Shown one piece after another: positions 1-64,000 of a stretch of 64,000 nucleotides of DNA. The position numbers and the translations under genes are program-made. The notes beneath the pieces were generated by a model. The model was given only the letters and a program-made list of their open reading frames with translations, was not told where the DNA came from and ran no database searches. Location: positions 1 to 64,000 of the forward strand of contig NZ_LWQU01000196.1 of assembly GCF_001650635.1 (NCBI RefSeq), given 5' to 3'. How positions within the stretch are numbered: the first letter of the stretch is position 1; each line of letters starts with the position of its first letter. Source of the DNA: Magnetospirillum moscoviense (GTDB lineage Bacteria; Pseudomonadota; Alphaproteobacteria; Rhodospirillales; Magnetospirillaceae).

Positions 1-99
1 GGGCATGATGGATGAGTCATTCCATCTTGAATCACGCTCACGCCCGCCTGTCCAGGCTATGTTAACGCCTATGGGGCGTATCCACCCAAGAGCCGTCAT

Positions 100-133
100 C
101 CCCGCGCAGGCGCTAGGGGATGCACACATCTCG
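100..133 (+). repeat. Left terminal inverted repeat of the IS element
   Basis: This 34-bp sequence begins CCCCGCGCAGGCGCTAGGGG and is repeated in inverse orientation at 1567-1600 with one mismatch. Confidence 0.85.
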
Positions 134-208
134 TCGTCGCCGGGCGAAACGCGATTGACCGCACTGCCGCCACCATGATTCGATTCCCGTGTGTTGCAGG
201 GGAGGCGT

Positions 209-1578
209 ATTGCGATGGCGGCGGAGGGTTTGACGCTGGGCGAGTTCGGCGACGAGCGCCTGGCAAAAAGGGGGCTCTGCTTCTGTCGCGGATGGTTGCG
301 CGGGAGAGCATCTGCCTTCGTCGTCTGGCGGGCGGCCGTCGAGGCGGTATCGTCGGCTTCTCGCGGTTTCTCGCGAATCCGCGGGTGACGGTGGAAGCGC
401 TGGTCGAAGGCTGGGGAGCGGAAATCGCTGAAGCCTGCGCGGGGCGGCATGTTCTGGCGATCCAGGATACGAGCGAGATCAACTTCGCCACGACCAAGGA
501 GCGTGATCGTGGGCTGGGAGAAATCGGCAAGGGTGTCGGGCGCGGCGTACTTCTGCACGCGATGCTGGGTCTGGATGCCGAGACGGGCGGAATTCTGGGG
601 CTGGCGTCGGGTAAAGTCTGGACCCGCAATGGTCGGGTAAGCACCCCCCACAAGAAGCGTCCGCTGTCCGAGAAGGAGACAGAACGGTGGCTGACCACGC
701 CGCAGGCCGCCAAGGCCGTTCTGCACCGGGCAGCTCTGGTGACGGAGATCAGCGACCGCGAGATCGACATCTACGAGAAATGGGCGCACTTGCCGCAGCC
801 CGGGTTTCACATCCTGACCCGCGCCAATGTGGATCGGTCGGTCAAGGAGGGCGGCGGCAATCTCTCGACGGCGCCGTTGCAGCCAGCGGGCGCCGCCGTG
901 ATCGAACTGCGCGCCCGTCCGGGCCGCCCGGCCCGCACCGCCCAACTCGTAGCCCGCTTCGGACGGGTTACGCTCAAGCGGCCCAGCCACTTGGCCAATC
1001 AGGGCGCGGCGCTGGCGAAGACGATCGAAGTGAGCCTGGTGGAAGTGAGCGAGGTCGATGCGCCCGCGGACGCAGAACCCATCCTGTGGCGGCTCTTGAC
1101 CACCCATGCTGTCGAAGATGCCGCCATGGCGTGGCGTGTGGTCGGTTGGTATCGACAGCGTTGGACCATTGAGCAATTCTTCCGCACCCTCAAGCAGCAG
1201 GGGCTGCAACTGGAGGACAGCCAGTTGGAAAGTGCCGAGCGGCTGATCAAGCTGACCGCCATCGCCGCCCGCGCCGCCTGCACGATCATGCAACTCGTCC
1301 AGGCCCGCGACGGCCAGTCCGCACAACAGGCCGAGATCGTCTTCTCGCCCGCCGAAATCAAAACCCTCCACGCGCTGTTGCCAGAGGTGGAGGGCAAGAC
1401 CGTCCTGCAAAAGAACCCTCACCCGCCCAATTCCCTCGCCTGGGCCGGTTGGATCATCGCCAAGCTCGGCGGCTGGGATGGCTATCCAAAATCCAAGCCG
1501 CACGGCCCGATCACCTTCCGCCACGGCCTGGAGTATTTCCGATCCATCGCTTACGGCTGGAGGCTCCGAGATGTGTGA
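209..1578 (+). pseudogene. IS4-family (Tn5-like) transposase, split by a -1 frameshift
   Basis: The N-terminus starts at ATG 209 with MAAEGLTLGEFGDERLAKRG, similar to the start of Tn5/IS50-type transposases. After an A5G5 tract (264-273) this frame diverges, and the homologous sequence continues in the -1 frame (GALLLSRMVARES onward). The rest carries the IS4-family features: first catalytic Asp in the LAIQDTSEI segment and the Y-R-E signature YRQRWTIEQFFRTLKQQG near 1149-1202. The stop codon lies inside the right inverted repeat. A one-base deletion in the G run, programmed -1 slippage and a sequencing error are all possible. Without a shift the longer frame lacks a sensible N-terminus. Confidence 0.75.
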
Positions 1579-1600
1579 ATCCCCTAGCGCCTGCGCGGGG
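1567..1600 (-). repeat. Right terminal inverted repeat of the IS element
   Basis: This is the inverted copy of 100-133 and overlaps the transposase stop codon (1576-1578). Confidence 0.85.
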
Positions 1601-1664
1601 GTCCATGGCACCGCCCGCTCGGCTGTATCCCATTGAAGAAACAGCATTCCAGCGTCATGCATGG

Positions 1665-1684
1665 ATTCCCGCCTGCGCGGGAAT
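1665..1684. repeat. REP-like palindrome in the IS-recN gap
   Basis: ATTCCCGCCTGCGCGGGAAT is a GC-rich palindrome, flanked by GTCAT and ATGAC a few bases further out. It belongs to the type of short dispersed palindrome common in alpha- and betaproteobacterial intergenic DNA. The remaining sequence of 1601-1875 holds no gene I can support. Confidence 0.6.
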
Positions 1685-1875
1685 GACGGCTGAGCGGGGG
1701 AGACGGTTTCAGCTATCCCGGAAACGTCGATCTCCCAGCAAACCCGCACGAGGCAACAGGTTCATCGATGGAGTGAGATTTTTAACCGGACAGCCGTGGG
1801 TCAAGCCCGGCCATGACGGGTCGGGGAATTATGCCTCAGCCTAGACCAGACAGACCCTGGGGTTTCACCCGGGAC

Positions 1876-3543
1876 CTATAGTCTCATCAGCGAATCGGCG
1901 GCGGCGCGGGCCTGGTCGGTGACGTTCTCGCCGGCCAGCATGCGGGCGACCTCTTCGCGTCGCTCGGCCGCGCTCAGCCGTTCCACCGCCGTCAGCACCT
2001 TGCCGGGCGCCGCTTCGTGCTTGGCGACGCGGTAATGGTGGGCGCCTTGGGCCGCCACCTGCGGCGAATGGGTCACCACCAGCACCTGCAAGCCCTGGCC
2101 CAGCCGGGCCAAACGGTCGCCGACAGCTGCCGCGACGGCGCCGCCGATGCCGGAATCCACTTCGTCGAACACGATGGTCGGCGTCGGCTGCGACTTGGCC
2201 AGCACCACCTTCAGGGCCAGCATGAAGCGCGACAATTCGCCGCCCGAGGCGACCTTGCCCAGCGGCGCCGGCGGGCTGCCGGGATTGGTGGCGACCAGGA
2301 ACTCGATCTCGTCCAGGCCGTGCGGCCCCCAGGCGCTTTCGGCGGCGGTCGTGACGCGGGTGACGAAGCGGGCCTTGTCCAGCTTCAAGGGCGGCAATTC
2401 GGCGGCGACCGCCTGATCCAGCAGGGTGGCGGCCTGCGACCGGGTGGCCGAAAGCGCGCGGGCGGCCTCGACATAGGCGGCACGCGCCGCCTGTTCGGCG
2501 CGGGCCAGCCGGGCCAGATCGTCGCCGCCGCCATCAAGTGCGGCCAGGCGGGACGCCAGATCGTCCTTCAGGGCGGCCAATTCATCGACGGCGACACCAT
2601 GCTTGCGGGCGGTGGCGCGCAGGGCGAACAGCCGTTCCTCGACCTTTTCCAGCCGGCCGGGGTCAAGGTCGATCTCGGCCGACACCCGCTCTAAAAGGCC
2701 GATGGCCTCGGCGGTTTCAAAAGCGGCGCGGTCCAGGGCGGCGATCACCGGGGCAAGCTTGCCCCCGGCGCGGTCGGCGACCCGTTCCAGCAGCCGCTGG
2801 GCGCTGCGCAGCGCCTGCTCGACCTCGGCCCGGCCGGACAGGGCGGCCCCGGCGGCATTGATCGCCTCGACCAGCTTCTCGCCATGCTGCAGCATGGCCC
2901 GGGTCTCGGCCAGTTGCGCTTCCTCGGCCGGCCTGGGGGCCAGGGCGGCCAATTCGTCATGGGCGTGGCGCAGATAATCTTCCTCGGCCCGGGCCTGCTT
3001 CAGGCGGGTCTCGGCCTCGAGGCGGGCTTGGGCGGCTTGGCGCCATCCGTTCCACACCTGCCCCAGCGCCTGAACTTGCGCGGAATTGGCGGCGAAGGCG
3101 TCCAGCACCGGCCGATGGGTGGCCTGATCCATCAGGCCGTGGCTTTCGAACTGGCCGTGGATTTCCACCAGTTCGTCGCCGACCTTCCTGAGCAGGCCGA
3201 CGCTGACCGGCTGGTCGTTGACATAGGCCTTCGAGCGGCCGTCGGCGCTGACCACCCGGCGCAGCAGCAAGGACTGGCCGTCGGTGTCGATGTCTTGCTC
3301 GGCCAGGATGGCGCGGGCGGGGTGGATGGCCGGCGGGTCGAATTCGGCGATCACGGTCAATTGCGGGCTGCCGTGGCGGACCAGCGAGGAATCGGCCCTG
3401 GCGCCCAGCGCCAGCGACAGCGAATCCAGCAAGATCGACTTGCCGGCGCCGGTTTCGCCGGTGAACACCGACAGGCCGGGATCGAAAGCCAGGTCGAGTT
3501 TCTCGATCAGCACCACATCGCGGATCGACAGCGACGCCAGCAT
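1876..3543 (-). CDS. recN: DNA repair ATPase RecN
   Basis: RecN is an SMC-like ATPase that acts early in double-strand-break repair, binding and tethering DNA ends before RecA-dependent recombination. The 555-residue product has the family length and layout. A Walker A motif GETGAGKS lies at residues 29-36, a long Ala/Glu/Arg-rich coiled-coil fills the middle, and the C-terminal third has the ABC signature region SGGELSRF and the Walker B stretch TIVFDEVDSGIGG. The start MLASLSIRDVVLIEKL is the usual RecN N-terminus. It lies 7 bp downstream of bamD on the same strand and is probably the last gene of that transcript. Confidence 0.95.
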   Translation of the reverse strand: MLASLSIRDVVLIEKLDLAFDPGLSVFTGETGAGKSILLDSLSLALGARADSSLVRHGSPQLTVIAEFDPPAIHPARAILAEQDIDTDGQSLLLRRVVSADGRSKAYVNDQPVSVGLLRKVGDELVEIHGQFESHGLMDQATHRPVLDAFAANSAQVQALGQVWNGWRQAAQARLEAETRLKQARAEEDYLRHAHDELAALAPRPAEEAQLAETRAMLQHGEKLVEAINAAGAALSGRAEVEQALRSAQRLLERVADRAGGKLAPVIAALDRAAFETAEAIGLLERVSAEIDLDPGRLEKVEERLFALRATARKHGVAVDELAALKDDLASRLAALDGGGDDLARLARAEQAARAAYVEAARALSATRSQAATLLDQAVAAELPPLKLDKARFVTRVTTAAESAWGPHGLDEIEFLVATNPGSPPAPLGKVASGGELSRFMLALKVVLAKSQPTPTIVFDEVDSGIGGAVAAAVGDRLARLGQGLQVLVVTHSPQVAAQGAHHYRVAKHEAAPGKVLTAVERLSAAERREEVARMLAGENVTDQARAAADSLMRL

Positions 3544-3550
3544 CTTGCGG

Positions 3551-4369
3551 CTACCACAACCAGCCGAACCAGCCCCGGCTCTTTTCCTCGCCCTTCTTGG
3601 CAGAGGCGGCCGTCTTGCCGGTGTTGAGCAGGGAATAGCTATCCTCGTACCAGTCGCTGCCGGGGAAATTGTGGCCCAGCACCGCCGCCGTCTTCTTGGC
3701 TTCGTCGGTCAGACCCAGGATGAGATAAATTTCCACCATGCGGTGCAGGGCCTCGGGCACGTGCGAGGTGGTCTGGTACTGCTCGACCACCGCCTTGAAG
3801 CGGTTCAGGGCGGCCAGATAATGCTCGCGGCCCTGGTAATAGCGGGCGACGTTCATTTCCTTGCCGGCCATGTGGTCGCGGGCAAGATCGACCTTCAGCT
3901 TGGCGTCGCGGGCATAGGTCGAGGCCGGGAAACGGTCGATCACCTCTTGCAGGGCCTTCAGCGCCAGTTCGGTCATCTTCTGGTCGCGGGCGACGTCGGT
4001 GATCTGTTCGTAGTAGGACAGGCCCTTGAGGTAATAGGCGTAGGCGGCGTCCTTGTTGCCGGGATGCAGCTGAATGAAGCGGTCCAGGCCGATGATGGCG
4101 TCGTCGTACTTGTTGCGCTCGTACAGGGCATAGGCGCCCATCAACTGCGCCTTGGTCGCCCACACCGAATAGGGGTGCTGGCGCTCGACCTCCTCGAAGG
4201 CCTTCGAGGCGCGGTAATATTCGTTCTTGTCGATCAGGTCCATCGCCTCGTTGTAGAGCTCCTCGACCGGGCGCTCGACGTAATCGTCCTTCTTGTCGGA
4301 ACAGGCCGAAAACGCCAGCGAGGCGGCGACCAGGGCGAAGGCGGCGGTACGGGACAGGGCGCGGCTCAT
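3551..4369 (-). CDS. bamD: Outer membrane assembly lipoprotein BamD (ComL)
   Basis: BamD is the essential lipoprotein of the BAM complex that inserts beta-barrel proteins into the outer membrane. The start is set at MSRALSRTAAFALVAAS, giving a lipoprotein signal peptide with lipobox FSAC, so the mature protein would begin at that Cys. The rest consists of TPR-like helical repeats (for example AMDLIDKNEYYRASKAFEEV and FIQLHPGNKDAAYAYYLKG) typical of the YfiO/BamD family. The length (272 aa) fits. It sits between cbbO and recN; bamD next to recN is a common alphaproteobacterial arrangement. No strong ribosome-binding site is visible at this start. Confidence 0.93.
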   Translation of the reverse strand: MSRALSRTAAFALVAASLAFSACSDKKDDYVERPVEELYNEAMDLIDKNEYYRASKAFEEVERQHPYSVWATKAQLMGAYALYERNKYDDAIIGLDRFIQLHPGNKDAAYAYYLKGLSYYEQITDVARDQKMTELALKALQEVIDRFPASTYARDAKLKVDLARDHMAGKEMNVARYYQGREHYLAALNRFKAVVEQYQTTSHVPEALHRMVEIYLILGLTDEAKKTAAVLGHNFPGSDWYEDSYSLLNTGKTAASAKKGEEKSRGWFGWLW

Positions 4370-4432
4370 GGAATCCCAAGACACAAGGGGTGGTGCCGGA
4401 CTATAGCACGCTGTCGGCCGCAAGGAAGAGGC

Positions 4433-6436
4433 TCAGCGCGTCAGCGACAGAAAGGCTGCCGTCAGCTTCTCGGGCAGGCGCTCGACCTGATCGATCACCG
4501 CGAAGCCGTTTTCGCCGAAGATGTCGGCGATATAGGAATCGGCCTTGGTGTCCACCGTCATGCAAAAGGTGTGGATGCCACGCGCATGCAGCTCACCGAC
4601 CGCCAGGTGGGTGTCCCACTTCAGGTAATCCTCGTCGTCCTCGTCGATGTCGGCCGGCTCGCCGTCGGACACCAGCAACACCAGCTTCTTGTCCTCGCGC
4701 CGGGAATCTAGGTGGTGGCCGGCGTGGCGCAGGGCCGCGCCCATGCGGGTGGCCATTCCGGCCTGGGCGGCGGCCAGCCGGCCCTGGGCCAGATCCGACC
4801 ACGGCTCGGCGAAGGACTTGATGGGCATGTAGCGCACCTCGAGCCGGGTTTTCGAGGAGAAGCCGGCCACCGCGAAGCTGTCGCCCAATTGTTCGATGGC
4901 CCAGGCCAGCAAGGCGGTGGCTTCCTGGGCCAAGGTCAGCAATGTCTGGTCCGATCCGGCGACGCGGTCGTTCAGCGAGTGTGACAGGTCCAGCAGGACC
5001 AGGACGGCGATGTTGCGCCCAGCCGGGACGTGGCTTTGGTGGATGCGGCTGTCGGGGGACAGGCCGGCGCGGCGGTCGATCAGGGCGGTGATCGCCTGGT
5101 CGAGATCGATATCGTCGCCGTCGGCCTGGTGACGGATGCGTCGGCGGTTCTGGGGCTTCAGGCGATCGATCACCCGTTTCAGGCGCTTGGCGGTGTCGGC
5201 GTGGCGATCCAGCATCCGGGCGATGGGGGCGGGGTCGCCGGCCGGCGGCGGCGCCTCGAACACGGTGGTCCATTCGGGGCGGTATTCGGCCCGGCGATAA
5301 TCCCATTCCGGCCAATGGACCGGCGGGACCAGCGCCTCGGTCTCGGCGGGTGGGGCGGTGCCGTGGTCGGAATGGAAATCGTCCTTGCTGTCGGTATCTT
5401 CCAGGAACTGCCACAGGAAGCGGTTGTCGTCGCGATAGAGGGCGATGGTGTCGTCGAACCAGATCCTGGCCAGGGCGAAATCGGCGGTGCGGATGCGGGG
5501 CAGCAAGGCCACGCCCAACCGCGCCGACAGGTTCGGGTCGTGGGGGTCGGTGGCGATCTCGGCGCGAAAGCGGGCGGCGAATTCGTCCAGGACCGCATCG
5601 CCGGGCTGGTGGTCGGGGTCCAGCAGGGCCAACGACAATCGGGTCAGGACATGGCGGATCGGGTTCCAGCCGGGCGGCACCGACCCGGGAAGCGGCCGGG
5701 GATGCAGCGACAGGAACAACCGACCCAGGCCGGGATGCAGGCCCCTGGCCAGGGTCTCGACACGGGCATCCTCGAAACACTCGATGGACAGATGCTGCAA
5801 CTGGCTGAAATTGTCGGCCATGAACGGCCGGCTCCAGCGCTTGTGGGCGGCCAGATGGGCGATGGTGGCGCGGTAGATATCCAGGGCGGCACCATGGTCG
5901 ATCACGTCGGGCAGGTGGAAGCCCAGTTTGTCGAGATGGGGGGATTGCCGCCGGGTCGGGTCGCCCCATTGGGTGAAGGGGTGGATGGCGCAATCTTCGC
6001 CCCAGAACGCCCGCAGGGTCAGGCGCAACTGGCGCTCGACATCGGCCAACAGGATTCCGCGTCGCTGCTTTTGCAGGGCTGCGTGGGAATCGGCGGTCTC
6101 CAGGTTGAAGTAAAGGTGGACCTGGAACGGCTGATGACGATAGGCGGCGATGCCGAACTGGGTCCAGGCCTGCAACCCGTCGAGGGTCACCACTTCCAGC
6201 AAGCGTGGCGCGTGGTGCAGCAGCGGCGCCAGGCCGCCGCGCGCCTGGTGGGTCATCCGTTTGACCACGGCGCACCATTCCCTGACCTCGTGGTCCGAGC
6301 CCAGGTGCCCGGCCATCTCCCGCAGGCTGTCCAGGAAGACGGGCGCCAGATGGGCCAGGTCGGGGATTTCCGACAGGTAGCGGGCGGTATCGGCGCCGGG
6401 GCCGCTGGGATCAGGCAAGCGCAAGGTCGATCGCAT
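4433..6436 (-). CDS. cbbO: CbbO/NorD-family von Willebrand factor A protein
   Basis: This 667-residue protein belongs to the CbbO/NorD family of VWA proteins that work with a MoxR-type AAA+ ATPase (CbbQ/NorQ) to activate or assemble metalloenzymes such as Rubisco or nitric-oxide reductase. The C-terminal ~200 residues form the VWA domain, with the MIDAS motif DLSHS after the strands NIAVLVLL and a [10 protein letters not shown] loop. The N-terminal part contains the CbbO-like helical region. The start overlaps the 3' end of cbbQ by 26 bp, so the pair is translationally linked. No Rubisco, nor or other obvious client gene is adjacent, so the target is unknown. Confidence 0.8.
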
Positions 6437-7217
6437 GGGCCAGGGTGGCGCGAATGTCGGGATCGTCGGTCAAAGGCCGCACCATGGCCATGGCGCAGGC
6501 GTCGGGCGGGCTCATGCCGGTAGCGATCAGTTGGGCGGCATAGACCAACAGGCGGGTCGAGGCGCCCTCGTCCAGGCCATGGCCCTTCAAGGCGCGGGCC
6601 TTGGCGGCGACATCGACCAGCCGGGCGGCCAGGGCCGGCTCGATGCCGCCCTCGAGGGCGACGATGGCGGCTTCGGCCTCGGCCGGCAGATAATCGAAAT
6701 CCAGCGCGGTGAAGCGTTGCTTGGTCGATTGCTTCAGGTCCTTCATCAGGCTCTGGTAGCCGGGATTGTAGGAAATGACCAAGTGGAAGTCGGGATGGGC
6801 GCGCACCAGCTCGCCCTTCTTGTCCAGCGGCAGGACCCGGCGATGGTCGGTCAGCGGGTGGATGGCGACCACCGTGTCCTGGCGGGCCTCGACGATTTCG
6901 TCCAGATAGCAGATGGCGCCGATGCGCGCCGCCACCGTCAGCGGGCCGTCCTGCCAGCGTGTGCCGTCGGCATCCAGCAGATAGCGGCCGACCAGGTCCG
7001 ACGCGGTGACGTCCTCGTTGCAGGCCACCGTGATCAGCGGCTGGCCCAGGCGCCAGGCCATGTGCTCGACGAAGCGCGACTTGCCGCAGCCGGTCGGGCC
7101 TTTCAGCATCACCGGCAGGCGACGGCTCCAGGCCGCCTCGAACTGGGCGATCTCGGCGCCGGCCGGGCGGTAGAAGGGTTCGGTATCGATCAGGTATTGG
7201 CGGCGGCTGTCGGTCAT
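6411..7217 (-). CDS. cbbQ: MoxR-family AAA+ ATPase, CbbQ/NorQ type
   Basis: This is a 268-residue AAA+ chaperone-like ATPase, the partner of the downstream CbbO/NorD-type VWA protein. Walker A GPTGCGKS is at residues 40-47, Walker B ICYLDEI follows, and the segment after it ([26 protein letters not shown], read in parts) matches the CbbQ/NorQ subfamily sensor-1 region. The start [16 protein letters not shown] was chosen because upstream residues in the same frame are low-complexity and lie in the promoter region. Together with cbbO it probably remodels a metalloenzyme; which one cannot be told from the window. Confidence 0.85.
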
Positions 7218-7336
7218 CGGTGTCCTCGGTATGGGGGCACGACAAAAGTAATGCAGCGGCGCGGCTAAAACAGCTCCCCATGGGCGGGTGGTGCGACCAC
7301 TTCCTTGGGGCGGGTGGGAATAGCCTACCCGCAAAC

Positions 7337-7370
7337 AGAACCCCCGCCGTCCGAAGGCGGCGGGGGTTCT
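7337..7370. terminator. Strong intrinsic terminator downstream of lpxC
   Basis: A 13-bp perfect stem (AGAACCCCCGCCG with its complement) encloses an 8-nt loop. It lies 33 bp past the lpxC stop and is followed on the minus strand by a T-rich stretch (TTCTGTTTG). It separates lpxC from cbbQO. Confidence 0.85.
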
Positions 7371-7402
7371 GCGCTCGTTCACCTGGATGAGAGGTGAAAC
7401 TT

Positions 7403-8398
7403 TCAGACGGCGATGGCCAGGGCGGTGTCGGGGGCGTTCATGCCCTGGGCGGCGGCCGAACCCGGCGCGATGGTGGTCCAGGCCCAGGCGGTCTGGTCGG
7501 CGAACAGGGCCTTCAGCAGGCGGTTGTTCAGGGCGTGGCCCGAACGGATGCCGTGGAAGGCGCCGATGATGGGGGCGCCGGCCAGGTACAGGTCGCCGAC
7601 GGCGTCCAGGATCTTGTGGCGGACGAATTCGTCGCCATAGCGCAGGCCGTCATCGTTCAGAACCTTGGTGCCGGTGCTGTCGATCACCACGGCATTGTCG
7701 AGCGAGCCGCCACGGGCCAGGCCGTTGGCGCGCAGGTAGGCGACTTCCTGCTCGAAGCCGAAGGTCCGCGCCCGGCTGATCTCGGACTTGAACGAGCCCT
7801 TGGTCACGGCCAGCGCCAGGCTTTGCTGGGCGATGGCCTGGCTGGCGAAATCGATGTCGAAGCGGACCTTGAAGCCGGCGGCGGGGGTGAAGGTGGCGGT
7901 CTTGTCGCCATCGGTCACCGACACGCGCTTCAGGATGCGGATGGCGCGGCGCGGCGCGGCCAGTTCGACGGTGCCGGCGCATTCGATCAGGAACAGGAAG
8001 GGGGCGGCCGAGCCGTCCATCACCGGCACCTCGGCGCCGTTGATCTCGATCAGGCAATTGTCGATGCCCGAGCCGGCCAGCGCGCTCATCAGATGCTCGA
8101 CGGTGCCGATCTGAACGCCGTCTTCGTTGACCAGGCAGGAATTCATGCGGGTGTCACCGACATGCGACCACAAGGCCGGCACGATGGCGCCCTGGCCCTT
8201 GACGTCGGTGCGGCGGAAACGGATGCCGGTATCGGCTTCGGCGGGCATCAGGGTCATGGTGACCTTGGCGCCGGAATGCAGGCCGACGCCGGTGCAGCTG
8301 ATGGCGGCCTTCAGCGTGCGCTGGCGCAGCGCGGTACGGTCGGAAAGCTCGGGGGCGGGCTGGAAGGCGGAGACCACGTCGGCGGCGATGAACTTCAC
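7403..8398 (-). CDS. lpxC: UDP-3-O-acyl-N-acetylglucosamine deacetylase LpxC
   Basis: LpxC is the zinc-dependent enzyme that makes the first committed step of lipid A synthesis in the cytosol. The family motifs are present: TVEHLMSAL with a zinc-ligand His, [10 protein letters not shown] (HKxxDxxGD) with His and Asp ligands, and [12 protein letters not shown] near the C-terminus. I chose the GTG at 8396-8398 because AAGGGG lies 8 nt upstream; a TTG at 8452 would add 18 residues without homology to known LpxC starts. The protein is 331 aa, with a longer N-terminus than the E. coli enzyme. It lies just past the ftsZ terminator, as in many proteobacterial dcw clusters. Confidence 0.93.
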
Positions 8399-8538
8399 GT
8401 CTTTAACCCCTTGTCGCCCCGGTTGATCCCAGGCTTTGGTTTCGACGCTCAAACACTAGCTCTTGGGGGTCCAGGCCTCAAATCAATCATTGTTTCGCTT
8501 TGTTACACCGCAGCAGAGGCGGTTCCAGCGAAAGAGGA

Positions 8539-8574
8539 ACCCGACGGCCGCAGCCTTGGCGGCGGTCGTCGGGT
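8539..8574 (-). terminator. Probable terminator after ftsZ
   Basis: An imperfect GC-rich hairpin (ACCCGACG pairing with CGTCGGGT, plus an inner GCCGC/GCGGC stem) lies about 30 bp downstream of the ftsZ stop. No clear T-run follows, so termination may be partial. Confidence 0.5.
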
Positions 8575-8605
8575 CAAGTCGATATCAAGCGCGGATCACA
8601 CTCGC

Positions 8606-10384
8606 CTAATTGGCCTGACGGCGCAGGAAGGCGGGGATGTCCAGGTCACCGGAATCACGGCCGATGGTCGGCTCGGAATGGGCGGCCGGAGCCCCCATGC
8701 GCGGAGCCTGCGGGGCCGGATTGGCGCGGGGTTCGACGCGCTGTTGCGGCTGCGGCTGCTGCGGCGGTTGCTGCGGCTGACGACGGCTGCTCAGCAATCC
8801 GAACAGGCCGCCGGCCCGACGCGGTTCGGCCTGCGGCTGCGGCTGCGGGGCCGGTTGGGCCATGCGCGGCGCCGGCTGCTGGGGCTGGGCGACGATGCCG
8901 GAGACGGTGCGGCTCAATTCGCCCATGTCAGGATGCTCGGCATGTGCCGGGTCCTCCTCGTAGGACGGCTCGACCGCCGGGGCCGGCTCGCGGGCGAAGG
9001 TTGGCTCGGCGCGTTGGACGTGCGCGGACTCGGCGCGTTGGACGTGCGCGGACTCGGCGCGTTGGACGTGCGCGGACTCGGCGCGGTGAACTTGCGCGGA
9101 CTCGGGCTGCGGCTGCCGCTGCGGCCGGGCCTGCATCTGCGGCTGGGGGTGGGCCTCGGCGCGGGCTTGCGGCTGCGGCAGGGGCATTTCGAGGGTGGTC
9201 GGACGTTCGGCCGGGGTGACCCGGACGGCGACCGTCGGGGCGGCGGCGGCCTGGGGCGCCGGACGGGCGACCGGCTGTTGGGCCGGGGCTGTCTGGGCGG
9301 CGGTGACCACGGTCGGACGGAAGGCCGGCTGCGGGGCCTGCTGGGCGACGCGCTGCTGGGCGGCCGGAGCGGTGTTGCCGCCGACCAGCGAGATCACGGT
9401 CGGCTTCGGCGCCGCCATGGCTTCCGAGGCGATGCCGGTGGCCACCACCGACACCCGCATCTTGCCGTTCAGCTTCTCGTCGAAGGTCGAGCCGAAGATG
9501 ATGTTGGCGTCGGGATCGACCTCGTCGCGGATGCGGTTGGCGGCTTCATCGACCTCGAACAGGGTCATGTCCATGCCGCCGGTGATGTTGATCAGCACGC
9601 CCTTGGCGCCCTTCATCGAGGTATCGTCCAGCAACGGGTTCGAGATGGCCGCCTCGGCCGCCGCGATGGCGCGCTTGTCACCTTCGGCTTCGCCGGTGCC
9701 CATCATGGCCTTACCCATCTCGCTCATCACGGTGCGGATGTCGGCGAAGTCCAGGTTGATCAGGCCGGGCATGATCATCAGGTCGGTGACGCCGCGCACG
9801 CCGGAATACAGCACGTCGTCGGCCATCTTGAAGGCGTCGGCGAAGGTGGTGCGCTCGGTGGCGACGCGGAACAGGTTCTGGTTGGGGATGATGATCAAGG
9901 TATCGACATAGGCCGACAATTCCTCGATGGCGCCCTCGGCGGTGCGCATGCGGTGCGCGCCCTCGAAGTGGAACGGCTTGGTCACCACGCCGACGGTCAG
10001 GATGCCCTGGTCGCGGGCGGCCCGCGCGATGACCGGAGCGGCGCCCGAGCCGGTGCCGCCGCCCATGCCGGCGGTGATGAACACCATGTTGGCGCCGGCG
10101 ATCTGGCCGATCACCTCTTCCAGGCTTTCCTCGGCGGCGGCGCGGCCGATCTCGGGACGCGAGCCGGCACCCAGGCCTTGGGTGATGGCGGTGCCCAGCT
10201 GGATGCGGCGCTCGGTGCGCGACTGGGTGATCGCCTGGGCGTCGGTATTGGCGACGATGAACTCGACGCCTTCCAGCTTCGACGAAATCATGTTGTTGAC
10301 GGCGTTGCCGCCGGCGCCACCGACGCCGATCACGGTGATCTTGGGCTTCAGCTCGTTGGCCGCCCCGGGAAGAAAGGTCAGCAT
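8606..10384 (-). CDS. ftsZ: Cell division protein FtsZ
   Basis: FtsZ is the tubulin-like GTPase that forms the division ring. The GTPase domain occupies about residues 1-320, with the signature [13 protein letters not shown] and the N-terminal [14 protein letters not shown] long Pro/Gln/Ala-rich linker follows, containing four 8-residue repeats (AESAHVQR type). The conserved tail [11 protein letters not shown], the binding peptide for FtsA and other partners, ends the protein. The start is the second ATG (10384) because GGAGG is 7 nt upstream of it; the first ATG (10390) lies directly against the Shine-Dalgarno. The length of 592 aa is typical of alphaproteobacterial FtsZ with extended linkers. 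Confidence 0.97.
9011..9106 (-). repeat. 24-bp tandem repeat in the ftsZ linker
   Basis: Three identical 24-bp units (9011-9034, 9035-9058, 9059-9082) and a diverged fourth (9083-9106) encode repeated AESAHVQR-like octapeptides in the disordered FtsZ linker. Identical units suggest recent slippage expansion, and copy number may vary between strains. Confidence 0.9.
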
Positions 10385-10443
10385 GTTCATACCTCCGCGC
10401 TTGGTGGGCCCATATTTGTGGCCCTTGGTTAATCTCAATGACG

Positions 10444-11679
10444 CTAGAAATTCCGTTTCAGCCACTGACCGAACCGGCCCCAGCCCGATCCTTCCTCGTC
10501 ACTTCCGCCCTTGCGGCCCGTCTTGGCGACGGGCTGATGGGCCAGGGCGTAACGGATCAGGCCGGCACAGCTGGAGAAGGCGGGGCCATTGGTGGCTTCG
10601 GGCAATCCGTGAAAACCGACGGGGCGACCCAGGCGGACCTGCTTGTCCAGGACCATCGAGGCCAGGTCGCGGGCTCCTTGCATCTGGCTGGCGCCGCCGG
10701 TCAGCACGACCCGGCGCCCGGCCATCTTGTCGAAGCCCGAATGTTCAAGATGCGAGCGCACCAGTTCCAACGTCTCTTCGATGCGCGGCTGGATGATCTG
10801 GATCAGCATCGAGCGCGGCACCTGATTGGATGCGCCATCCTCGTCCTCGCCGACCAACGGGACCTTCAGCATCTCGCGGTCGTCGGCGGCCGACGGCATG
10901 CCCGAGCCGAAAAGGGTCTTCATCCGCTCGGCATAGGACACCGGGGTCGACAGGCCGCGGGCGATGTCGTTGGTGACGTGGTGGCCGCCGACGGGAATGA
11001 CGTCGGTGTGCACCAACTGGCCGCCGACGAACACGGCGATCGAGGTGGTGCCGCCGCCCATGTCGATGCAGGTGACGCCCAGTTCCCGCTCGTCATCGAC
11101 CAGGCAGGCCAGGCCAGCGGCATAGGGACTGATGACCCGGGCCTCGATGTCCAGGTGGCAGCGATGGACCACGGTGGTCAGGTTGCGCACCGGCCCGATC
11201 GCCGCCGAGACGACGTGGATGGCCACACCCAGGCGATCGCCATACATGCCGCGCGGGTCCTTGATGCCCTCGGTGCCGTCGATGGTGTAATCGACCGGGA
11301 TGGCGTGGATCAGTTCGCGGTCGGCGGTGTGGTGGTGGGCGCGGCCATGGTCCAGCATGCGGCGGATGTCGGCCTCGTTGACGGCGTGGCCGTTCATCGC
11401 CACCTCGACCTTGACGTTGGTCGAGGCCGGCGCGCCGCCCGAGATGTTGACCACCACCGCGCGGGCCCGTTCGCCCGCCATGTCCTCGGCGGCATCGACC
11501 GAGGCGCGGATCGAATGTTCCAGTTCCTCCATATCGACCACCGCGCCCAGGCGCATGCCGCGCGCCAGCTGGTGGCCGATGCCGACGATGCGGGGCGAGC
11601 CGTCCTCCTGGACACGCGCCAGGAAGCAACACACCTTGGTGCTGCCGACGTCCAACGCTGCGATCAGGCCGCCTCTCAT
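10444..11679 (-). CDS. ftsA: Cell division protein FtsA
   Basis: FtsA is the actin-like ATPase that anchors FtsZ to the membrane and recruits later division proteins. The 411-residue protein has the phosphate-1 motif [12 protein letters not shown] at the N-terminus, phosphate-2 [14 protein letters not shown] in the middle and the adenosine motif [12 protein letters not shown]. The C-terminus [13 protein letters not shown] is the expected amphipathic membrane-targeting helix. It starts one base after the ftsQ stop and is followed by ftsZ after a 59-bp gap, the standard ftsQ-ftsA-ftsZ order. Confidence 0.96.
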
Positions 11680-11680
11680 G

Positions 11681-12646
11681 TCAGGCTCCGTTGTCCTTGC
11701 GCTTCGGCGCGTCGCCCGCGGGCGCCGGCGGCCGTTCGGTTTTCAAGATCAGGCGGTCGCTGGTGCGCAGATCGACCATGCGGACATTGCGCCCGGCGAA
11801 GCTTTGGGTGCGCTCGAGCTCGGCGAAGCGCTTCCACGCCGCGTCGGCGTTTTCTTCCGGCAGGCGCACTTCCAGGCCGTCCTTGACGTCGTCCAGCATC
11901 AGGTTCCAGCGCCGGTTGCCGACGCGGACGATGGCCTTGACCCGGGCGGCCATGTCCGGCTCGGCGGACAGCATGGTCAGCACCTCGTCGGCGCGCGGGC
12001 CGGCGCCGTCGCCGACCACCAGGGGCAGATGCTCGAAGCCGGCGACCGAGCCGGGGATCTGGTGTCCGTCCTTATCGACCAGGATGTGGCCGCCATTGTT
12101 CTGCCAGACGGCGATGGGCTGGCGTTCGGTCAGGGTGATGTGCAGGGCGCCGGGCAGATGGCGCTCGACGGCGGCGGTCTTGACCGAGGCGATGGCTTCC
12201 AGCCGGTCCTTCACCTGGCCCAGGCTGACCCCCAGGATCGGGTCGCCGTGGCGCGCCCCCAGGGCGATGGCGACCTGGTCCATGCCGGTGCGGCCACGAC
12301 CGGCGACGGTGATGTCGGTCAGGCGGAAACCGGCGTCGGCGGTGGCCAGCATCACGGCGGCGATGGCGGTCTGGGTGGTGCGCTGGATGATCCCGGAATG
12401 CCACACCACGGCGCCGCCCACCACCAGGGCGGTGATGGCGACGCCGCCGGCCGCCATCTTCTGCAGGGGCGTGAAGGCGAATTTCGGCAGGCGCATGCGG
12501 CGCTTGGGCCGGGCCGGCTTGGCCTCGCCGGCCTTGCGGGCATCGGGGTTGACACGGCGCGCCTTGGGCCGCGCCTCTGGCTGGGCCGAGGCGGGGATGC
12601 GGTCGTCCGAGGTGACGACGATGTCGGTGTCGCTTATTCGTCGCAT
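11681..12646 (-). CDS. ftsQ: Cell division protein FtsQ
   Basis: FtsQ is a bitopic inner-membrane protein that links early and late divisome proteins through FtsB/FtsL. The start is the ATG at 12646, preceded by GGAGAA at proper distance. The cytoplasmic N-terminus (~65 residues) is rich in Arg, Lys and Pro, followed by one membrane segment near MAAGGVAITALVVGGAVVW. The POTRA region then starts at FRLTDITVAGRGRT, with the FtsQ segment QVKDRLEAIASVKTAAVERH. The gene begins inside the last 13 bp of ddl. The length (321 aa) is normal. Confidence 0.93.
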   Translation of the reverse strand: MRRISDTDIVVTSDDRIPASAQPEARPKARRVNPDARKAGEAKPARPKRRMRLPKFAFTPLQKMAAGGVAITALVVGGAVVWHSGIIQRTTQTAIAAVMLATADAGFRLTDITVAGRGRTGMDQVAIALGARHGDPILGVSLGQVKDRLEAIASVKTAAVERHLPGALHITLTERQPIAVWQNNGGHILVDKDGHQIPGSVAGFEHLPLVVGDGAGPRADEVLTMLSAEPDMAARVKAIVRVGNRRWNLMLDDVKDGLEVRLPEENADAAWKRFAELERTQSFAGRNVRMVDLRTSDRLILKTERPPAPAGDAPKRKDNGA

Positions 12647-13554
12647 GCGGCGTTCTCCACCATCCAACGAACCAGTTCGGGGAACGAGATGCCGACATGG
12701 GCGGCGATCTCGGGCACCAGCGAGGTGGCGGTCATGCCCGGCTGGGTGTTGACCTCCAGGACGTAAAGCTTGGGCGCCTCGTGCGGGTGGGTGTCGTCAT
12801 AGCGCAGGTCGGTGCGCGACACCCCACGGCAGCCCAGCACCAGATGGGCCTTCAGGGCCAAGGCGCAGGCGTCGGCGTAATCTTCCTCGGGGATCGGCGC
12901 CGGCATGATGTGGCGCGACCCGCCCGGGGCATATTTGGCGTCGTAATCGTAGAAGCCGCGTGCCGAGGTGATTTCCAGCGCCCCCAGGGCACGGTCGCCC
13001 ATCACCGCCACCGTCAGCTCGCGGCCGGGGATGAAGGCCTCGACCAGCACCTGGCTGGCCTCGAAAGGCCAATCCTTCAAGGGATCGCGATTGTCGCCGT
13101 CCCTCAGAATATAGACGCCGACCGACGAGCCCTCGTTCAGCGGCTTGACCACATAGGGCCGGGCCATCGGGTCGCCGTGGACCTCGCCCTTTCTGACCAC
13201 GCGGCCCTCGGCCACCGGGATGCCGGCCTGGGCGAACAGATTGCGGGCGAAGGCCTTGTCCATGGCGGCGGCCGAGGCCAGCAGGCCGGAATGGGTATAG
13301 GGCACCCCCATCAGGTCCAGCACGCCCTGGACGCAGCCATCCTCGCCGAAGCGGCCGTGCAGGGCGTTGAACACCACGTCGGGGCGGGTGGCGGCGATGT
13401 CGGTGATCAGCTTGGCGGGCTCGCGGCCTGCATCGATGGTGGTGACGGCAAAGCCGGCCTGGCGCAGCGCCTCGGCGGCGGCGGCGCCCGAACGCAGCGA
13501 CACCTCGCGCTCGGCGGAGACCCCTCCCATCAGCACGGTGACGCGGCGGCTCAT
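12634..13554 (-). CDS. ddl: D-alanine-D-alanine ligase
   Basis: This ATP-grasp enzyme joins two D-alanines for the peptidoglycan stem peptide. The 306-residue product starts [20 protein letters not shown], the typical DdlB N-terminus. Substrate and ATP-binding features follow, including VVKPLNEGSSVGV and the C-terminal metal-binding loop VLEVNTQPGMT. The start ATG overlaps the murB stop (13551-13554, ATGA). The order murB-ddl-ftsQ is conserved among alphaproteobacteria. Confidence 0.95.
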   Translation of the reverse strand: MSRRVTVLMGGVSAEREVSLRSGAAAAEALRQAGFAVTTIDAGREPAKLITDIAATRPDVVFNALHGRFGEDGCVQGVLDLMGVPYTHSGLLASAAAMDKAFARNLFAQAGIPVAEGRVVRKGEVHGDPMARPYVVKPLNEGSSVGVYILRDGDNRDPLKDWPFEASQVLVEAFIPGRELTVAVMGDRALGALEITSARGFYDYDAKYAPGGSRHIMPAPIPEEDYADACALALKAHLVLGCRGVSRTDLRYDDTHPHEAPKLYVLEVNTQPGMTATSLVPEIAAHVGISFPELVRWMVENAACDE

Positions 13555-14477
13555 GCTTTTTCTCCCTTGGATCCGATGCGGCGGATTTCCCATTTCAGTT
13601 CGATGCCGCTGGTCTCGAGGACGCGGCGGCGGACCTCGTCGCCCAGCGCCTCGATGTCGGCGGCGGTGGCGGTGCCGTTGTTCAAAAGGAAATTGCAGTG
13701 CTTTTCCGACACGCTGGCCCCGCCGATGGCCAGGCCCCGGCAGCCGGCCTTGTCGATCAGCTCCCACGCCTTGGCGCCGGGCGGGTTGGCGAAGGTCGAG
13801 CCGCCGGTGCGCACCCGCTGCGGCTGGCTGTCCTCGCGCGCGGTGCGGATCGCCTCCATGCGGGCGGCGATCTCGGCCGCCTCTCCGGGCTTTCCTTCCA
13901 GCACCGCCGACAGGAAAATGACGTCCTCGGGGACGGCGCAATGGCGATAGGAAAAGCCCAATTCGGCGCCGCTCAGGCGCTGGATGCGGCCCTGGCGGTC
14001 CATGGCGACGGCCGACAGGGTGACGTCCTTCATTTCGCCGCCGAAGGCGCCGGCATTCATGCGCAGCGCGCCGCCGATGGTGCCGGGCACGCCGGACAGG
14101 AATTCCAGCCCGGCCAGGCTGGCATCGCTGGCATGCTTGGACACGGTCAGGTCCAGGGCGCCGGCGCCGACCTCGATGCGGGTGCCGTCGATGCGGATAT
14201 CGGCGAACGGGCCGGCCAGGCGCACCACCACGCCGGGCACGCCGCCGTCACGGATCAACAGGTTCGAGCCGACGCCGACCACGGTCACCGGCACCTCGGG
14301 CGGCAGGGCCGCCAGAAGCGTGGCCAGGTCGTCGGTGTCGGCCGGACGGAACAGCATTTCCGCAGGGCCGCCGACCCGGAACCAGGTCAAGCCGGCCAGG
14401 GGCGCGTCGAAGGCGACGCGTCCCTTCAGGGGCGGCAGGTCCTGGGTCCAGTGAGTGGCCTTGCGGGCGGTCATCAT
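13551..14477 (-). CDS. murB: UDP-N-acetylenolpyruvoylglucosamine reductase MurB
   Basis: MurB is an FAD-dependent reductase producing UDP-N-acetylmuramic acid in the cytosol. The FAD-binding region [15 protein letters not shown] and the segment [17 protein letters not shown] are clear, as are [17 protein letters not shown] and the C-terminal [17 protein letters not shown]. The start is the first of two ATGs (14477 or 14474), and it overlaps the murC stop. The length of 308 aa fits the short type of MurB common in alphaproteobacteria. Confidence 0.95.
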
Positions 14478-15898
14478 TCGGCGCCCTCCGGGACCGGCAG
14501 GGCATCCAGCTCGGCCGGCAAGGCGTGCGCCCATTGGGTGATGTTGCCGGCGCCCAGGCACACCACCATGTCGCCCTTCTTGGCGATCGAGCGGACCATC
14601 GGGGCCAGCTCGGCCGGGCTTTGCAGGGCCAGGACGTTGCGGTGGCCGCGTTCCTGCAGGCCGGCGACCAGGGCGTTCTTGTCGAAGCCTTCCATCGGCT
14701 GTTCGCCGGCGGCATAGACGTCGGCGACGATCACGGTGTCGGCGTCGTTGAAGCAGGTGCAGAATTCGTTGAACAGGCTGGACAGGCGCGAATAGCGATG
14801 CGGCTGGACCACGGCGACGACATTGCCGGTCGAGGCCGAGCGGGCCGCCTTCAGCACGGCGGCGATCTCGACCGGGTGATGGCCGTAATCGTCGATCACG
14901 GTGATGCCCTTGGCCTCGCCGGTCTTGGTGAAGCGGCGCTTGACGCCCGAGAAGCCGCCCAGCGCCTTCTTGACCACGTCGTTGGCCAGGCCCAATTCGT
15001 TGGCCACCACCACGGCGGCCAGGGCGTTCAGGACGTTGTGCTCGCCATACATCGGCAGGCGGACATCGTCGATGACCCGGCTTTTGCCGGTGACGCGGTC
15101 GTTGACCACCACGTCGAAGCGGGCGCCGCCCGGGCCGATCTTGACGTTGGTGGCGCGCACCAAAGCCTGGGGCGAGAAGCCGTAGGTGACGATCTTGCGG
15201 TCGGGCACCCGCGAAATCAGCGTCTGCACTTCCGGATGGTCGATGCACATGGCGGCGAAGCCATAGAACGGGATGTTCTCGACGAAGGTGCGGAAGGCGT
15301 CGCGCAGTCTGTCGAAGCTGCCGTAATGGTCCATGTGCTCGGGGTCGATGTTGGTGACGATCACCGCCGTCGACGGCAGCTTGGTGAAGGAACCGTCGGA
15401 TTCGTCGGCCTCGACCACCATCCACTCGCTGGCTCCCAGGCGGGCGTTGGTGCCATAGGCGTTGATGATGCCGCCATTGATGACGGTGGGGTCCAGCTGC
15501 GCCGCATCCAGCAACGCGGCGATCAGCGAGGTGGTGGTGGTCTTGCCGTGGGTGCCGCCGATGGCGATGGCGGTCTTCAGGCGCATCAGCTCGGCCAGCA
15601 TTTCGGCGCGGCGCACCACCGGCACCATCTTGGCCCGGGCGGCGACCAGCTCGGGATTGTCGGACTTGACCGCCGACGACACCACCACCACGCGGGCGTC
15701 GCCCAGATTCTCGGCCTTGTGGCCGATCTCGACGGTGGCGCCCTTCTTGCGCAGGCGATCGACGTTGTAATTGTCGGCGATGTCCGAACCCTGGACGGTA
15801 TAGCCCAGGTTCAGCAGAATCTCGGCGATGCCGGACATGCCGATGCCGCCGATGCCGACGAAATGAATGGTGCCGATGGACAGCGGCATCGTCCTCAT
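14474..15898 (-). CDS. murC: UDP-N-acetylmuramate-L-alanine ligase MurC
   Basis: MurC adds L-alanine to UDP-MurNAc, the first of the four Mur ligases. The dinucleotide-fold-like N-terminus [16 protein letters not shown] is followed by the ATP loop [13 protein letters not shown] and the Mur-ligase motifs EADESDGSF and VIDDYGHHP. The start [15 protein letters not shown] was chosen because the frame upstream is noise overlapping murG. The gene overlaps murG upstream and murB downstream by four bases each. The length of 474 aa fits. Confidence 0.96.
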
Positions 15899-17010
15899 GG
15901 ACGCGACTCCTTGGAATGGGGCGAAAGAGAGATGACCAGATCGGCCAGCCGAAGGGCGGCGTCGGGGCGCCCGGCGGCCCGCGCACAACAGGCGGCGCGG
16001 GCCAGGGTGCCGGGCTGGGCGAACAAGGATTCCAGCCGGGCGGCCAGGGTGTGGGCGGTGAAGTCGGTCTGCGGCATCAGCCAGGCGCCGCCGACCTCGT
16101 CCAGGGCGCGGGCATTGGCGGTCTGGTGGTCATCGACGGCGTGGGGATAGGGCACCAGGATCGCCGGCCGGCCCAGGCAGGTCAGCTCGGCCATGGTCGA
16201 GGCGCCGGAGCGGGCGATGACCAGATGAGCCGCGGCCAGGCGCTCGGGCACGTCGGCGAAGAAGCTGTCCAGGGTGGCATCGATGCCGCTGCCGGCATAG
16301 GCGGCGCGCACCCCATCCAGATCCTCGGGCCGGCATTGCTGCGAGATGCGAATGCGCGAGCGCAAGGCCTCGGGCAGGCCCTTCAGCGCGGCGGGCACCA
16401 CCTCGGACAGGATGCGGGCACCCTGGCTGCCGCCCAGCACCAACAGGCTGATGGGCGAGGCGGCATCCAGCGCCGGATAGGCGGCGTCGCGCAGGGCGGC
16501 GACCTGCGGGCGCACCGGCATGCCGGTCTGGGTGACCTTGGCGGCCCAGGCCAAATCCAGGTGCGCCACCGTGGCATACGAGGTGGCGATGGCGCGGACC
16601 CGGCCGGCCAATAGGCGGTTGGCGCGGCCCAGCACGCCGTTTTGTTCGTGCAGCACGGTCGGCAGGCCCAGCATGGTGGCGGCCACCATGGTCGGCACCG
16701 AGGCATAGCCGCCGAAGCCGATGATGGCGTCGGGCCGCACGCGCTTGAGCAGGGCGCGGGCCTGGATGATTCCCATCCCCAGGGCGGCGGCGGCCTTGAT
16801 GCGGGCAAGGATGCCGCGCCCGGCGATGGCGCCGGCATGGATGCGCCAGGTGTCGATGGCGCCCAGCGTGCCACCATAGGCCTGGCCGCGCCGGTCGGTG
16901 ACCAGGCCCAGGCGCCAGCCGCGTTCCATCAGCGTCGCCGCCAGCGCTTCGGCCGGGAAGACGTGACCGCCGGTACCGCCGGCCGCCAGCAGGGCCAGGG
17001 GGGCGCTCAT
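15895..17010 (-). CDS. murG: MurG, lipid II-forming N-acetylglucosamine transferase
   Basis: MurG transfers GlcNAc to lipid I on the inner face of the cytoplasmic membrane (GT-B glycosyltransferase). The first glycine loop [17 protein letters not shown] is at residues 7-23, [14 protein letters not shown] follows, then [11 protein letters not shown] and the donor-site segment [12 protein letters not shown]. The 371-residue product starts with ATG at 17010, overlapping the ftsW stop (ATGA). Confidence 0.96.
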
Positions 17011-18134
17011 CGCTCGAACTCCTCGGAGCCATAGCGCTTGCGGGTCAGCGCCAGCAGCATGCCCATGGCCAGCGCCAGGGCCAGCATCGACGAGCCGCCA
17101 TAGGAAATGAACGGCAGGGTCATGCCCTTGGTCGGCATCAGGCGAAGCGTCGAGGCCATGTTGACGATGGCCTGCAGGCCGAACTGCACCAACAGGCCGG
17201 CCGAGGCCAGCACCACGAACAGATTCTCTTCGTGCATCACCCGGGTCAGGCCGCGCAGCACCACGAAGGCGAACAGCGCCAGCACCGCCAGGCACAAGAT
17301 GATGCCGAATTCCTCGCCGGCCACGGCCAGGATGAAGTCGGTATGGGCGTCGGGCAGCACCAGCTTGACCCGGCCCTCACCGGGGCCGCGCCCGAACAGG
17401 CCACCGCTTTTCAGGGCGTTCAGGGCGGTGGTGACCTGATAGGTGCCGTCGCCGGCCGAGGGATCGACGAAGCGGTCGATGCGGCTTTGTACGTGCGGGA
17501 AAATGATATAGGCCCCGACCGCCCCCACCGCGGCCAATGCTCCCAGCGCGACCACCAGCACGATCGGCAGGCCGGCCAGGAAGAACTGGGTGCCCCAGAT
17601 GGCGGTCACCACCAGGGTCTGGCCGACATCGGGCTGCTTCAACAGCAGCAGCGCGGTCAGGGCGAACAGGCCACAGGCGACGGCGCGACCGGGGAAGCCC
17701 GGGTTCAGTCGGCTTTCGGCGAACATCCAGGCCGAGACGATGGCGAAGGTCGGCTTGACGAATTCCGACGGCTGGATCGAGATGCCGGCAAGGTTAAGCC
17801 AGCGGGTCGAGCCCTTGACCTCGGGGGCCAGGAACAGCACGGCGACCAGCAGCACCAGCGCGGCCCCGAAGCCGATCACGCCTAGGCGGCGGACCTGGCG
17901 CGGGCTCATCAGCGACACCGCCAGCATCACGGTCAGGGCCGGCACCAGGAAGATGAACTGGCGGCGGATGAAGTGGAACGGCTCGGCACCGATGCGGTCG
18001 GCCACCGCCGGACTGGCGGCCATGGTCAGCAGCAGGCCGATGCCAGCCAGGGTCAGCAGGGCGGCGATGGTCCAGCGGTCGACGGTCCACCACCAGCGGC
18101 CCAGGATCGAGGTGTCGGTGCGGCCGAAGCTCAT
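17007..18134 (-). CDS. ftsW: FtsW, septal peptidoglycan polymerase
   Basis: FtsW is a SEDS-family polytopic membrane glycosyltransferase that polymerises lipid II at the septum together with FtsI. The 375-residue protein has about ten hydrophobic segments and SEDS motifs such as GSTRWLNLAGISIQPSEFVK, HTDFILAVAGEEFG and the C-terminal FISYGGSSMLALA. It overlaps murD upstream and murG downstream by four bases each. Confidence 0.95.
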   Translation of the reverse strand: MSFGRTDTSILGRWWWTVDRWTIAALLTLAGIGLLLTMAASPAVADRIGAEPFHFIRRQFIFLVPALTVMLAVSLMSPRQVRRLGVIGFGAALVLLVAVLFLAPEVKGSTRWLNLAGISIQPSEFVKPTFAIVSAWMFAESRLNPGFPGRAVACGLFALTALLLLKQPDVGQTLVVTAIWGTQFFLAGLPIVLVVALGALAAVGAVGAYIIFPHVQSRIDRFVDPSAGDGTYQVTTALNALKSGGLFGRGPGEGRVKLVLPDAHTDFILAVAGEEFGIILCLAVLALFAFVVLRGLTRVMHEENLFVVLASAGLLVQFGLQAIVNMASTLRLMPTKGMTLPFISYGGSSMLALALAMGMLLALTRKRYGSEEFER

Positions 18135-19477
18135 TTCAGGCCCTCCACCAGATCACGGAAGACCTCGCCCCGATGCTCGAAGCTCTTGAACTGGTCCCAC
18201 GAGGCGCAGGCGGGGCTTAACAGCACGGTGTCGCCCGGCTCGGCGTGGGCGTGGGCCGACTTGACGGCGATGATCAGCTCGCCGCACAGGCTATAGGGGA
18301 CCTTGCCGTCCAGCACCTTGGCGAAATCGGCCGCCGCCTCGCCGATCAGATAGGCGTGCTTGATACGGTCGAAATACTTTTCCAGGCTCTTGATGCCGCC
18401 TTCCTTGGCCTGGCCGCCCGCGATCCAATGGATGTCCTCGTAGCAGACCAGCGCCTTCTCGACGGCGTCGGCGTTGGTCGCCTTGGAATCGTTGACCCAG
18501 GTGACGCCCTCGATCTGGGCGACCCGCTCTTGCCGATGCGCCAGGCCGGGATAGGTGACCAAAGCCGAGGCGATGTCCTTGGGCAGCAACCCGTCGGCGC
18601 GGGCCAGCGCATAGACGGCGCAGGCGTTCTGCCAATTGTGGCTGCCGGGCAGGGTGGGAATGTCGCGCAGGTCGCAGACGGCGCGGCCGTGATCCAGCAG
18701 CATCCCGTCAGGCGCCGAGATGCCGTTGTCCAGCACCTTCTGGGCCGAGATCGGCACCACCCGAAGGCCCATGGCCATCAATTGCGCCGACATCGCCCGG
18801 CCGGGGCCGTCATCGATGCCGATCACCGCGGCCCCACCCGGCACCAACAGGTCGAACAGGCGACGCTTGGCGGCGATATAGCCTTCCATGCCGCCATGGC
18901 GGCCCAGATGGTCGGGGGTGACGTTCAGCAGGACGCCGGCCGACACCTGCAGGCGATCGACCAGCTCCAGCTGATAGGACGACAGCTCCAGCACATAGCG
19001 GCCGTCGCCTTCCAGGTCGGGCAGGTCCAGGGCGGCGGTGCCCAGATTGCCGCCGGCGGCGACGGAAATGCCGTTGGCGGCCAGCACATGGGCCAGCAGG
19101 GTGGTGGTGGTGCTTTTGCCGTTGGTGCCGGTCACCGCCAGGATGCGATTGGCTGTCTTGGCCCAACCCAACAATTCGACGTCGCACACCACCGGCACGC
19201 CGGCGGCGCGGGCCTTTTCGGCCAGGGGGTGGGGCTGGGGGAAGGTGTGGGGGATGCCCGGGCTCCACACCACAAGGTCGGCCTTGGCGATGTCGATGGC
19301 CAGCAGGTCGGCGACGGGGATGGCTTCCTCGGCGGCGATGCGGCGCGCCCCTTCATTGTCGTCCCAGGCCATCACGCCCGCGCCCGAGGCCAGCAACGCC
19401 TTGGCGGTGGCGATGCCGGACTTGCCCAGCCCCATCACCGCCACCCGCTTGCCCTTCAGTTGCGAGACCGTGATCAT
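18131..19477 (-). CDS. murD: UDP-N-acetylmuramoylalanine-D-glutamate ligase MurD
   Basis: MurD adds D-glutamate to UDP-MurNAc-L-Ala. The N-terminus VAVMGLGKSGIATAKAL is the family UDP-binding loop, the ATP loop is AVTGTNGKSTTTTL, and later motifs include ELSSYQLE, TWVNDSKATN and LLSPACASWDQFKSFEHRG (read in parts). The length is 448 aa. It starts six bases after mraY ends. Confidence 0.96.
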   Translation of the reverse strand: MITVSQLKGKRVAVMGLGKSGIATAKALLASGAGVMAWDDNEGARRIAAEEAIPVADLLAIDIAKADLVVWSPGIPHTFPQPHPLAEKARAAGVPVVCDVELLGWAKTANRILAVTGTNGKSTTTTLLAHVLAANGISVAAGGNLGTAALDLPDLEGDGRYVLELSSYQLELVDRLQVSAGVLLNVTPDHLGRHGGMEGYIAAKRRLFDLLVPGGAAVIGIDDGPGRAMSAQLMAMGLRVVPISAQKVLDNGISAPDGMLLDHGRAVCDLRDIPTLPGSHNWQNACAVYALARADGLLPKDIASALVTYPGLAHRQERVAQIEGVTWVNDSKATNADAVEKALVCYEDIHWIAGGQAKEGGIKSLEKYFDRIKHAYLIGEAAADFAKVLDGKVPYSLCGELIIAVKSAHAHAEPGDTVLLSPACASWDQFKSFEHRGEVFRDLVEGLK

Positions 19478-19483
19478 CGTGGC

Positions 19484-20572
19484 CTACCTCAGCTTCAAGG
19501 TGGACAGGCCGACCAGCGCCAGGATGCCGGCGATGATCCAGAAACGGATGACCACGGTCGGTTCGGCCCAGCCTTTCTTCTCGAAGTGATGGTGCAGGGG
19601 CGCCATGCGGAACACCCGCTTGCCGGTCAGCTTGAAGCTGGCGACCTGGACGATCACCGACACCGTTTCCAGCACGAACAGGCCGCCGACGATGGCCAGC
19701 ACCAGTTCATGCTTGGTCACCACGCTGATGGCGCCCAGCGCGCCGCCCATCGACAGCGAGCCGGTGTCGCCCATGAACACCATGGCCGGCGGCGCGTTGA
19801 ACCACAGGAAACCCAGGCCGGCCCCGACCAGGGCACCGCAGAACACCGCCAACTCGCCCGAGCCGGGGACGTAATGAATCTGCAGGTAATTGGCGAACAC
19901 CGCGTGGCCGACCAGGTAGCTGATCAGGGCGAACACGCCGGCGGCGATCATCACCGGGACGATGGCCAGGCCGTCCAGCCCGTCGGTCAGGTTGACGGCG
20001 TTCGAGGCGCCGATGATGACGAACACCGCGAAGGGGATGAAGAACCAGCCCAGTTGAAGCAGCACGCCCTTGAGGAAGGGCACCGCCAGCGAGCCGGCCA
20101 GCGGTTCGCGCTGAATGGCATACACCCACCAGGCGGCGACCAGGGCGATACTGATCTGGCCGGCCAGCTTGGCCTTGCCGGGCAGGCCCTTGGGGTTCTT
20201 CTTCGACACTTTCAGGAAGTCGTCCAGGAAGCCCAGCAGGCCGTAGCCCAAGGTGACCAGCAAGACGATCCACACATAATGCGAGCGCAGGTCGGCCCAC
20301 AGAAGCGTGGCGACCACCAGGGCGATCAGGATCAGGAAGCCGCCCATGGTCGGCGTGCCCTTCTTGGTCAGAAGGTGCGATTCCGGCCCGTCGGCGCGGA
20401 TCGGCTGGCCCTGCTTTTGCCACTTGCGCAGCCACTGGATCAGGCCCGGCCCGATCAGGAAGGCGACCACCAGGGCGGTCAGCACGGCGCCGCCGGTCCT
20501 GAAGGTCAGGTACTTGAACAGGTTGAAGACCTGATAATCGTCGGCCAGGGGGTAGAGCAGGTTGTAGAGCAT
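19484..20572 (-). CDS. mraY: Phospho-N-acetylmuramoyl-pentapeptide transferase MraY
   Basis: MraY moves the phospho-MurNAc-pentapeptide onto undecaprenyl phosphate, making lipid I in the inner membrane. The 362-residue polytopic protein contains the Asp-rich catalytic motif FLDDFLK, the segment [26 protein letters not shown] and the histidine motif [14 protein letters not shown]. It is followed by murD and preceded by murF seven bases upstream. Confidence 0.96.
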
Positions 20573-20579
20573 CTTTCCC

Positions 20580-21956
20580 TCATCCCTCCAGCAAGGTCTT
20601 GACGATCAGGCCCATGCGGCTGCCGGCCGAGCCCTTGACCATCACCACGTCTCCGGCCTTGACCAGGCCCTTGATCAGCGGCGCCAATTCGGCCGAGGAC
20701 GCGGCGGTGGGGCCGCGCTTGTCCTCGGGCAGGGCGTCGGACAGGTGGCGCATCAAGGGACCGGCGCAGGCGACCAGATCGATGTTCCAGGTGGCGACCG
20801 CCCCTGCCAGGTTGGCGTGCAGATCGGGCCCGGATCCGCCCAGTTCCAGCATGTCGCCCAGGATGGCGATGCGGCGCGCCCCCTTGGCCGGGCGGGCGGC
20901 GGCGAGCGTCGAGATCGCCGCCTTCATCGAGACCGGGCTGGCATTGTAGGATTCGTCGATCAGCTCGAAATTGCCGGCGCCGATGGCGACGACGTGGCGT
21001 TCGCCCCGGCCCTTGGGGGCCTTCATGGCGGCAAGGGACTGGGCGGCTTCCAGCGGGTCGGCGCTTAGCGCCTTCACCGCCAGCAGCACCGCCAGCGAGT
21101 TCATGCCCCAATGCAGGCCGGGCACGCCGACGCGGTAAGCCACCGGGTGGTCGTCCAGCAGGGCGAAGATCGCCGTCTCGTCGGGATCGACGGCGCAATC
21201 CAGCAGGCGGGCGTCGGCATCGATATGGCTGCCGAAGGTGCGGATGGTGATGTTGCCGGCGGCCTTGGCCAGGCGGCGGAAATGGCGGTTGTCGCGGTTC
21301 AGAATGGCGATGCCGCCGGGCTCGATCCCAGAAAAGATTTCCGCCTTGGCGTCGGCGATGTCCTCGGTCGAGGCGAAGAAGGCCGAATGCACCGCCTCGA
21401 CAGTGGTGATGATGGCCACATGCGGGCGGACCATGGCGACCAGCGGGGTGATCTCGCCGGGATGGTTCATGCCCAATTCGAACACCGCATAGCGGGCGTC
21501 GCGCGGCATGCGGGCCAGGGACAGCGGCACGCCCCAATGATTGTTGAAACTGCCGACCGACCAGTGGGTCTTGCCCTGGGGCGACAGCGCCAGGGCCAGC
21601 ATTTCCTTGGTGCCGGTCTTGCCGACCGAGCCGGTCACCGCGCAGATCGAGGCGGCCGAGCGGGCGCGCGCGGCCCGGCCCAGGTCGCGCAAGCCCTCCA
21701 TGGTGTCGTTGACCACCACCAGCGGCAGATCGTCGCAGCCTTCGGGGATTCGGTGGACCAGGGCGGCGGCGGCGCCGGCCGCGATGGCGGCCTTGACGTG
21801 GTCGTGGCCGTCATGGTTGGGGCCGGCCAGCGCGATGAACAGATCGGCCTTGGCGATGGTGCGCGAATCGATCGACACGCCGCAGGCCTCCCAGGCGGGG
21901 CCATGGGCTGTGCCGTTGGTGGCGGCCTTGACCTCGGCCGAGCTCCACAGCGTCAT
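20580..21956 (-). CDS. murF: UDP-N-acetylmuramoyl-tripeptide-D-alanyl-D-alanine ligase MurF
   Basis: MurF adds the D-Ala-D-Ala dipeptide, completing the pentapeptide precursor. The ATP loop [19 protein letters not shown], the motif [11 protein letters not shown], the segment [15 protein letters not shown] and [10 protein letters not shown] identify the family. The start [13 protein letters not shown] overlaps the murE stop by four bases (ATGA, 21953-21956). The length is 458 aa. Confidence 0.96.
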
Positions 21957-23377
21957 GGGGCCCTCCTGTCCAGGGCGGCCCGGCATTCGGTGGCATCGTC
22001 GAAGGGCAGGATTTCGGTGCCCACGATCTGGCCCTGTTCGTGGCCCTTGCCGGCCACCACCAGCACGTCGCCCGCTTCCATGCCGGCGATGGCGGCGCGG
22101 ATGGCTGCGCGGCGGTCGGCGATTTCCACCGCGTCGGGGCAGGCGGCCAGGATGGCGGCGCGAATGGGGGCGGCGGCCTCGGTCCGGGGATTGTCGTCGG
22201 TGATGATGACGCGATCGGCCAGACGGGCGGCGATCGCCCCCATCTGCGGCCGCTTGCCGGGGTCGCGGTCGCCGCCGCAGCCGAACACCACCACCAGTCG
22301 GCCATGGGCGTGGGGGCGCAGCGCATTCAGCACGGTTTCCAGGGCGTCGGGGGTGTGGGCGTAATCGACGAAGATCGAGGGCGCCACCGGCTGCAAGCGC
22401 CCCGGCACCCCGTCCAGGCCTTCCAGGGCGGCCGTGGCGGCGGCGGCATCGGCGCCGCAGGCGATGACCAGGCCCAGGGCGGCCAGGGCGTTGGCGGCCT
22501 GGAAGGTGCCGGCCAGCTTCAGATGGATGCGGGCGGGGCGGCCCAGGATGTCGAGATCCAGGACCTGGCCGTCGGGGGCGGCATGGGCCGCCTTCAGGCG
22601 CAGATCGGCGCCATGGACGCCATAGGCCAGGATCGGCTGGCCCCGGCCCTTGGCGGCCTTCAGGAACAGGTCGGCGACCGGAGAATCGGCGTTGACGATC
22701 GCCGTACCGGTGGCCGGCAGCAATTCGGTGAACAGGCGCAGCTTGGCGGCGCCGTACTCCTCCATGGTGCCGTGATAATCCAGATGGTCGCGGGTCAGGT
22801 TGGTGAAGGCGGCGGCCTCGAGCCGGACGCCGTCCAGGCGGAACTGGGCCAGGCCGTGGCTGGACGCCTCCATGCAGGCATGGGTGATGCCGTGGTCGGC
22901 CAGGCCCGCCAGGGTGGTGTGCAGGTCGGCCGGGTCGGGGGTGGTCAGGCTGCCTTCATGGGGCCAATCCTCGGCGATCACCCCCAGGGTGCCCAGGGCG
23001 GCGGCCCGGTGGCCCAGCGCGCGCCACAATTGGCGGGCGAAATTGGCGGTCGAGGTCTTGCCGTTGGTGCCGGTGACGGCGGCCATGTGGGCCGGCTGGC
23101 GGCCGTGGAAGGCGGCCGCCGCCAGGGCGAAGGCGCGGCGCGGCTCGGGCTGGGTCACCAGCACGGCGCCTGCGGGGGCGGGGGTACCTTCGGGGGCCAG
23201 GATCGCCACCGCGCCGGCGGCGACGGCGCGGTCGATGAAGGCGCGGCCGTCGGCCTTGGTGCCGGGCAGGGCGGCGAACAGGAAGCCGGGCGCGACTTTC
23301 CGGGAATCGGCGGTCAGGCCGGTGATGGTGGGGTTGGCGCCGGTCCAACCGGCGATCAGGTCAGCGAGTTGCGGCAA
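21953..23377 (-). CDS. murE: MurE, meso-diaminopimelate-adding Mur ligase
   Basis: MurE adds the third amino acid of the stem peptide. The ATP loop is AAVTGTNGKTSTANF, and the DNPR motif in IITDDNPRTE is the known marker of the meso-diaminopimelate-specific enzyme, as expected in Gram-negatives. The start is a TTG at 23377, supported by GGGAGG 7 nt upstream and by the typical N-terminus LADLIAG. The start lies inside the last 17 bp of ftsI, implying coupled translation. The length is 474 aa. Confidence 0.95.
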   Translation of the reverse strand: MPQLADLIAGWTGANPTITGLTADSRKVAPGFLFAALPGTKADGRAFIDRAVAAGAVAILAPEGTPAPAGAVLVTQPEPRRAFALAAAAFHGRQPAHMAAVTGTNGKTSTANFARQLWRALGHRAAALGTLGVIAEDWPHEGSLTTPDPADLHTTLAGLADHGITHACMEASSHGLAQFRLDGVRLEAAAFTNLTRDHLDYHGTMEEYGAAKLRLFTELLPATGTAIVNADSPVADLFLKAAKGRGQPILAYGVHGADLRLKAAHAAPDGQVLDLDILGRPARIHLKLAGTFQAANALAALGLVIACGADAAAATAALEGLDGVPGRLQPVAPSIFVDYAHTPDALETVLNALRPHAHGRLVVVFGCGGDRDPGKRPQMGAIAARLADRVIITDDNPRTEAAAPIRAAILAACPDAVEIADRRAAIRAAIAGMEAGDVLVVAGKGHEQGQIVGTEILPFDDATECRAALDRRAP

Positions 23378-25115
23378 GATCGCCCCTCCCGTGGCCGGGC
23401 GTGGCGGGGCGGGCGGCGATGGTCGGCTCGGGCGCGGCCTTGGGCGCGATGCCCATCATCGGCGCCAGTTGGGCGATGATGCGACCGGCGGCCGGGGCCG
23501 CCGTCCAGCCGGCGGTGATGAAGCCATAGGTTTCCTTGGTGCCCTGCGGCTCGTCGATCATGGCGACAACCACATAGCGGGGCGCGTCCATCGGGAAGGC
23601 GGCAACGAAGGACGACAACACCGCCTTCTTCTTGTAACCGCCATGGGCGGCCTTCTCGGCGGTGCCGGTCTTGCCCCCGACGTCGTAGCCCGCCACCTCG
23701 GCCTTCTTGCCGGTGCCGTCGGTCACCACCATGCGCATCAGCGCGCGCATCTGGTCCGAGGTGCGCTGCTTCAGCACCCGTTCGCCGGGGATGGCGCGGC
23801 CGTCGCCGGCGGCCAGCAAGGTGGCGGGGCGGAAGATGCCGCCATTGACCAGGGCCGCCGCGCCGGAAACCAGTTGGATCGGCGTCACCGACAGGCCGTG
23901 GCCGAAGGCGATGGTGATGGTGTTGATCTCGCGCCACGGGCTGGGAACCATCGGGGCGCCGACCTCGGGCAGTTCGATGGTGGGCGTCTGCAGCATGCCG
24001 ATGCGGCCCATGAACGAGCGCTGGAAGTCGGTGCCGGCTTCCAGCGCCATGCGGGCCGAGCCGATGTTGGACGAATGGACCAGGATTTCCGGCACGGTCA
24101 TCCAGCGGTTCAGGGCATGGTCGTCGTGGATTTCGTGGCTGCCGTACTTCAGCGGGCGGGTGGCGTCGAAGCTGGAATTCAGGTTGACCCGGCCGCTTTC
24201 CAGCGCCATCGCCGTGTTGAACAGCTTGAAGGTCGAGCCCATCTCGTAGGCGCCCTTGGTAGCGCGGTTGAACAGGGCGTCGTTGGCCCCGGCCGGCGGG
24301 TCGTTGGGGTCGAAATCGGGCAGGCTGACCATCGCCAGCATCTCGCCGGTATGGATGTCCATCACCATGCCGGTGGCACCCAGGGCGCGGAAGGTCTCGA
24401 CCGACTTTTGCAGTTCGTTCCTGACCAGGGTCTGGACGCGGATGTCCAGGGCCAGCCGCACCGGCTCGGCACTGGAACGCAGGCCGGCATCAAAGCGCTT
24501 CTCGATGCCGGCGATGCCCTTGTTGTCGATGTCGGTCATGCCGACGGCGTGGGCGACCAGCGAGCCGTGCGGATAGACCCGGCGCTCGCCCTTCTCGAAG
24601 TAAAGGCCGGGAATCCCCAGGGCGTTGACGTCGTATTGCTGCCGCGGCGTCAGGTTGCGGCGCAGATAGGCGAAGGTCTTGCCGTTGCCCAGCCGGGCGC
24701 GGACTTCCGCCTTGTCCAGGTCGGGCAGCACGCGGGCCAGCTTGTCGACCGCTTCCTGGGCGTCGGGCACTTCGTGCGGGCGGGCGTACAGCGACACGGT
24801 GGGCAGGCTGGTGGCCAGGATGATGCCGTTGCGGTCGACGATGTCGCCGCGTTCCATCTCGACGCCGTCAATGCGGGCGTGGGGCAGCGCACGCGGGCGG
24901 GCCGGATTGGAATCCAGCACGGCGACATCGACCATGCGCGCGCCGATGACGCCGAAGATGACGGTGAAGACGGCGACGGTGGCCACCAGACGGCCACGGC
25001 TGGTTTCCAGGGCGCGCATGCGAACGCCGTCCAGATACAAAGCGGCGGGACCGTTTTGAAGGTCCTCGCCGGCATGCATCAGGGGCGTGGGGGGCTTGCG
25101 CGGGAACAGGCTCAT
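23361..25115 (-). CDS. ftsI: FtsI (PBP3), septal peptidoglycan transpeptidase
   Basis: FtsI crosslinks septal peptidoglycan and is the target of several beta-lactams. The cytoplasmic N-terminus is followed by one membrane segment (LVATVAVFTVIFGVIGARMV), a dimerisation domain, then the transpeptidase motifs STFK, SSN (in VHSSNIGSA) and KTGT (in VGGKTGTAEK). The length is 584 aa from the ATG at 25115, which overlaps the ftsL stop by four bases. The C-terminus carries a short Pro/Ala-rich tail. Confidence 0.96.
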   Translation of the reverse strand: MSLFPRKPPTPLMHAGEDLQNGPAALYLDGVRMRALETSRGRLVATVAVFTVIFGVIGARMVDVAVLDSNPARPRALPHARIDGVEMERGDIVDRNGIILATSLPTVSLYARPHEVPDAQEAVDKLARVLPDLDKAEVRARLGNGKTFAYLRRNLTPRQQYDVNALGIPGLYFEKGERRVYPHGSLVAHAVGMTDIDNKGIAGIEKRFDAGLRSSAEPVRLALDIRVQTLVRNELQKSVETFRALGATGMVMDIHTGEMLAMVSLPDFDPNDPPAGANDALFNRATKGAYEMGSTFKLFNTAMALESGRVNLNSSFDATRPLKYGSHEIHDDHALNRWMTVPEILVHSSNIGSARMALEAGTDFQRSFMGRIGMLQTPTIELPEVGAPMVPSPWREINTITIAFGHGLSVTPIQLVSGAAALVNGGIFRPATLLAAGDGRAIPGERVLKQRTSDQMRALMRMVVTDGTGKKAEVAGYDVGGKTGTAEKAAHGGYKKKAVLSSFVAAFPMDAPRYVVVAMIDEPQGTKETYGFITAGWTAAPAAGRIIAQLAPMMGIAPKAAPEPTIAARPATPGHGRGDLAATR

Positions 25116-25684
25116 CGCAGCCCTCCCGGTCCATCGGGGGTTTGGGCCAGGGCGGGCGACTGGATGATGATGGTGCGGCCGGGCGGCTGGGGCGCCGGTC
25201 GGGGCGGCTGCGGCGCCGGCGCCAACGCCGGCGAGGCGGCCAGGACCGACGGGGCCGGGACCGAGGGGGGCGGCGAAACCGGGGCGGCGGGCTTGGCGTC
25301 GGCGGGCTTGACCGGCTCGGCCTTGGGGGCCGGGCGTGTCTGTTCGCTCTTGACCGACGGGACCGGGACGGGCTTGGGGGCGGCCAGGGCGGCGGTGGCG
25401 GTCGGCTCCTTGCGGGCCGGGGTCAGCGAGGTGATCTGGCTGGGCGCCATCACCCGCATGGACAGGAACTTCTCGGACAGCTGGCGCAGGCGGGCCGGGT
25501 CGTTCAGATAGCTCCATTCCGCCTTCAGGACGTGGATTTCTTCCTGGTTGCGCTGGATCTCGCGGTTCAGCTCGGCCAGGCGGGCTTCCTGGTCGCGGAC
25601 CTCGTGCTTGACGAAGAACAGGCCGACGCCCAGAACACCGGCGATGGCGGCCAGCAACAGGCTGGTTCCCAATCCCTTGATCAT
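25112..25684 (-). CDS. ftsL: FtsL-like division protein
   Basis: This small bitopic protein has a short N-terminus, one membrane helix ([17 protein letters not shown]) and a coiled-coil with the pattern [20 protein letters not shown] followed by the FtsL segment [20 protein letters not shown]. FtsL forms the FtsQLB complex that activates FtsWI. The 190-residue length comes from a long Pro/Ala-rich C-terminal tail absent from the E. coli protein but common in alphaproteobacteria. Its position between rsmH and ftsI confirms the assignment. It overlaps both neighbours by four bases. Confidence 0.9.
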
Positions 25685-26679
25685 GCGTCGCCTCCTTCCC
25701 AGGCCGGGGCACCGGTCCGGATGGCGGCCCGCAGCTTGGCCGAGCGCGAGCGCGGGTTGCGCGCCTGTTCGGCCGGGCCGGCGGCAACCGCCTTGCGGGT
25801 CAGCAGGGTGAAGGTGGGGGCAGGCCCGGCGGCCTGCATCGGCAGGTGGCGCGACGCCCCTTCGACCGCGCCCGAGCGGCGCTTCATGAAGGTCTTGACC
25901 GCGCGGTCCTCGAGCGAATGGAAGGTCACCACCGCCAGGCGCCCGCCCGGGGCCAGCAGCCGTTCGGCGGCGGCCAGGCCGCGGCTCAGTTCGCCCAGCT
26001 CGTCGTTGACGTGGATGCGCAAAGCCTGAAAGGTGCGCGTCGCCGGGTCGATGGTGTCGTTGCCCTTGCGCACGGTCCGGCGCACCACCTCGGCCAGGTC
26101 CGAGGTGCGCTCGAACCGCTTGTCGGCGCGGGCGGCGACGATGGCGCGGGCGACCCGGCGGGCGTGCCGTTCCTCGCCCAGATGAAAGATGATGTCGGCC
26201 AGCTCGCCTTCCGAGGCATTGTTGACCACGTCGGCGGCCGACGGGCCGGCCTGCTCCATCCGCATGTCCAGCGGACCGTCCTTGGCGAACGAGAAGCCGC
26301 GCTGTGCCTGGTCGATCTGCATCGACGACACCCCGATATCCAGGGCGATGCCATCGACCGAGCCGATCCCATGCTCGGCCAGCAGGCGGTCCATGTCGCC
26401 GTAGCGGCCGGCCAGCACGGTCAGGCGGCCGCTGGCCGCCTCGGGCAGGGCGCGGCCGTTGGCGACGGCGTCGGGGTCGCGGTCGATACCGATCACCCGG
26501 GCGGCCCCTTGCGCCAACAGGGCGCGGGAATAGCCGCCGGCCCCGAAGGTGCCATCGACGAACAGGCCGCCATTCAGCGGGGCCAGGCTGGCCAGCACCT
26601 CGTCCAGCAGGACCGGGATGTGGGGGGGGGATTCCGAGGGGATGGATTCCGAGTCTGGGTGGGGAGCGGGGGCGGTCAT
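25681..26679 (-). CDS. rsmH: 16S rRNA m4C1402 methyltransferase RsmH (MraW)
   Basis: RsmH methylates N4 of C1402 in 16S rRNA using S-adenosylmethionine. The SAM-binding motif [16 protein letters not shown] is near residue 40, with the family segments [30 protein letters not shown] (read in parts) and [13 protein letters not shown]. The length is 332 aa. The 5' region contains a run of eight or more G residues (26622-26631), which on this strand is a C run in codons for a Ser/Pro-rich start; phase variation by slippage there is conceivable but unsupported. Confidence 0.95.
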
Positions 26680-27149
26680 CGCGGCTCCTGCGACGGAGCC
26701 TTGGGCCTCAAGGGCAGGGTGGGGCGATTGGCCAGGGCGCGGGCGCGGATTTCCGCCTCGGCCGCGCGGTAGCTTTCGGGTTCCCAGATCTGGAAGGTCT
26801 GGCCCTTGCCGACGAAGGCGGCGGCCTCGGTGATGCCGGCATGGGCCATCACATCCTCGGGCAGCAGGATGCGGCCCTCTGGGTCCCAGGCCAGCTGGCG
26901 GGCGTCGGCGAAGATCAGGGCCGACAGATCGTCATGTTCGGGCGAGAAGGCGTCGAGGTTCTGGGCGCTGTCGGACAGCCGCTCCATGAAGTCCATGCCG
27001 CAGCCTTCGATGCAGGCATGGGCGAACGAGCGATAGGCGATGATCCCCTGGAAGGGCTGGACGGACAAGGTCGCGCGGAAGCTCGCCGGGACCGATACCC
27101 GGCCCTTGCGGTCAACCTTGTTCACGAATGTGGAGAGGAAAAGCCCCAT
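26676..27149 (-). CDS. mraZ: Transcriptional regulator MraZ
   Basis: MraZ is an AbrB-fold DNA-binding protein that represses the dcw operon promoter. The product (157 aa) has two SpoVT-AbrB repeats: [18 protein letters not shown] at residues 8-25 and [20 protein letters not shown] around residue 88. It is the first gene of the dcw block and overlaps rsmH by four bases. Four TGGG repeats spaced by 10 bp lie 80-115 bp upstream, as expected for self-regulation. Confidence 0.95.
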
Positions 27150-27230
27150 CCCCCAGTCCGCCTACCGAAAAGCCCGTTACCCCAAAACCCCCCACCGAAT
27201 GCGCGCACTTCCCCTGGAAGCGCCATGCGA

Positions 27231-27274
27231 TGGGTGAAAATGGGATATCATGGGTAATCATGGGCGTCAATGGT
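27231..27274. promoter_or_regulatory. MraZ binding repeats (four TGGG at 10-bp spacing, plus one TGGT)
   Basis: TGGG occurs at 27231, 27241, 27251 and 27261, and a degenerate TGGT at 27271, all exactly one helical turn apart. MraZ of E. coli is known to bind TGGGN direct repeats separated by 5 nt upstream of its own gene. Here the TGGG units read on the plus strand, opposite to mraZ. Confidence 0.85.
27242..27270 (-). promoter_or_regulatory. Probable sigma70-type promoter of mraZ/dcw
   Basis: On the minus strand TTGACG (27265-27270) and TATCCC (27242-27247) are separated by 17 bp. Both hexamers lie inside the TGGG repeat array, so bound MraZ would block RNA polymerase directly. Confidence 0.6.
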
Positions 27275-27494
27275 ATTGACTAGTAAAAATCTGGGCCGAG
27301 CCGCCTGTTTGCAAATTGACGACAAATTTACCAAAGTACTCGAAGAATGCGCCTTAATTCATTGAAAAATATGATGTTTTTCCGTCGCGCCGAAATTGGC
27401 GCGCGACAACCGGCCGGCGGGGCGCGGGCCAGGGCTGGGGGGTGGGCGCCGATGGCGCCGCATGGGATGGTATGGGTGGAAAATCGAGAAATTT
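27275..27494. other. Noncoding DNA between the mraZ promoter and rnpB
   Basis: The left part (27275-27390) is AT-rich and the right part (27400-27480) GC-rich, with a short GGCGCC-GAT-GGCGCC palindrome near 27448-27462 that could end rnpB transcription. No open frame here has a ribosome-binding site or family-like sequence, and I see no gene. Confidence 0.5.
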
Positions 27495-27884
<390 letters not shown>

Positions 27885-27890
27885 GCCCGC

Positions 27891-27920
27891 ACAGTGCACC
27901 GATGGCGGTGTCGGCGTCAA
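27891..27920 (-). promoter_or_regulatory. Possible rnpB promoter
   Basis: TTGACG (27915-27920, minus strand) is followed after about 18 bp by a weak -10 (CACTGT, 27891-27896), which would place the start about 7 nt further on, at the inferred RNA 5' end. Confidence 0.45.
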
Positions 27921-28090
27921 GGGGGTGACTGGATGGTGTAACCCGAGACTAATATAAATAATAAAAGTGACGTTTACTTTAAAGGCGCGCAATGCGCCGA
28001 GAACTACATATGGTTAACCTGATTTTGACAAACATTAAAAGACGATTTACCAATATTTCTTTGGCATTAACCGGTTGTGAGTAGGCAAAG

Positions 28091-28123
28091 CAAAAGGGCC
28101 GAGGCCATTTCTGGCCCCGACCC
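28091..28123 (-). terminator. Probable terminator of the cheZ-like gene
   Basis: A hairpin with 12-bp arms and two mismatches (28096-28107 with 28112-28123) is followed on the minus strand by TTTTG, about 30 bp past the stop codon. The AT-rich DNA between it and rnpB (27925-28090) shows no gene. Confidence 0.65.
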
Positions 28124-28150
28124 CCGGTCGGGAATGCGCAAGAAAGGCGG

Positions 28151-28903
28151 TCAGCCGAACAATTTGTCGATGTCGTCCTGGCTGATGCCCTGGTTTTCCA
28201 ATGCCGGGCCGTTCAGCAACTTGGCGTCGTTGTCGCTGATCTCGGGGGCCTGCTTGGGCACGATCTCGGCGATGTTGTCGGGGCCCCAGATGTCGATCAT
28301 GTTGGTGATCTTGCCCTCGACGAACTTCAGGGTACGGACCACCTTCGAGATGCGCTGGCCGGTAATGTCCTGGAAGTTGCAGGCTTCGAACAGGGTGATG
28401 ACGGTTTCCGAGATGTCGTCGGCCAGGCGCTTGACGTAGGCGTCGCCGTGCGATTCGATCTCGCGGGCCAGGGCGTCGATCTTCTCGGCCCCTTCCAGGA
28501 TCGAGTTGGTGGCACCCTCGGTGGCGTTGACGATGGCGTCCAGCTCGAAGGTGACGGTCATCAGCCGGTCGTCGTCGCTGTCCTTGGGCTTCAGCGCGGC
28601 GATTTCCTGCTTGGTCTGCTCGATACAGACGGCCAGGGCGCGCAGCTCGGTCTTCAGCATCGACACTTCGGCCTGACGCTGGTGGACCACTTCCTCCATG
28701 CTCGCCACCTGGGCGGCGACCGGCGGCGGCTCCTCGCCCTTGATCAGGTGCTCGAGGACCTTGATTTCGTTACGGACTTCCTGCAGCGCCTTCAGGACCT
28801 CGTTGTTCGAGGCCCCCATCAGCTGCGGCGTCGCGTCGCCCTTGCCCGACATCGCCTTCAGGCGCTGGATCTCGGCTGTGAACAGCTTGCGTTCGGTCAT
28901 CAT
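28151..28903 (-). CDS. cheZ: CheZ-like protein phosphatase
   Basis: CheZ dephosphorylates phospho-CheY and resets flagellar rotation. The 250-residue protein is largely helical, with a long heptad region (residues ~35-110). It carries the CheZ signature ACNFQDITGQRISKVVRTL, in which the Gln of FQDITGQ matches the catalytic Gln of CheZ. The C-terminal tail GISQDDIDKLFG resembles the CheY-P-binding peptide of CheZ and FliM. Alphaproteobacteria often have such divergent CheZ proteins outside che operons, as here. The neighbours do not identify the chemotaxis pathway served. Confidence 0.82.
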   Translation of the reverse strand: MMTERKLFTAEIQRLKAMSGKGDATPQLMGASNNEVLKALQEVRNEIKVLEHLIKGEEPPPVAAQVASMEEVVHQRQAEVSMLKTELRALAVCIEQTKQEIAALKPKDSDDDRLMTVTFELDAIVNATEGATNSILEGAEKIDALAREIESHGDAYVKRLADDISETVITLFEACNFQDITGQRISKVVRTLKFVEGKITNMIDIWGPDNIAEIVPKQAPEISDNDAKLLNGPALENQGISQDDIDKLFG

Positions 28904-28927
28904 GCCTGAAAGAACCTCCCCCCCTAA

Positions 28928-29377
28928 TCACGTTGTCCAGCCATTGGCTGGTCCGCCCACCGCGCCGTCTTGTTCCTGCGCGGCCTCCACCCAGGGGCCA
29001 TATGCTTTATCATCTTCCAGAATATGGTCGGTCAACCAATTCTTAAGCAGCGACTGGACGTCGGTGCTGAGAGCGTCGCGTTCTCCGGCCCGCCAGCGCT
29101 CGCAGATCTGCGTCACCTTCTTTTCCAGATCGTGATGGAGCTGCTCGTGCTGCTCGGCCAGGGGATAGTTGGCCCGGCGCATGATCGCCTCCTCGCGGCG
29201 GAAGTGATGCTCGGCATATTCGGCCAGAACCTTCAGCACGCTGCCCACCACCTCGCGGCTCTGGTCGGTGTCGGTGGCGTCGTTCAGCTGCGCCAGCAGG
29301 CTGAAGATGATGCGGTGATCGGAATCGAGGATGGCGCTGCCCACGCTGTAAGCCTCGTCCCATGTCAGCATCGCCAT
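28928..29377 (-). CDS. Bacteriohemerythrin
   Basis: This small oxygen-binding di-iron protein (149 aa) has the hemerythrin ligand pattern: His in DSDHRIIF, HHFRREEAIM (HxxxE), HEQLHHD (HxxxH) and HILEDDKAY (HxxxxD). Bacteriohemerythrins are common in motile microaerophiles, where they may supply O2 to sensors or oxidases. The start MAMLTWDEAYSVGSAILD is typical. It lies just upstream of the CheZ-like gene on the same strand (24-bp gap), so a link to aerotaxis is an inference. Confidence 0.9.
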   Translation of the reverse strand: MAMLTWDEAYSVGSAILDSDHRIIFSLLAQLNDATDTDQSREVVGSVLKVLAEYAEHHFRREEAIMRRANYPLAEQHEQLHHDLEKKVTQICERWRAGERDALSTDVQSLLKNWLTDHILEDDKAYGPWVEAAQEQDGAVGGPANGWTT

Positions 29378-29495
29378 CGTCGGCCTTCCCCGTCCCGTGC
29401 CCTGAGCCAAAATGCTACAACGCCAACCTTGGGCGCACAACCTGTCGTCGGGATGGTATGCTGGGGCTGGAACCCATTCATTACGGGGCAGTGTC

Positions 29496-30488
29496 GTGAC
29501 CCGCTTGCGCTTGGCCACCTTCAACCTGGAAAATCTGGACGACCGCCCCGGGGCAGGCGACTTCGCCGACCGCGTCCGGGTGTTGGCGCCGCAACTCCAG
29601 CGGCTGCGCGCCGACGTCTTGTGCCTGCAAGAGATCAACGCCCATGCGCTGACCAAGCACGGCCCGCGCGAGGTGTCGGCGCTGGATCGGTTGGTGGCCG
29701 GCAGCGATTACGAACACCGCCACCGCGTCGTCTCGCTCAGCCGTGGCGGCGTCCGTCCGGCGGACCGCCACAATCTGGTGGTGCTCTCTCGGCTGCCGGT
29801 GCTGGAACATTCCCAGGTCTGGCACGATCTGGTGCCGCCGCCCAGCTATCGGCCGGTCACCGCCCAGCCGCGCCCCGATCTGCCCGAGGCGGTGGAATGG
29901 GATCGGCCGATCCTGCATGTGGTCCTGGATGCCGGCGGCGGCCAGCGGCTGCATGTGGTCAACGTCCATCTGCGGGCACCGCGCGCGGCCTGGCTGCCCG
30001 GCCAGAAGGACGGCCACGGCCGCTGGAACAGCATCGGCGGTTGGGCCGAGGGATTCTTCCTGGCCGACATCAAGCGGGCCGGCCAGGCGCTGGAAGCGCG
30101 CCTGCTGGTCGAACGCATCCTGGATTCCGAGCCCGACGCCCTGATCGCCGTTCTGGGCGATTTCAACGCCGGTGACCACGAGGCGCCGGTCCGCACCATC
30201 CGCGGCGACGAGGACGACACCGGCAACGGCCATCTGGGGCCGCGCGTGCTGGTGCCGGTCGAACGTTCGATCCCGGAAAGCCAGCGCTTTTCGGTGATCC
30301 ATCGCGGACGGCGCATCCTGCTGGACCATATCCTGGTGTCGCGCCTCCTGCTGGGCAGCTTCCGCGCCGCCGAGCTGCACAACGAGACCCTGGGCGACGA
30401 GTTGATCTCGCCGGCGCTGGTGTGGGCCAGCCCGGAAAGCTATCACGCGCCGCTGGTGGCGGAATTCAGCCTCCGACCATCTCGATGA
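29496..30488 (+). CDS. Endonuclease/exonuclease/phosphatase (EEP) family protein
   Basis: The 330-residue product has the EEP fold pattern: LRLATFNLENLDD at the N-terminus (metal-site Asn), DVLCLQEINA with the metal-binding Glu, AVLGDFNAGDHEAP (GDFNA) and a C-terminal DHILVS segment with the catalytic His. Such proteins hydrolyse phosphodiester bonds in DNA, nucleotides or lipids; the substrate cannot be told. The start is the GTG at 29496, which opens directly on the first conserved strand. It is convergent with the VOC gene and overlaps its end by 23 bp. Confidence 0.75.
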   Translation: MTRLRLATFNLENLDDRPGAGDFADRVRVLAPQLQRLRADVLCLQEINAHALTKHGPREVSALDRLVAGSDYEHRHRVVSLSRGGVRPADRHNLVVLSRLPVLEHSQVWHDLVPPPSYRPVTAQPRPDLPEAVEWDRPILHVVLDAGGGQRLHVVNVHLRAPRAAWLPGQKDGHGRWNSIGGWAEGFFLADIKRAGQALEARLLVERILDSEPDALIAVLGDFNAGDHEAPVRTIRGDEDDTGNGHLGPRVLVPVERSIPESQRFSVIHRGRRILLDHILVSRLLLGSFRAAELHNETLGDELISPALVWASPESYHAPLVAEFSLRPSR

Positions 30489-31317
30489 AGACGCCGTGCG
30501 CTTCCGACGGCGGGATGCGGATGGTGCCCTCGCTGTCGCGCGAGAAGCTGACCTTGTTGCGGGCCAGCAGTTCGGCGGCGCGGCCGGTATCGGCGACCTG
30601 AAGGGCCAGCGCCACCAAGGCCGGCGCCGGCGGCAATTCGTCCAGCTCGGCCTCGGGATGCAGCTGGGTGACGTCGTCGGGGGGCGTCAGGAACACCAGA
30701 CCGCGCCCGGTATGGACGGTGACGGTGGTGTCGGTCAGCACCGACGAATGCGGGCCGAACACCTTGTCCCATGACGCGGTCAGCGCCGCCGGCTCGTCGA
30801 TGATGGCGGTGATGGCGGCGATGCCGAAGGCGCCGTTGGGATGGGCCATCCATTCGGGGAAGCGTTCGCGCTCGGCGGTGATGTGCTGGACCAGGCGGCT
30901 GCGCACCCCGGGCGTGGCCTCGGCCGGCAGCAGCGTTTCCGAGAACATCAAGGTCGCCGTCCCCTTGGGGGTCTCGAGCTTGCGCGACAGCGAGGCGGGA
31001 TCGGGAACGTCCAGGCCGGCGCGGCGCAGGCTTTCAATGGCCGCCGCGCCATTGTCGGAGCCGATGGCGATGCCGATCAGGCCTTCGTGCTGGGCGGTGT
31101 AGGCGCGCAAGGACTCAGCCTCGGAGCCGGCCCCTTCGGCGGCTTGCAGGGCGATGTAATCCTGGCCGAACATGATGCAATGGTTGGCGGTGCCCCATTC
31201 GGAATGGACACCCTTGGGCGTCAGCGTGAAGCCCAGCCGGGCGAAGGTCTCGGCGGCCTGGTTCAGGTCGCGCACGGCGATGACGGCGTGATCAAGTCCA
31301 CGAATGTAATTGGCCAT
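30466..31317 (-). CDS. VOC (glyoxalase/dioxygenase-like) family protein
   Basis: The 283-residue protein begins MANYIRGLDHAVIAVRDLNQ, the typical VOC first beta-strand with its metal-binding His, and has a second repeat around residues 155-280. VOC proteins bind a metal in a paired beta-alpha fold and include lyases, dioxygenases and resistance proteins. The first half matches the Glyoxalase_3-like layout (FARLGFTLTPKGVHSEWGTA). The substrate is unknown. It ends inside the convergent EEP gene. Confidence 0.7.
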   Translation of the reverse strand: MANYIRGLDHAVIAVRDLNQAAETFARLGFTLTPKGVHSEWGTANHCIMFGQDYIALQAAEGAGSEAESLRAYTAQHEGLIGIAIGSDNGAAAIESLRRAGLDVPDPASLSRKLETPKGTATLMFSETLLPAEATPGVRSRLVQHITAERERFPEWMAHPNGAFGIAAITAIIDEPAALTASWDKVFGPHSSVLTDTTVTVHTGRGLVFLTPPDDVTQLHPEAELDELPPAPALVALALQVADTGRAAELLARNKVSFSRDSEGTIRIPPSEAHGVFIEMVGG

Positions 31318-31412
31318 CGGTCCCTCACAGCGTTCGAGCAGCGGGGAAGGGTGACACCCGACCGGGGGGGTGAGTCAACACCCGAACGGTCGGTTCAGGA
31401 TGATTCCATATT

Positions 31413-31523
31413 GCGCGAAGCGCATGCCCGTGCCGGGCCGGCTCAAGCGCCGCCGGGCTTGGCACTGTGCCATAAAGCCCGAGCGGCGATTGAGCCGCCC
31501 GGCTACGGGCATGCGCCTCGCGC
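31413..31523. repeat. 111-bp long hairpin next to the universal stress gene
   Basis: The sequence is one long inverted repeat with arms of about 48 bp and only a few mismatches or one-base bulges, closing on a 13-nt loop region. It begins GCGCGAAGCGCATGCCCGT and ends with its complement, touching the stop codon of the universal stress gene. It lacks a T-run. It could be a MITE-like or REP-like element, or a structured 3' UTR. Confidence 0.8.
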
Positions 31524-32347
31524 TAATGACTCATCAGGACGGGGACGGTCATGTGACGGAGCAGATGCCGGGTGGCGCCGCCCATCACCAGCTCGCGCAG
31601 GCGCGAGCGGCCATAGGCGCCCATCACCAGCAGATCGACATCCTCGTCGGCGGCGCGCGACAGCAGCATCTCGCCGATATTCAGGTCCTCGGACCGGATA
31701 TGCTCGCACACCGCGTTGGCGCCGTGGCGCGACAGGTGCAGGCAGATATCGGCGCCGGGCACGTCGCCATGGCCGGCCATGCCGCCGGTGGGGTTGACGG
31801 CGATGACGTGGGCCAGCTTGGCCCGGGTCAGGATCGGCAGGGCATCGTGCACCGCCCGCGTCGCCTCGCGTGAGCCGTTCCACGCCACCAGGATGCGTTC
31901 GCCGATGATGTCGAAGCGGCCGGCATAGGGCACCACCAGCACCGGACGGCCGACCTCCAGGATCAGCGAATCGGCCAGGCCGGGGCCGTCCTCGCCGGGC
32001 AGGGACTGGCCGACCACCGTCAGGTCGACATAGCGCGCGTGCAGCGCCACCGTGCTTTCCAGCGGCCCGTCGACGTCGCGCCACTCGGTGGTGACGCCGT
32101 AATCGGGCTGGATGCGGTCGAAGATGGCGCGGGCCTCGCGGGCGGCCTCGGCATTGTGCTCGTCCTCGATCTTGTCGAGGATCGAGCCGTACTGGGCGGC
32201 GATATATTGCGGCAGATGCTGGCGGTGGCGCACGTTCAGCGCGATCAGGTGGGCCTGGTGGTCCTTGGCCAGGCGGGCCGCCAAACCCAGACGCACGCCG
32301 CATTGCGGCGAGTTGTCGACGTGAACCAGGATATCCTTGAAGGCCAT
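31523..32347 (-). CDS. Universal stress protein (tandem UspA domains)
   Basis: The 274-residue protein has two UspA-like halves. The first begins MAFKDILVHVDNSPQCGVRL, and the second (from ERILVAWNGSREATRAVHDAL) ends with the ATP-binding motif GAYGRSRLRELVMGGATRHL. UspA proteins aid survival under stress and may bind ATP. The start at 32347 is chosen for an AGGA 8 nt upstream; ATG 32356 is possible. The stop codon abuts a 111-bp hairpin. Confidence 0.9.
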   Translation of the reverse strand: MAFKDILVHVDNSPQCGVRLGLAARLAKDHQAHLIALNVRHRQHLPQYIAAQYGSILDKIEDEHNAEAAREARAIFDRIQPDYGVTTEWRDVDGPLESTVALHARYVDLTVVGQSLPGEDGPGLADSLILEVGRPVLVVPYAGRFDIIGERILVAWNGSREATRAVHDALPILTRAKLAHVIAVNPTGGMAGHGDVPGADICLHLSRHGANAVCEHIRSEDLNIGEMLLSRAADEDVDLLVMGAYGRSRLRELVMGGATRHLLRHMTVPVLMSH

Positions 32348-32524
32348 GACTGCCATCCTGTCAGCTGATTGATTGCCCCGATGATAGAGCATCGGAACTG
32401 GTCGGACCAGTGACCTGCAAGCAGCCCTGAATCGACAAAAGCGCCCGCTTGCCCTTTCCAACGGCCTGCGGTGGCCCCACCTGTTGCATCAGTGGGTCCA
32501 TGGTCGCGGGGAAGTGTATCATCG

Positions 32525-33952
32525 ATGTTCGGTATCGTGCGCGCCCCAGAAATCGATCGCCCCGGCCAGGTATGGTTCAACGTCGACCGTCCGCTGTCGC
32601 TGGCCGACCTGAAGGGCCGCATGGTGGTGCTGGATTTCTGGACCTTCTGCTGCGTCAATTGCCTGCACACCCTGCCGACGCTGCAGGTGCTGGAACAGGC
32701 CTTTCCCGACCGGCTGGTGGTGATCGGCATCCACAGCCCGAAATTCGACCATGAATGCCAGCCGGCGGCGGTGGCGGCGGCGATCGACCGCTTGGGCGTC
32801 ACCCATCCGGTGGTCCACGACCCGCATCTGATCCTGTGGGAGGAATATTGCGTCCAGGCCTGGCCGACCCTGGTGCTGATCTCGCCCGACGGCCACGTCA
32901 TCGGCCAACTGGCCGGCGAGCCCCATCCCGACATGCTGCTGAAGGGGTTAAGCGACATGCTGTCGCGTCAGCCGGTGCACAGTGCTGCCGGGGCGCTGCC
33001 GATTCGCCCGGCTTTGGCCGGCGGCGGCCGCCTGCGGTTTCCCGGCAAGATCAAGCATTGCCCGGGTGCCGACGGGCAAAAGCAGTGGGCGGTGGCCGAT
33101 GCCGGCCATCATCAGATCGTGCTGTTCGATGATGACGGCCGCGAATTGCGGCGCTGGGGCAGCGGCGAGGCCGGCTATGCCGACGGATTGGTCGCCAGTT
33201 TCGACGGCCCCGAGGGGCTGGCCTGCGATGCCGACGCCATCTATGTCGCCGACACCCGCAACCATGCCATCCGCCGCATCGACCGCGCCAGCGACGCCGT
33301 CAGCACCCTGGCCGGCTTCGGCTGTCGCGGCGGTTTCCTGGAATTGCCGGCGCCGGGGGGCGATACCGCGCTGGCCTCGCCGTGGGACCTGGAACTGGTC
33401 GGCCGCCAATTGTTTTTCGCCAATGCCGGCAGCCACCAGTTGGGCTGCCTGGACCTTGACAGCGGCGATGTCCGATTGGTCGCCGGCAGCGGCGACGAAG
33501 ACATCGAGGACGGCCCGGCCCAACAGGCCCGGCTGGCCCAACCCTCGGGCCTGGCGGTGAATGCCGGTGGCGACGGGCTTTATTTCGCCGACAGCGAGAC
33601 CTCGGCGATCCGCCATCTGTGCCTGAAATCGGGCGAGGTCAGCACCCTGGCCGGGGCCGGCCTGTTCGATTTCGGCCATCTGAACGGCGCCTTGGTCGAT
33701 GCGCGGTTCCAGCATCCGTTGGCGGTGGCGACGGCGCCGGGGATGATCTATGTCGCCGACAGCTATAACGGGGTGATCCGCGCCATCGACCTGGATCGGG
33801 CGGTGGTCACCGATCTCGACGGCCCGCCGGCCTTGAGCGAGCCGGCCGGCATCGCCGCCGACGGGATCGGCCGCTTGCTGGTGTGCGACACCAACCAGCA
33901 CCGCATCCTGGAAATCGACGCCGCCACCCATCAGTCGCGCATCTGGGCCTAG
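32525..33952 (+). CDS. Thioredoxin-like/NHL-repeat protein (NHLRC2-like)
   Basis: The N-terminal ~150 residues form a thioredoxin-like domain with the motif DFWTFCCVNCLHTLP, where the active-site pair is CVNC. The C-terminal ~320 residues form an NHL beta-propeller with repeats such as GLACDADAIYVADTRNHAIR and IYVADSYNGVIRAIDL. The same architecture, including a CCxNC motif, is seen in animal NHLRC2 and its bacterial relatives, whose exact function is not settled. No signal peptide is visible, so it is probably cytosolic. The start MFGIVRAPEIDRPG follows a divergent promoter region shared with the universal stress gene. Confidence 0.8.
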   Translation: MFGIVRAPEIDRPGQVWFNVDRPLSLADLKGRMVVLDFWTFCCVNCLHTLPTLQVLEQAFPDRLVVIGIHSPKFDHECQPAAVAAAIDRLGVTHPVVHDPHLILWEEYCVQAWPTLVLISPDGHVIGQLAGEPHPDMLLKGLSDMLSRQPVHSAAGALPIRPALAGGGRLRFPGKIKHCPGADGQKQWAVADAGHHQIVLFDDDGRELRRWGSGEAGYADGLVASFDGPEGLACDADAIYVADTRNHAIRRIDRASDAVSTLAGFGCRGGFLELPAPGGDTALASPWDLELVGRQLFFANAGSHQLGCLDLDSGDVRLVAGSGDEDIEDGPAQQARLAQPSGLAVNAGGDGLYFADSETSAIRHLCLKSGEVSTLAGAGLFDFGHLNGALVDARFQHPLAVATAPGMIYVADSYNGVIRAIDLDRAVVTDLDGPPALSEPAGIAADGIGRLLVCDTNQHRILEIDAATHQSRIWA

Positions 33953-34021
33953 GGTGAACCTCTCTTGCGCGGGGTTCTGAACTGCCGCTACCATCGCAGG
34001 CCATGGGTTTCGGGGGCTTGA

Positions 34022-34327
34022 ATGGCAGCAAAATCGCGTTCGGACATCATCGGGGATGTCGAAGACTTCGTCGATCGCAACGGCGGCAACTTCGCCGACT
34101 TCTTCGTCGGCGTCACCGGCGCCCCCAAGCAGATGCTGTTTTCCCAGCACAAGCTGAAGGACAAGGGCGACGCCTGGATTTCAAGGCTGGCCAAGGACGA
34201 GTTGGACGCCCACGACGTCGTCGAGTATTTCCGCTCCACCCGTGGCGCCAAGTCGCGCAAGAAAGAGGTGGTCGATACCGACCTTTACGTCTACGCCTTC
34301 AAGATCAAGCCCCACACCCGGACCTGA
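34022..34327 (+). CDS. Conserved hypothetical protein
   Basis: This 101-residue acidic/basic mixed protein (MAAKSRSDIIGDVEDFVDRNG...) has no signal peptide or membrane segment. I do not recognise its family. Its stop (34325-34327) lies one base before the aminotransferase ATG, so the two genes are probably co-transcribed and translationally coupled. The codon use matches the neighbours. Confidence 0.7.
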   Translation: MAAKSRSDIIGDVEDFVDRNGGNFADFFVGVTGAPKQMLFSQHKLKDKGDAWISRLAKDELDAHDVVEYFRSTRGAKSRKKEVVDTDLYVYAFKIKPHTRT

Positions 34328-34328
34328 C

Positions 34329-35699
34329 ATGAGCCGCACCGCCGATTCCGACCTCGCCCACCTGTTCCATCCCTATACCAACCTGGTCAAGCACCCCGAG
34401 ACCGGGCCGCTGGTGATCACCCGCGGCCAGGGGGTGCGGGTCTATGACGAGGCCGGCAAGGACTATATCGAGGGGCTGGCCGGCCTGTGGTGCACGGCGC
34501 TGGGCTGGGGCGAGGAACGCCTGGTCGAGGCCGCCGCCCGCCAGATGCGCGAGCTGCCCTTCTATCACCTATTTTCCAGCCGCACCCATCCGCCGGCGGT
34601 GCAATTGGCCGAGATGCTGGCGGCCCAGGTGCCGATCGACGATGCCCGCGTGTTGTTCGCCTGTTCGGGCTCGGAATCCAACGACACCGCCATCAAGCTG
34701 ATCTGGTACCGCAACAACGCCCTGGGCCGGCCCGACAAGAAGAAGATCATCGCCCGCGAGCGCGCCTATCACGGTGTTACCGTGGCCACCGCCTCGCTGA
34801 CCGGGCTGGTCAACAACCAGCGCTCGTTCGACGTTCCCATCGACCGCATCTTCCATACCGGCTGTCCCCATTACTGGCGCTACGGCGAAAAAGGCGAAAG
34901 CGAAGAGCAGTTCGCCACCCGCCGGGCCGAGGAACTGGAAAAGCTGATCCTGGCCGAGGGCCCGGATACCGTCGCCGCCTTCTTCGCCGAGCCGGTGATG
35001 GGCGCGGGCGGCGTCATCGTGCCGCCGGCCACCTATTTCGCCAAGATCCAGGCGGTGTTGAAGAAGTACGACGTGCTGCTGGTCGCCGACGAGGTGATCA
35101 CCGGGTTCGGCCGCACCGGCAACATGTTCGGCTGCGACACCTTCGGCATCCGCCCCGACATGATGACGGTCGCCAAGGGGTTGTCGTCGGGCTATCTGCC
35201 GATTTCGGCGCTGATCGTCTCGGGGGAAGTGTTCGGCCCGATCGCCGAGGAAGCCGGCCGCATCGGCGTGTTCGGCCACGGTTTCACCTATGGCGGCCAT
35301 CCGGTGTCGGCGGCCGTCGCGGTCGAGACGCTGAAGATCTATGCCGAGCGCGACATCCTGGGTCATGTGGCCAAAGTCGGCCCGGTCCTGCAACGCGGAC
35401 TGGCCGCGTTGCAGCAGCACCCCCTGGTCGGCGAGGCCCGGGGCGTCGGCCTGATCGGCGCCGTCGAGCTGGTGGCCGACAAGGACAGCCGCACCGCCTT
35501 CGATCCCAAACTGGCGGTCGGACCCAGGGTGGTGGCCAAGGCGCAGGCACACGGGGTGATCTTGCGGGCGATGGGCGACGCGGTGGCCTTCGCGCCGCCC
35601 CTGATCATCTCCGAAGCGGAAATCCTAGACATGCTGGGCCGCTTCCGCCGCGCCCTTGACGAAGCTCATGGAGAGCTGGTGGGGGCAGGGGCAGTCTGA
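34329..35699 (+). CDS. Class III aminotransferase (omega-transaminase type)
   Basis: This 456-residue PLP enzyme has class III features: the substrate-domain start LFHPYTNLVKHPETGPLVI, the motif LLVADEVITGFGRTGNMF with the PLP-ring Asp, and TVAKGLSSGYLPISALIV with the Schiff-base Lys. The overall pattern fits amine:pyruvate or putrescine:pyruvate transaminases rather than GabT or ArgD, but the substrate is an inference. It begins one base after the upstream hypothetical gene. Confidence 0.88.
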   Translation: MSRTADSDLAHLFHPYTNLVKHPETGPLVITRGQGVRVYDEAGKDYIEGLAGLWCTALGWGEERLVEAAARQMRELPFYHLFSSRTHPPAVQLAEMLAAQVPIDDARVLFACSGSESNDTAIKLIWYRNNALGRPDKKKIIARERAYHGVTVATASLTGLVNNQRSFDVPIDRIFHTGCPHYWRYGEKGESEEQFATRRAEELEKLILAEGPDTVAAFFAEPVMGAGGVIVPPATYFAKIQAVLKKYDVLLVADEVITGFGRTGNMFGCDTFGIRPDMMTVAKGLSSGYLPISALIVSGEVFGPIAEEAGRIGVFGHGFTYGGHPVSAAVAVETLKIYAERDILGHVAKVGPVLQRGLAALQQHPLVGEARGVGLIGAVELVADKDSRTAFDPKLAVGPRVVAKAQAHGVILRAMGDAVAFAPPLIISEAEILDMLGRFRRALDEAHGELVGAGAV

Positions 35700-35846
35700 C
35701 CCCACACCTGAAAGGGTTGGGGAGATTACGGGCAAGTTAGTTGCACCATGAAACCCTAATCCTTTAGGATCGCGCCCTAGACAAAGAATGTTCCGCGCCC
35801 GGCCGGCACGACACGAGCTGAAGCGACGCGGGGGAGGCCAGACCAG

Positions 35847-37073
35847 ATGGATTACGAGCATTACTTCGCCAAGCGCATCGCCGACCTGAAAAGCGAGGGC
35901 CGCTATCGGGTGTTCGCCGATCTGGAACGCCAGTGCGGCCGCTTCCCGGTGGCGCTGAACCACCGCGACGACGGCATTCACGAAGTGGTGGTGTGGTGCT
36001 CGAACGATTATCTGGGCATGGGCCAGCATCCCGAAGTCCTGGCCGCGGCCAAGGAAGCGGTCGATCGCTGCGGTGCCGGTGCCGGCGGCACCCGCAACAT
36101 CTCGGGCACCAACCATTACCACGTCCTGCTGGAACAAGAGATCGCCGACTGGAACGCCAAGGAATCCGCCTTGTTGTTCACCTCGGGCTATGTCGCCAAC
36201 CAGACGACGCTCTCGACCCTGGGCGCCACCATCCCCGGCTGCGTGATCTTCTCGGACGAGTTGAACCACAACTCGATGATCGAGGGCATCCGCCATTCGC
36301 GCGCCGCCAAGCACGTCTTTCGCCACAACGACCCGGAAAGCCTGGCCGAGGCGTTGAGCGCCTATCCCAAGGAGACGCCCAAGCTGGTGGCGTTCGAATC
36401 GGTCTATTCGATGGATGGCGACATCGCGCCGATCAAGGAAATGTGCGACGTCGCCGAGGCCCATAACGCCATGACCTTCATCGACGAGGTCCATGCCGCC
36501 GGCATGTACGGCGCCGAGGGCTCGGGCGTGGCCGAGCGCGACGGCCAGCGCGACCGCCTGACCATCATCCAGGCCACCCTGGCCAAGGCCATCGGCGTGG
36601 TCGGCGGCTATATCGCCGGCTCGAAATCGATGGTCGATTACGTCCGCTCGTTCGGGCCGGGCTTCATCTTCTCGTCGTCCTTGCCGCCGATGGTGGCCGC
36701 CGCCGCCCGGGCCTCGATCCAGGTGCTGCGCCGCACCCCCGAGATCCGCACCCGCCACCAGGAACGCGCCGCCACCTGCAAGGCGCGCCTGAAGGCCCAG
36801 GGCATCCCGGTGATGGATTCGGTCAGCCATATCGTGCCGGTGATGGTCGGCAATGCCGCGCTGTGCAAGCAGGCATCCGACCTGTTGCTGAAGAAGCACC
36901 ACATCTACGTCCAGCCCATCAACTATCCCACTGTCCCGGTCGGCACCGAGCGTCTGCGTATCACGCCGACGCCCTTGCACACCGACGAGATGATGGATCA
37001 TCTGGTCAAGTCGGTGGTGGCGGTGTGGGACGAACTGGACCTGCACAAGGTCCACGTCAAGGCGGCTGAATAA
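35847..37073 (+). CDS. hemA: 5-aminolevulinate synthase
   Basis: ALAS condenses glycine and succinyl-CoA into 5-aminolevulinate, the start of heme and bacteriochlorophyll synthesis by the C4 (Shemin) pathway used in alphaproteobacteria. The 408-residue product shows VWCSNDYLGMGQHPEVLAA, the glycine loop GAGAGGTRNISGTNHYH (read in parts), FIDEVHAAGMYG and ATLAKAIGVVGGYIAG with the PLP-binding Lys. The ATG is preceded by GGGGGAGG about 11 nt upstream. The 147-bp gap before it must hold its promoter; no clear FNR/FixK-type box was recognised there. Confidence 0.96.
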   Translation: MDYEHYFAKRIADLKSEGRYRVFADLERQCGRFPVALNHRDDGIHEVVVWCSNDYLGMGQHPEVLAAAKEAVDRCGAGAGGTRNISGTNHYHVLLEQEIADWNAKESALLFTSGYVANQTTLSTLGATIPGCVIFSDELNHNSMIEGIRHSRAAKHVFRHNDPESLAEALSAYPKETPKLVAFESVYSMDGDIAPIKEMCDVAEAHNAMTFIDEVHAAGMYGAEGSGVAERDGQRDRLTIIQATLAKAIGVVGGYIAGSKSMVDYVRSFGPGFIFSSSLPPMVAAAARASIQVLRRTPEIRTRHQERAATCKARLKAQGIPVMDSVSHIVPVMVGNAALCKQASDLLLKKHHIYVQPINYPTVPVGTERLRITPTPLHTDEMMDHLVKSVVAVWDELDLHKVHVKAAE

Positions 37074-37081
37074 GGACGGCG

Positions 37082-37801
37082 TCAGCGCGCATCCTTGAAG
37101 CGGAAATCCAGCCGCACCGCGAACGGTGCCTTGGCCCTTAAGGCGTCGGGCAGCTTCAACGGCTGGGCCTGACGGATGGCCCGGTACAGCGCGTCGATGG
37201 TACGCCGCTGAATGCTTTGCGGGTGCAGCTGGGAATAGCCGTCGAACACCTCGTCCGGATTCCAGGGCCGGCGGGAATCGTAAATCTCGGCGAAATACCC
37301 ATCGGCCCGCACCGTCACCGCCACCCGCATGTCGGCCCGGTCGTAGGCGGCCAGCTCCTTCGGCGGCTTCCACTGGCGGACCACCTGCGACAACACGAAA
37401 TCGCGCTCGTTCTGGGTGACCGGAGCGGGCTTCTTGACGGCGGCAAGCTTCTCGGCGGGCGTGGCGACCACCGCCGACGGGGCGGTGGTTTCCTTGGCCG
37501 GAGCCGGACTGGATCGTTGCGCCAACTCGCCCTGTTCCAGTTGAGGAATGGCGCGGCCGTCCTTCTCGGGCTGGGGCTTGGCCCCGCCCTGATCGGCCGG
37601 CGGGGCCGGCTTCTGGGCAGGTGGGGGGACCAGCTCGACCGCCACCGACGGCGGCTCGGGATCCTTGATCTGGGGGATCGGAAAACCCAGCCACGCGATC
37701 GCCAGGGCCAGATGGACCAGCGCCGACAGCACCAGCGGCGCCGCCTTGAAACGGCGGCGGGCAGAGGGCGCAGGCAGATCGAGTACCGGGGCGGCAAGCA
37801 T
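37082..37801 (-). CDS. TonB/TolA-like envelope protein
   Basis: The 239-residue protein has a short cytoplasmic N-terminus, one membrane segment (APLVLSALVHLALAIAWLGF, residues ~22-41), a Pro/Lys/Ala-rich periplasmic stretch, and a C-terminal globular domain of the TonB/TolA kind (VRQWKPPKEL...MRVAVTVRADGYFAEI). Such proteins couple inner-membrane energy to outer-membrane transport or envelope stability. No exbBD or tolQR partners are adjacent. It converges on hemA with an 8-bp gap. Confidence 0.7.
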   Translation of the reverse strand: MLAAPVLDLPAPSARRRFKAAPLVLSALVHLALAIAWLGFPIPQIKDPEPPSVAVELVPPPAQKPAPPADQGGAKPQPEKDGRAIPQLEQGELAQRSSPAPAKETTAPSAVVATPAEKLAAVKKPAPVTQNERDFVLSQVVRQWKPPKELAAYDRADMRVAVTVRADGYFAEIYDSRRPWNPDEVFDGYSQLHPQSIQRRTIDALYRAIRQAQPLKLPDALRAKAPFAVRLDFRFKDAR

Positions 37802-37909
37802 AGCGGGCCGGACCCTACCGTAACGGCCGCCTGGAATAAACCCCTGCGACAGTGGACGCCAGCCGTTGCATCCCTTATATTTGGCTGATTGAACAACGAG
37901 GCTTGGCCG

Positions 37910-38458
37910 ATGTTCGCCGACAACACCCTGACCCCCAAGGAAGCGGTGCGCTTGTGCGCGCTGGGCTCGATTGCGCGCGCACCTCAGCGTTACAGCGAAC
38001 TGGCCGGCGCGGTGCGTCACTTCATCAGCCGGGTGGCCGGGCCGCAGATCGACCTGATGGGCACCTCGATCGAGCTTCTGCGCTATGAAGGCCTGGTCCA
38101 AGCGGTCGATGGCACCGGTGCCGGCATGGAAGACGACGCCATCCTGGCCATCACCGAGGCCGGCCGGGTCGAACTCACCAACCTGCTGACCGCCCGTCTG
38201 CGCGCCGGCAGCGATCTGTCGAAGCTGATCGTCGCCTTGAAGATGCGGTTCATGGACCTGCTGCCGGCCAACCAGCAGCGCGCCCAGGCCGACCTGATGA
38301 TCGAGACGGTCGAAGGCGAACTGGCCCGCCTGATCGATCTGCGCGGCGCCTTCGCCGGGGATGGCGACGGCTGCCACCTGACCGATTGGCTGGATCACGA
38401 TATCGAATTGCTGGAAACCCGGCTGGCCTGGCTGGAAGAGTTCAGCGCCCGCCTGTGA
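37910..38458 (+). CDS. Small winged-helix-like (PadR-type?) protein
   Basis: The 182-residue protein begins [19 protein letters not shown], preceded by GAGG 8 nt upstream, which favours this ATG over a TTG at 37889. Residues ~15-65 resemble a winged helix ([22 protein letters not shown]...[16 protein letters not shown]), and the rest is a helical tail of the PadR type. It could be a transcription regulator; this is a moderate inference. Its stop overlaps the GTG start of radC. Confidence 0.6.
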
Positions 38459-39075
38459 GCGTCGAGCCCGCCCTGCCCGGACTGGATGACCAGACCGCCG
38501 ATGCCAACCCGCATTATCTGGGCCATCGCGATCGCCTGCGCAGCCGGTTTCTCGCCGCCCCCGACAGCCTGCCCGATTACGAATTGCTGGAATTGTTGCT
38601 GTCGTCGGTGATCGCCCGCGTCGATACCAAGCCCTTGGCCAAGGCCCTGATCGACGAGTTCGGCGGTTTCGGCGAGGTGCTGGCGGCCCCGGTCGCCGTG
38701 CTGGAAGCCTTTCCCAAGGTCGACAAGGCCCGCATCACGCCCACCGTCGCCGCCTATCTGAAGGTGGCCGAGCAATCGGCCCGGCGGCTGGCCAAGCTGG
38801 CGGTGCTGGACCAGCCGGTGCTGACCCGCTGGGACCAGTTGATCGATTACTGCAACATGGCCATGGGCCGCCTGCCGACCGAGCAGTTCCGCCTGCTGTT
38901 CCTGGACCGCAAGAACGTTCTGGTGGCCGACGAATTGCAGCAGCAAGGCACCATCGATCACACCCCCCTTTACCCGCGCGAGGTGGTGAAAAGGGCGCTG
39001 GAACTGAACGCCTCGGCCCTGATCATGGTCCACAACCGTACTTGCCGCCGACCTATTTCACATGCAATTCAGTAG
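38455..39075 (+). pseudogene. radC: radC, 5' part, interrupted by an integrated element
   Basis: RadC-family (JAMM-fold) protein, long annotated as DNA-repair-related although its role is unclear. The GTG start at 38455 overlaps the upstream stop, and the helix-hairpin-helix region ([13 protein letters not shown]...VDKARITPT) and the MPN segment [22 protein letters not shown] are intact. The conserved sequence then runs through [14 protein letters not shown], where a normal protein continues HPSGDP with the metal-binding His residues. Here it changes at about 39037 to unrelated residues and stops at 39075. The catalytic metal site is lost, so this is a truncated gene. The 3' part should lie at the far end of the island. 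Confidence 0.9.
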
Positions 39076-39097
39076 GTTATAAAGACGCAAGGGTGCG

Positions 39098-39117
39098 TGT
39101 GTCGCATTTGTGTCGCA
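39098..39117 (+). repeat. Direct repeats at the island's left end
   Basis: TGTGTCGCA occurs twice, at 39098-39106 and 39109-39117, 11 bp apart, about 60 bp inside the radC breakpoint. Repeats of this kind at an element end could be recombinase or regulator binding sites. The function is unproven. Confidence 0.5.
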
Positions 39118-39137
39118 AGTAATCCCCTTCCCCGTCC

Positions 39138-39638
39138 CTATTTGGCACCACCCAAAGCCTTCGCCATCGACAGAACCTGATCCCGGACCTTGGGATCGGC
39201 GATGGTGAAATAGGCCCGTACCAATTCGAGGGTTTCCCGCCGTGCCATCGGATCATCGTCGGGGATTTCAACTGACTTGGTGACATTGCCCCGGATCACC
39301 TCGACCGGCGATGCTGCCTGGGCAGTATCAGAGATTTCCTCAAAAAAGTAGCCTACCCGGACATCCAGAACACGGGATAGATCGAACAGCCTGGAGGCTC
39401 CGACCCGATTGGCTCCACGTTCGTATTTTTGCACCTGCTGGAAGGTCAGCCCAAGGCATTCGCCCAGCTTTTCCTGGCTCATACCAAGCAGGGTCCGGCG
39501 AAGCCGAATGCGGGCACCAACATGGACATCGATGGGATTGGCACTGCCGTCGTCCAATCGGCCACGGGTGGACCGACCAACCTTCCTGACTTCCTTGGCA
39601 GGCTTGGTTGCGGGCTTGGCACTCTTACGTGGCGGCAT
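39138..39638 (-). CDS. XRE-family helix-turn-helix regulator
   Basis: The 166-residue protein has a basic, Lys/Pro-rich start, then a Cro/C1-type HTH at residues ~40-95 ([20 protein letters not shown]...[20 protein letters not shown], read in parts), matching the alphaproteobacterial repressors that often sit on islands and prophages. The C-terminal ~60 residues are helical. The ATG at 39638 is favoured by AAGGGA 6-8 nt upstream. It lies next to the island's left end and may control it. Confidence 0.85.
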
Positions 39639-39658
39639 GATGATCCCTTCCCTGCTCA

Positions 39659-40072
39659 TCAGGTGGCTGATTTGGGCCGACGATTCTTCCGCGTGAAGCC
39701 AAGCCCCGCTGCCTTGGCGAGTTCGGATCGGCGTGCAGCATATTCCGGTGCGACCAAGGGGTAATCCCTGGGCAACGACCACTTGGTCCGGTACTCGTCG
39801 GCGGTCAGTCCGTGGCCGGTCAGGAGATGCCGCTTCAGCATCTTCTGGTGGTCGCCGCATTCCAGACAGACGATATGGCCGGGGGTCACAGACTTCTTTA
39901 CCGAAACGGCAGGTTGCTGCTGTTCAGCCGGTGCTGTGACCGGGGCGTCCGTGCCAACCAAGGTCGAATAAACGGACTTGATCAGGTTCGGGACTTCCGT
40001 GGCTTCCACGGTGTTGCCACCCAAGTAGGCCGCGACGATCTTGGTGGTCAGAGCCTTGATGTCATCGGCCAT
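39659..40072 (-). CDS. MucR/Ros-family zinc-finger regulator
   Basis: The 137-residue protein has the Ros/MucR zinc finger [20 protein letters not shown] (Cys2-His2) followed by [24 protein letters not shown], the typical DNA-binding tail. MucR proteins are alphaproteobacterial regulators that often act like nucleoid proteins silencing AT-rich DNA. The gene overlaps the HU gene by 11 bp and probably forms one transcript with it. Confidence 0.93.
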
Positions 40073-40340
40073 TGATAGTGTCCTTCAGGCCCTTACCGGC
40101 AGTGAATTTGGCAGACTTGCTTGCCGCGATGGTTAGGGTCTTGCCAGTCTGCGGATTCCTGCCTTCACGTGCAGGACGGGCAGAAACCGAGAAAGTTCCG
40201 AAGCCGACCAGACGCACATCATCACCGGCCTTCATGGCGGTGGTGATGGCTGCAAAAACAGCGTCAATGGCATTGCCCGCGTCGGCCTTGGTCATGTTGG
40301 CACCATCGGCGACGGCGGCGATCAATTCGGACTTGTTCAT
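40062..40340 (-). CDS. HU-family DNA-binding protein
   Basis: HU bends and compacts DNA. The 92-residue protein has the family start [20 protein letters not shown] and the signature [20 protein letters not shown]. The ATG is preceded by GGGGGTGAC. Its pairing with MucR at the island edge suggests island-encoded chromatin proteins that shape the expression of acquired genes. Confidence 0.93.
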
Positions 40341-40528
40341 GTCACCCCCTACGAAAAGCATGGGTTCATGATTTACACGAGGTGCTTGTGCCGTCAAGCT
40401 CCCCAAAATTTCACAAGTTGCCGGAAATTCTGGTACCGATCTTCTCGGATGCCGATGCCACCGTTCTTGCTGGTGGTCGCCATTTCCTGAATGATTGGTC
40501 TGGATATCGGTAGGGGGGAGGCAAACAA

Positions 40529-40990
40529 ATGCGATGCCCGTTTTGCGGCCAGGATGATACCCAGGTGAAGGATTCTCGCCCGACCGATGACAATGCGGCC
40601 ATCCGTCGCCGCCGAGCTTGTCCAGGGTGTGGATCACGGTTCACCACCTTCGAGCGGGTTCAAATTCGTGATCTGGTCGTGGTCAAAAAGGACGGATCAC
40701 GCTCGACCTTCGACCGGGAGAAAGTGGTCAAGTCGCTTCAGATCGCCCTACGAAAACGCCCAGTCGAAGATGACCAGATCGAGCGGATTGCCAATGGCGT
40801 CTACCGCCGCCTGGAGAGCCTTGGCGAAAATGAAGTTCCGTCCAAGCTCATCGGCGAACTGGTCATGGACGTGCTGATGGAACTCGATCAGGTCGCCTAC
40901 CTCCGTTATGCATCGGTCTACCGGAACTTCCGTGAGGCCAAAGATTTTGGGGATTTCCTGGGGAAGATGGGAACCAGCAGCGGGGATTGA
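40529..40990 (+). CDS. nrdR: NrdR-type ribonucleotide reductase repressor
   Basis: NrdR represses ribonucleotide reductase genes in response to ATP/dATP. The 153-residue protein has the N-terminal zinc ribbon [17 protein letters not shown]...[15 protein letters not shown] and an ATP-cone ([20 protein letters not shown]...) as in genuine NrdR. GGGGGGAGG lies about 8 nt upstream of the ATG. The usual chromosomal copy sits near glyA or ribD; this one is on the island, without those neighbours, so it is probably an extra copy. No NrdR boxes were recognised nearby. Confidence 0.9.
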
Positions 40991-41055
40991 TACGCCCTGA
41001 CGATCACAGCACAAGGCATTGCCCTACCATACCCTTCCGTTGGAATGTGCTTATC

Positions 41056-41850
41056 ATGTTCAGCCGTTATGTGGGCATCGACTACTCCGGGGCGGAAACG
41101 CCAACAGCGAACCTCAAAGGACTGCGAGTCTACGTCACAACTGGGGCTGCTGATCCGATTGAGGTGCCACCACCGCCGTCGCCTATTCCGAATCCGACCC
41201 CTCGAAAATATTGGTCCCGAAAGGGTATCGCCCACTGGCTTGTGGACCTGCTCTCAGATGAGGTGCCGACTTTGGTTGGCATCGATCACGGCTTCTCCTT
41301 CCCCCTTCGATATTTTGAAGTGCATGGTTTGCCTCCTGATTGGCCGACCTTCCTTGATGATTTCCATGCTCATTGGCCCACTGACGGCGATCATGTCTAT
41401 GTCGATTTCGTTCGGCATGGTGCCGTGGGGAATGGTGCGGATCGCACCGGCAACACTCGGTGGCGGCGACTGACTGAGGAACGGGCCGGTGGAGCCAAAT
41501 CGGTATTCCACTTCGATGTGCAGGGAACCGTCGCAAAATCTACTCATTCCGGAATTCCCTGGCTCCGGTTCATTCGCCACCAGCTTGGCGGACGAATTCA
41601 TTTCTGGCCCTTCGATGGATGGGAAATTCCTTCAGGACGTTCTGCCATTGTTGAAGCCTATCCCGCCCTCTGGAGCCGTGGATTCCCCAGGCAGGATCGC
41701 ACACCTGATCAGCATGACGCTTTCAGTATCGCGGCATGGATGTCACGAGCAGACCGGGATGGCACTCTTCCTGGGTTCTTCCACCCCAACCTTTCACCAC
41801 CACAGCGAACTGTAGCTGAAGTTGAAGGCTGGATTCTGGGTGTCGCCTGA
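41056..41850 (+). CDS. DUF429-like (RNase H-fold) protein
   Basis: The 264-residue protein starts MFSRYVGIDYSGAETPTAN, an RNase H-type first strand with a conserved Asp. It also contains LVGIDHGFSFPLRYF, the segment STHSGIPWLRFIR and AIVEAYPALWSRGF...PDQHDAFSIAAWM, a pattern reminiscent of DUF429 proteins. No catalytic function is established for that family. It is followed 16 bp later by an exonuclease gene, so the pair may act in nucleic-acid processing. Confidence 0.6.
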   Translation: MFSRYVGIDYSGAETPTANLKGLRVYVTTGAADPIEVPPPPSPIPNPTPRKYWSRKGIAHWLVDLLSDEVPTLVGIDHGFSFPLRYFEVHGLPPDWPTFLDDFHAHWPTDGDHVYVDFVRHGAVGNGADRTGNTRWRRLTEERAGGAKSVFHFDVQGTVAKSTHSGIPWLRFIRHQLGGRIHFWPFDGWEIPSGRSAIVEAYPALWSRGFPRQDRTPDQHDAFSIAAWMSRADRDGTLPGFFHPNLSPPQRTVAEVEGWILGVA

Positions 41851-41866
41851 GGAAGAGGAGCGTGGA

Positions 41867-42760
41867 ATGCAGGAAATGGGTGATCACGAGAAGATGGCTG
41901 TGGCGTTGGAGGCCACCGGCCAGTATCGCGTCCTTCGTAAATTGATCCCCCGCCAGAACCTTGTTCCGCACGATGGTTCCAAGACCCGACTCGGTATTTT
42001 CATCGATCTTGAAACCACCGGCCTGGACCCGGCCAAGGACGAGATCATCGAGTTGGCAATGGTCCCATTTGTCTATGGGCTGGATGGTCGGATTTTCGAA
42101 ATCCAGGATGCATTCCAAGGTCTGAGGCAGCCTTCAAATCCAATCCCAGCGGAAATCACCAAGCTAACTGGCATCACCGATGAAATGGTCGCCGGGAAAG
42201 TTATCGACCCAGCCGAAGTAGCCGCCTTCGCCGCCCCCGCTGCCATCGTTATCGCCCACAATGCCGCCTTCGACCGCAAATTTATCGAACGGTTTTGCCC
42301 AAGTTTCTCGACCAAACCGTGGGGCTGCTCAATGTCCCAGGTAGATTGGACAGGTGAAGGATTCGAAGGTACCAAGCTCGGATACCTTCTGGCCGGGTTC
42401 GGCCTTTTCCATGATGGCCACCGGGCGACTGACGACTGCCACGCTGCCATCGAAATCCTGGCCCGGCCACTGCCGAAGTCCGGTGTTCCAGCCATGGGCA
42501 AGCTGCTGGAAAAGGCACGGGAAGCGACCTGCCGGGTCTGGGCAGAAAATTCGCCGTTCGACTTCAAGGATGTTCTGAAAGCTCGGGGATACCGTTGGTC
42601 GGACGGAAGCGATGGCCGTCCACGGGCTTGGTTCATCGATGTGCCTGAGGATCAGCTTCAGCAGGAAAAGGATTTCCTGCTCCAAGAAATCTATCAGCGG
42701 GATGTGGACATTCATGCTGCCAGGATCACCGCCGTCGATAGATTCTCAATTCGGTGCTGA
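41867..42760 (+). CDS. DnaQ-like 3'-5' exonuclease
   Basis: The N-terminal ~200 residues form a DEDDh exonuclease domain: FIDLETTGLDPAKDEIIELA (ExoI, DxE), IAHNAAFDRKF (ExoII) and GHRATDDCHAAIEIL (ExoIII, HxxxxD). A ~90-residue C-terminal extension (FDFKDVLKARGYRWSDGSDG...) follows, as in exonucleases found on phages and plasmids. The start ATG at 41867 has GAGGAG upstream. The role may be proofreading or repair of island DNA. Its 3' end overlaps the convergent DUF3572 gene by 15 bp. Confidence 0.88.
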   Translation: MQEMGDHEKMAVALEATGQYRVLRKLIPRQNLVPHDGSKTRLGIFIDLETTGLDPAKDEIIELAMVPFVYGLDGRIFEIQDAFQGLRQPSNPIPAEITKLTGITDEMVAGKVIDPAEVAAFAAPAAIVIAHNAAFDRKFIERFCPSFSTKPWGCSMSQVDWTGEGFEGTKLGYLLAGFGLFHDGHRATDDCHAAIEILARPLPKSGVPAMGKLLEKAREATCRVWAENSPFDFKDVLKARGYRWSDGSDGRPRAWFIDVPEDQLQQEKDFLLQEIYQRDVDIHAARITAVDRFSIRC

Positions 42761-43069
42761 CCATCCAGGAAGCTTGGCTCGGGCCATCATCGCCACTTCT
42801 GGCGGTAGACCAACATGGTCAGCAAACGCAAGCACGGATGATTCGTCGGCCAGAAGGAAGTCCAGCACCGATCCAAGGAATGCTGGTTGATCGATACGAT
42901 TTCGCAGATCGTCGGCACCGCATCCTGTGATGGAGATAAACCGATCTCGCATGGTGTCGTCGCCAATGATCCAGGCGACCACTTGAAGAGCGATAGTTTC
43001 CGCATCACCAGGGGTCATCTTCATGGCTACCGGTCTTGGCTTCGGTTCGTATGTTTTGAAGGGGTCCAC
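42746..43069 (-). CDS. DUF3572 family protein
   Basis: The 107-residue protein contains the pattern DAETIALQVVAWIIGDDTMR...RNRIDQPAFLGSVLDFLLADESSVLAFADHVGLPP (read in parts), which matches the small alphaproteobacterial DUF3572 family of unknown function. I place the start at GTG 43069 because GGGGAGG lies 5 nt upstream and the HD gene's stop is only two bases before it. It is the last gene of the leftward WYL operon. Confidence 0.7.
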   Translation of the reverse strand: MDPFKTYEPKPRPVAMKMTPGDAETIALQVVAWIIGDDTMRDRFISITGCGADDLRNRIDQPAFLGSVLDFLLADESSVLAFADHVGLPPEVAMMARAKLPGWSAPN

Positions 43070-43071
43070 AT

Positions 43072-43719
43072 TCACCTCCCCGATGCGGATCGGCGGGGTG
43101 ATTCCCACCGCTTACGGCAATGATGCCCGCCAGATTTCAGGTCGAGGAACACCGCCAGAAACTTTTCTCGGGCGATGGCCGACGACCATGGATCAATTTC
43201 AATTGCTGGCATGGATTTTTTCCAGCCGAACAGGCGTCGAGCTTCAAGCTCAGAAAATCCCGCCAGATGAACCGCTTCAAGGAATGCAGCGAGACGGTCA
43301 GCACTATCAACGGCGGCTCGCCATTGCTCCGGCAGTACGGCAGGGAGTCCGAATGCGGTGTGGATGGCCTCGGCCATTCGAGCCTCAAGCTCCATGTATC
43401 CTTTGCCCACAGCCCTCTTGAATGGGGTTACGAGGTCTGAGGTCACGAATTCAGGACCGTCATGGAGCAGTCCAGCCAGCAAACATTGCACCGGCATGTC
43501 CGGTGAATTGGTCGCGACCAGTTCCGTCACCAGGATCGAGTGCTGTGCAACCGAATAACCATGCTCGCCATGGGTCTGACCATTCCATCGAGCCAGCCTG
43601 GACAATCCCAGTGCGATGTCCTCGATCTCGATATCCAAGGGGCTGGGGTTCAGAATGTCGAGGCGTCGGCCCGAGAGCATTCGTTGCCATGCTCGATCAC
43701 CAATTTCTCCCATTATCAT
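43072..43719 (-). CDS. HD-domain phosphohydrolase
   Basis: The 215-residue protein has the HD-type metal site: HGEHGYSVAQHSILV gives the first His, and LLAGLLHDGPEFVTSDLVTP the HD pair, with Asp in VDSADRLAAFLEAVHL. The layout resembles phage and YfbR-type nucleotidases that act on deoxynucleotides. It begins with overlapping ATGA at the end of the upstream small peptide gene. A role in nucleotide pools would fit the nearby nrdR, but this is inference. Confidence 0.82.
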   Translation of the reverse strand: MIMGEIGDRAWQRMLSGRRLDILNPSPLDIEIEDIALGLSRLARWNGQTHGEHGYSVAQHSILVTELVATNSPDMPVQCLLAGLLHDGPEFVTSDLVTPFKRAVGKGYMELEARMAEAIHTAFGLPAVLPEQWRAAVDSADRLAAFLEAVHLAGFSELEARRLFGWKKSMPAIEIDPWSSAIAREKFLAVFLDLKSGGHHCRKRWESPRRSASGR

Positions 43720-43865
43720 CGACCTTGAATTGATGCGATCTGATGATGGCTTGCCATAACCACCTTATTGGTCGCGGCAGATTCGAAATAGTCGTGGATG
43801 TCGTCCATCAGAACCGGTGCCAAGGCGATGGCAGAAAATAGCCCGAGCCGGGTCAGAAGCTTCAT
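43716..43865 (-). CDS. 49-aa small membrane or secreted peptide
   Basis: The short frame begins MKLLTRLGLFSAIALAPVLM, a hydrophobic N-terminus that could be a signal or a single membrane helix, followed by a polar tail. GGAGGGG lies 7 nt upstream of the ATG. Both ends overlap neighbours by four bases (ATGA), strong evidence for a translated gene in the operon. I do not recognise the family. Confidence 0.65.
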   Translation of the reverse strand: MKLLTRLGLFSAIALAPVLMDDIHDYFESAATNKVVMASHHQIASIQGR

Positions 43866-44068
43866 CGAGTTTCCCCTCCGATTTGCTCGACCATCGTCAG
43901 CACCCTCATCGCCATAGCGTGTTCCGGCCAACGGCCAGCCTGTGCGAACGCATCTGCTCGATGCGTCGCTTGTTCGATGGCGATCTGGATGCCGTAGCGG
44001 GCAATTAGTTCATCCGCCGCCCGGTAAATGGCATCGTCTGTCGGGTGCTGGGTGGTCATGCTGTTCAT
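43862..44068 (-). CDS. Small hypothetical protein
   Basis: The 68-residue helical protein (…DDAIYRAADELIARYGIQIAIEQATHR…) is unrecognised. The start could be ATG 44068 or ATG 44059; frames further upstream run into the operator at 44094-44110. It is the gene directly behind the WYL regulator and overlaps the next peptide gene by four bases. Confidence 0.55.
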   Translation of the reverse strand: MNSMTTQHPTDDAIYRAADELIARYGIQIAIEQATHRADAFAQAGRWPEHAMAMRVLTMVEQIGGETR

Positions 44069-44093
44069 CACCAGGGTATCGTGACAGGCATGA

Positions 44094-44110
44094 GTGACCA
44101 TTTTGGTCAC
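44094..44110. promoter_or_regulatory. Palindromic operator 1 of the WYL operon
   Basis: GTGACCATTTTGGTCAC is a palindrome at the 3' end of the WYL gene, upstream of the small genes and HD gene. A near-identical palindrome lies at 45110-45126 before the WYL start, suggesting that one regulator controls both. Confidence 0.65.
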
Positions 44111-45097
44111 CTATGGCAAAGCGGCCCACTCCACCCGTTGCCCATGAACCATCTCGGCTAATTCACGTGGCTCCAACACCTCCACCTTGTCGCCCCAGGA
44201 ATACAGATGCCATGCCATTTCCAGGTCCGACGCCGCCATGATGGTGACAAGCAAAGAACCATCCGATTGCCGTTCCACCTGCTGGGTGGGATGGAAGATG
44301 AATTCCTCGGCATCATCGGCAGCTTCAGGAGAAAACCGCCAGACGGTTTTGAATGGCTCACTCTGAAACAGTCCAAACGACCGAGTCGCAAACGCTTCCA
44401 GGGAGAATTCTGGGTCGCGTTGGAACGGCTCGGCTGTCAGTTCGATGCCCTCAATGTGTGGCAGGGCGAATAGCGTGACCGCATTGGCTTTTGGGTTCTC
44501 ATGCCACGCGACGAGGTAGTTTCGGTGACCGTGCAGGAATCCATACGGGTGAACCAACCGCTCGTTGACCTGCTTGGTTTTCCGATTCCGATATCGCAGC
44601 TTTACCTTGGTGCAAGCCATGATGGCCTGCCGCAGTTCCTCGACCACCGAAATGTCGATTCGGGGACGTGGCCCTGGCCGCATTGCCAGCCCCTCTGCTT
44701 CGAGCAGAGCTTCGAGGTCCGGTTCCACCCTTCGTGCGACATCAGGCTTTAGCAAGGCCCGAAGTTTGGCTCCCAATGTGGCCAGTTCGGCTGCCTCATC
44801 CTCCCGGTTGTCACGCTCGAACAGGCGGGTGGCAGACTCAAGAGCCGCCAACTCCTCAGCGGTGAATGCGACCAATCGATCCAAGGTGCCGGTTGGCAAT
44901 CGCCACCGCTTGATCCGCTCACCCGTAGCGACCTCCTCCATTTGGGGGAAGTTTCTCATGGCGGCGTCTCGCATTCGCATTGCAGTACGCCGACCAACGC
45001 CGAATTTTTGCTCGATGTCCAAGAGCGACAGACCGCCTCGTGCCGCCTGGAGTTCCAATGCCAACTGCAAGAGATTGTCAGCCTTTTCGTACCGCAC
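44111..45097 (-). CDS. WYL-domain transcriptional regulator
   Basis: The 328-residue protein has an N-terminal helix-turn-helix (YEKADNLLQLALELQAARGG...IEQKFGVGRRTAMRMRDAAM), a WYL domain (KVKLRYRNRKTKQVNERLVHPYGFLHGHRNYLVAW, read in parts) and a C-terminal WCX-like extension. WYL regulators sense nucleic-acid ligands and often control phage-defence or DNA-damage loci. The GTG start at 45097 is chosen because GGGGG lies about 8 nt upstream and the conserved N-terminus begins here. A palindromic operator lies 13 bp upstream, so autoregulation is likely. Confidence 0.87.
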   Translation of the reverse strand: MRYEKADNLLQLALELQAARGGLSLLDIEQKFGVGRRTAMRMRDAAMRNFPQMEEVATGERIKRWRLPTGTLDRLVAFTAEELAALESATRLFERDNREDEAAELATLGAKLRALLKPDVARRVEPDLEALLEAEGLAMRPGPRPRIDISVVEELRQAIMACTKVKLRYRNRKTKQVNERLVHPYGFLHGHRNYLVAWHENPKANAVTLFALPHIEGIELTAEPFQRDPEFSLEAFATRSFGLFQSEPFKTVWRFSPEAADDAEEFIFHPTQQVERQSDGSLLVTIMAASDLEMAWHLYSWGDKVEVLEPRELAEMVHGQRVEWAALP

Positions 45098-45109
45098 GGC
45101 GAATCCCCC

Positions 45110-45126
45110 ATGACCGAAATGGTCAC
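45110..45126. promoter_or_regulatory. Palindromic operator 2, upstream of the WYL gene
   Basis: ATGACCGAAATGGTCAC shares the TGACC-N5-GGTCA core and spacing with 44094-44110. It lies just upstream of the regulator's start codon, a natural autorepression site. Confidence 0.7.
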
Positions 45127-45174
45127 GCATTCTCTCTCGGATGGACAAATGGGACAACCGCATTGAGAACGGAT

Positions 45175-45215
45175 GGTGACCGCTTTTGACTCCTATGGCC
45201 AATATGCTGGTCACC
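45175..45215. promoter_or_regulatory. Spaced GGTGACC/GGTCACC half-sites
   Basis: GGTGACC (45175-45181) and GGTCACC (45209-45215) are the same half-sites as in the two WYL-linked palindromes, here separated by 27 bp in the gap between the WYL gene and the rightward gene. They may let the regulator act on the divergent transcript too. Confidence 0.5.
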
Positions 45216-45590
45216 ATGACGAGGAACCCATCCACATCAGAATGCTTTCCGGCCAGATGGCGGTTCGTTGACGGCCATCTCTTTGAGTGCCGCCATGATG
45301 GTGATGTTCGAATTTGGGGGCCTTGGGATGGAGCGTTTGGCTGCATGACCAAGAAAGGAGCCCAGGTCAGCCCCGAATGGCTACCACTTGGCCGTCTCGG
45401 CGTCTGGCACGAACCTGCTGGACCTCGTGATGAATCCTGGTTTGCATCGCGAAGTGCCCTGGCAGCCTATTGGTCCGCCATTCCCACACCAGCGAGGTTG
45501 AAGGCAGCACTGGCTGGGGACGATCAATGGCAGGCACTTTTAAACGCACACAAGAAGCATGTCCAAAATGGACACTCTGGCTCCGTATGA
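45195..45590 (+). CDS. Hypothetical protein divergent from the WYL gene
   Basis: The product (131 aa from ATG 45195; ATG 45204 or 45216 are alternatives) contains a compact beta-rich-looking part (WRFVDGHLFECRHDGDVRIW) and a helical C-terminus. I do not recognise it. The start region contains WYL-type half-sites, so expression may be controlled by that regulator. Confidence 0.55.
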   Translation: MANMLVTMTRNPSTSECFPARWRFVDGHLFECRHDGDVRIWGPWDGAFGCMTKKGAQVSPEWLPLGRLGVWHEPAGPRDESWFASRSALAAYWSAIPTPARLKAALAGDDQWQALLNAHKKHVQNGHSGSV

Positions 45591-45617
45591 TCTCGAAAAT
45601 TCAAAGTGGGGTCGTCG

Positions 45618-45800
45618 ATGCTCACATTCCTTGGGTGGTTGTTCGTCATTTTCGGGATCAGCCTCATCACCAGAGGATCGAAGGACGATCATGATTCCTA
45701 AGATGACCAAGACGAACGTTGGCACCTTTCAAACTGGGCGAAAAAGCGTGGTGAGGAACTGGCCGAGATGGAGAAACGGTTGAAGGAAATTTCGCCATAG
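45618..45800 (+). pseudogene. Small membrane-coil gene with an in-frame TAA
   Basis: An ATG at 45618 (GGGG 7 nt upstream) opens MLTFLGWLFVIFGISLITRG, one membrane helix, then KDDHDS and a TAA at 45699-45701. The same frame continues DDQDERWHLSNWAKKRGEEL and a charged coil to TAG at 45798-45800. The two halves together look like one small membrane protein with a cytoplasmic coiled-coil. The stop could be a recent mutation, a readthrough site, or show that only the 27-aa peptide is made. Confidence 0.45.
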
Positions 45801-45816
45801 GGATTGCCCAACCCTT

Positions 45817-46308
45817 ATGATCCAGGCTATCGTTCCCCTCATGTTCTCAAATGCTCAAGCACCATTGCCGCCCGGCACATGTCTGGCATCCACCCGTGGC
45901 TTCGCACCGTCCGAATCCACGGCACCGATCTATTCCGCCCTGGTGGCTGCTGGGTTTCCGTCACCCGCCGATGACCACCTGGAGGGCAAGCTCGATCTCC
46001 ACGAGTTGATGGTGAAGCGACCGGCGGCGACATTCTTCTGTCGGGCGGATGGTGACAGCATGACGGATGCCGGAATCCAAAGTGGTGACCTGCTGGTGGT
46101 GGATCGGTCAGTACAGCCCCATGACGGCGACGTTGTTGTAGCCACGCTCGATGGCGGTTTGACGGTGAAGACCCTGCGGAAGGTCGAGGATGGTTGGGAG
46201 CTTGCTTCGGCCAACCCCGACTACCCCAGCTTCCCGGTGAACGATGAAGAAGGTGTCCAGATATGGGGCGTCGTCACCTTCGCCGTCTCGGCTTTAGCTA
46301 AACGGTAG
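45817..46308 (+). CDS. umuD: UmuD-like SOS mutagenesis protein (S24 peptidase)
   Basis: UmuD cleaves itself upon RecA activation and then joins UmuC to form translesion polymerase V. The cleavage region ALVAAGFPSPADDHLEGKLD matches UmuD (cut between Ala and Gly or Cys and Gly in relatives). The catalytic Ser is in ADGDSMTDAGIQSGDLLVVD and the Lys in GGLTVKTLRK. The length is about 163 aa from ATG 45817 or 155 from ATG 45841. It precedes umuC by six bases. Confidence 0.92.
   Translation: MIQAIVPLMFSNAQAPLPPGTCLASTRGFAPSESTAPIYSALVAAGFPSPADDHLEGKLDLHELMVKRPAATFFCRADGDSMTDAGIQSGDLLVVDRSVQPHDGDVVVATLDGGLTVKTLRKVEDGWELASANPDYPSFPVNDEEGVQIWGVVTFAVSALAKR
45832..45846 (+). promoter_or_regulatory. 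Possible LexA (SOS) box
   Basis: GTTCCCCTCATGTTC fits GTTC-N7-GTTC, the LexA site known from alphaproteobacteria. It overlaps the second possible umuD start codon (45841). Confidence 0.45.
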
Positions 46309-46314
46309 TGGACG

Positions 46315-47592
46315 ATGGCGGTCTACGCCCTGGTGGACTGCAACAATTTTTACGTCTCGTGCGAGCGGGCGTTCAACCCCGCCCTCGAAGGCAAGCCTGT
46401 GGTCGTGCTGTCCAATAATGACGGCTGTGCCGTTGCCCGATCCGCCGAAGCCAAGACCCTCGGGGTGCCCATGGGCGAACCCGCCTTCAAGCTCCGTGAT
46501 CTGGCCGAGAAGCAGGGGCTGATCATGCTGTCCTCGAACTATGCCCTGTATGGCGATATGAGCGAACGGGTCATGTCCGTTTTAGCGACATTCTCACCGG
46601 GGGCCGAGGTCTACAGCATCGACGAATGTTTCCTCGACCTGGATGGTCTACCGGTCGATGACATGACGGCATGGTCCCATCAGATTCGAGCCACAGTGCG
46701 ACGCTGGACCGGCATACCGGTTTCTGTGGGAATCGGCACCACCAAGACCTTGGCAAAGCTTGCCAATCGGATGGCGAAGAAATCACCGCGAACCAATGGC
46801 GTTCTTGATCTCGCCGGGCACCTTGAATGGGTTACACCGGCCCTGAAGCAGACGCCAGTCGGCGATGTTTGGGGTATTGGTCGCCAGTACGCAGCCCATT
46901 GCGGTGTCAATGGCATCCGTACCGCTTTTGACCTGACCAAGGCCAGCGATGGATGGATCAAGAAGACCATGGGGGCTGTCGGCCTTCGCACCGTGATGGA
47001 GCTACGAGGAACCCCCGTCCATACCCTCGACACGGCTCCATCGGACAAGCACACCACCTGCTGCTCGCGGTCATTCGGTGAATCCGTGATCGAATTCCAG
47101 CAGGTGCATGATGCAGTGCTGACCTTCGCCAGTAGGGCTACCGAGAAAATTCGCGGTGAAGGACTGGTGGCCGGGGCCGTCCAGGTGTTCGCCTATACCG
47201 ACCGCTTCCGCCCCGACCAGCCACAGTTTTCACTGAACTCGATGATCCGTCTTTCGCCGCCGACATCATCAACCCCGCACATCATCGGGGCTGCCCTGAA
47301 GGGGCTGAAATCGGCGTGGCGAGATGGCTACGCGTATAAAAAGGCCGGGGTGATCATGCTGGATTTGGTTCGACCCGAAGACGTTCCCCGCGACTTATTT
47401 TCACCACCACCCGAATCAGGGGCACGGCCAACGGCGTTGATGGCCGCTTTGGATGGGATCAACAGCAAGCTGGGCAAAGGGGCTGTCGGGTACGGGCTGG
47501 CACCGAAGGATGCACCCTGGCAAATGCGATGCGGCAACAGGACGCCGAGTTACACGACCAACTGGGATGATTTGCCGGTAGTGAAGGCCTAA
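46315..47592 (+). CDS. umuC: UmuC-like translesion DNA polymerase
   Basis: This Y-family polymerase bypasses DNA lesions as the catalytic subunit of Pol V. The 425-residue product starts [20 protein letters not shown] with the first catalytic Asp. [12 protein letters not shown] has the second acidic pair, and the segment [20 protein letters not shown] is typical. A little-finger domain ([15 protein letters not shown]...) and a C-terminal tail follow. Mobile elements often carry umuDC-like pairs, raising host mutation under DNA damage. Confidence 0.94.
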
Positions 47593-47704
47593 AAACATGC
47601 CTTAAAATCGGTTGATGGATTTTTTGACACTGCTATTATTAGAATGTTTAAAGCCATAACGCACATTCCGCTGCATGTTGCCGCTGATATTTTTGGAGGA
47701 ATAG

Positions 47705-48577
47705 ATGAAAATCTATGGATATCAGGTTGGCTTCACATATAAAAAAGGAGTAACGACATTTGGTGAAGTCATTGACCATATAAACTCTCTCAAACTTGCA
47801 GATCGCTTTTACGCGGGAATTCGGCTCGAATCTATTATTCGAAGCGGTGGTATTTTAAAGCTTGATTTCTCACGCCTTCGGCAAGCTGTTCTTCCGGGCA
47901 AAGCTACACAAGCAACCAACACAACTTCACTTGGCCTTCTTGCTGGAGAGGCCGTGTCAGAAGAGACTGCAGCAATATACATCTCAAAAACAAATACACT
48001 TGCCATTCAATACAATCAATTTGGCCCGCATCGGACAGCAATTGAAAATTATATCAATAATTTCACATCACCAACAGCACGCAAACTTGGCAGAAAGCCA
48101 GATGGCGAAGGCCTATCGATATCACCGTACATAAATGCCAACGTTCAGGCTCAATTTGCGAAGATGAGTATATTTAAGAAAATTGACATGAAAGTTGCTA
48201 CCCCACCAATTGGCCATATCCACAGGACATCAGGCATGTCATTGGGTGCGGTTGTCGATATGGGACTGGCTGGCGGCACGGAAACTGCTCACATAGTTTT
48301 GTCCGCTGGCCGGGGGAAAGCCTCCAGCCTTAATCGTAGCTTCATAAAAGATGCCATTAACTATATTAAGGCGTTCCCGCATGGGGTTGAGAAGCTATGC
48401 ATATCAGCAAAAGAAGCTGTTGATTCAGAAATTGAGATACTCGATCTACTTGATTCCATCCTGAAGCATGAAATAGATATTTCTGTCGGAGCAGATCGCC
48501 GATACCCTCGCACGGAGCGGCTCAATGCAATTGAAACCGCAATTAATTACTGGTCTACAAACAAGCTTATAAAGTAG
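47705..48577 (+). CDS. Unrecognised AT-rich gene, first of a two-gene module
   Basis: The 290-residue product (MKIYGYQVGFTYKKGVTTFG...) has no signal peptide or membrane segment and matches no family I know. GGAGG lies 7 nt before the ATG. Codons and composition are much richer in A/T than the flanking umuC. It is followed 10 bp later by a small membrane protein with its own AGGTGG site, so the two look like a sensor/effector pair of the kind seen in defence islands. This is an inference from layout only. Confidence 0.65.
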   Translation: MKIYGYQVGFTYKKGVTTFGEVIDHINSLKLADRFYAGIRLESIIRSGGILKLDFSRLRQAVLPGKATQATNTTSLGLLAGEAVSEETAAIYISKTNTLAIQYNQFGPHRTAIENYINNFTSPTARKLGRKPDGEGLSISPYINANVQAQFAKMSIFKKIDMKVATPPIGHIHRTSGMSLGAVVDMGLAGGTETAHIVLSAGRGKASSLNRSFIKDAINYIKAFPHGVEKLCISAKEAVDSEIEILDLLDSILKHEIDISVGADRRYPRTERLNAIETAINYWSTNKLIK

Positions 48578-48587
48578 GTGGATTATT

Positions 48588-49040
48588 ATGTTTTTTGAAA
48601 AACATCACCCATTAATAATCGCCATCATGGGAGGTGCAGTATTCTGGTATTTCGGATCGCCACTGCCGCCAAAGGATGCTTTTGCATCAATGATGTCAGC
48701 TTCAGCCGGTGCATCGGCAATTTTAGTTGGCTTTCTTAGTGCCGCAAAAGCGGTACTAATATCATCATCAAAATCTCCGTCTTTTGAGGCATTGAAAGAC
48801 TCCGGTTATTCAGGCGAATTATTTAACTTTATAAAAAGCTCAATTGAGTGGTCAATTGGGTTTGCAGTTCTATGCATAGTGTTGATGTTCATAAATCCAG
48901 CAGAGCGTCACGTCATTGTTGCCGCGTCACTCGAAATAAATAACCCGTTCATGATTGTGTGGGTTTGTAGCGGGATTATTGTTATTGCAAAGTTTCTCCG
49001 CGTTACCAGGATTATCTTTTCGATACTCAAGCAGTTATGA
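48588..49040 (+). CDS. Four-helix membrane protein, second of the two-gene module
   Basis: The 150-residue protein has four hydrophobic segments (about residues 9-25, 38-58, 87-105 and 121-140), beginning MFFEKHHPLIIAIMGGAVFW. It resembles small pore-like or sensor membrane proteins but has no family signature I recognise. It is AT-rich like its partner. It converges on the serine recombinase gene. Confidence 0.65.
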   Translation: MFFEKHHPLIIAIMGGAVFWYFGSPLPPKDAFASMMSASAGASAILVGFLSAAKAVLISSSKSPSFEALKDSGYSGELFNFIKSSIEWSIGFAVLCIVLMFINPAERHVIVAASLEINNPFMIVWVCSGIIVIAKFLRVTRIIFSILKQL

Positions 49041-49047
49041 ATTCATT

Positions 49048-49599
49048 TCACTCCGCCATGGATAATGACCGGTAGACGCTCGTCCTGGCGATACCCAGTT
49101 CCTTGCTGATCGCCGCAACGCCAAGCCCATCGTTCTTGAGCCGCCGAACTTCTGTAGGGTCGATGGACCTCGGTCGGCCACGGTACCGTTCCGGGTGATC
49201 TTGCTTGGCCCGCTGGATTCCCTCGATCTGTCGTTCCCGCCGAAGCTGCGTTTCAAATTCCGCGAACACCCCGAGCAGATTGATGGTCAATGCACCGTAG
49301 ATGTCGCCCGTGTCGAACGGCTGCTCGGTGGCCTTCAAGCTGGCCCCCCGTTCCTTCAGTACCTTGATGATGTCCTGAAGGTCGGCCATGGATCGGGCCA
49401 GCCGGTCGATCCTGGTCACGACCAGAACATCATCGGTTCGCAGGAACTCCAGCAGAGTTTCCAGTTCGCGGCGGCCATCACGGCTGGTGCCGCTGATTTT
49501 TTCTGATCGGATGATCTGGCACCCAGCAGCCTTCAAGGCATCGATCTGGATGTCGAGGGATTGGTCTGTGGAAGAGCAGCGGGCATACCCGTAAAACAT
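49048..49599 (-). CDS. Serine recombinase (resolvase/invertase)
   Basis: This 183-residue site-specific recombinase has the catalytic N-terminal domain (FYGYARCSSTDQSLDIQIDA with the nucleophile Ser, and VTRIDRLARSMADLQDII with the catalytic Arg residues) and a C-terminal helix-turn-helix (RLKNDGLGVAAISKELGIAR). The length is normal for Tn3-type resolvases and invertases. A palindrome directly upstream (49611-49631) could be its operator or part of its res site. It may resolve multimers of the element. Confidence 0.93.
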   Translation of the reverse strand: MFYGYARCSSTDQSLDIQIDALKAAGCQIIRSEKISGTSRDGRRELETLLEFLRTDDVLVVTRIDRLARSMADLQDIIKVLKERGASLKATEQPFDTGDIYGALTINLLGVFAEFETQLRRERQIEGIQRAKQDHPERYRGRPRSIDPTEVRRLKNDGLGVAAISKELGIARTSVYRSLSMAE

Positions 49600-49610
49600 G
49601 GATTTGCTCC

Positions 49611-49631
49611 ATATGGGTCATAGACCCATAT
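49611..49631. promoter_or_regulatory. Palindrome upstream of the serine recombinase
   Basis: ATATGGGTC and GACCCATAT form 9-bp perfect arms around a 3-bp centre, 12 bp upstream of the recombinase ATG. It is probably an operator or recombinase-binding site. The AT-rich DNA from 49632 to 49771 shows no gene. Confidence 0.65.
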
Positions 49632-49771
49632 ATTAAAGCGTTACATAAATACAAAAGCAACCCATCTGGAACAATATTTCCTGACTGTGGCCGTGTTGCA
49701 GCAGAGTATACCTTAATGTTGCAGGGAATATGTCTTCAAATTGTATTTTAAACAGAACATTTCGTAGATAG

Positions 49772-50581
49772 CTATGTTGTGTCTTGTTGATCGTTATCGC
49801 CATGCCTCTTGATGTAGATACGGATAGAAAACTCCGTCCACCGCGTCCCTCTCGGCGGCAGAAGTTCAGGATTGTTCATCATCATAGTGTTTATTATATC
49901 GGCAAGATGTCTGTTCGGAACGGATTTATGGCCTGACTTTATGCTTTTAACTGCATCAATTATTATTTTAGCACGCTCTTTTGCAGCATCACTCTGTGCT
50001 GCTCGTCCTTTTGACTGTGCATCCTTCTTATTAGCCCACTCTGCGGCAAACCCGAGTTTACCGCCATCGGAAATGAATTTTTTTAGACCCGCAGTGCGTC
50101 TAAGCTTTTTAATTTTATCTCTTCTCCGTTGCCGCTCTTTATCTCTCTGCTGTTCAAAATACTCGTGGAGAGCTTCGTCCCTATCGGCAGGGTCAATCCA
50201 TATAATTTGGATGCCGCGATGATTAATCTCTGTTTGGAATTTTATCCTTCCAGTAGTTAGTGATGAAAACCCGCGACCACTGTGATGTCTAAAAGAATGA
50301 ATAATTAGCGGTGCGTCATTCCGTTCGCACCATGACATTGCAAGATTAATCGTTGGGAAGACCTTAAATGTAGGAAGATGCCCCGTCTCTTCAAACAAAA
50401 ATACTTTTGAAATTTCAAAGCCAGCAAGGCGGGCCATCTCGCCTGCCTTTTTATGCTGCACCTTTAATGTGACCGATTGAGCCAGGGCAACATCCAAGGG
50501 CGTATCATTTTTGATGCGATCCCTATCATGCCCTCTGTGTGTCCAGAGGAATGCTGCACATGGCTTTCGATTCCGGTTCAT
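49772..50581 (-). CDS. Unrecognised, possibly degenerate recombinase-like protein
   Basis: The 269-residue product starts MNRNRKPCAAFLWTHRGHDR with GAGGA upstream. The order of elements (N-terminal alpha/beta part, a very basic middle HEYFEQQRDKERQRRRDK, then a C-terminal ADIINTMMMNN...RGTRWTEFSIRIYIKRHG) is reminiscent of large serine recombinases, where a similar C-terminal part reads the target DNA. The catalytic Ser and Arg motifs are not evident, so a recombination function is doubtful. It is AT-rich. Confidence 0.45.
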   Translation of the reverse strand: MNRNRKPCAAFLWTHRGHDRDRIKNDTPLDVALAQSVTLKVQHKKAGEMARLAGFEISKVFLFEETGHLPTFKVFPTINLAMSWCERNDAPLIIHSFRHHSGRGFSSLTTGRIKFQTEINHRGIQIIWIDPADRDEALHEYFEQQRDKERQRRRDKIKKLRRTAGLKKFISDGGKLGFAAEWANKKDAQSKGRAAQSDAAKERAKIIIDAVKSIKSGHKSVPNRHLADIINTMMMNNPELLPPRGTRWTEFSIRIYIKRHGDNDQQDTT

Positions 50582-50757
50582 TCCACGCCATTCCTCACCA
50601 AGAATACCGTTGTTCAGTCGAATATTCTCAGGATTCCGGCCAGTTTCAAACTGCCTTCTCCGAATCATCTCGCTGCATCGTTACTGCCTCCAATTCGCCT
50701 GATAGCCTGTAAACACGCTGAATTCAAATGCAGCGTCGGCATTCAAAGGAGTTTGAG

Positions 50758-50946
50758 ATGGCTACCAATTGCACTGCACTTGCCAACCAAACGATGCACA
50801 TGGACTTCAATGTGCTGGTTGGATGCTCAACCGGCTTGCGGTTGGTGCTTTGCGAACGTCACTCGACCATTCCGACGCCTGCCAACGACAACAACCCGCC
50901 CACCCCGCCCAAGCCCCCCGCCTTGGCTATGCGGCGGGCCGCTTGA
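50758..50946 (+). CDS. 62-aa small hypothetical protein
   Basis: The ATG at 50758 follows AAGGAG at 7-8 nt. The product (MATNCTALANQTMHMDFNVL...) ends in a Pro/Asn-rich tail. I do not recognise it. It is the first of a four-gene rightward group ending with the methyltransferase fusion, each with a strong Shine-Dalgarno. Confidence 0.5.
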   Translation: MATNCTALANQTMHMDFNVLVGCSTGLRLVLCERHSTIPTPANDNNPPTPPKPPALAMRRAA

Positions 50947-50965
50947 ATCAAAAGGAGTACCCATT

Positions 50966-51703
50966 ATGTCCGACTATGAAGTCATTCTTCGCCCTTCCCG
51001 GAAGGCGGTGAACTCCGCCGTCTCCCTGGGGCTTCGTACCCACATTGCCCTCGTCAACGTCGTCGTCGCCGCTTTCGCGGTGCTCCCCGAACTCCGCAAG
51101 GACGAGGCCGCGTTTATCAATTTCGCCCAGCACCAATATGGCCTGACCGTCAAGGGCAAGGCGGTGGACGATTTCACCCTGCTCGTGGTCAAGGTCTTGT
51201 TCCACAACGTCTCGGAGAAGACGGACTTCCGCCGCCGTCTTGGGCAGATTGCGACCGCCCTTCGGCATCTGGAACTGCACCGTGACGAGTTCCCCGCCGA
51301 ATACGTCAAGCGGTTGATTCACGACCAGGGCGGTATGTCGGGGCTGGTGAAAGCTTTCCGCAATGAGAGTCGGACCAGCCGCAACCCGAACCGCGAAGAG
51401 AAGAAGGTCCGCACCATCCAGACCTACGTCGCCGGTCTGCCGCAGATCGGGACGACCACCCACTACGCCGACCATCAGTGCACGACCATCAATGATGTCA
51501 AGGACAGCCAGACTCTCGAAGCCCTGGCTCAATCGCCGGGTCGAGTCCTGATCGTGGGCGACATCGACGAGCAGTTCAATCTTACGAATTTACGGGTCGT
51601 TGAACGCGACCAGGGCGAAATCGACCGCCTGCTTACCCGCAAGGCTGCCCAGGTCGCCAAGACCGGAAGCAATGACAATCAGCCCATGAAGGAGGCCATT
51701 TAA
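50966..51703 (+). CDS. Hypothetical island protein
   Basis: The 245-residue protein (MSDYEVILRPSRKAVNSAVS...) is mostly helical and basic in the middle, with no signal or membrane segment. AAAGGAG lies 8 nt upstream. I do not recognise the family. The C-terminus ends in the sequence SNDNQPMKEAI, and the next gene ends in SNDNQKFQEAM, so the two share a tail of unknown meaning. It may be part of a replication or modification module with the downstream methyltransferase. Confidence 0.6.
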   Translation: MSDYEVILRPSRKAVNSAVSLGLRTHIALVNVVVAAFAVLPELRKDEAAFINFAQHQYGLTVKGKAVDDFTLLVVKVLFHNVSEKTDFRRRLGQIATALRHLELHRDEFPAEYVKRLIHDQGGMSGLVKAFRNESRTSRNPNREEKKVRTIQTYVAGLPQIGTTTHYADHQCTTINDVKDSQTLEALAQSPGRVLIVGDIDEQFNLTNLRVVERDQGEIDRLLTRKAAQVAKTGSNDNQPMKEAI

Positions 51704-52102
51704 ATGTTCACCAAGTCCCAGATTGAAGCCGCCCGTTACACCCTGCGGACGCCCTTCGACCACCCCGAATCCGAGGCCATGCGGAAGAGCATTCTCTGGC
51801 TCATGGACCAGTACATGGTCAACCCGCCGCCGACCAAGCAGGGTCTGAAGACCCACAAGCCCCGCCGTACTTATGACGAAGCGGCGGACATCATCCTCTC
51901 CGAAGACCCGCCTTCGGTTCTGATCGAACGCTATGGCATCAAGGTGGGGACGATCAAGGCGATCAAGTCCGGGGCCGGGAGCTACAAGAAGTTCGGGGGC
52001 TGCCTGGAACTCTGGAAGGAATACAGCGAGAAGTACCCTGCTGAGATTCACGGCATGACGAAAAGCAGCAACGACAATCAGAAATTCCAGGAGGCCATGT
52101 GA
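51704..52102 (+). CDS. Hypothetical protein with an HTH-like segment
   Basis: The 132-residue product (MFTKSQIEAARYTLRTPFDH...) has a helix-turn-helix-like stretch DPPSVLIERYGIKVGTIKAI and a tail SSNDNQKFQEAM similar to the preceding protein. GAAGGAGG precedes the ATG. The stop overlaps the methyltransferase ATG. It may be a small regulator; this is a guess. Confidence 0.55.
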   Translation: MFTKSQIEAARYTLRTPFDHPESEAMRKSILWLMDQYMVNPPPTKQGLKTHKPRRTYDEAADIILSEDPPSVLIERYGIKVGTIKAIKSGAGSYKKFGGCLELWKEYSEKYPAEIHGMTKSSNDNQKFQEAM

Positions 52103-53733
52103 TGATTACCGCCCTCAAGTCTTACCTGAACACCACCGTGGTTCCCGTTCCTGAATCCATGTCGAGCATGATCAAGTCCCCTGGGGGGAAGCACCGGACG
52201 GCTTCCGATCTGGTCAACCTCGCCCCATTCAATGTGGAGGAATACCGCGAACCCTTCGCCGGGTCTGCCGCCGTGGGTTTCCGTATGGTTCGGACGGGCC
52301 GTGTCACGGATATCTGGCTCAACGACCTCGATTCCAACATTGCCAACCAGTGGACCGTGGTTCGCGACGACCCCGCCGGTCTGATGCGGGTGCTGCATTC
52401 GCTGATTGAACAGTTTGGGGCTGCCAGCCAAGAATTGTTCGATCTGGCCGTTCAGATGGTCGAGAGCGACGACCGGGCCGAGGCGGCGGCGGGCTTCTAC
52501 GTTCGCAACCACCTGTCCATGTTTGGCACCAACGGCATGTCGCGTTTTGCCCCGAGCATTGAACGTGACGGTCGCGGCCTCAAGCCGGTCCACATCAATT
52601 ACATCCCCCAGTTTTCGGCTTGGCTCCAGGGTGCCCGGATCACCAATTTGGACTACCGCGAGGTTCTGGACGCCCCTGGCTCCGGGGTCATGTGTTTTCT
52701 CGACCCGCCCTATGCCAAGGTAAGCAAGCGGATGTATACGTGCGGCGAACTCGACCTGGAAGAGCTTGCCCGGCACGTTCGCAACAGCGGCCATTCCTGC
52801 TTGGTCACTGTGGACGACAGCCCGGAGAATCGTGTCGCATTCTCGGACATGAATCCGATCTGCCGCACCTACACCAGCAACATGGGCAAGTTTCACGAGG
52901 CGGCGGAACTGATCTGTGCCAACTACTCCACCCCGCTCTATGCCTTCCATGCCCGCAGCATCGGGGTGGAGATCGAGCAGGCCGCCCCGGTAGTCTTGCC
53001 CAACAATGATGAGGTGCCGGTGGTGAAGGCCGAAACGGCCACCGACGATTCACCCGCTGGTGAACCCACGAAGAAGGAATGGAAGGCCCGGACCCTTTTC
53101 ATCACCGAGGGGAACGAAAAAAAGAATTGCGAGTGGTATACACCGCCCAGTTTGCTCCGCCATATCTATGCCGCCAACGACAACCAGCCGCTCGATCTCG
53201 ACCCTTGTTCGCCCAGCAAGGGGGAGAGTGCCCCGGTTTGGGCACTCCAGCATTTCACCCAGGACGACGACGGCTTGGCTCAAAAATGGCACGGTCGTGT
53301 TTGGTTGAACCCCCCATATCATAGCCTTCGTCACTGGGTCGAAAAGGCCGCCGATGCGGTGTGGTGCCGCCACATGCCCGATGCTCCGACCGAATCTTCT
53401 GCTGTTCGTGACCAGCCCCTATGCGAAACCGTGGTCGGTATCATCCCGGTTCGCACCCACACGAGCTACTGGCGGAAATTCGTGAGTGAACATGCCTGCG
53501 TGTTCTTCATCACGGGCAAGGTTGGGTTCTTGAAGGGGATTGATGGGAAAGGTGTCGAAGTTCAATCCCGGATGCCCGAGGGCTTGGCCTTTGTGATCTG
53601 GGGAAACCATAGGCCGTTTTCGAATTATCTCCGGTCGCTTCCCAAGTCGGTGATCGACGTGTACGAACGATCCGGCCCTGCCATCCACGATCACCCTGTG
53701 CGGTATTGGGATGCGATCAAGAAGGTGGGATGA
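52102..53733 (+). CDS. Fusion of two adenine-N6 DNA methyltransferase domains
   Basis: The 543-residue protein joins a D12-class (Dam-like) methyltransferase to a phage-type N6-adenine methyltransferase. The first half has IKSPGGKHRTASDLV, the SAM loop REPFAGSAAVGFRMV and the catalytic motif CFLDPPYAK. The second half, from about residue 345, has EWYTPPSLLRHIYAANDNQP, LDLDPCSPSKGESAPVWAL and the catalytic motif RVWLNPPYHSL. Both active-site tetrads (DPPY and NPPY) look intact. A ~35-residue acidic linker joins them. It may mask island DNA from host restriction or from the BREX locus. Its sequence specificity is unknown. Confidence 0.85.
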   Translation: MITALKSYLNTTVVPVPESMSSMIKSPGGKHRTASDLVNLAPFNVEEYREPFAGSAAVGFRMVRTGRVTDIWLNDLDSNIANQWTVVRDDPAGLMRVLHSLIEQFGAASQELFDLAVQMVESDDRAEAAAGFYVRNHLSMFGTNGMSRFAPSIERDGRGLKPVHINYIPQFSAWLQGARITNLDYREVLDAPGSGVMCFLDPPYAKVSKRMYTCGELDLEELARHVRNSGHSCLVTVDDSPENRVAFSDMNPICRTYTSNMGKFHEAAELICANYSTPLYAFHARSIGVEIEQAAPVVLPNNDEVPVVKAETATDDSPAGEPTKKEWKARTLFITEGNEKKNCEWYTPPSLLRHIYAANDNQPLDLDPCSPSKGESAPVWALQHFTQDDDGLAQKWHGRVWLNPPYHSLRHWVEKAADAVWCRHMPDAPTESSAVRDQPLCETVVGIIPVRTHTSYWRKFVSEHACVFFITGKVGFLKGIDGKGVEVQSRMPEGLAFVIWGNHRPFSNYLRSLPKSVIDVYERSGPAIHDHPVRYWDAIKKVG

Positions 53734-53798
53734 TGGAGTACCGTCTGCCCGCGACATCGGAACATTGCTGCACCGGATTTCAAAACGATGCAATGAAG

Positions 53799-53836
53799 CG
53801 GCGTGAAGGCCGAATTTTCACCCAACCTTCACGCCG
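53799..53836. terminator. Convergent hairpin terminator
   Basis: CGGCGTGAAGG and CCTTCACGCCG form an 11-bp perfect stem with a 16-nt loop between the ends of the rightward methyltransferase and the leftward DUF6641-like gene. No long T-run is present. Confidence 0.6.
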
Positions 53837-53848
53837 ATCCCTGATGAC

Positions 53849-54277
53849 CTATTCACCCGACCTGTTCCGCTTGGCCTTGGCCTTTGCCGCTTCGATCTGG
53901 GTATCGAGTTCGCCGGACTTCACGGCCTGGACCACCTGGGTCAGTACAGTGATCACCTCCTTTTCGGTCTTACCGGCAACAATGCTCGGCTTTCCCGGCT
54001 GGAGTTCGACCACGACGGCATGACCGTAGCGTACCTGCACCATGATGTTCCCATCGGTAGCACGCCAGAACCAGGGCTTCGGGGGAGCCGCGACCGACTT
54101 GCGGATGGCATTGCCTTCGGAATCCTTGGTGTAGCGGGTGCGTTCGACCTTGAAATTGGCATCACCCAGCAGACCGATCTGGTTCTGAATCCCATCGATC
54201 ACCACATCACGGGCAGACTTCTTGCGGGTTTCCGAGATCAGCGGACGCTTGGCATCGGAAAGCTTAAGGTTAAGCAT
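53849..54277 (-). CDS. DUF6641-like plasmid/phage protein
   Basis: The 142-residue protein (MLNLKLSDAKRPLISETRKK...) has the layout of the DUF6641 family known from plasmids: a short Arg/Lys-rich start, KPWFWRATDGNIMVQVRYG in the centre and a helical C-terminus ELDTQIEAAKAKAK. The function is unknown. The ATG is preceded by GGAGG. The family name is from memory, not a search. Confidence 0.6.
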   Translation of the reverse strand: MLNLKLSDAKRPLISETRKKSARDVVIDGIQNQIGLLGDANFKVERTRYTKDSEGNAIRKSVAAPPKPWFWRATDGNIMVQVRYGHAVVVELQPGKPSIVAGKTEKEVITVLTQVVQAVKSGELDTQIEAAKAKAKRNRSGE

Positions 54278-54366
54278 AGTAACCTCCATGCATTGACATC
54301 TGCACATAGGTTAAGGACTCAATTTAGTATTTGCAATATAGCCAGACAAATAATTTTTTGTATCGA

Positions 54367-54675
54367 TCACTCGACACGACGCCAAACTTCCGTCCACGCT
54401 TCGTTTTCAAGTTTCTTCAGTGCCTTCACACCCTCTTTATATTCAGTAGCTTGTGCAGCATCGGTGCATTCTACGGCAGCTTCATTTGTTGCATCGATCA
54501 CTCCGGTCACATTTGATATCAATGACAAAAGTGCTTCAGTCGATATCCTTCGGTTTCTTGATTTCGATGAGCTTAAGTAGCTTTGACCACGATTTAACCA
54601 CTCCCCGAATTCACGACCTGATTTCACGATTCCAAGGCAATGGAACTCTTCGTATATATCCTGTAGTTCACGCAT
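54367..54675 (-). CDS. DUF6626-like small protein
   Basis: The 102-residue protein starts MRELQDIYEEFHCLGIVKSG with AGGAG upstream. The segment REFGEWLNRGQSYLSSSKSR and the following RISTEALLSL resemble a small helix-turn-helix-like family (DUF6626) found with plasmid genes. It lies 38 bp downstream of the large replication protein and is probably co-transcribed with it. Confidence 0.55.
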   Translation of the reverse strand: MRELQDIYEEFHCLGIVKSGREFGEWLNRGQSYLSSSKSRNRRISTEALLSLISNVTGVIDATNEAAVECTDAAQATEYKEGVKALKKLENEAWTEVWRRVE

Positions 54676-54712
54676 ATCGACGTTACTCCTGCTGATGTTG
54701 CAGGAGTATTTA

Positions 54713-57265
54713 TCAAGCTGCTGCGTTCCCACGTGCAGCCCACCCCAGATATCGACCTATCTGATTTCTGGAATTGTAGCGGCCACTTCCGATGGTCGGC
54801 CCGATTTCTCTTTTTTCCAATCCCGCAGCGAATGCCGCCTGTTCCAGCCGGGTTTCGACCATCCATGTGTCGAGCAAACCGGCACTTGCCATGGCGAACC
54901 CATGCAGCGATGCCCGGTATAGGCCGCAGTTTCGTCCCAGCACGACATCACCGATGGCGGCGACCAGTTTCTCAAAATATGCAGCGGCATGAGAGTGATC
55001 TTCGGGCATGGGCAATTCATCTGGAACGGCAATCAAGACCGGCGGAGGCATATCGACAGGCAGGATGTTGTTCTGGACCCATAGGGTGGGATTGATCGGA
55101 TCGCCGTCATAGACCCGGAAAAACCCATCACTGCCATCCATGGGTTTGCACGGCAGGTACATCATGTTCTCCACCGACAGCTTGGTCGGGTCTATCCCAT
55201 GGCATGGCTTTGCCGATCCCCGTTTCCGTTGCCGGGGTGAGCAATATCCGTTGGACTGGACCACCTTGATGATCTGTTTGCAGATGGAGTCGTAGGTCTC
55301 AGCCATCATGTAGCCGGTCGTCGGCATGAATACCCGGTAGCGGGTGTCGTTGGTCGAGGAGGCCGTGTTGTAAACCACCATGGCTTTTCCCGCGAACATC
55401 TTGGCGAAGGCGTGATAGGGCATGTCGCCATCATCGATATCGAGCCAGATGCCCCAGGTGATCACCGCGTTTTCCCTTCCCCTGCTTTTGTCGCCCAGAG
55501 TTGGGTTGAACAGGGTCGGGCTGATCAGGAAGTTGCTGTGCTTGTCCTGGCAGGTCCGCCCATGGCAATGACGAAGCCACTCGATCATGTCGCCCATGGA
55601 CTTGAGGAACAGATGACGGGTGGTGTTGGTGTCCCGGATGTGGCGGAACAAAGTTCCAGCGAATAGCTCCCGTTCCAGAATAGACAAATCCATGAAATCA
55701 GATGCAGATGTATCTGCTAACGGCAAATGGTCATGTTTCGATGTAACGATAGGTGAATATATATTATTCGCCAATCGTAACGGTGAAATCTTACCATTTT
55801 GTATTCCGGGCAATATATTAGCCAGTTCCACTTCCCCCATCTGCTCATCTTGCCTCTTGCGATATGCCCGAACACGGGCTGAATTATCCGCATGGAGCCG
55901 AATGCGGTGCCCCTTGCCCTTCTTTGCAAGCTGAACACCTGGAGCTTGGACCATGGTGCAGCCAGGAAACTGATCGGCCAGCCACTGGGCTACACTGACA
56001 TCGGTGACCACGACCCGAACTGGTACATCGCAATGGAGATCACGAAGACTGCACCGCATCACTGCCTGATAGACGGCTTGATGGCAGATCGCGTCCCTGA
56101 TCTGGTCTGGGGTAATGCCGAAATTCGACAAGAACCGGCATTGCATAGGTGTTGGCAGGAACGAGGCCACCACCACGACATTATGAAAATCGGAAAACTT
56201 ATTCATTCCATGGGGTTTGTGCGGCAACGCGGTCGCGGGCAACTGGGCGAAAAATTCCTCGGCGGCATCCTCTACGTCCTTGTTCACCTGATAGAGGAAT
56301 GGCTGATCCCCAACCAGTTCGGCGGCCTTGGTCAGGCCGAGGATGGTGTTGCTGATCTCCGTTCCATCGACAGTGACCTTCTTGCCGCCCAGCTTTTTGG
56401 ACCAACTATCTTCGGCCAGATAATGAATGGAGACCCGATGACCGTTCTGGTGCTGCTGAAACCGAAGGGCTTTGTTCAACTGGCTATGTGGTTCAAACAC
56501 CGCCCCCTGGACTGCCCATAGGTGATGAAGCAGCGACTCCTCAAAGTGTGCCCCCATGATGATCGCCGAAGCAAACTTGGTGAATGCCGATGGCTTCAGA
56601 ACTCCAAACAGGTAGAGGGGATATTTCCCGTTCTCGGTGTCACCGGCCACGGTGCGTTCGATGTTCTCCCTGATCGCGAAGACATCATAATCCGGGTCCA
56701 GAATGGCTCGGGCTATGGTTCTGAATTCGGCATCAACGGCATCATCACCATCAGCAAGACGGCGAAGCTTGGCATTGTCTGTTGCTGCCACCTTGACGTT
56801 ATCGGCGGAAAAATCCTGCCATGTTATGGCCGATGTGATGATCTCGTGGTTGTGGGGGAGGTGCTTGCAGAACATCACGTCGGGGGCGGGAATCTCATCG
56901 ACGATCACATGCCAGTGTTCGGGCCGGTGGAAATATGGCAACCGCAGCAATGCCTGCTGTGTCAAAAACAGTACCTGGCCCTCTTCACCTGGGCATTTCA
57001 AATGCCCCATGATCGTGGTGATCACCTGCCCTTCTTCGCAGGTGCTGCTATCGAACCGGTAGACCGGAACCGGCTTCTTTCGCCGTGAACTGGCCCGTTC
57101 CTTAGCCTTGGCAAACCATTCGTCGATGCAGGTTTTCGTGGGCTGGGCGATGATGACCTTGTGGCCCTTGGCTGCCATATCCACCGCGTAGGTGACGGCG
57201 GCGTCGGTCTTGCCTGCACTTGCAGGACTTGAAACTGTGAGAATTCGTTTCCCCTTGATCTCCAT
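54713..57265 (-). CDS. Large helicase-primase-like replication protein
   Basis: This 850-residue protein has an N-terminal P-loop ATPase: MEIKGKRILTVSSPASAGKT contains a Walker A-like loop and HWHVIVDEIPAP a Walker B. A C-terminal archaeo-eukaryotic-primase-like domain shows GIWLDIDDGD (DxD), YNTASSTNDTRYRVF and VENMMYLPCKP. Helicase plus primase in one chain is typical of plasmid and satellite replication proteins. The start is set at ATG 57265, because the region above it is a strong terminator hairpin, not coding. A 78-bp palindrome shared with the pglZ-brxL gap lies in frame at about residues 489-514, between the two domains. Helicase and primase activity are inferred from motifs only. 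Confidence 0.65.
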   Translation of the reverse strand: MEIKGKRILTVSSPASAGKTDAAVTYAVDMAAKGHKVIIAQPTKTCIDEWFAKAKERASSRRKKPVPVYRFDSSTCEEGQVITTIMGHLKCPGEEGQVLFLTQQALLRLPYFHRPEHWHVIVDEIPAPDVMFCKHLPHNHEIITSAITWQDFSADNVKVAATDNAKLRRLADGDDAVDAEFRTIARAILDPDYDVFAIRENIERTVAGDTENGKYPLYLFGVLKPSAFTKFASAIIMGAHFEESLLHHLWAVQGAVFEPHSQLNKALRFQQHQNGHRVSIHYLAEDSWSKKLGGKKVTVDGTEISNTILGLTKAAELVGDQPFLYQVNKDVEDAAEEFFAQLPATALPHKPHGMNKFSDFHNVVVVASFLPTPMQCRFLSNFGITPDQIRDAICHQAVYQAVMRCSLRDLHCDVPVRVVVTDVSVAQWLADQFPGCTMVQAPGVQLAKKGKGHRIRLHADNSARVRAYRKRQDEQMGEVELANILPGIQNGKISPLRLANNIYSPIVTSKHDHLPLADTSASDFMDLSILERELFAGTLFRHIRDTNTTRHLFLKSMGDMIEWLRHCHGRTCQDKHSNFLISPTLFNPTLGDKSRGRENAVITWGIWLDIDDGDMPYHAFAKMFAGKAMVVYNTASSTNDTRYRVFMPTTGYMMAETYDSICKQIIKVVQSNGYCSPRQRKRGSAKPCHGIDPTKLSVENMMYLPCKPMDGSDGFFRVYDGDPINPTLWVQNNILPVDMPPPVLIAVPDELPMPEDHSHAAAYFEKLVAAIGDVVLGRNCGLYRASLHGFAMASAGLLDTWMVETRLEQAAFAAGLEKREIGPTIGSGRYNSRNQIGRYLGWAARGNAAA
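55724..55801. repeat. 78-bp imperfect palindrome, copy A, in frame in the replication gene
   Basis: The core reads TAACGAT-N-GGTGAATA, an AT-rich centre, then TATTCGCC-N-ATCGTAA, with outer arms CAAATGGT and ACCATTTTG. Copy B at 63664-63742 differs at only about ten positions over the central 60 bp. The segment is translated without interruption. Confidence 0.8.
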
Positions 57266-57284
57266 AATATCACCAAAAATAAAA

Positions 57285-57325
57285 CCCTCGACAGTGCGAG
57301 CCGCCAAGCTCCTGTCGAGGGTTAT
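57285..57325 (-). terminator. Leader terminator/attenuator of the replication gene
   Basis: On the minus strand AACCCTCGACAG and CTGTCGAGGGTT form a 12-bp stem directly followed by TTTTATTTTT, a classic intrinsic terminator, only 20 nt before the ATG. Its loop carries TTGGCGGCTCG, complementary to an upstream leader segment, so termination may be conditional. Confidence 0.75.
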
Positions 57326-57365
57326 CACCCGAACCTATCCGGGCGTTTGATTGTTGTGATCTGTT

Positions 57366-57376
57366 GGCGGCTCGAT
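57366..57376 (-). promoter_or_regulatory. Leader segment complementary to the terminator loop
   Basis: On the minus strand CGAGCCGCCAA is a perfect 11-nt complement of the terminator loop (57299-57309), 56 nt apart. Pairing would compete with the terminator hairpin. I see no gene in the rest of 57329-57632. Confidence 0.6.
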
Positions 57377-57437
57377 CAGTACATCTATTTATCAATAGCG
57401 ATAATTCGCTGGCTCCATATGAAATGGGGGCCAAACC

Positions 57438-57467
57438 CGTATAACCGGGCCGCACCGTCGCGGCCAA
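57438..57467 (-). promoter_or_regulatory. Possible promoter of the replication gene leader
   Basis: TTGGCC (57462-57467) and TATACG (57438-57443) lie 18 bp apart on the minus strand and would place the transcript start just upstream of the attenuator elements. The match to consensus is moderate. Confidence 0.35.
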
Positions 57468-57632
57468 TTTCTAAATTCAGCATGAACGCAGATAAGTAAT
57501 TTGACAAAATCACCCCTGAAATGGGCCAGCCCGCCCAGGAGGCTGGTGGGGCTGGCGGCACAGACCACCCCAATTTGCCCAATCTCAATGTTCCTGTTAT
57601 GATCTTATTCGGCCAGAATGGGAGGAAGCATC

Positions 57633-58181
57633 ATGACCATCAAGACCAATCTTCCGTTCACCATGGACATCTGTGGGTTGGATGAATTGGCCGACGAGAT
57701 GGAAGCTTTCGACCCGTCCCATGTGATCTCGATCCTCGATCCGGATGAAGATCACGACGATCTATTGGTGTTCCCTGGATCAATCAAGGTTCTGAGTCTG
57801 AGGTTTTTTGACATCCATGCCATGGGCGGAATGGTTGGCTCGATGCTTTCGGCCAGGGACAGGGCGGAATATCCTTGCGTCGATCACGCACACGCCATCC
57901 TGGATTTTGGTAGAGAGATACCCAGGGGTGGCCGGGTGCTGATTCATTGCTGGGCCGGGGTCAGCAGGTCAACCTCGGCGGCATATGTACTGGCTTGCAT
58001 GCACGTACCTGCGGCAGAAGCCCTGAACCTGATCATGGAGCTACGGCCCGGAGCGATGCCAAACAGGCTCATCGTAAAATTCGCAGACCGGATTCTTCGT
58101 GCTGAAGGCCAAATGGTTGGTGCGATTGATGGTCACAAAAGCGATGTTGGCACTCGGTCAATCAAGTCGAGAAGACGTTGA
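57633..58181 (+). CDS. Tyrosine/dual-specificity phosphatase-like protein
   Basis: The 182-residue protein has the active-site P-loop VLIHCWAGVSRSTSAAYVLA (HCxxGxxR) with catalytic Cys and Arg, and an upstream Asp-rich part (ILDPDEDHDDLL). It starts MTIKTNLPFTMDICGL with GGGAGG upstream. Related phosphatases of unknown substrate are common in alphaproteobacteria. It is transcribed away from the replication gene. Confidence 0.82.
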   Translation: MTIKTNLPFTMDICGLDELADEMEAFDPSHVISILDPDEDHDDLLVFPGSIKVLSLRFFDIHAMGGMVGSMLSARDRAEYPCVDHAHAILDFGREIPRGGRVLIHCWAGVSRSTSAAYVLACMHVPAAEALNLIMELRPGAMPNRLIVKFADRILRAEGQMVGAIDGHKSDVGTRSIKSRRR

Positions 58182-58324
58182 GCATCTTTTATAGAACACT
58201 TCAAAAGGTCTAAAACTGCCATAATTTCAAATCTGATTTTATTTTCATCATAAATCGGCGGCAATCGTCCCGGAGCAACAGAAACGGCATCTTGTGGAGA
58301 AATCGTAAAGTCATTTAATCGCAT
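58133..58324 (-). CDS. Small hypothetical protein
   Basis: This 63-residue product (MRLNDFTISPQDAVSVAPGR...) overlaps the end of the phosphatase gene on the opposite strand. A helical C-terminus (EIMAVLDLLKCSIKDAQRLL) is plausible for a real protein, and a palindrome that could be its operator lies just upstream. I do not recognise it. Confidence 0.45.
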   Translation of the reverse strand: MRLNDFTISPQDAVSVAPGRLPPIYDENKIRFEIMAVLDLLKCSIKDAQRLLDLIDRVPTSLL

Positions 58325-58332
58325 AGCTTACC

Positions 58333-58363
58333 CCGCATATATTGATATTATGTATTTATGCGG
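58333..58363. promoter_or_regulatory. Palindrome in a divergent promoter region
   Basis: CCGCATA (58333-58339) and TATGCGG (58357-58363) flank an AT-rich, partly symmetric centre between two divergent genes. It is a probable operator. Confidence 0.5.
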
Positions 58364-58407
58364 TTATATTGTAACAAGCACATACATCAGATTGCTCGGG
58401 GGGCATT

Positions 58408-59010
58408 GTGCGTTCTCAAGTCATGATGCTATCAGTCTGCTTGCTCTTTACTGCGGCATTTGCCGCGAATGCACAGGAAGGTACCTTCTTCACTACGGAC
58501 AAGGGTGCCGCCGGTGTGGTGAAGGCCGCTCCTCCGCCGATCTATCAGCGTGATCCGAACCTGCCGAATTATTACTCCCTCGGCTCGGAGCCATCGCCGC
58601 CGCCCATCACATACGACGAGATCAACACCCCAGGATACTGGCACCGGGAAAAAGAATCCGTATTGGGCAAGGATGCGAATGGCATGAACCTACATGATCG
58701 TGGGGTGTACTGCTCAGACCAAGAGACTAAAATCAGGCAATTTGCAGAGCTATCTATGAAGTGGCTAAATGATCATGACTTGTTGTTCGCACCATCTGTT
58801 GGTTTTATCCCTCATGGAGTGGCGATGTCTGAATCACGTGATATTTTAACCTATACACAAGTCGCATTTCGCGACATGCGATATGTGAAAAACAATGGGT
58901 CGCTTATCCAGCATTGTGATGACATCGCAAATTTTGCGATCAGTCGGATGTCGAAATTATTGGAGAAATACCCAGAAGACCCAGGCTGGGTTGAGAGGGT
59001 CCGAAACTGA
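58408..59010 (+). CDS. Secreted hypothetical protein
   Basis: The 200-residue product starts at GTG 58408 (GGGGGG upstream) with a signal peptide, MRSQVMMLSVCLLFTAAFAA then NAQ, suggesting cleavage after that Ala. The mature part is Pro-rich at first, then helical. I do not recognise the family; it could be a periplasmic or exported island factor. Confidence 0.65.
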   Translation: MRSQVMMLSVCLLFTAAFAANAQEGTFFTTDKGAAGVVKAAPPPIYQRDPNLPNYYSLGSEPSPPPITYDEINTPGYWHREKESVLGKDANGMNLHDRGVYCSDQETKIRQFAELSMKWLNDHDLLFAPSVGFIPHGVAMSESRDILTYTQVAFRDMRYVKNNGSLIQHCDDIANFAISRMSKLLEKYPEDPGWVERVRN

Positions 59011-59052
59011 CGGACATTGTTTCCTGTCCGTTCATCAGCATAATTGGACGCC

Positions 59053-59754
59053 ATGACATCCGATCTCGACAAACTGAAGACCCGGCTCCAGGCACTACGG
59101 GCCAAGACCATCGCGAATGGCTGCACCGAGGAAGAAGCCTTGGCTGCTGCGGCGAAAGTGGCCGAACTATTGGATCGCCATGACCTGTCCATTACGGACC
59201 TGGAAATCCGCGAAGAGCAGTGCGAAAAGTCCACCATCGAAACCAACCGCAAGCAGCGACAGCCGATCTCCGCCTGCATCCCGGCCATCGCCGAATATTG
59301 CGATTGCAAGGTCTGGCGGGAGAAGGACGACAAGGGAATCCGGTACGTCTTCTTCGGTCTCCGCCCCAGCATCGAGATGGCCCATTACATCTACGACGTG
59401 ATCGCCACGGCCATGCAGACCGCCTGGGTCAAATATGCCCTGGCCCAACGAATTCTCCGTTACGGCAAGGACGAAAAGGGATCGTTCATGTTCGGCATGG
59501 CGGTGTCGATTGGGGAGAAACTGATCGCCATGAAGGCCGAACGCGACGAAGCCAACCGGGTCAGTAGTGGTCGTGATCTGGTGGTGGTCCGCCACGCCAT
59601 CGTCGAATCAGAATTTGCTAAGCTGGACCTGAATCTGCGTCGCGGTCGTGCATCAGGGAAGAAGGTCGCTGCTGGTGCTTTTGAAGCTGGTCATGCCGCA
59701 GGTCAATCCCTGGCCCTTCATCCCGGCGTCCACGGAAAAGGTTCTCGGAAATAG
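59053..59754 (+). CDS. DUF2786-domain protein
   Basis: The 233-residue protein starts MTSDLDKLKTRLQALRAKTI and contains the DUF2786 pattern ANGCTEEEALAAAAKVAELL followed by a helical region around IEMAHYIYDVIATAMQTAW and a basic C-terminus. DUF2786 proteins are found on plasmids and phages, with unknown function. It converges on the PLD nuclease gene with a 16-bp gap. Confidence 0.75.
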   Translation: MTSDLDKLKTRLQALRAKTIANGCTEEEALAAAAKVAELLDRHDLSITDLEIREEQCEKSTIETNRKQRQPISACIPAIAEYCDCKVWREKDDKGIRYVFFGLRPSIEMAHYIYDVIATAMQTAWVKYALAQRILRYGKDEKGSFMFGMAVSIGEKLIAMKAERDEANRVSSGRDLVVVRHAIVESEFAKLDLNLRRGRASGKKVAAGAFEAGHAAGQSLALHPGVHGKGSRK

Positions 59755-59770
59755 GGCGAACGCACCGGGT

Positions 59771-60304
59771 TCACCTTCCCCGACCTTCATACCGTTCCGA
59801 ATGCCCGGCGTGTTTCCGCCAATTGGACTCGTACTGGGCAGCCAATTCAGGATCGTGGATCACCAGCAGGTTTTCAGCGTTTCGTTCCTGGGCGGCCTTG
59901 GTGAAATTGAACGACCCGGTGATGACCGTACCGCCGTCCAGCACCATCACCTTGTTGTGGGCGATGGCATGGCTGGCATCGATCTGAACTGGAACCCCGC
60001 CATTCACCAGGAAATCGGCACCACTGTATTTTTCAGTCCGCTGGCTTTTGTCCAGAACGGCCCGCACATCGACACCACGTTTTTTGGCCTGCACCAGAGC
60101 CTGTGCGATAGGCGGTGAGGTGAACGAATAGGCTTGGACCAGAATGGTACGTCGAGCGGTTCCGATGGCCTCTACGACCTTCCCAGTGCAATCCTGACCA
60201 GGGTTGAAGCAGACATCGATCTGACGGTCAGCGGCCATCCCGGCATGAGCAGTCATCAGCAGGGTCATCGTTGCCACGATGATCGAAAGACGACCAAAAC
60301 TCAT
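59771..60304 (-). CDS. Secreted PLD-family nuclease (Nuc-like)
   Basis: The 177-residue protein has a signal peptide (MSFGRLSIIVATMTLLMTAH...) and one phospholipase-D-type HKD motif, HNKVMVLDGGTVITGSFNF, with the downstream ERNAEN motif. Nuc of plasmid pKM101 is a known relative that cuts DNA in the periplasm as a dimer. Here it may degrade incoming DNA or serve conjugation. Its start overlaps the upstream gene stop by four bases. Confidence 0.87.
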   Translation of the reverse strand: MSFGRLSIIVATMTLLMTAHAGMAADRQIDVCFNPGQDCTGKVVEAIGTARRTILVQAYSFTSPPIAQALVQAKKRGVDVRAVLDKSQRTEKYSGADFLVNGGVPVQIDASHAIAHNKVMVLDGGTVITGSFNFTKAAQERNAENLLVIHDPELAAQYESNWRKHAGHSERYEGRGR

Positions 60305-60597
60305 TGCTGCTTCTCCATCAGAATCCCGGCCTCTATGGCGGCAGCCATCACTACGTCGCCCATGGGGCCTTTGAGTTCATCCGGCAAGGAAATGGCTGTC
60401 ATCCACGTACCGTCCGGTGCCCGGTACTTCGGGAGGGTCACTTCGGTGCCGCTGGCATCGGCACGAATTTGGACCCCATGGATCACGATCTCGACCCCAT
60501 CCATCAGAATCGAGACATCGGCCAACGCCAGGAGCTTTCCTGCGTTACTAACCGGCGTGACTCTGTTGGCGGTGATGATGGCGGAAGTCGTGCACAT
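60301..60597 (-). CDS. Small protein with a SpoVG-like pattern
   Basis: The 98-residue product (MCTTSAIITANRVTPVSNAG...) has a segment DVSILMDGVEIVIHGVQIRA followed by TEVTLPKYRAPDGTWMTAIS, which resembles SpoVG-type nucleic-acid-binding proteins. It lies 9 bp downstream of the AT-rich gene behind brxL and overlaps the PLD gene, so it may be the second-last gene of the BREX-side transcript. The assignment is tentative. Confidence 0.45.
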   Translation of the reverse strand: MCTTSAIITANRVTPVSNAGKLLALADVSILMDGVEIVIHGVQIRADASGTEVTLPKYRAPDGTWMTAISLPDELKGPMGDVVMAAAIEAGILMEKQQ

Positions 60598-60606
60598 TAA
60601 TGAGCA

Positions 60607-61596
60607 CTACATACTATCATATATATCATCAATTGTATAGATGCCAACCCCATTCGGAGCGTGAGTTTTTCTCCATGTATCAACATTATTAATTATTTGC
60701 CTCATGTCATCCGCAAATAAATTAGCATCACTAATTTCTTGATCCGTAAAATTCATGATAAGACCATCATCAGATTGGAATAAAATTGACGTCGCGACTT
60801 TTATTACAACTTTTTCGTATTTTAAAAACACGGAATTGATATTTCGACAAATTTCTGACTGCCCCTCAGAAACCTCATTTCCAGAGATGAATGTTCTATA
60901 GTTAATTCCAAATTCAAAGTCGTTATTTTCCCTGCCGACGGAACTCAATACGGAAGTCTTCAATGTATTTTTAGAGTCAAAGAATTCAGCAGTGCCATTT
61001 TGTATTTTTACACACCCATCAGTTGTCTTTAGATTGAACGGAACCGTGAGTCCAAGCAATACTCCCCCTTCTATCGGGCACATAACCGGAAGATTGAATA
61101 TCTCAAAATTTTCTACAAACGGAATTAGCATTATACTTTTTATTAATATTTCATCAATCTTTGATATAATATCGCGATGATCATTATAGATTTCAGATCT
61201 ATTGAACATTCTATATATTGCGTGCTCTGAAATCATAATTGGGGTACCATGATCGATCCATGTAAAATTTGACTTCTTCATAATGAAATTATTTGCATTA
61301 AATTTTATGACAGACCCGCCGTGCGGCCCATCATCATCCTTCGTCATTGTAATAAATACAGCTACATTTCGCTTTGAGGCAAATCCGAACTTTTTTATCA
61401 CAACCGATGCAACGAAAAATTCGCTTTTTAACCTTGATATAATTTTATCGCATTCCCTTTCAAAGGCCTTATCCCCAAGTCTGTGCGAGTATATAGACTT
61501 AATCATTGACAATATACCCGCCATTTTACCACCAGACATATCTTCGATTTTGCGGAAAAATTCTTTTCGCAAGCCTTTTGCTATTTTCTCGTACAT
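60607..61596 (-). CDS. AT-rich unknown gene directly behind brxL
   Basis: The 329-residue product (MYEKIAKGLRKEFFRKIEDM...) has no signal peptide or membrane segment and no family I recognise. The base composition is strikingly AT-rich against the GC-rich brxL 13 bp upstream, suggesting separate acquisition. It is read in the same direction as brxL with no terminator between. It could be a BREX accessory protein or an independent defence gene; only the position supports this. Confidence 0.7.
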   Translation of the reverse strand: MYEKIAKGLRKEFFRKIEDMSGGKMAGILSMIKSIYSHRLGDKAFERECDKIISRLKSEFFVASVVIKKFGFASKRNVAVFITMTKDDDGPHGGSVIKFNANNFIMKKSNFTWIDHGTPIMISEHAIYRMFNRSEIYNDHRDIISKIDEILIKSIMLIPFVENFEIFNLPVMCPIEGGVLLGLTVPFNLKTTDGCVKIQNGTAEFFDSKNTLKTSVLSSVGRENNDFEFGINYRTFISGNEVSEGQSEICRNINSVFLKYEKVVIKVATSILFQSDDGLIMNFTDQEISDANLFADDMRQIINNVDTWRKTHAPNGVGIYTIDDIYDSM

Positions 61597-61609
61597 CCCT
61601 TACCCCCCT

Positions 61610-63637
61610 CTAATCTACCCCCAAAGCCTTGAACACCGCATCCACCGGATCACTGTAAAAACTGGTTTGGAACTTGGCGAACAATTCGGCGGGAATGGTT
61701 GGAATATCCGCAGCCGAAGACATCGGGATCAGGATGCGTTTTGCACCTGAATCAAATGCCACCTGAAGGCATTCGGCAAGGTTCTCCACCGGCACCACGC
61801 TGCCACCCAGGCTCATGTCACCCAGCACCACCATCTGCGACTGCAACGGCTTCTGAATGATTGCCGAACAGAACGCCACGAAGCTTGCCAGGGTCATCGC
61901 CTTGGCGGCACCGGTGTTGTGGAGTTCAACGGTGTGCAGGTGGAAATCATGATCACCAGCCTTCGATACACCGCTGACACGTGTGAGGTTGGCTTTGAAA
62001 TAGTCGAAGGCGACCTTCACCGCTTCCTTGGCACCTGAACTTGATCCCAATCCCGAGGTGGTCAACTTGCCATTACCCGCCGTAACCTGGGTTTCAAAAC
62101 GATACAGGCCAAGATGGGCGGCAGCACCGGTTGCCACTGTGTGCAGGACACCCGGCTTCAACGGGCCTTCGGGAATGATTTTGCCTCCCCCCTGCTCGGG
62201 AACGCTGATCCACTTCTCTTCCATCGACTCCATGTCGATGTACGAAAAATGCACATCGTAGAACTCCATGCCGCCGATTTTCTTCAACTGCTCCTTCACC
62301 CGACGCCGCGTTTCCAGGGCGTATTCCAGGCAGCGACGCACAGCGTCCTTGTCGTATCCTTCATGGGGATAGAGCAGCTTCAGAAGCCCAGACACAGTGC
62401 GACGAACGGCGATGGTATCGCGTTGATTCAGGTTGTTCCCGAGCTTGAAAAATTTGTCGATGGCATCGCAAAAAGTCCGCTTCCGCATCTCGCGGAAGAA
62501 CTCCGCCAGATAGTCCACGATCAGCCCGTACTGGTTGGTGAAAAACTCAGGCCGCATCTTCGGAATTTCCCAGCCTGGGATATAGGCATGGAACCGGTCG
62601 AAGAATGCCGAATCGATCATGGCTTCAGGAAACGGGGCGAGCAGGTGGCTGGTCTTCACCAGGGTATCGACCGGCTGATTGATGTTGCCGACGAAAACCA
62701 TGCTGGCATAGGCACTGACCGAATCCTTGCCACGGGCGAAGGAGCCGGATGCCATGTAGTCTTTCATGATCTGCACCCCGTCCTTTTCCTTGAACGTGAT
62801 GCCAGCCACCTCGTCAAAGGCAACGCAATCCCACAATCCAACTAGCCCCACGGTTCTGCGTCCCATGTTGTAAAACAGGTTGGCAACCGTGGTTTGACCA
62901 CCCGAGATCAGGATGCTGTTGGGGCTGATTTCCTTGTAGATGTGGCTCTTACCGGTTCCGCGAGGTCCGAGTTCGCAGACGTTGTAATTGTTCTCCACCA
63001 GCGGAACCATGCGGGCCAACAGGTGCCATTTCACCCGTTCACTGAGGGTGGTTGGCTCCATGCCGCTCGACCGCACCAGCACATCGATCCATTGGGATTC
63101 ATCAAAAGCCTTCCGTCCTTCAAATAGCTCTTCCATATCCATGTTGGGCATCTGGATCGGCTTGAGATCACTGACGATGAACGGGGAACCCTTCTGTCCT
63201 TCCTCGTGGTAGAACTGTATGGTGACGATGCACCAGATTCCGCCGACCAGCAGCTTCTCGTACTGCCGAACATAGTGGTCTGGCATCTCGGCATCCTTGA
63301 CGCCGAGGTTGGACAGCAAGGCTTGGTAGACGTTCCGCTTCTCATTCAGGTGAACAGTCACCTTGTCGATGACCTTGTAGCTACCGCGTTCCCTGATCTT
63401 CGATTTGACCTTCTCGGCTTCATCAGGACGAACATAGTTTTCGGCCAGGATTTTTTTGACCGACTCCAGTCCCTCGCGGATGGTCACCTCGTCATTCGAC
63501 GCACAATACATGCCCAGCAGATATTCCAGGACGTAGACAGGGACGTTTGCCCCTTCCTTCACCAGCTTGGTCAGGTCTTTCCGTACCACCCTGCCAGCAA
63601 AGTGGGAGTTCAACAGATCATCAAGGCTGTCGCTCAT
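61610..63637 (-). CDS. brxL: BREX type 1 protein BrxL (Lon-like AAA+)
   Basis: BrxL is the Lon-related component of type 1 BREX, a phage-exclusion system that methylates host DNA and blocks phage replication. The 675-residue protein has an N-terminal domain, Walker A GPRGTGKS at residues 224-231, Walker B CVAFDEVAG around residue 275, and a C-terminal Lon-like fold (GDMSLGGSVVPVENLAECLQ, GAKRILIPMSSAADI). The position expected to hold the Lon catalytic Ser reads HNTGAAKAM, with Ala, so peptidase activity is uncertain. The ATG at 63637 has GGAG upstream. It follows pglZ in the canonical order after a 135-bp gap with a palindromic repeat. Confidence 0.93.
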   Translation of the reverse strand: MSDSLDDLLNSHFAGRVVRKDLTKLVKEGANVPVYVLEYLLGMYCASNDEVTIREGLESVKKILAENYVRPDEAEKVKSKIRERGSYKVIDKVTVHLNEKRNVYQALLSNLGVKDAEMPDHYVRQYEKLLVGGIWCIVTIQFYHEEGQKGSPFIVSDLKPIQMPNMDMEELFEGRKAFDESQWIDVLVRSSGMEPTTLSERVKWHLLARMVPLVENNYNVCELGPRGTGKSHIYKEISPNSILISGGQTTVANLFYNMGRRTVGLVGLWDCVAFDEVAGITFKEKDGVQIMKDYMASGSFARGKDSVSAYASMVFVGNINQPVDTLVKTSHLLAPFPEAMIDSAFFDRFHAYIPGWEIPKMRPEFFTNQYGLIVDYLAEFFREMRKRTFCDAIDKFFKLGNNLNQRDTIAVRRTVSGLLKLLYPHEGYDKDAVRRCLEYALETRRRVKEQLKKIGGMEFYDVHFSYIDMESMEEKWISVPEQGGGKIIPEGPLKPGVLHTVATGAAAHLGLYRFETQVTAGNGKLTTSGLGSSSGAKEAVKVAFDYFKANLTRVSGVSKAGDHDFHLHTVELHNTGAAKAMTLASFVAFCSAIIQKPLQSQMVVLGDMSLGGSVVPVENLAECLQVAFDSGAKRILIPMSSAADIPTIPAELFAKFQTSFYSDPVDAVFKALGVD

Positions 63638-63663
63638 TCTGCGATCTCCAACGTCCTTATCGG

Positions 63664-63742
63664 CAAGATGGTAAGGTCTCGCTGTAACGATTGATGAATA
63701 ATATATATTCGCCTTTCGTTACGTTGAAATCTGACCATTTTT
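63664..63742. repeat. 78-bp imperfect palindrome, copy B, in the pglZ-brxL gap
   Basis: TAACGAT-N-GATGAATA, an AT-rich centre, then TATTCGCC-N-TTCGTTA, with outer arms AGATGGT and ACCATTTT. It closely matches copy A at 55724-55801 and lies 27 bp upstream of the brxL ATG, where it could act as an operator, a leader hairpin or a mobile palindrome. Confidence 0.8.
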
Positions 63743-63772
63743 ACAAATCCCCAATTTCCTGGGCCACCCATC

Positions 63773-64000
63773 TTAGAAATCATCCATGAAGGCGATGCTG
63801 ATGCTCACTTCAACCCGCTGAACTTCAATGCCATCTTCGGCATTTCGCAGAATGAGATGGTAGCAGCCCTTCTTGTCATAGCTGCGTTTTTGGAGCGATA
63901 GCCAGACAGACTTCTTCCAGCTATCCAGGTTGTCCTGGGTGCTGTCGAAGGTGACCCTTTCGATGTTGGTGATGGCCTGTCCACCCTCATAGACGGCGAT
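63773..64000 (-). CDS. pglZ: PglZ, C-terminal end (partial)
   Basis: Only the last 75 codons are in the window. The frame reads IAVYEGGQAITNIERVTFDS, then SVWLSLQKRSYDKKGCYHLI and the end ISIAFMDDF. This matches the C-terminus of type 1 BREX PglZ, an alkaline-phosphatase-superfamily protein that typically ends in a phrase like RAFTDDF. The position directly before brxL supports it. The rest of the locus (brxA, brxB, brxC, pglX) should lie beyond the right edge. Confidence 0.75.
   Translation of the reverse strand: MAVYEGGQAITNIERVTFDSTQDNLDSWKKSVWLSLQKRSYDKKGCYHLILRNAEDGIEVQRVEVSISIAFMDDF

Follow-up and report, generated by a model that had tools for sequence, protein, structure and literature searches.

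In the 64,000-nucleotide stretch of Magnetospirillum moscoviense DNA analysed here (the window; contig NZ_LWQU01000196.1), a predicted replication gene, rep, is translated through a palindrome, and a similar palindrome lies in a BREX operon between pglZ and brxL. What does such an element do inside a coding sequence, and why does it occur twice? An earlier note on this DNA had offered two readings: an in-frame insertion of the kind known as Rickettsia palindromic elements (RPEs), or a pair of targets for one island protein.

The palindromes, rep and their islands

Copy 1 (c1; 55725–55801, minus strand) is a 77-bp imperfect palindrome in the linker of rep, translated in frame within the minus-strand ORF 54713–57328. 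Its 33-bp conserved core (55746–55778, minus strand) has ACGA and TCGT half-sites flanking an AT-rich centre. Copy 2 (c2; 63664–63740, minus strand), with its own 33-bp conserved core (63687–63719, minus strand), is 82% identical to c1 over 77 nt. The two similar imperfect palindromes of the earlier note are real, c1 being 1 base shorter at its left end than described there, and c1 is indeed in frame and free of stop codons. When folded as RNA, c1 and c2 give z-scores of −3.1 to −5.0 against dinucleotide shuffles on all four strands. The palindrome score of c1 is 17, the best elsewhere in the gene being 10, and none of 60 codon shuffles reached 17. In DNA folding energy, c1 falls outside the three most unusual 72-nt windows of rep; it is unusual in its symmetry, not in its stability. 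Neither blastn nor a covariance model revealed a third copy in the 4.16-Mb genome, the four rows returned by the model representing two sites, each on both strands. Rfam gave no match at c1 or c2, and a further Rfam scan found tRNAs only.

The rep gene (54713–57328, minus strand) encodes a protein of 871 aa in which weak but consistent profile matches indicate a DEAD/DEAH-like helicase domain and a C-terminal phage-primase-like domain. No Pfam model matches the protein at E 0.001; at looser Pfam thresholds, 8 of 11 aligned Rep members match the DEAD/DEAH helicase model. Among PHROG families, the N-terminal half matches uncharacterised ones and residues 614–747 match phage primase/helicase families, and a PDB sequence search returned generic helicases. 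The T4-like phage kaaroe has a protein related to the Rep N-terminus (22.6% identity, E 2e-10); it is annotated VOG1685, and the link of Rep to pVOG1685 consists of this one phage record. In the available part of PMC5862659, pVOGs 1685 and 9714 are predicted to form one helicase family of viruses and plasmids, 9714 being nearest to the herpesvirus origin-binding protein. The proteins described there have a primase followed by a helicase-like part, whereas in Rep the helicase precedes the primase. Rep gave no match to herpesvirus-family Pfam models at E 1.

Searches at class and phylum level gave matches in 4/289, 5/385 and 3/398 genomes, the M. moscoviense genome included. No relatives of the window Rep, used alone, were found in viral contigs, and tblastn of phages matched the helicase half only. 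Two tblastn searches of plasmids for Rep were empty, and others gave just weak Sinorhizobium matches to the helicase half.

Gene content overlaps to different extents among the islands carrying the palindromes, the shared genes being rep and those for DUF6626, DUF6641, D12 methyltransferase and integrase. In the window, the gene for a DUF6626 protein, a candidate DNA-binding partner of Rep, overlaps the end of rep (54367–54732, minus strand). It is accompanied by genes for a DUF6641-like protein (53849–54307, minus strand; E 0.00035, 21 bits, under the Pfam cut-off of 27), which is found in many of these islands, and for a D12/Dam-type DNA methyltransferase (52099–53733, plus strand). An integrase gene on this contig lies beyond the window (C196:78472–80085). 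A tRNA gene is situated 99–250 bp from the integrase in G009, G002 and G033:C1 (G, genome; C, contig; L, locus); scans detected no tRNA gene in the window or in the 20 kb beyond it. The 4652-bp contig G672:C3 (L147), which has a rep homologue and a serine resolvase and no terminal overlap, is possibly a plasmid.

Several other features were recorded. Small tyrosine recombinases (about 195 aa) occur repeatedly in palindrome islands (G002:C1:3420270, G033:C1:115006, G009:C7:131388, G599:C6:2059784 and G045:C68:253724). A core site for a tyrosine recombinase, comparable to dif, was set aside as an identity for the palindrome, tblastn having found no small recombinase in this region of the window's contig. 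Integron attC cassettes were also set aside, the borders of the inserts lying outside the palindrome, as was a telomere-resolvase site. The window also contains an inverted repeat with 41-nt arms that are 85% complementary (31413–31523) and 24-bp tandem repeats, several of them identical (8981–9124). At the end of another contig, an almost perfect inverted repeat of 130 bp (L148:20–149) is likely to be an assembly artefact.

Conservation and distribution of the rep palindrome

Within the family (55 genomes), rep is present at 91–95% amino acid identity in five further genomes: the three named Paramagnetospirillum kuznetsovii, caucaseum and marisnigri (the last a partial gene in this comparison), a Phaeospirillum MAG, and G038. 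All five contain c1. Three of them show 0/79 differences in it (one-sided Fisher p 0.006, 0.0006 and 0.008); in the other two, 7 and 5 of the 79 positions differ, as much as in the remainder of the gene (p 0.59), mostly through inversion of the loop. The 27 codons of c1 contain no synonymous change in any of the five, whereas the other codons of rep show 54–139. In two of the six genomes (window, L033, L006 and L008), the 15 bp at the centre of c1 (55755–55769) are exactly inverted with the frame kept, which may reflect an earlier hairpin-mediated inversion or template-switching event.

These comparisons give no support to c1 as an RPE-like in-frame insertion. The earlier note had asked whether homologues lack the encoded residues; all five close orthologues contain them and their DNA is nearly fixed, more distant homologues have a different palindrome in the same linker (no strong one in L081 and G599), and searches of the genome found no dispersed family. 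Equally, the pattern that the note had named as fatal to its claim, residues kept over diverging DNA with no more copies, is not what is seen: the DNA of the orthologues is undiverged, and the search that it suggested found, besides the two copies in the M. moscoviense genome, additional copies in relatives.

Homologues at 24–36% amino acid identity (in G002, G037, G148, G400, G014 and the second elements of G033 and G045) carry a palindrome in the corresponding linker of rep, but with a different sequence; the outer arms are unrelated among these lineages, although the position is the same. In six of 10 lineages the linker holds the gene's strongest palindrome (binomial p about 4e-5, with the linker share taken as 8%); the lineages were grouped by eye, L012 and L068 being one lineage scored by L068, the 8% share is an estimate, and the limits of the linker were drawn after the palindromes had been seen. 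For the genes of the window, G002, G033, G037, G148 and G014, only 0–2 of 60 codon shuffles reached the linker palindrome. Scored without gaps, it is weak in L068 (G045; 6/60), L075 (G400; 8/60), L078 (9/60, second best in its gene) and L141/G672, and fails in L012 (G003; 60/60) and L081 (41/60). G599 has none in the linker; its rep is truncated, and a core-bearing palindrome precedes the rep homology in the same frame (model E 0.42). When 14 genes were compared by folding energy, the linker took first place in just two, L074 and L063, and third place in L018.

Thirteen sites could be aligned by their ACGA...TCGT core, with a mostly AT-rich centre between the half-sites. In the 15-bp stem, 83.6% of cells pair, compared with 59.5% after shuffling, a figure inflated by the choice of most of the sites as palindromes. 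The covariation score is 0.572, against 0.153 for shuffled and at most 0.143 for slid alignments. Among 195 cells there are 50 two-sided changes (19.3 when shuffled), three one-sided changes and four G-U cells. Since two-sided changes dominate, the arms seem to change together; this fits an element acting as DNA, perhaps with template switching. The site model R1 was built from the 13 sites, with c1 and c2 among its rows, and matches c1 at 55738–55786 (40.7 bits) and c2 at 63679–63727 (38.8 bits), both being members. Sites omitted from R1 are those of G148 and G599, the G037 copies, G002c, G033 a, c and e, c1 and c2 of G033, c1 of G036, G040 and G045, and c2 of G038.

When R1 was run over the 55 family genomes with stricter filters, 14 gave matches (43 rows, corresponding to 31 sites). 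Genomes with any site have between one and seven, the most being in G033 (nine rows counting both strands), and 26 of the 31 sites fall in already known islands. The new sites are three in G043, one in G039 and one at a contig edge in G048. Integrase or DUF6626 genes of these islands accompany those of G043 and G039; the 20 kb fetched around the G048 site contained no island gene. A rep homologue is absent from the fetched stretches around the sites in G043, G039, G048 and G037:C53. In G036, G040, G003, G014, G400 and G148, the single site found is the one in rep; that of G148 (5.9 Mb, outside R1) matches in the rep linker (E 0.01), although rep itself is on the other strand. Genome-wide R1 searches found nothing in G672, G246 and G339, and in G599 only an off-site match (E 2.16). 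In an unfiltered scan of the 4652-bp contig of G672 (outside R1), the best match was the linker (E 0.044), as it was, non-significantly, in the locus L078 (E 1.1; outside R1). A motif scan returned 24 rows, of which 22 were known or island sites and two lay elsewhere.

Eight predicted viral contigs with rep homologues were examined (L078–L085). Sites lie upstream of rep in three of these: about 100 bp upstream in L080 (E 0.011 for 2.1 kb), 245 bp in L081 (E 0.36 for 174 kb) and about 350 bp in L085 (E 0.0045). The upstream site of L081 repeats the core of a second site (E 0.0026), and this contig holds three copies of the core, two of them in tandem. L083 has a weak match about 5 kb from rep (E 0.5). 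No site was found in L079, L082 or L084, the homology in L079 and L082 starting at the contig end, with the upstream DNA unseen. A pattern derived partly from L080 matched only the contig of L080 itself, a circular result; one derived from L081 matched only the contig of L081, and another pattern scan gave no match.

Copy 2 and the additional copies

The pglZ–brxL gap that holds c2 measures 135 bp in the window (63638–63772, minus strand), with brxL downstream (61610–63637, minus strand), and is alike in G033:C60 and G038. A second BREX, in G033:C80 (L159), has a brxL with 99% protein and 90% DNA identity; the gap there is 20 bp and lacks c2. BREX loci on Polaromonas and Azotobacter plasmids have gaps of 8 and 14 bp. 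Judged by these shorter gaps, c2 is an insertion with a net gain of 115 bp. The idea of an RPE-like insertion, which is not supported for c1, stands for c2 in so far as c2 is an insertion with an empty site in the second BREX. In BREX, c2 may be a bystander, a second initiation site or a break in the coupling of pglZ and brxL. The G033:C80 BREX is about 83–90% identical in DNA to the island BREX, and a DUF6626/DUF6641 pair lies near its end.

Other palindrome-containing units also vary in presence. One of 119 bp is present in G033:C1 and G037 and absent from G002, and one of roughly 190 bp is present in G002 and absent from G033:C1, through either gain or loss in both cases. Empty sites are known, and divergence at them hides any target-site duplication. 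Copies on one contig share a strand in G002 (4/4), G033:C1 (5/5), G043 (3/3), G037:C35 (2/2) and G037:C53 (2/2), and this is the strand of rep wherever rep is present; the copies of L081 are on different strands. Several extra copies are found immediately beyond the 3' ends of integrase, DUF6626 or pglZ genes, and some are followed by T runs. In G043, three palindromes occur within 4 kb (G043:C1:2704259–2708147) beside a truncated integrase and haemerythrin-like genes; the 45 kb fetched there contained no rep homologue.

A putative replication site and its alternatives

The palindrome is probably a cis-acting replication site, either an origin or a Rep-loading site, in integrative islands and viruses of one family, which encode an SF2-type helicase and primase-like Rep. 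This is considered the best reading because the palindrome has been kept with rep through deep divergence, retains its symmetry while its letters change, lies in or just before the gene and is rare elsewhere. A structure conserved over variable sequence, in or next to a replication gene, is the pattern seen, with exceptions that include L012, L081, G599, the weak loci, and G246 and G339, in which R1 found no site. In most lineages seen, the palindrome is carried in frame in the linker of the element's own rep, and in three predicted viral contigs it lies upstream. On this reading, Rep, alone or with the adjacent DUF6626 protein, would bind the inverted ACGA/TCGT half-sites, the AT-rich centre would melt or a hairpin would form, and the primase domain could prime at the site once the island had been excised. 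Extra copies such as c2 may be secondary sites, possibly with an effect on brxL. Of the two readings in the earlier note, putative binding of c1 and c2 by the same island protein fits best, because the copies have a common ACGA...TCGT core, are mostly island-bound and are linked to rep; the coordination of BREX with replication that the note also proposed is conjectural.

The variable presence of the palindrome-containing units, including the net 115 bp of c2 relative to G033:C80 and the 119-bp and roughly 190-bp units, could also be expected of a selfish repeat of the palindromic type (REP, RPE or MITE-like), spreading within islands and tolerated in frame in a protein linker. Several copies are indeed present in G002, G033, G037 and G043, and in-frame REPs, many of them in replication and repair genes, are described in the available part of PMC3733652. 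This explanation is the main rival, though rather unlikely. The copies do not form a dispersed multi-copy family of the RPE or REP kind: there are two in the M. moscoviense genome and no more than seven in any of the 55, mostly in known islands, and the rep site is the only one found in the six genomes listed above. A mobile repeat would also have to occupy the same linker at 24–36% amino acid identity with unrelated outer arms.

It is quite improbable that the palindrome is primarily an operator at which the DUF6626 protein or Rep controls rep, brxL and other island genes. The sites upstream of rep in L080, L081 and L085, the position of c2 upstream of brxL and the overlap of the DUF6626 gene with rep would suit such a role, but operators are not usually placed 1.5 kb into a coding sequence, some of the sites (several) are downstream of genes, and DUF6626 was not detected by tblastn (E 1e-4) in the stretches fetched from G148, G014, G003 and G672. 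Little credence is given to an RNA hairpin acting in the mRNA as a terminator, attenuator or pause between the two Rep domains. The shared strand of copies on one contig and the T runs after several extragenic copies agree with it; the scarcity of G-U cells and of one-sided changes in the stem, the lack of an Rfam match at either copy, the differing strands in L081 and the better strand of G148, opposite to rep, do not, and a terminator within rep would be self-defeating. Several points count against a replication site: multiple extra copies could be terminators, lying 3' of genes and in some cases before T runs; some sites have no rep homologue in the stretch fetched around them; the linker palindrome is weak or missing in several loci and seldom ranks first by folding energy; in two orthologues c1 differs as much as the rest of rep; and template-switch repair could keep the symmetry without selection.

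It is possible, if somewhat doubtful, that the islands represent an undescribed class of bacterial and viral replicator, distantly akin to the herpesvirus origin-binding helicase, in which a structure-conserved palindromic origin lies in frame in its own rep and extra copies, one of them in a BREX operon, have been seeded as further initiation or control sites. No published description of the site was found in the open-licence literature on stem-loop origins with primases, RPEs and in-frame palindromes, BREX and Magnetospirillum, ssi hairpins, or the herpesvirus origin. If the reading as a replication site is correct, the islands would offer a testable bacterial counterpart of palindromic origins served by origin-binding helicases, a hint at how BREX-carrying defence islands copy themselves, and a coding sequence in which the DNA apparently stays symmetric even when the encoded residues differ. 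The site model can already be used as a marker in searches for such islands.

Several known systems share features with this one. Like REPs and Rickettsia RPEs, as covered in the available part of PMC3733652, these palindromes may lie in frame where a linker tolerates them; a genome mostly has tens to thousands of members of those families, whereas here there are one to seven sites, mostly in one island family and tied to rep. The ssi sites of RSF1010 are roughly 40 nt with a hairpin and are recognised by the RepB' primase, according to the text available from PMC4434180; the likeness, a primase together with a hairpin site, is one of description rather than of compared sequence, and recognition by the primase here is putative. 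The herpesvirus origin-binding protein, an SF2 helicase, binds inverted boxes around an AT-rich spacer, and a hairpin form exists (PMC12543377, in the part available). The present system resembles it in the SF2 helicase and in inverted boxes flanking an AT-rich centre, but differs in that homology extends only to the predicted pVOG1685/9714 family (PMC5862659, in part) and that binding and a matching DNA-binding domain are hypothetical. The plasmid pRN1, in the available sections of PMC4234260, requires a 100-nt stem-loop beside its primase-helicase gene that is conserved in structure and not in sequence, and that still functions when moved; its authors describe the origin activity of the stem-loop as lacking direct proof. 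In contrast to pRN1, which is archaeal, with an SF3 helicase and the stem-loop downstream of the gene, the predicted site described here lies in frame inside the gene or upstream of it and accompanies an SF2-like protein. In both, the structure is kept while the sequence turns over, and the element is tied to a primase-helicase replication gene (PMC4234260).
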